15,418 nucleotides of DNA from an uncultured Lachnospiraceae bacterium (GTDB taxonomy: Bacteria; Bacillota_A; Clostridia; Lachnospirales; Lachnospiraceae): the NCBI GenBank assembly GCA_947175285.1, contig CAMWMM010000054.1, positions 1-15,418 of the forward strand, in the 5' to 3' direction. A program made the translations under genes and the position numbers. The notes below the pieces were generated by a model. The model ran no database searches. It saw nothing but the letters and a program-made list of their open reading frames with translations, and was not told where the DNA came from. Position 1 is the first letter of the stretch. The number at the start of each line of letters is the position of its first letter. Of this stretch, positions 1-15,418 are shown piece by piece.

Positions 1-369
1 CTTCTCAGTATATAGAAAAACATTTTTCTTGAAATAATTCAGATCTTCTTCTACAAGACATATTAGTTTACTCAACTCACTAATTTGACTGGTCTGTTCC
101 ATCTCATAATACTCTTGCTCTGAAATACATAAACAAAATATACAAGTAATATTCTTATCCATATCCACCTGATATATTTCTGTGTTCTTTTTTATAGTGC
201 TAAAAATTTCTACTGTTTTCTCCTTTAACTCAATTAATTGTTTCTTATCACTTAGGAAAAAGAATAAATAATATGAATTAAAATCTTTCTTTACAAACAA
301 AGTATCATATTCCATATATCTGAAATTCAAAGATCCTTCTCCTGTAATCGATTCTATAAATTTACGCAT
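1..369 (-). CDS. Probable ABC-3C middle component (partial, runs off left edge)
   Basis: An open frame of 123 codons starts at ATG 369 and continues without a stop to the window edge. The start is supported by an AGAGGT ribosome binding site 7 bases upstream. The product begins MRKFIESITGEG and ends in a stretch reading LVEEDLNYFKKNVFLYTEK. An acidic EED followed by FKK and YTEK near residue 105-123 recalls the small middle-component proteins of ABC-three-component systems, which link an effector to an SMC-like ABC ATPase. The gene lies 27 bases behind the candidate effector at 397-1980, the usual effector/middle component/ATPase order. The assignment rests on memory of the family and on context. 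The C-terminus and the expected ATPase gene lie outside the window. Confidence 0.6.
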   Translation of the reverse strand, partial: MRKFIESITGEGSLNFRYMEYDTLFVKKDFNSYYLFFFLSDKKQLIELKEKTVEIFSTIKKNTEIYQVDMDKNITCIFCLCISEQEYYEMEQTSQISELSKLICLVEEDLNYFKKNVFLYTEK

Positions 370-396
370 AAATCTTACCTCTATTCTAATCTAATA

Positions 397-1980
397 TTAT
401 GAAAACTGCCCTATAATCTCTTTAGCAGTTACAAATCTTGGCTTCTTTGGATTGCAAATGCTATGGTGATTAACATCACTATCCATTTTTGTTTTATTGC
501 TAATAAATTTTTCCTCTATTTCAACATAGTCATAATCCCACACTGATCCTTCTGATGATAAATCAACAGTAATCAACTCATCTGCCTCAAAAATTGGACT
601 GACTAATTCTGCATTATTATTTATTCCTCTGGTTATATTCTCTACTGCAATTTCGCTATTCTTTCCCTCGATTGCAGTTAGAAACGCATTATTATTTTGA
701 TTATTAACAATAACTTTCGTCTTATCATTTGCATTTATAAAATCAATATTTGAAACATTTTTTAATATTTCAAAAGCAGATTCCTGCATTCCCTGTGTTC
801 TTAACAATTTCATAAGACAATCCCGATCATCAATACTTTTATCGCAATCAGGATTATAATGAAAACACATTCTAACAAATTCTTCATCCGATAAATTTAC
901 TTTTTCGTACTCATCTTTATATATTTTGCATTCGTAGTTATTTGTTTTTTCACACTGATGCTTGCATACCGTTCTACAATATTGAGATAGAATTTCTTCA
1001 TATCCTCTACGCAATGCCAAAATATTAGCTTCCCGCTCATATATGGAAATACTTAAATCCAGAATATCAAACAAATCTCCAAACGAAATCTCTGCCTTAA
1101 TAATCCCGCCCTTTTGTATTGCATTATGCCTTTGCAAAACATGATTTCTCATATAATGCAACAATCGATCTGCTATATACTCATATTGCCCTTTGGAAAT
1201 ATATTTATCATTATTTTTATATCGTCTTACCTGCTCAACAATCTTATTGAAAAGTTCTTTTCCCTCACAATACAATTTCTTGCTATCATATGGAAACAAC
1301 ATAACCTTTTCATCTATATAATCAATTGCCAATTTGTTTTCTAAATATTCCAATAATTCTTTTAGCTTATCCTTTACTAGATCATACTTCTTATCATTAC
1401 ATGATTTAACTACCCCATCGATCAACTTTTTATAATAAGTTCGATTTAATTTTATAGGTTCATTCTTCATTATTCCACCTATTTTGTTATAAAAATTCTC
1501 TCTTTCATTCTCTTCAATATAATTGCCAATAAACACTTTGATACTGTTATAAAAATCATTTATACATTTTGCCCAACTTGACAATTGTTGATCGATCGTA
1601 TTATTGTCTTCCTTCACTCGGCTGCTGATATGTAAAAATGCCTCTGGGTTCCCTAAGCTTTTCATTTTCCAAAAGCCTTTTTCGAGCATTAATTGAATTA
1701 ATGGGTTCCTATAATCACAAATGCTGTTATCTTTCTGATTTTTTACTTGATGAATTGAAAGATATTGTTTTTGTTTTCCATCGTCTTTTACAACAGCTAT
1801 GTCTTCGCTCTTTTCTACTTCCAACCAGTATTCTGACTTGATTACCTCTTTCGACAGCCCATTCTCTATAAGATCACAAATTTTACATACTGCCAAATAA
1901 ATTGCAACTTCACCTTGATATATAAACCCACTCCATGTTGGTGTAGCGTCATGAATAAAGATATTTTCATCTTTTGCCAA
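397..1980 (-). CDS. ABC-3C effector with Cap4-like (DUF4297-type) PD-(D/E)XK nuclease domain
   Basis: This 527-residue protein starts at TTG 1980, with AAGGAG about 11 bases upstream. Residues 13-24 (TPTWSGFIYQGE) match the SGF..Q opening helix of Cap4/DUF4297-type proteins. An EVEKSED segment (54-60) followed by HQVK (77-80) gives the acidic and Q-x-K residues of a restriction-endonuclease fold, so DNA cleavage is the likely output. The middle is mostly helical. A cysteine cluster (C335, C339, C343, C351, then C372, C379, C388) could bind metal. Residues from about 298 (ISFGDLFDIL) onward resemble the C-terminal domain that docks these effectors to their middle component. The 369-1 gene follows after 27 bases. 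In ABC-3C systems the ATPase is thought to sense invasion and release the effector. The family call is likely; catalytic activity is inferred. Confidence 0.68.
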   Translation of the reverse strand: MAKDENIFIHDATPTWSGFIYQGEVAIYLAVCKICDLIENGLSKEVIKSEYWLEVEKSEDIAVVKDDGKQKQYLSIHQVKNQKDNSICDYRNPLIQLMLEKGFWKMKSLGNPEAFLHISSRVKEDNNTIDQQLSSWAKCINDFYNSIKVFIGNYIEENERENFYNKIGGIMKNEPIKLNRTYYKKLIDGVVKSCNDKKYDLVKDKLKELLEYLENKLAIDYIDEKVMLFPYDSKKLYCEGKELFNKIVEQVRRYKNNDKYISKGQYEYIADRLLHYMRNHVLQRHNAIQKGGIIKAEISFGDLFDILDLSISIYEREANILALRRGYEEILSQYCRTVCKHQCEKTNNYECKIYKDEYEKVNLSDEEFVRMCFHYNPDCDKSIDDRDCLMKLLRTQGMQESAFEILKNVSNIDFINANDKTKVIVNNQNNNAFLTAIEGKNSEIAVENITRGINNNAELVSPIFEADELITVDLSSEGSVWDYDYVEIEEKFISNKTKMDSDVNHHSICNPKKPRFVTAKEIIGQFS

Positions 1981-2137
1981 CCTTATCTCATCTCCTTAGT
2001 TTTACATTTACCACTTTAAAAACTTTACTAATTTTCTGCCTTATCCAACATAAAAAACATTTGTCAAATCTGGCTATGACTCTCCAATTTTGCCCATTTT
2101 GTCATTGAAGAGCCTCTTAATCGCAAAAGTATTATAA
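1981..2137 (-). promoter_or_regulatory. Intergenic gap with probable promoter for the ABC-3C genes
   Basis: This 157-base gap is the longest untranslated stretch among the left-hand genes. Read on the minus strand it holds a perfect -35 TTGACA (2067-2062) and, 16 bases on, GATAAG (2045-2040), which matches four of six -10 positions. An AAGGAG ribosome binding site then precedes the TTG start at 1980. A short palindrome (AAGAG-C-CTCTT, 2108-2118) lies upstream of the -35 and could be an operator; its one-base centre argues against an RNA hairpin. No terminator with a T-run is visible after the nuclease stop at 2138. The -35 is convincing and the -10 is weak. Confidence 0.45.
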
Positions 2138-2836
2138 TCATTTCTCTATTGCTTTTTCTTTTAAATCTTCTAATAAAAACCGAGAAAAAATATTATCCTT
2201 TTTTCTAACATATTTATTATGATTCTTTTTATATTTATCAATTAGTACAGATGTGTGTATATATTTCATATTATAGGTACATTCACTAGATCTTGTTGCA
2301 GGAACAACTTCGTTCAGATTACTGTCACTTATTGCTAATAATCCAATACCCGTTTTTCTTAACAGAGACAGATTGACAAGTTTGATATTGTCCACTGGCA
2401 ATGCTAAATATGAATAATCTGAAAATAACAAATATCTCTGTGCCTGAATTAATCCATTTTTCCAATCACTTATCTTTGCCTCAACCGCAACTGTAATCCC
2501 TAACTGTACATTTCTAATACTATTCGTAACTCTGACCACCTCTTTGTTGAGTGCAACTAAATTCATACCAGCCAATTGCAAAACATATTTTTTTATTCTT
2601 TCGATGGTAAATAAAAATTTTTCTTTTATTTCTTTTAATGTAGTTTTCTTTTTTATATCAATAAAATCCCAAATAGAAAATAAATAATAATCATCCAAAC
2701 ATTTCATTCTCCTATTTCCCCCTAAGTTAAATGATATATCTGGAATGCCAATACCCATTCTGATTTCATTCGCATAACATATTCCATGACAATATAAATA
2801 TTTGTTCATAGAATTAACAATCTCTGCTTCTAACAT
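2138..2836 (-). CDS. PD-(D/E)XK family nuclease, translationally coupled to the kinase
   Basis: With the ATG at 2836 the product is 232 residues. This start has AGAGG 8 bases upstream and overlaps the kinase stop in ATGTTAG (7 bases). A longer frame from ATG 2878 exists but has no ribosome binding site and would sit deeper in the kinase gene. The catalytic signature of the restriction-endonuclease fold is clear: an early acidic helix (MLEAEIV, E3/E5), IPD at 31-33, VEAK at 118-121, then DW and the helix QAQRY at 131-135. The spacing between D33 and E119 is long, with a lysine-rich helical insert around 60-90 that could contact nucleic acid. The protein probably cuts DNA or RNA. The stop-start overlap implies expression in fixed ratio to the kinase, so regulation by phosphorylation or direct partnership is plausible but inferred. 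I do not recognise a named family. Confidence 0.7.
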   Translation of the reverse strand: MLEAEIVNSMNKYLYCHGICYANEIRMGIGIPDISFNLGGNRRMKCLDDYYLFSIWDFIDIKKKTTLKEIKEKFLFTIERIKKYVLQLAGMNLVALNKEVVRVTNSIRNVQLGITVAVEAKISDWKNGLIQAQRYLLFSDYSYLALPVDNIKLVNLSLLRKTGIGLLAISDSNLNEVVPATRSSECTYNMKYIHTSVLIDKYKKNHNKYVRKKDNIFSRFLLEDLKEKAIEK

Positions 2837-4887
2837 TCTTCCATCCTCTTTTGCAATCTTTCTATTACTTCTAACCATGTTTTTAGAAATTTGTAATCAT
2901 CATCTTTAAAAATCGGTTTCAGATTTTTGTAATAATTTATTGCATTTTTAACACGTTCCTTTACATAATCTGCTCTCTCATCCACAGTTGAGATACTCCT
3001 GAGCAACTGTATCTCTTCGTTCCTTCGATACAGGAAATGTCTCTTTGTCAACTGATCATTCATAAGTAATGCTGGATCAATTCCATTACAATAAGGACAA
3101 TGGCATATTATATCCTTACCAACTTCGGAATGCAATAATTGTTGTATTCTAATTGGATTTTTTCGGTCAACCGATACCGTTTTTAAAAGCTCTGGCATAT
3201 AATATCTAATAGGCATATTAAATGGTTTTTCGCTGGCATCCTTATATAAATCTTCATAAAATGATTCAAACCTTGCTACCCCTGATTCAAACGCATATAA
3301 ACCAAACGCAAGAAGTATAAGCCCAAATGTTCCTATTCTTCCAGCTATAACAGGCTTATTTGTCGATTTTTGTAAATCAAGCAGTGCAGTCGCATAATTA
3401 TATAGTTGTGATACGTTAGAATTTTCATTAATACAATCAACATATATCCAATACATATCACAATTCAATCCAGATAACACATTCAAAAAATACTCTCGTT
3501 CTTTTCTATCTGTAAGAATATCTGCTTTGATGCAAAAACCTCCTACTAATTTCCCATCGAATTTTAATAAATCCAAATAAGATTTTGTTTCTTCTAGTAA
3601 CTTTACATCCAGTGAAAACCAATTTTCATTTATATCCATCTTGATTTTTACCATATTTGAATTATTACTCATATGAAATGGAGCGACAATATTTTTTATA
3701 CCATGTTTTAATTGTTCATCAACAACCTTCTTTACATATTCTTTTTTAGTCTCATAATCCTCTAAATCTTCCAATTGTAATCGTTCCAATTGCTTTGGTG
3801 CATAGGGCAACATTGCAAGTCCTTTAACTTCTGCATATGTGTCATATGCCAATCGCATAGTTGCCGGATCTATGATAATATTAATATTATTGCTTTTCAC
3901 AAACTTTAATAAATTCTTTTGTCTGTCTTGATGATTAATTGGGAAAATTACATTCTCCACCATAAACCCATCTTTATAAAACTGTTCAAATACAGACTTA
4001 TCATCAAATAACCTTACGTAAAAAGAGGGCATAAACTGTTTTGCAATATTCTTTGCTGCAACATTATCTTTTTTGATGTATTCTCTAATATCTTGTATAT
4101 TGTTCGGTCGCTTATAATTTTCTTTTTGCAACAATGTCATGACCAAGTTATCAATACCGTTGTTTATCGTTGGAATAAAAAATCTAATTGAGATTGGCGG
4201 TTCGACTTTAATCTTGTAATATAATTCCTCCCTTGAACTCACTGCTCCATAAGGAGTATTAGCAGTTAATAATTTAAATAATATTACTCCCATTGCATAA
4301 TAATCAGAACGATAATCTATATTTTTGCTATCGCTTATTTGTTCCGGTGACATATACAATGGGGTTCCTAATTGATCACCTGTATTTGTAATAGATGTAT
4401 AATCTATTAATTTAGACAGACCGAAATCTAGTATCTTAATATTGCCATTTTCTAACAGATAAATATTAGCAGGTTTTAAATCTCTATGAATTAAATTCTG
4501 TGAATGGATTGACTCTATACCATATAAAATCTGACTAAAAATTCTTATAGCCTCTTCCATTTCAACCTTTCTGCTTCTCATAACAGTTTCCAAATCCTGT
4601 CCTTCGACAAAATCCATAACCACATATATGTATTCCCATCCATTATCTACAAATGTACCATCATCTATATAGCCTGCAACATAATCGCTGTGAACCTTTT
4701 TAAGTGCCTCGATTTCCCTTGTAATTCTATTATCTTCACCCTTTGCAAATTCGGAAAAGACATAATCCATTGCAAAAATCTTCATAGCGTATGTACAATT
4801 ATCTTTTTGACATTTGTAAACAGTTCCAAAAGAACCTTTACCTTTAAATTCTATTATCTCATAACCATTAATCTCTTTACCAATCAT
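2830..4887 (-). CDS. Ser/Thr protein kinase fused to a TGT/DpdA-like TIM-barrel domain
   Basis: I choose ATG 4887 (685 residues) because GAGGGA lies 8-9 bases upstream; the in-frame ATG 4902 has no ribosome binding site. Residues 1-270 are a complete eukaryotic-type kinase: glycine loop GKGSFG (16-21), YAMK lysine (36), HRDLKPAN (134-141), DFG (154-156), GTPLYMSPE (174-182). All key residues are present, so it should be active. The C-terminal 400 residues lack the usual transmembrane or PASTA region. Alternating hydrophobic strands (NIIIDP, NIVAPF, VGGFCIK, MYWIYVD, VIAGRIG) suggest a TIM barrel. A CxCxxC...H set (C595, C597, C600, H617) followed by FLYRRNEEIQLLR recalls the zinc site of tRNA-guanine transglycosylases and DpdA. 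It follows pglX by 51 bases and overlaps the nuclease gene by 7. It is not PglW, which is larger and built differently. The kinase call is firm; the barrel is an inference. Confidence 0.82.
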   Translation of the reverse strand: MIGKEINGYEIIEFKGKGSFGTVYKCQKDNCTYAMKIFAMDYVFSEFAKGEDNRITREIEALKKVHSDYVAGYIDDGTFVDNGWEYIYVVMDFVEGQDLETVMRSRKVEMEEAIRIFSQILYGIESIHSQNLIHRDLKPANIYLLENGNIKILDFGLSKLIDYTSITNTGDQLGTPLYMSPEQISDSKNIDYRSDYYAMGVILFKLLTANTPYGAVSSREELYYKIKVEPPISIRFFIPTINNGIDNLVMTLLQKENYKRPNNIQDIREYIKKDNVAAKNIAKQFMPSFYVRLFDDKSVFEQFYKDGFMVENVIFPINHQDRQKNLLKFVKSNNINIIIDPATMRLAYDTYAEVKGLAMLPYAPKQLERLQLEDLEDYETKKEYVKKVVDEQLKHGIKNIVAPFHMSNNSNMVKIKMDINENWFSLDVKLLEETKSYLDLLKFDGKLVGGFCIKADILTDRKEREYFLNVLSGLNCDMYWIYVDCINENSNVSQLYNYATALLDLQKSTNKPVIAGRIGTFGLILLAFGLYAFESGVARFESFYEDLYKDASEKPFNMPIRYYMPELLKTVSVDRKNPIRIQQLLHSEVGKDIICHCPYCNGIDPALLMNDQLTKRHFLYRRNEEIQLLRSISTVDERADYVKERVKNAINYYKNLKPIFKDDDYKFLKTWLEVIERLQKRMEEC

Positions 4888-4938
4888 ACTTTCTTCCCTC
4901 ATTAACTTTAAGTGTCCAATGTAGACTTCCTCTAAATT

Positions 4939-7900
4939 CTATATCTTTGCCAGTACTTGATACTTCTTTCCATCTTTTGCAGTCTGCACTTTCTCATAGT
5001 TTACCTTAACTCCATCATCCAAATCAAGTTCTATCCGTGATAGTGCCAAATGTCCAATCTTTTCATCGTAATCATGACACTCTTTTAGCTGTCTCTGCAA
5101 CTTTTCTTTTCGCTTTGCTGCAGCTCCCACTTCCCGACTATTTGTGCTGTGATCTATCATATCCTGCATACGACCAATTTCAGACTCATAAATCCTCTGC
5201 ATGCGGTGCAGATAATCAACACGCAAATTTCCAACAGTATCCGCATTATACCGATGTAGATAAATCAGTGCCTTAAACCCGTTCTGTTTTCCACTGTCAA
5301 AGAGCCAGTATATAGGTCTCTTGCCAGAACCAGTAACAGAATATGTCGTGCAGTGATCCTTAAAGAAATCATTTACAAAATAGTTACGTATGATTTCTCT
5401 TGATGTGTCACCTTTGTTTTTGAGTGCTGATGCTATAAAGTCCAGGTTCCGCTCTAAAGTGTCTTTCCCATATACCTTCTTTAACCAACTACAGAATAGA
5501 CCAAGAATATCATCCTCAAAGTATTCCTCATCTGTAATGGGAATGATGTTATCCTTGTCAGGAATAAATGTATTGTATCTACTATTGTCCCAATCACCAC
5601 CAGCATACGCAAGTCCCTCAACATCAAGGGAATAACGTCCAAACATACAGCCAACTGCATAGGAGATCAGGCTCTTGATATCTCTCTGTAAATCAGCCTT
5701 GCGAACTGTAACATCCTTATCCTCAACTTCTGGTGTTAGTTCACCCTGCAAGCCATATATGTCAATGAAGATACGGTTTAGTTCTTCCTCGTTTATTTTT
5801 AATTGATTGAAACGAATATCACATTCATTTTCCCACCAGAAAAATGAATCCTCTATACGATAGAACCACTCTCCTTTATTCTCCCTCTCTTTTGATTTTT
5901 TCTTCAACCTAATCAATGGATGCTGTTCAAAATTCCATGAAGTTTCAAAGGAGTCCCAGTCTTCTCTTGAAATTAAAATACACTCGTTTACTCTATTTGT
6001 AACACTTTCAAATATTTCGTCAGAAATAAGAACGGGAATTCTTGCCAAGTCTCCCGATTGTAGTGTTGCAGTAGGATTCAACATCTCTGCAAATTTTTGA
6101 ATAACCTTTGAATTAAGAACACCCAATGTGTAAGGAATATCTTTGCTTTTAGGAAAGCAAACACCTGACGCACTTTCAAAGAAATAACCTTTTGGCATTA
6201 TGCGGAAAGAAGAAGCGCCAATAGTAACACGTGACCAAGAAACGCCTTCTTCAAAGAGTTTTTCTGCATTTCGTATCGTTTGACGCCCTTCTGCCTTTAT
6301 ATTACGTCCATCATCTTCCCAATCAATGTAATAATCTTGATTACCATACCATTTACGAAACGCCCCACCTTTTAAACATTTAAACCACTTTTTCTTATTA
6401 TGTATTACTTCAAACCATAGTCGTAAAAACAGATCATTGTTTCCTGTAGTAGACCCCTGTTTGGGAGGAGCAAACGTCCCTAATGGTTTTCCATTAACGA
6501 ACGCTTCTATTACTGCAGGACTTGCCCAGTATGCAATAGGACTACCCGGAATCTTTCTAAATCCTTCTTGTTTTGCAAAGTAAATTCCTTTACCTTGCAG
6601 GAACACTTTTTCACGTTCGTCCACACTTTGTACATCGCCTTGCTTAATAAACAGACGACGATAATGCCCTTTATAATCATGAATACTATCGCGCATAATT
6701 ATAAAGGATGTAGTACCAAAGTCTGAGCCAAAAATCCCTCTTCCGGGTTGTATCAAGCTAATAATAGTACTAAAATCCATAAGGTTTTCACGCAATCGCT
6801 CATAAGTAGATAAGAACATCCATACTGGAATGTTAATCATTGTCATTAACCCATTAAGTTTGAGCATTAAAAGGGTTTTCTCCATACAGACTGTACTCAT
6901 ATCTGCCTTACTGTTAGGATAGTACTTTTTTACAAAATCATTTATCGGCTCATCCAGTTTACTCGCATTTGCATACGGCGGATTCGTTGCAACCACTTCA
7001 TACTTCCTTGCCATCACCTCGCCAATATCAATCAGCATTTGCAATCTCTTCTGTGTCTGCTCAATCCCTACCGCATCCAACGTCATCTGCCCACCAACAC
7101 CAGCACTTTCTGCAAACCGCCTCAGCAAATCCCAATCATAATCCGCAACATTCAAAATGGAACCATACTCCTTGGCATCCTTAAATGTATCAAGCAAGCC
7201 TCCAATCTGGTTCAATGCATCATTTTTCTCCACCTCATTGAAACCCACACCAAAGTATGTGAGCTGCTGCCTATTGATATGATTACTCTCCTGTATGGAA
7301 TACACATGACAAACAGTGTCTGCTGAAAGAATCCGGCGATTATACTGTCTTGCTTTCATCATTACAGCGAAATACGCCATCTGATATGCCCTATCGTCGA
7401 TATCCAAACCATAGAGATTATTTTCAAGGATGTTCTTGGCAGCATCCCTCTGGGAATATCCGACAGACTCATAGATCTGCATCAACACGTCAAATGCATA
7501 GACAAGAATATGTCCACTGCCCATACAAGGATCGATAAAATGGATATCCTCTGGATTCAGTTTCGCATATTCTTTATGTATTTCATCAAGTTTTACCTGA
7601 ACTTCTGGCTCCTGCTCTGCCTCCTCCAGATAATATTTCCACTTGGATTTCAGCAGATCATTCGGATGCCCTTCTACCCACAGACGTCCAAGACTATTTT
7701 CCACCATATAACGCACAATCCAATCCGGTGTAAAAAGTTGTGTTACCGCAGGAATCTCTTCTTTTGTAATCTTTCCGTTTTTTGAAAATGCTTCATTTTT
7801 CGGCTCGGTATTGTAATACTGATACAGCCAGCCAATAATCTCTACCTGACCACCTTTTTCGATGTTGAAATCATCCTCCGAAATATCGTTGACCAGATGA

Positions 7901-8517
7901 TAAACGACTCCTTCCTTATCAATCACAGAGATATTTAACAAAAGTTCCGTATAATCCGCTGTTTTTTCAAAAAGCGCCGGAAGTTTTTCATTTAATGCGT
8001 TGCATTGTTTGATAAACAGCAAGCGAAAGCACTCATCCAGATTATTTTCATTCTTTAATCTGACAATTTCCTGCTTTTCCTTATCTGTAAAAATCAAATC
8101 GGCATCAAACGGGGTAGTCACAAGATCTGGTTCCATCTTACCACTATCAGAGGACAGTACACGGATATGAGACGGAAGATAGTCGTTAATCTCCATAAAT
8201 CGAACTGCAATCAGACGGTTAAACCAAGTGTATGCAACACCTTCTGTAATGTACTTATAAGCAGTTTTATAGTTTGTCTCATTTGCTTTCTGATTGATGA
8301 CATCTACAAGACTTTTACGCTGTCTGACAGCCTCTCCCGTAATAGCATACGGCTGTGCAGTTCCAATATCATAGAACTCCGTTTCTTTCGTCGACTGCGG
8401 CAATGCAGGACGTATCCCATCAGCTGTTATGCCCATAAGTCCTGCTCTGTACTGTATATCTGCAATCAGTTTGTTTCTCGCCCAGATTGCAAAGTTCTTG
8501 ATTGCGGTTTTATTCAT
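4939..8517 (-). CDS. pglX: BREX adenine-specific DNA methyltransferase PglX (BrxX)
   Basis: The chosen ATG at 8517 gives 1192 residues and has AAGGAG 7 bases upstream. An upstream in-frame ATG at 8646 would overlap the preceding gene and lacks support. The protein has the gamma-class N6-adenine methyltransferase motifs: SAM-binding FIDPCMGSGH at 327-336 and catalytic NPPY at 512-515. A long C-terminal half includes the target-recognition region and ends in a helical section rich in charged residues (about 1110-1170). In BREX, PglX methylates one strand of a non-palindromic site to mark host DNA, and it is also needed for blocking phage. The length is typical. The middle, about 5800-6950, looks more AT-rich than the flanks, as expected if target-recognition parts have been exchanged. 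Its usual downstream partner pglZ is not in the window. Confidence 0.93.
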   Translation of the reverse strand: MNKTAIKNFAIWARNKLIADIQYRAGLMGITADGIRPALPQSTKETEFYDIGTAQPYAITGEAVRQRKSLVDVINQKANETNYKTAYKYITEGVAYTWFNRLIAVRFMEINDYLPSHIRVLSSDSGKMEPDLVTTPFDADLIFTDKEKQEIVRLKNENNLDECFRLLFIKQCNALNEKLPALFEKTADYTELLLNISVIDKEGVVYHLVNDISEDDFNIEKGGQVEIIGWLYQYYNTEPKNEAFSKNGKITKEEIPAVTQLFTPDWIVRYMVENSLGRLWVEGHPNDLLKSKWKYYLEEAEQEPEVQVKLDEIHKEYAKLNPEDIHFIDPCMGSGHILVYAFDVLMQIYESVGYSQRDAAKNILENNLYGLDIDDRAYQMAYFAVMMKARQYNRRILSADTVCHVYSIQESNHINRQQLTYFGVGFNEVEKNDALNQIGGLLDTFKDAKEYGSILNVADYDWDLLRRFAESAGVGGQMTLDAVGIEQTQKRLQMLIDIGEVMARKYEVVATNPPYANASKLDEPINDFVKKYYPNSKADMSTVCMEKTLLMLKLNGLMTMINIPVWMFLSTYERLRENLMDFSTIISLIQPGRGIFGSDFGTTSFIIMRDSIHDYKGHYRRLFIKQGDVQSVDEREKVFLQGKGIYFAKQEGFRKIPGSPIAYWASPAVIEAFVNGKPLGTFAPPKQGSTTGNNDLFLRLWFEVIHNKKKWFKCLKGGAFRKWYGNQDYYIDWEDDGRNIKAEGRQTIRNAEKLFEEGVSWSRVTIGASSFRIMPKGYFFESASGVCFPKSKDIPYTLGVLNSKVIQKFAEMLNPTATLQSGDLARIPVLISDEIFESVTNRVNECILISREDWDSFETSWNFEQHPLIRLKKKSKERENKGEWFYRIEDSFFWWENECDIRFNQLKINEEELNRIFIDIYGLQGELTPEVEDKDVTVRKADLQRDIKSLISYAVGCMFGRYSLDVEGLAYAGGDWDNSRYNTFIPDKDNIIPITDEEYFEDDILGLFCSWLKKVYGKDTLERNLDFIASALKNKGDTSREIIRNYFVNDFFKDHCTTYSVTGSGKRPIYWLFDSGKQNGFKALIYLHRYNADTVGNLRVDYLHRMQRIYESEIGRMQDMIDHSTNSREVGAAAKRKEKLQRQLKECHDYDEKIGHLALSRIELDLDDGVKVNYEKVQTAKDGKKYQVLAKI

Positions 8518-8540
8518 ATTCTTACTCCTTTGTATTGGTT

Positions 8541-8903
8541 CTATGCCAATGCCATTACCATTGTTTGCAAATACCAAATTAAAATTCCTACATACGGCGT
8601 TTTGGGATCTCTTTCCTCCCTGAAAGCATTCAACATTTCCGTACAATAACTATGTAAATGTTCTTCTTCTACCTTCCCAATGTCATCGATCAATGCATCT
8701 AAAGCTGCTCTCCGCTCTGCGATCAAAGGTGCAGATACACAGTTTAGATTTAATGTATTCGCTAAATCAAACTGCACATCTGAATCCGTTGCGTCAATTC
8801 TGCCATCTAACGTATAAAAAATTGTCGAAAGTCCGCTTAATATGGGATCTTCTCTCAATTCTTTTAATCCCTCGGGCTCGATTCCTTTTTTTACCTCAAT
8901 CAT
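8541..8903 (-). CDS. PtuB/TIGR02646-like protein lacking the HNH core
   Basis: The ATG at 8903 abuts the TAA of the ATPase gene with no gap and has GGAGG 10 bases upstream. Residues 1-17 (MIEVKKGIEPEGLKELR) match the start of the TIGR02646/PtuB HNH nuclease family. Residues 26-75 (IFYTLDGRI, LNLNC, RRAALDAL) and the end (YVGILIWYL, 104-111) match its C-terminal part. The family is usually about 200 residues or more; this one has 120. The central CAYC...IEH and N-rich HNH section is missing, with the join around residues 18-25. No HNH cysteines or histidines remain, so nuclease activity is not expected. It could be a scaffold, an inhibitor-like remnant, or a decaying gene kept in frame. It sits 23 bases before pglX. 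The family match is from memory. Confidence 0.66.
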   Translation of the reverse strand: MIEVKKGIEPEGLKELREDPILSGLSTIFYTLDGRIDATDSDVQFDLANTLNLNCVSAPLIAERRAALDALIDDIGKVEEEHLHSYCTEMLNAFREERDPKTPYVGILIWYLQTMVMALA

Positions 8904-10214
8904 TTATTTCTGTCCTCCCCGGATTCTCTCCAGCTTTAGTTTTACTCTATCGGCGGCAACTTCTTTATCATGGTAATTCCTCTGCCCATCAATTTCATCC
9001 AAAACCTTTTCTGCCACATCGTATTGCCCATCATTCAGCAGCAAATAGAATTGACTGAAAAGATTAGCAATGACAGGATCGCGATCCGATACACCCATAA
9101 TATCTTTCAAAATGGAATTTACATCATTTCCAAAAATTTCGGCACCTGCATCCAGCACCTCATAATCCTTTAATATAACAAGGTTCTCGCTCTTTGCACT
9201 ACTGATGACTGCCGGCGCATGAGTTGTGACAATAAACTGAACTCTCGGAAAAATCTCCTGCAAATCTCCAAGAATGCGATGCTGCCATGCAGGGTGCAGA
9301 TGCAAATCCACTTCATCGATCAAAATGACCCCATTCGTTTCATCAATTACAGCTGTTTTTAGTTGCGGATTTAATACAGCCATCCGATAGGCAATATCCG
9401 CAATTAGACTAATAGTGCTTTTATATCCATCACTCATCTGTGACAATGGAATGCTCATACGAACTCCATCCTCATTAACATAATGGCATTCAATCTCATT
9501 CGTATCCAGATTATAATCAAAAGCCACACCATGATACCCTGTAATGCGTTCATAACAAATCGCCATTGCTCTACAAACAACTGCTAGTTCCATGAACTCT
9601 CCCAATCCTTCTGCACTCTTTTGTATTCTTTGGATTGTCTTCTTTTTAAACCAACTCATCATCAGTTTAATGTTCGCCGTTCCATCCAGACTGTCAATAT
9701 AGCCATTTGTTTTTGTGTTATCCTTAAAAGTATCTGTTTTCTTTTCTCTATGGTAGTCCCACAAACGTCCAGTGCCATAATATGCAATGATAGGAAGTAC
9801 CAGTGCTGCATCCCCATTCCGTAGACGTTCTTGGTAGCCCTTTGCAATATCCGTCATCGCTTTCGCATCTTTCCTGACTGTAATGCCGTTTTCTCCATTT
9901 AAAGCTCTTTTCCATGTGATCGTTTGTCCATCTATATCACCCCTAGCAGTTATTTCAACCGGATACTGCGGTTGGACATCTTCAGACTCTCCCATCAAAT
10001 ATGCTTTTAATCTGACATCCTTTTTATAGATGCTTAGACCAACCTGTCCATCCAAACCTGTAAACATTGTTCCCAGAGAGACAGCCAACCCTTCAAGAAT
10101 AGAAGTTTTTCCGGAACCATTATCCCCGACAATTACCGTTAGTTTCTCATGGAAATTTACCTCGATATCTTCAAAGCATCTATAATTTTTTAGCGCTATC
10201 CACTTAATAATCAT
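8904..10214 (-). CDS. RecF/OLD-like AAA ATPase, PtuA (Septu)-like
   Basis: I prefer ATG 10214 (436 residues), with GGAGAG about 9 bases upstream, over ATG 10229, which has a poorer site. The protein opens MIIKWIALKNYRCFEDIEV, typical of RecF/SMC-like ATPases. It has Walker A GDNGSGKT (30-37), an ABC-type signature MSDGYKS (260-266), Walker B VILIDEVDLHLHP (296-308) and a TTHAP switch (330-334). No TOPRIM domain follows, so it is not a full OLD nuclease. A pairing with a TIGR02646/PtuB protein defines Septu and the effector part of retron Ec78, in which the ATPase controls an HNH nuclease. Here the following protein lacks that nuclease core. The pair is inserted between brxC and pglX, after a gap of about 90 bases that is unusual for this operon. 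The ATPase itself looks intact. Confidence 0.82.
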   Translation of the reverse strand: MIIKWIALKNYRCFEDIEVNFHEKLTVIVGDNGSGKTSILEGLAVSLGTMFTGLDGQVGLSIYKKDVRLKAYLMGESEDVQPQYPVEITARGDIDGQTITWKRALNGENGITVRKDAKAMTDIAKGYQERLRNGDAALVLPIIAYYGTGRLWDYHREKKTDTFKDNTKTNGYIDSLDGTANIKLMMSWFKKKTIQRIQKSAEGLGEFMELAVVCRAMAICYERITGYHGVAFDYNLDTNEIECHYVNEDGVRMSIPLSQMSDGYKSTISLIADIAYRMAVLNPQLKTAVIDETNGVILIDEVDLHLHPAWQHRILGDLQEIFPRVQFIVTTHAPAVISSAKSENLVILKDYEVLDAGAEIFGNDVNSILKDIMGVSDRDPVIANLFSQFYLLLNDGQYDVAEKVLDEIDGQRNYHDKEVAADRVKLKLERIRGGQK

Positions 10215-10258
10215 TTTATTTCTCTCCATTTCACTGCTTCTATCCTTATTTTTACCAA
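10211..10258 (-). other. Possible 15-codon leader ORF before the PtuA-like gene
   Basis: In the gap after brxC, AAAGGAG (10268-10262) precedes a TTG at 10258 by 3-4 bases. From there an open frame reads MVKIRIEAVKWREIK and stops at TGA 10213-10211. The stop overlaps the preferred ATPase start in ATGA. The best ribosome binding site in the gap therefore serves this small frame rather than the ATPase. It may be a translational coupling leader, or a chance frame with a relic ribosome binding site. Conservation would decide. Confidence 0.25.
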
Positions 10259-10304
10259 ATACTCCTTTATAAACAATCTAAATGAAACATTCCTGATTTC
10301 CCTA

Positions 10305-13300
10305 TCAAAACTCCACATTTACAATATCATTTCCATCCAGTTCTTCCAGCAATGACTTTCGAAGCTGATTTACACATTTCTCAACATCCTCCGCGCTCTC
10401 TATCCGCCACGATGATGTATGAGTAATATTCTTTATGGTGACATTCTTTGTTTTCTTAATCGGAACTTTTACAACAATGTCAACAGACCCGCCATCCGGA
10501 GTCCTCTTTTTTTCTTCCTCTTCTGCCCTTTTTCTTATCATTTCGGCGTCCATGGCATCCATTTCATTCAAAAGACGGATTTTCAACGCCTCTGCTTTAT
10601 CTGCATAGCTTCTGAGGACTGAAACATTGTTGCACGTTCCGGCTCCGTCGCTGATTTCAAGGAAGAGTTCAATATACTTCTGTCTCTTCTCTGTTGCATA
10701 AGCTTTCGCATCAACGACCTCCACGACTCTGTCTTTTGCCGCTTCAATAGACTGCATTACCGGCGCCAAGGCTGATTCCAACACTTTTGAATATGCGTCC
10801 ATAAATTTCTTACGAAGGTCAGGAAGCTGCGGGATATCCCTATAGGGCATATCCTTTTTCACGATTGACCTCATTTGCTCAACAATTCTTTCAAGCTCTT
10901 CATCTACAATATAAGTCTTACTATCATCATAAATCGCAAGCATATCGAATGCTCTCATAAAAATCTGCTGCTGCTCCCCGCCAAAGAAAGACTTGACAGG
11001 CTCATAGTCTTCAGCATAGTCAAGAAAATCATCCTGATGGTGTGAAACATACTCATAAAATTCTTTTGGTTCAGAAATCTGCACCACAGCAAGCAATAAT
11101 TTCTTACCCTCATCGATCACTTTCTTTCCCGGATATGTATATTGCTGGTAATTGCTTTCCAACTTTTCCATTTCAAATATACGTTTCTGTGCATAATTCT
11201 GAAAATTGCGCATGCCAGTATCTTCATCTTCTGATACCAGAGATGTTCCAAACAATTCCTTTATGACTTTCTGTACCGCTTTCTTATCCTTTTCAGATAC
11301 CCGGATTCTCACTTCCATCAAAAGCTTATCTACATACTGTTTCTTGGTAATATAATCTACAATCTCATCACCAGATTTATTCATCCGTGTCACGATTGCC
11401 CCATTTACGGTAAAAGTCAAGTCACCACGTCCAAACAGTCTTGCTATAAGCCAATATATATCATCCTCGACAAACCCGTAAGGCGCACGCATAAAGCGGT
11501 CTTTTATTGTTTTCATGGAAGTCTTGATATGAATATCCGTATTTCCCTTGATATAATTCAACACATCATCAAGCGCATGGACGTTTGGTTCTGTCGCTTC
11601 ATCAAGGTTCAAACACATCTGATTGTTCGGCTGAAACATCTTACGAACAGACACTTCATCCATTGCAACATCGATATAAGACAACTTGTGGTAAACGGTC
11701 TGCACAAGACGACCGATCGCTTCATTGATGCGCCCTGTCACTTCCTTTGCAGACAGATGGGCTGCGTCACCATTTACATAGATTGTTGCTTCTTTCAATC
11801 CTTCTGTCAGATAAAGCTTTGCATTCGCATTGCGTTCTCGCATTTCCACGCGCTTTGCTTCTTTGATTGTCTCATATTTCGTCAGCTGTGTTGAAGTACC
11901 CAGCCGTAGGAACTTCTCAATTTTCAGATAAGTCATCAACTCATCAAGAAACGCAGAATCATTTGGCAAAAGCACAAGTACTTCTCTCCCTGTCCCTGAC
12001 ATCATGCGAAGAGTTGCATCATCATTGCCGCCCTCGTACCACGGGGTCAGAATGCGCAGTCCTATATCATAGTTCTGGTTGGATTTATATGGTCTGTCGT
12101 CCACCGTTTGATTAAATGGGAACGTATATCGACCATGAAACACAGCATTACCAGCAGGTGCAGGATAACGATACCGCTTATCAGAAAAAATATCCTCAAA
12201 AATCATTTCTGATACTTTGTTAATAACCTCTGCCATCTCCACATTCTGGTTGTTAATCTCACGGTTGATTTCCTGTTCTTCATCTGTAAGGAACACATAG
12301 ATACTTCCATTTTTTTGAATAAGCATCTGCTGTTGAAGCGTTTTTAATGCTGCCTCAACTTTATCCTTCAAAACGATACGATCCTCATCAATATTGCTGA
12401 TCATAAGGCTTGTAATATTATCCATATTTGCCTCAATCTCAAGTATGTACTTAATCATAAAGAGAGTTTTCAATACATTGATTGCAAATACATCAGAAGT
12501 CTTTTTCTCTGAATTGATCTTGCTGTTATCATAGGCGCGAATAATAACACTTCTATGACTATGATCAAGAAAGTTCTCCAAAGCGTCATAGAAGCGATAA
12601 AACGGCACGATTGCGCCCTCGGACTCGTCCATGATTTTAACAGCTGATTCCTTAAAGAGCGCAAGCATGGAACGCTCTCCCTCAGACAAATGCTTACCAG
12701 ATGCGCCATGGGTGCGAATGGAAGTCAACACACTCGCAAGAAGATTAAACTGATATGGTACGAACGGATAACATAACGCAAAATCATATTCATCTGTATA
12801 AATTTTCTTTTCCACACCATCGTTGAATACAATAAGGTTCTTGATAATCGTTGCTTTCTGCTCATAAAGAAGTCTCAATGTCTGCGCACCGGTATCATTC
12901 TTCTCCAATATCCTCTTTTTAATAACTTCATCCACATTCGCGGAAGACAGTGCAAGTCTTGTCGCAAATCGCCCCTGAATCTTAGAGAAGTCATTACCCT
13001 TCACTTTCATAATGGAATCTACATCCTGCTGACTTGTCACTACAACCCATGCTTTCCCCTTACATTCCTTGGAAAGTTCCTCTCTTACAGTCTGAAGATT
13101 CAGCATCAGGTTAGAATCATCACCAATATACTGCCCCACTTCATCCACCATGAATACAACATGATGATTCTCACCTTTCTGATCAATATATGCTTTTACA
13201 CGCTTTGCAAAATCCTCAATGCTGATCCGATAAGTTTCCGCTGCCTTCTCACACCAATTCCTTGCAGCCACCTCACTCATAAACTCAATCTTTACAAGTG

Positions 13301-13934
13301 CTTCGACCACATCATCCTGAATAAAATCAAATTTGTGACGTGACTTCTCCCACTCAGAGCCGTATACATCCGCAAACGCTTCCCTAAATGCCTCATATTT
13401 ACCTACATCGTTGAGCTGGCTTTCCAAATCTGCAAGATGCGGCATGCTTCCACAAAAACCTCTCATCTCATTAAATACTTTTAAGAACACATTGACAATT
13501 GCATCCTTATTCTGCTTACTATTGCTGTCACTTTTGGAATCAATGTTAAAAAGCACCACATCCGTCGGTGTCTCCGCAGCTAATTTCATGTCCGCCAAAA
13601 CGAATGCATCCGATATTTTGTGATCCTCTTCAAAGAAATCAATTGCCCTCTTTCCATCAATTTCCTTATTCGCTAGAATATAGGACAGTATTTTCAAAAA
13701 GTGGGATTTACCACTTCCAAAGAAACCAGATATCCATACACCTATTTCATTTGTATTTCCTACAATACCCTTCTTATATGCTTCAAAAAACTCTGCAAAA
13801 TGCTTTTGCAGTTCTCTGGTAACCACATATTCTTCAAGTTCCTGCAAGACTCCGGTTTCCTCGCCCTGACCTACAATAATGACACCCTGAATCTCCCGGT
13901 CTATCGGTTTGGAAAACATTTCCTTAATCTGCAT
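10305..13934 (-). CDS. brxC: BREX ATPase BrxC
   Basis: ATG 13934 is preceded by GGAGG 7 bases upstream and lies 11 bases after the brxB stop. The product is 1209 residues, the usual size for BrxC/PglY (DUF499-related AAA+ family). Walker A is GFFGSGKS (70-77) and Walker B VVFMVDE (259-265), followed by VGQYIG. The second half is helical and highly charged, with an EEEEKKR coiled stretch near residue 1140. The final 60 residues hold a KKTKNVTIKNI segment and an acidic tail. BrxC is an essential core ATPase of BREX, and probably works as an oligomer together with BrxB and PglZ. The gene is intact with no frameshift. It is followed by the inserted PtuA-like gene rather than directly by pglX. Confidence 0.94.
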   Translation of the reverse strand: MQIKEMFSKPIDREIQGVIIVGQGEETGVLQELEEYVVTRELQKHFAEFFEAYKKGIVGNTNEIGVWISGFFGSGKSHFLKILSYILANKEIDGKRAIDFFEEDHKISDAFVLADMKLAAETPTDVVLFNIDSKSDSNSKQNKDAIVNVFLKVFNEMRGFCGSMPHLADLESQLNDVGKYEAFREAFADVYGSEWEKSRHKFDFIQDDVVEALVKIEFMSEVAARNWCEKAAETYRISIEDFAKRVKAYIDQKGENHHVVFMVDEVGQYIGDDSNLMLNLQTVREELSKECKGKAWVVVTSQQDVDSIMKVKGNDFSKIQGRFATRLALSSANVDEVIKKRILEKNDTGAQTLRLLYEQKATIIKNLIVFNDGVEKKIYTDEYDFALCYPFVPYQFNLLASVLTSIRTHGASGKHLSEGERSMLALFKESAVKIMDESEGAIVPFYRFYDALENFLDHSHRSVIIRAYDNSKINSEKKTSDVFAINVLKTLFMIKYILEIEANMDNITSLMISNIDEDRIVLKDKVEAALKTLQQQMLIQKNGSIYVFLTDEEQEINREINNQNVEMAEVINKVSEMIFEDIFSDKRYRYPAPAGNAVFHGRYTFPFNQTVDDRPYKSNQNYDIGLRILTPWYEGGNDDATLRMMSGTGREVLVLLPNDSAFLDELMTYLKIEKFLRLGTSTQLTKYETIKEAKRVEMRERNANAKLYLTEGLKEATIYVNGDAAHLSAKEVTGRINEAIGRLVQTVYHKLSYIDVAMDEVSVRKMFQPNNQMCLNLDEATEPNVHALDDVLNYIKGNTDIHIKTSMKTIKDRFMRAPYGFVEDDIYWLIARLFGRGDLTFTVNGAIVTRMNKSGDEIVDYITKKQYVDKLLMEVRIRVSEKDKKAVQKVIKELFGTSLVSEDEDTGMRNFQNYAQKRIFEMEKLESNYQQYTYPGKKVIDEGKKLLLAVVQISEPKEFYEYVSHHQDDFLDYAEDYEPVKSFFGGEQQQIFMRAFDMLAIYDDSKTYIVDEELERIVEQMRSIVKKDMPYRDIPQLPDLRKKFMDAYSKVLESALAPVMQSIEAAKDRVVEVVDAKAYATEKRQKYIELFLEISDGAGTCNNVSVLRSYADKAEALKIRLLNEMDAMDAEMIRKRAEEEEKKRTPDGGSVDIVVKVPIKKTKNVTIKNITHTSSWRIESAEDVEKCVNQLRKSLLEELDGNDIVNVEF

Positions 13935-13945
13935 AATGAATCCTC

Positions 13946-14524
13946 CTACTTTACCAGCTTAAAAGCCCTGTAATAATTGTCATCTTTTATCTCGTTAAAC
14001 AGAATCAATTCCTGCTCGTTATAGATTCCTGGAAAGAACATCACAACCGGAACCCTCACAAACGCCTGATGTAAATTATTGAGCACTTTATGGGAACGCA
14101 AAATAGGAAAGCATTTTCCAACTCCCGTCAGAAAAACCACTGCATTTTCTGGTGTGTTATCCTTGATATACTGCACGATATAACTGTCATCATCATTGAT
14201 TTTCATTGCGTTACTGACCGCTTTGGCAATGCGTTCCAACCCCTTTTTCTTCTCGAACTTATAGCAATCCTCCAAGAAATTATTTTCATCAAGAAAGTCA
14301 ATGATGATATCATACAGATCAAACACCACCAAATCAAATCCCTCACTGCCCTTCGTATTCTTGTTCTGCATATACTTGATTCGCTCCCGGACCTCCAACT
14401 CTCTCTCCGGTGGATAATCGAATATCCAATAATTCACTTCATTTGCCCGGCCACTGCTTTGCCTAAATGCAGGTTTACGGATTGCTTCCTCCATTTTGTC
14501 GAGACGTTCTTTTAAATCAGCCAT
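13946..14524 (-). CDS. brxB: BREX protein BrxB (DUF1788)
   Basis: The ATG at 14524 overlaps the brxA stop by one base (TAATG), with GGAGG about 10 bases upstream inside brxA, so the two are translationally coupled. The 192-residue product starts MADLKERLDKMEEAIRKPAFR. It holds the features of DUF1788: a YWIFDYPPERE segment (32-42), a hydrophobic strand FDLVVFDLYDI (63-73), VVFLTGVGKCFP (128-139) and VPVVMFFPGIYNE (158-170). The strand pattern suggests a nucleotide-binding or Rossmann-like fold. The biochemical role of BrxB is not settled; it is a core component required in type I BREX and is thought to bridge BrxC and PglZ. brxC follows after 11 bases. Confidence 0.93.
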   Translation of the reverse strand: MADLKERLDKMEEAIRKPAFRQSSGRANEVNYWIFDYPPERELEVRERIKYMQNKNTKGSEGFDLVVFDLYDIIIDFLDENNFLEDCYKFEKKKGLERIAKAVSNAMKINDDDSYIVQYIKDNTPENAVVFLTGVGKCFPILRSHKVLNNLHQAFVRVPVVMFFPGIYNEQELILFNEIKDDNYYRAFKLVK

Positions 14525-15132
14525 TATCTGATTCCCTCCAATGCTTTGGCTATCTGTCCATATCCATAATCTTCTAACCAGTGTTTCAATGCCGGATCGA
14601 GAATTGGCTTTAATAGATTGCGTTCTGTCCCCCTTGTCTTATCATCAAGAAGACCAGCCTCATAAAGCTGTGACTTATAACTCCTGCCAAGTCTCTGCAG
14701 TGTCTGATCTGTCCACTTTGCAACTATTTCATCCTGCGCCTGCTTATTCTTAAAAAAAATGCGAATGTCTGCATCCGCAAGCACACCCGTTCCAATAATC
14801 ATCTTTTCCCTGACAACCTCATACATAAAGTCGAAAAACAATGTATCATGGGCAAAGCTGCCCGTCAGTGCATATAATTTCTGTGTTGCTATATCACTAT
14901 CCATAAAAAGCGGATAAAAGCTCGAATCAAGATTCTTTATTCTCGCAGTTAAAGTGGATTGAATCATTGCTGCCCTTGCTGGTGTTGATGCGCCAAATAT
15001 ATTTTCCTGGGCGCTGAGTGCTTTTATTTCATCAAACGTTCTTCCCTGCGCCAGAAGCCAAACCTCCTTGCGAAACTCCATAAACCACAAGGCAAACTTT
15101 ACGGCTCCTGCACTGTATTTATTTCTGTTCAA
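14524..15132 (-). CDS. brxA: BREX protein BrxA (DUF1819), TTG start
   Basis: The protein has 202 residues and begins at TTG 15132. It reads MNRNKYSAGAVKFALWFMEFRKE, the conserved opening of DUF1819, so the unusual start is well supported; the next ATG (residue 18) would cut into the domain. A GGGGAA stretch at the end of the regulator gene serves as a modest ribosome binding site. The rest contains the family's ARAAMIQSTLTARI helix (53-66), the long DTLFFDFMYEVVREK helix (96-110) and an RLGRSYKSQLYEAGLLDD segment (147-164) resembling a winged-helix region. BrxA is a small DNA-binding core protein of type I BREX. The gene starts 4 bases after the Xre regulator stop, and the weak TTG/RBS pair may keep its level low. 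Confidence 0.92.
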   Translation of the reverse strand: MNRNKYSAGAVKFALWFMEFRKEVWLLAQGRTFDEIKALSAQENIFGASTPARAAMIQSTLTARIKNLDSSFYPLFMDSDIATQKLYALTGSFAHDTLFFDFMYEVVREKMIIGTGVLADADIRIFFKNKQAQDEIVAKWTDQTLQRLGRSYKSQLYEAGLLDDKTRGTERNLLKPILDPALKHWLEDYGYGQIAKALEGIR

Positions 15133-15136
15133 TTAA

Positions 15137-15322
15137 CTATTCCCCGTCTTTCTCTGGAACCATTTCCATAATGTCCCCAACATCACACTGCAAATATTCA
15201 CAGATACGTTTGAGTACATCTATAGAGACATCTTCATTTCTACCCATCTTTGCCAAAGTGTTTGGACTCATCCTGGCTGCCTCAAATAAATCCATCTTCT
15301 TCATGTCCTTGTGAATCAACAA
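15137..15322 (-). CDS. Xre-family HTH regulator of the BREX operon (start uncertain)
   Basis: The 61-residue frame is a Cro/C1-type helix-turn-helix protein of the small HTH_26 type: KKMDLFEAARMSPNTLAKM forms the recognition region (8-26) and EDVSIDVLKRICEYLQCDVGDI the closing helices (30-51). It probably binds the palindrome just upstream and controls the BREX genes, which it precedes by 4 bases. The start is unclear. TTG 15322 has no good ribosome binding site. Homology to the family seems to continue upstream in frame (IYNKQWK, 15323-15343) until a TGA at 15346-15344, with no usable start codon there. ATG 15304 or 15295 are other options; AAGGA lies 10 bases before 15295 but would remove the first helix. 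The N-terminus may therefore be damaged. The HTH call is firm; the 5' end is not. Confidence 0.75.
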   Translation of the reverse strand: MLIHKDMKKMDLFEAARMSPNTLAKMGRNEDVSIDVLKRICEYLQCDVGDIMEMVPEKDGE

Positions 15323-15334
15323 TTTCCATTGCTT

Positions 15335-15340
15335 ATTATA
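15335..15340 (-). promoter_or_regulatory. Candidate -10 box for the regulator/BREX operon
   Basis: On the minus strand a perfect TATAAT occupies 15340-15335, just downstream of and touching the palindrome. A matching -35 at the right distance is poor (GCAAAT at 15363-15358, 17 bases away). Transcription from it would begin near 15328, leaving almost no leader before TTG 15322 and favouring ATG 15304 or 15295. The hexamer may instead be part of an older coding stretch, since the family homology of the regulator appears to run through it. Confidence 0.35.
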
Positions 15341-15372
15341 TATTCACGGTAAATAAAATTTGCCGTGAGTAT
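15340..15372. promoter_or_regulatory. Palindromic candidate operator upstream of the Xre regulator
   Basis: Two arms, CACGGTAAAT (15345-15354) and ATTTGCCGTG (15358-15367), are inverted copies with one mismatch, separated by AAA. The symmetry extends outward to 15340 and 15372 with one further mismatch, giving 15-base arms. Its size, its AT-rich centre and its position over the candidate -35/-10 spacer fit a dimeric HTH repressor site. I infer that the adjacent Xre protein binds it and autoregulates the operon. It is not followed by a T-run, so it is not a terminator. Confidence 0.6.
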
Positions 15373-15385
15373 TGCGCCAGCCGCA

Positions 15386-15398
15386 GCCGCGAAGCGGC
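15386..15398. repeat. GC-rich hairpin at the right edge
   Basis: GCCGC (15386-15390) and GCGGC (15394-15398) form a 5-bp stem around GAA (TTC on the other strand). It lies in a short GC-rich patch (15371-15400) that contrasts with the AT-rich operon beside it. There is no adjacent T-run, so a simple rho-independent terminator is unlikely. It may be part of a host intergenic repeat or mark the edge of the inserted island. Confidence 0.35.
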
Positions 15399-15418
15399 AT
15401 ATTTCCTTATGCGCATTG

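Follow-up and report, generated by a model that had tools for sequence, protein, structure and literature searches.

A window of 15,418 nucleotides (the whole stretch of DNA that was analysed) from an uncultured Lachnospiraceae bacterium carries a gene joining a Ser/Thr protein kinase to a barrel that resembles tRNA-guanine transglycosylases (TGTs), with a gene for a nuclease-like protein directly next to it. Other, scattered bacteria and an archaeon carry the three components as well, and together these look like a module of defence type that has so far gone unrecognised; newness was judged against PADLOC 2023, Pfam, NCBIfam, PHROGs and open-access papers, with the 2024-2026 defence catalogues and bioRxiv preprints outside that scope. 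The best explanation, to which we give an even chance, is that the fusion and the next gene belong to a single mobile unit of defence type, whose barrel and partner would detect an invader and thereby activate an output that can be exchanged. The domains, the TGT fold, the conserved residues, the genetic linkage and the occurrence of both fused and split versions were computed, and it is from these that we infer defence, sensing, the identity of the effector and the order of events. If true, the known defence repertoire gains a small system of three parts in which a TGT fold, catalytic by its appearance, is coupled to a protein kinase, and its fused, split and output-swapped forms make the logic testable: what senses, what kills, and whether a base-swapping fold became a sensor.

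The kinase-barrel fusion gene occupies 2830..4887 on the minus strand and specifies 685 aa. Its frame is open to 4902 (2830-4902 in full, 690 aa), and the start was placed at the second Met (4887), where the family consensus begins; residue numbers given here are those of the 690-aa frame, five higher than in the first-pass annotation of this DNA. The Ser/Thr protein kinase domain (4102..4860, minus strand; residues 15-267 of 690) matched Pfam PF00069 (Pkinase) at 3e-48, and K41, D141, N146 and D159 were kept in all aligned rows that reach them, and E63 in all but one. Homologues of the fusion numbered 291 at E up to 0.01, which rules out chance or an assembly artefact as its origin. The protein lists used were the best 120 of 291, 136 and 386 proteins, and conservation was read from an alignment of 242 proteins in three clades (A-C), some of them fragments, the rows of which are not independent because many in clade B are more than 97% identical. 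No description of a kinase-TGT-like fusion was found in open-access papers, as the first-pass annotation had supposed, and the available part of PMC12839542 describes no kinase-TGT unit. Among the 20 matches listed for the fusion protein in phage records, only the kinase part was matched, and the 50 matches listed for the full-length model against viral entries were kinases or unnamed proteins.

The barrel comprises residues 287-690 (2833..4044, minus strand). In the predicted model of the C-terminal part of the fusion protein, eight strands follow each other in TGT order, and the matches listed from the PDB were TGTs (archaeosine TGT, QTRT1) at 11-17% identity. On this modelling the barrel is a TGT fold, and the proposal that an intact kinase is joined to a TIM-type barrel of this kind was upheld by both structure prediction and the fold-database search. 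The kinship to TGT families was evident in predicted structure only: hhalign of the barrel profile with TGT gave just 5-7% probability, and for four family members NCBIfam, PADLOC and Pfam yielded nothing from PF01702 or from a TGT or DpdA model with E up to 10, HMMER filters applying, one of the four matching ArcS at E 0.019. Five matches of the barrel model to viral entries, at E up to 0.001, were uncharacterised or unnamed, and no relative was found in viral contigs scanned with three barrel queries.

Barrel residues were mapped to those of TGTs by strand order, using what we take to be the Zymomonas mobilis TGT numbering (Asp102 at the end of strand 3, Asp156, Gln203, Gly230, and the nucleophile Asp280). 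Asp345 (3868..3870, minus strand), at the end of barrel strand 3, would then occupy the place of Asp102. This is the Asp (D340 in the earlier numbering) for which a catalytic role had been suggested from an IIIDP strand end, and it was conserved in 241/242 aligned proteins and 8/8 diverse barrels, with Asp-Pro retained in 12/12 further, partly overlapping barrels checked. His410 after strand 4 (3673..3675, minus strand), present in 242/242 proteins of clades A-C, would take the place of Asp156, and the ends of strands 5 and 6, corresponding to the Gln203 and Gly230 sites, were not conserved between clades. No acidic residue common to the family stands at the end of strand 8, and Asp280 is without a certain counterpart. 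A possible stand-in is offered by Glu546 and Glu550 after strand 8 (3253..3267, minus strand), as residue 546 is Glu or Asp, and residue 550 Glu, in 242/242 proteins of clades A-C, and a weak hhalign pairing places residue 546 with the TGT nucleophile; the acidic residues at 546 and 550 are not kept in the Kocuria, Natribaculum or Polaromonas barrels.

A TGT-like metal site, Cys600, Cys602, Cys605 and His622 (3037..3105, minus strand; C600-x-C602-x2-C605-x16-H622), was found as first described (there C595, C597, C600 and H617), being conserved across clades A-C in 242, 241, 242 and 241 of the 242 proteins, respectively. Together with D345, all four residues were invariant in an 88-row set that included members of only 31% and 23% identity. 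The CxCxxC...H motif is kept in three fused Bacillota clades, and both SIR2-linked barrels carry CxCxxC, but the latter is absent from the Kocuria fused barrel and from 8/8 full-length split barrels (a ninth, that of G640, is a fragment ending before CxCxxC and was left out of this count). The site is therefore not fully general, and a metal site essential to the whole barrel family is ruled out by its absence from these barrels. Judged from the sequences, the constant element of the family is Asp-Pro, not the metal site.

These residues bear directly upon one alternative, in which the barrel is an active, DpdA-like base exchanger placing a mark on DNA or tRNA, with the partner cutting DNA that lacks the mark and the kinase controlling both. 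The TGT fold, the conservation of D345 (241/242) and of an acidic residue 546 (242/242), and the adjoining nuclease-like partner would all suit such a modification-restriction system, as would the use of TGT homologues by Dpd and BREX-related capture (BRC) defence in the portion of PMC12839542 available; but a His at the Asp156 place and unconserved Gln203 and Gly230 regions (by the strand-order mapping), the missing acid at 546 in Kocuria, Natribaculum and Polaromonas, and the lack of synthesis genes adjoining the barrel weigh against it, and we consider it rather unlikely. Since the TGT base-recognition positions appear changed and the metal site is not universal, the modelled active site argues against ordinary guanine exchange, and another reaction would still be compatible with it. 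A broader and more speculative proposal, which we hold to be quite improbable, is that this TGT-fold family outside PF01702 is a shared sensor-enzyme of immune modules in Bacteria and Archaea, keeping an N-glycosidic-bond reaction that gates swappable toxic outputs. Its site would be Asp-Pro plus, in some clades, a new acidic residue; its substrate would be invader nucleic acid, a nucleobase ligand or a partner protein; and the outputs would be kinase, SIR2 or RES, mostly together with the nuclease-like partner.

The first-pass annotation saw no genes for 7-deazaguanine synthesis, and none lies next to the fusion in the window. Its suggested tie to 7-deazaguanine or preQ precursors was not borne out, as the base-recognition positions appear changed, no synthesis gene is adjacent, and the host QueC matches were fragments (at most 57 of 210 positions; 22.5-23.2 bits against a cut-off of 22). 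A TGT family search found no tgt gene in the host genome; a TGT match was present in 33 of the 40 genomes searched (the host's own among them), 32 over the cut-off, so the missing host tgt is probably an assembly gap. The host genome carries queA (G000:C156:833-1843).

The partner gene (2138..2836, minus strand; 232 aa, frame open to 2878) overlaps the end of the fusion gene by 7 nt (2830..2836, minus strand; ATGTTAG), which holds both the barrel stop and the partner start, and the start Met is common to its homologues. In an alignment of 30 diverse members (246-aa numbering), the residues invariant in 30/30 include E38, G42, I45, D47, E133, K135, W139, Q145, A146, R148 and Y149, a pattern we take to be PD-(D/E)XK with a RecB-like Q motif. 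A wider set retained ExK and the following Q in 12/12, with D47 and Y149 varying. Between D47 and E133 lies a probable inserted winged helix, the likeness being weak (best PDB match E 0.078; in Pfam, HTH_PafC at 1e-5 as the best and FeoC at 1e-4, in a few members), and the Polaromonas partner is without most of this stretch. Nuclease families of Pfam were not among the 25 partner matches listed, and it is the motifs that point to a putative PD-(D/E)XK-like nuclease.

Linkage of the three components was seen from both directions. The partner adjoins 9/9 kinase-barrel loci that were found without using it (the window, G645, G160, a Priestia plasmid, G470, G421, G592, G731 and G657; that of G470 is truncated where the contig stops, E 5e-4), and kinase and/or barrel adjoin 8/8 loci that were reached by searching with the partner (plasmids of Kocuria, Natribaculum and Polaromonas, G609, G618, G640, G597 and G549). 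All 15 loci with a kinase or a kinase-barrel fusion have the partner adjacent. Two of the 120-protein lists shared 33 contig sizes, where a jitter control averaged 0.85 and never exceeded 4, and partner or barrel occurred in 0/80 unrelated kinase loci, these being genome contigs matched over the kinase when searched with the full-length fusion alignment. Seven held-out partners ranked 1-7 of 7,990 ORFs with a fused-type partner profile (worst E 1.3e-8), and nine barrels left out of the barrel profile, five of them first found with a related profile, ranked 1-9 of 7,992 (worst E 1.5e-4), the E-values of these local HMM searches depending on small databases. Gene order and strand vary, being convergent in Priestia and Kocuria and kinase-barrel-partner in G470 and G618, so the adjacency is not just that of one inherited operon. 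Split and fused barrels are homologous (hhalign 93.6%, E 2e-7), with HMM matches of the split barrels at E 4e-15 for Natribaculum and 0.0019 for Polaromonas. A profile search for more loci matched 12 genomes, of which 10 were taken in and two (G524 and G634, 19-21 bits) left out. A 20-bit match in G693 was interrupted by stops.

Carriers of the module include Bacillota, Actinomycetota, a betaproteobacterium and a haloarchaeon. Kinase and barrel are fused in the window clade, the G160 clade, the Priestia clade and Kocuria (in G645 the kinase side lies beyond the contig), and are separate, adjoining genes in Natribaculum (the haloarchaeon), Polaromonas, G421, G592, G731, G657, G470, G618 and G640, the barrel frame of the last being short (155 aa); several of these carriers are Bacillota. 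At G609 partner and kinase alone were seen, the contig ending inside the kinase. In G597 and G549 a SIR2-like gene stands beside barrel and partner, in the place of the kinase (L157:1580-4570 and L158:3797-6756; partner, TGT-like barrel with CxCxxC, SIR2-like gene), and no kinase was matched in either locus at E up to 0.05. The G549 protein has a weakly scoring match to PDB 1ma3 (E 4.4e-4) and carries GAGxS...GIP and TNxD, presumably SIR2 motifs; that of G597 was assigned by eye only, and the barrels of both loci have weak scores (E 8e-6 and 1.5e-4). The nuclease-like partner, and a kinase that in some loci has its own gene or gives way to a SIR2-like one, go beyond the first-pass annotation. 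In Natribaculum the order is partner, kinase, barrel, then a metallophosphoesterase gene. The product of the latter (L124:9488-10177) is calcineurin-like and may counter the kinase.

The two SIR2 loci help in weighing another account, in which the barrel is a non-catalytic, nucleic-acid-binding scaffold, for which we take the eukaryotic QTRT2 subunit to be a parallel, and the kinase phosphorylates and activates the partner, the nuclease being the effector. This would fit the constant adjacency of the partner in the 15 kinase or fusion loci, the gene overlap in the window and the phosphoesterase gene of Natribaculum, but barrel and partner occur in both SIR2 loci without a kinase, so phosphorylation is not needed everywhere; the account is weakened and, in our judgement, unlikely.

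Barrels also occur alone. Five actinobacterial plasmids (Gordonia bronchialis, Gordonia sp. SMJS1, Rhodococcus antarcticus, Mycolicibacterium rufum and M. chubuense) carry one with neither kinase nor partner (5/5 loci), so barrel and partner are not inseparable. RES and an Xre-type or helix-turn-helix gene, a toxin-antitoxin pair, lie beside 5/5 of the stand-alone barrels examined (L119:7972-10248, L120:3803-6104, L121:1836-5588, L133:3722-5768 and L134:2379-4516), four loci having an annotated RES and Gordonia bronchialis one picked up by profile; with the exception of the L119 RES, the RES and Xre profiles were built from loci later searched with them. The barrel of L121 is in two pieces, one on each side of an IS element, and genes for an APH-like phosphotransferase and a cytidylyltransferase-like protein lie near the Gordonia barrel at L119:10505-12249.

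A core pair whose third part differs from locus to locus, and a barrel of this kind next to the toxin RES, make up a sensor-effector immune pattern, and by analogy with it barrel and partner are read, with moderate confidence, as the recogniser and the kinase as the output. The first-pass option of a barrel sensor with the kinase as signal output is thus the one favoured here. The core would be the TGT-fold barrel and the PD-(D/E)XK-like protein, which in most cases includes a winged helix, and the output part would be interchangeable. It would be a Ser/Thr kinase in the window, SIR2-like in two loci and, for the stand-alone barrels without partner, the neighbouring RES-Xre. Barrel and partner would bind some sign of the invader, be it a nucleic acid or nucleobase-like, and binding would switch on the tethered or co-encoded kinase, which would phosphorylate cell proteins and so halt growth; the partner may cut DNA. 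The conserved acidic residues of the barrel would suit an active enzyme as well.

The surroundings of the cassette also point towards defence. The window carries the BREX genes brxA, brxB, brxC and pglX. A PtuAB-like pair lies within this set and ABC-3C genes lie outside it; neither pglZ nor brxL is seen, because contig C315, of 34,933 bases, ends at window position 1. GC content is 0.28-0.32 for positions 1-5000 and 0.38-0.42 beyond, dropping where the cassette begins, and by this composition the cassette appears foreign. The PtuAB-like pair (8541-10229, between brxC and pglX) consists of an ATPase resembling PtuA and a protein of 120 aa whose match is confined to the C-terminal part of PtuB, and an ABC-3C middle component and CTD1 protein (1-1980) come after the cassette in the same low-GC block. 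Elsewhere, an AbiEii-type gene and a Cap4-type nuclease lie near the G160 cassette, an AbiEii-type gene adjoins that of G645, a DrmMI/type IIG-like methylase is near that of Natribaculum, and helicase and methyltransferase genes lie about 5 kb from that of Priestia. In G731 a 1124-aa ATPase (L138:22-3396), presumably of DUF499 type, ends 65 bases before the partner start codon. No obvious annotated defence genes are close to the Kocuria and R. antarcticus barrels.

It might be argued that the module is not for defence, and is instead a mobile regulatory or toxin-antitoxin-like unit that stabilises its carrier element, with the partner as repressor. A winged-helix-like stretch in the partner, the RES-Xre neighbours, carriage on plasmids and a recombinase-like gene, read by eye, adjoining the G160 cassette are what such a unit might show, but the nuclease motifs are intact in 30/30 partners and defence genes are repeatedly nearby, which makes this very unlikely.

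Comparison with known systems revealed partial likenesses. TGTs (PF01702; archaeosine TGT, QTRT1) have a similar barrel fold, but the kinase fusion, the absence of a PF01702 match, a Cys-His spacing of 16 rather than the 25 of the TGTs compared, and changed base-reading positions set the present barrel apart. Dpd (DpdA) and BRC likewise place a TGT homologue in a defence setting, and, as far as the available part of PMC12839542 goes, TGTs occur in BRC systems and PD-(D/E)XK auxiliaries in BREX. DpdB/DpdC, HerA and GNAT were not seen beside the fusion in the window, which has a kinase and nuclease-like partner instead, and the BRC features PglZ, DUF6079 and HerA/FtsK are not in the window, whose position 1 is the contig end. 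The defence kinases PD-T4-6, MAD6 and PglW have the Ser/Thr kinase domain in common with the fusion (PD-T4-6 1.4e-56, mad6 9.4e-58), but the PD-T4-6 and MAD6 matches listed stop by residue 286, none covering the barrel, and MAD6 scored 130.9 bits against a cut-off of 460. A 7-deazaguanine-pathway fold is also reused in immunity, with base recognition altered, by qatABCD and type IV CBASS, there of the QueC family and not TGT, and a kinase is not mentioned in the available part of that source (PMC13279940). The window cassette follows pglX as if part of BREX type 1, yet it is not a constant part of BREX: tblastn of the window BrxA, BrxB and BrxC gave no match in any of the other 16 cassette loci, which span 5-32 kb apiece (a diverged BREX could escape). 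This rules out the cassette as a BREX subunit, and the sole match of PglX was to a piece of the Natribaculum methylase with 24% identity. Occurrence is patchy, the cassette being found in 1/397 genomes of the host's family (the host's own), in 1/58 of the family of G160 and, with the diverse barrel profile, in 7/398 of the phylum.
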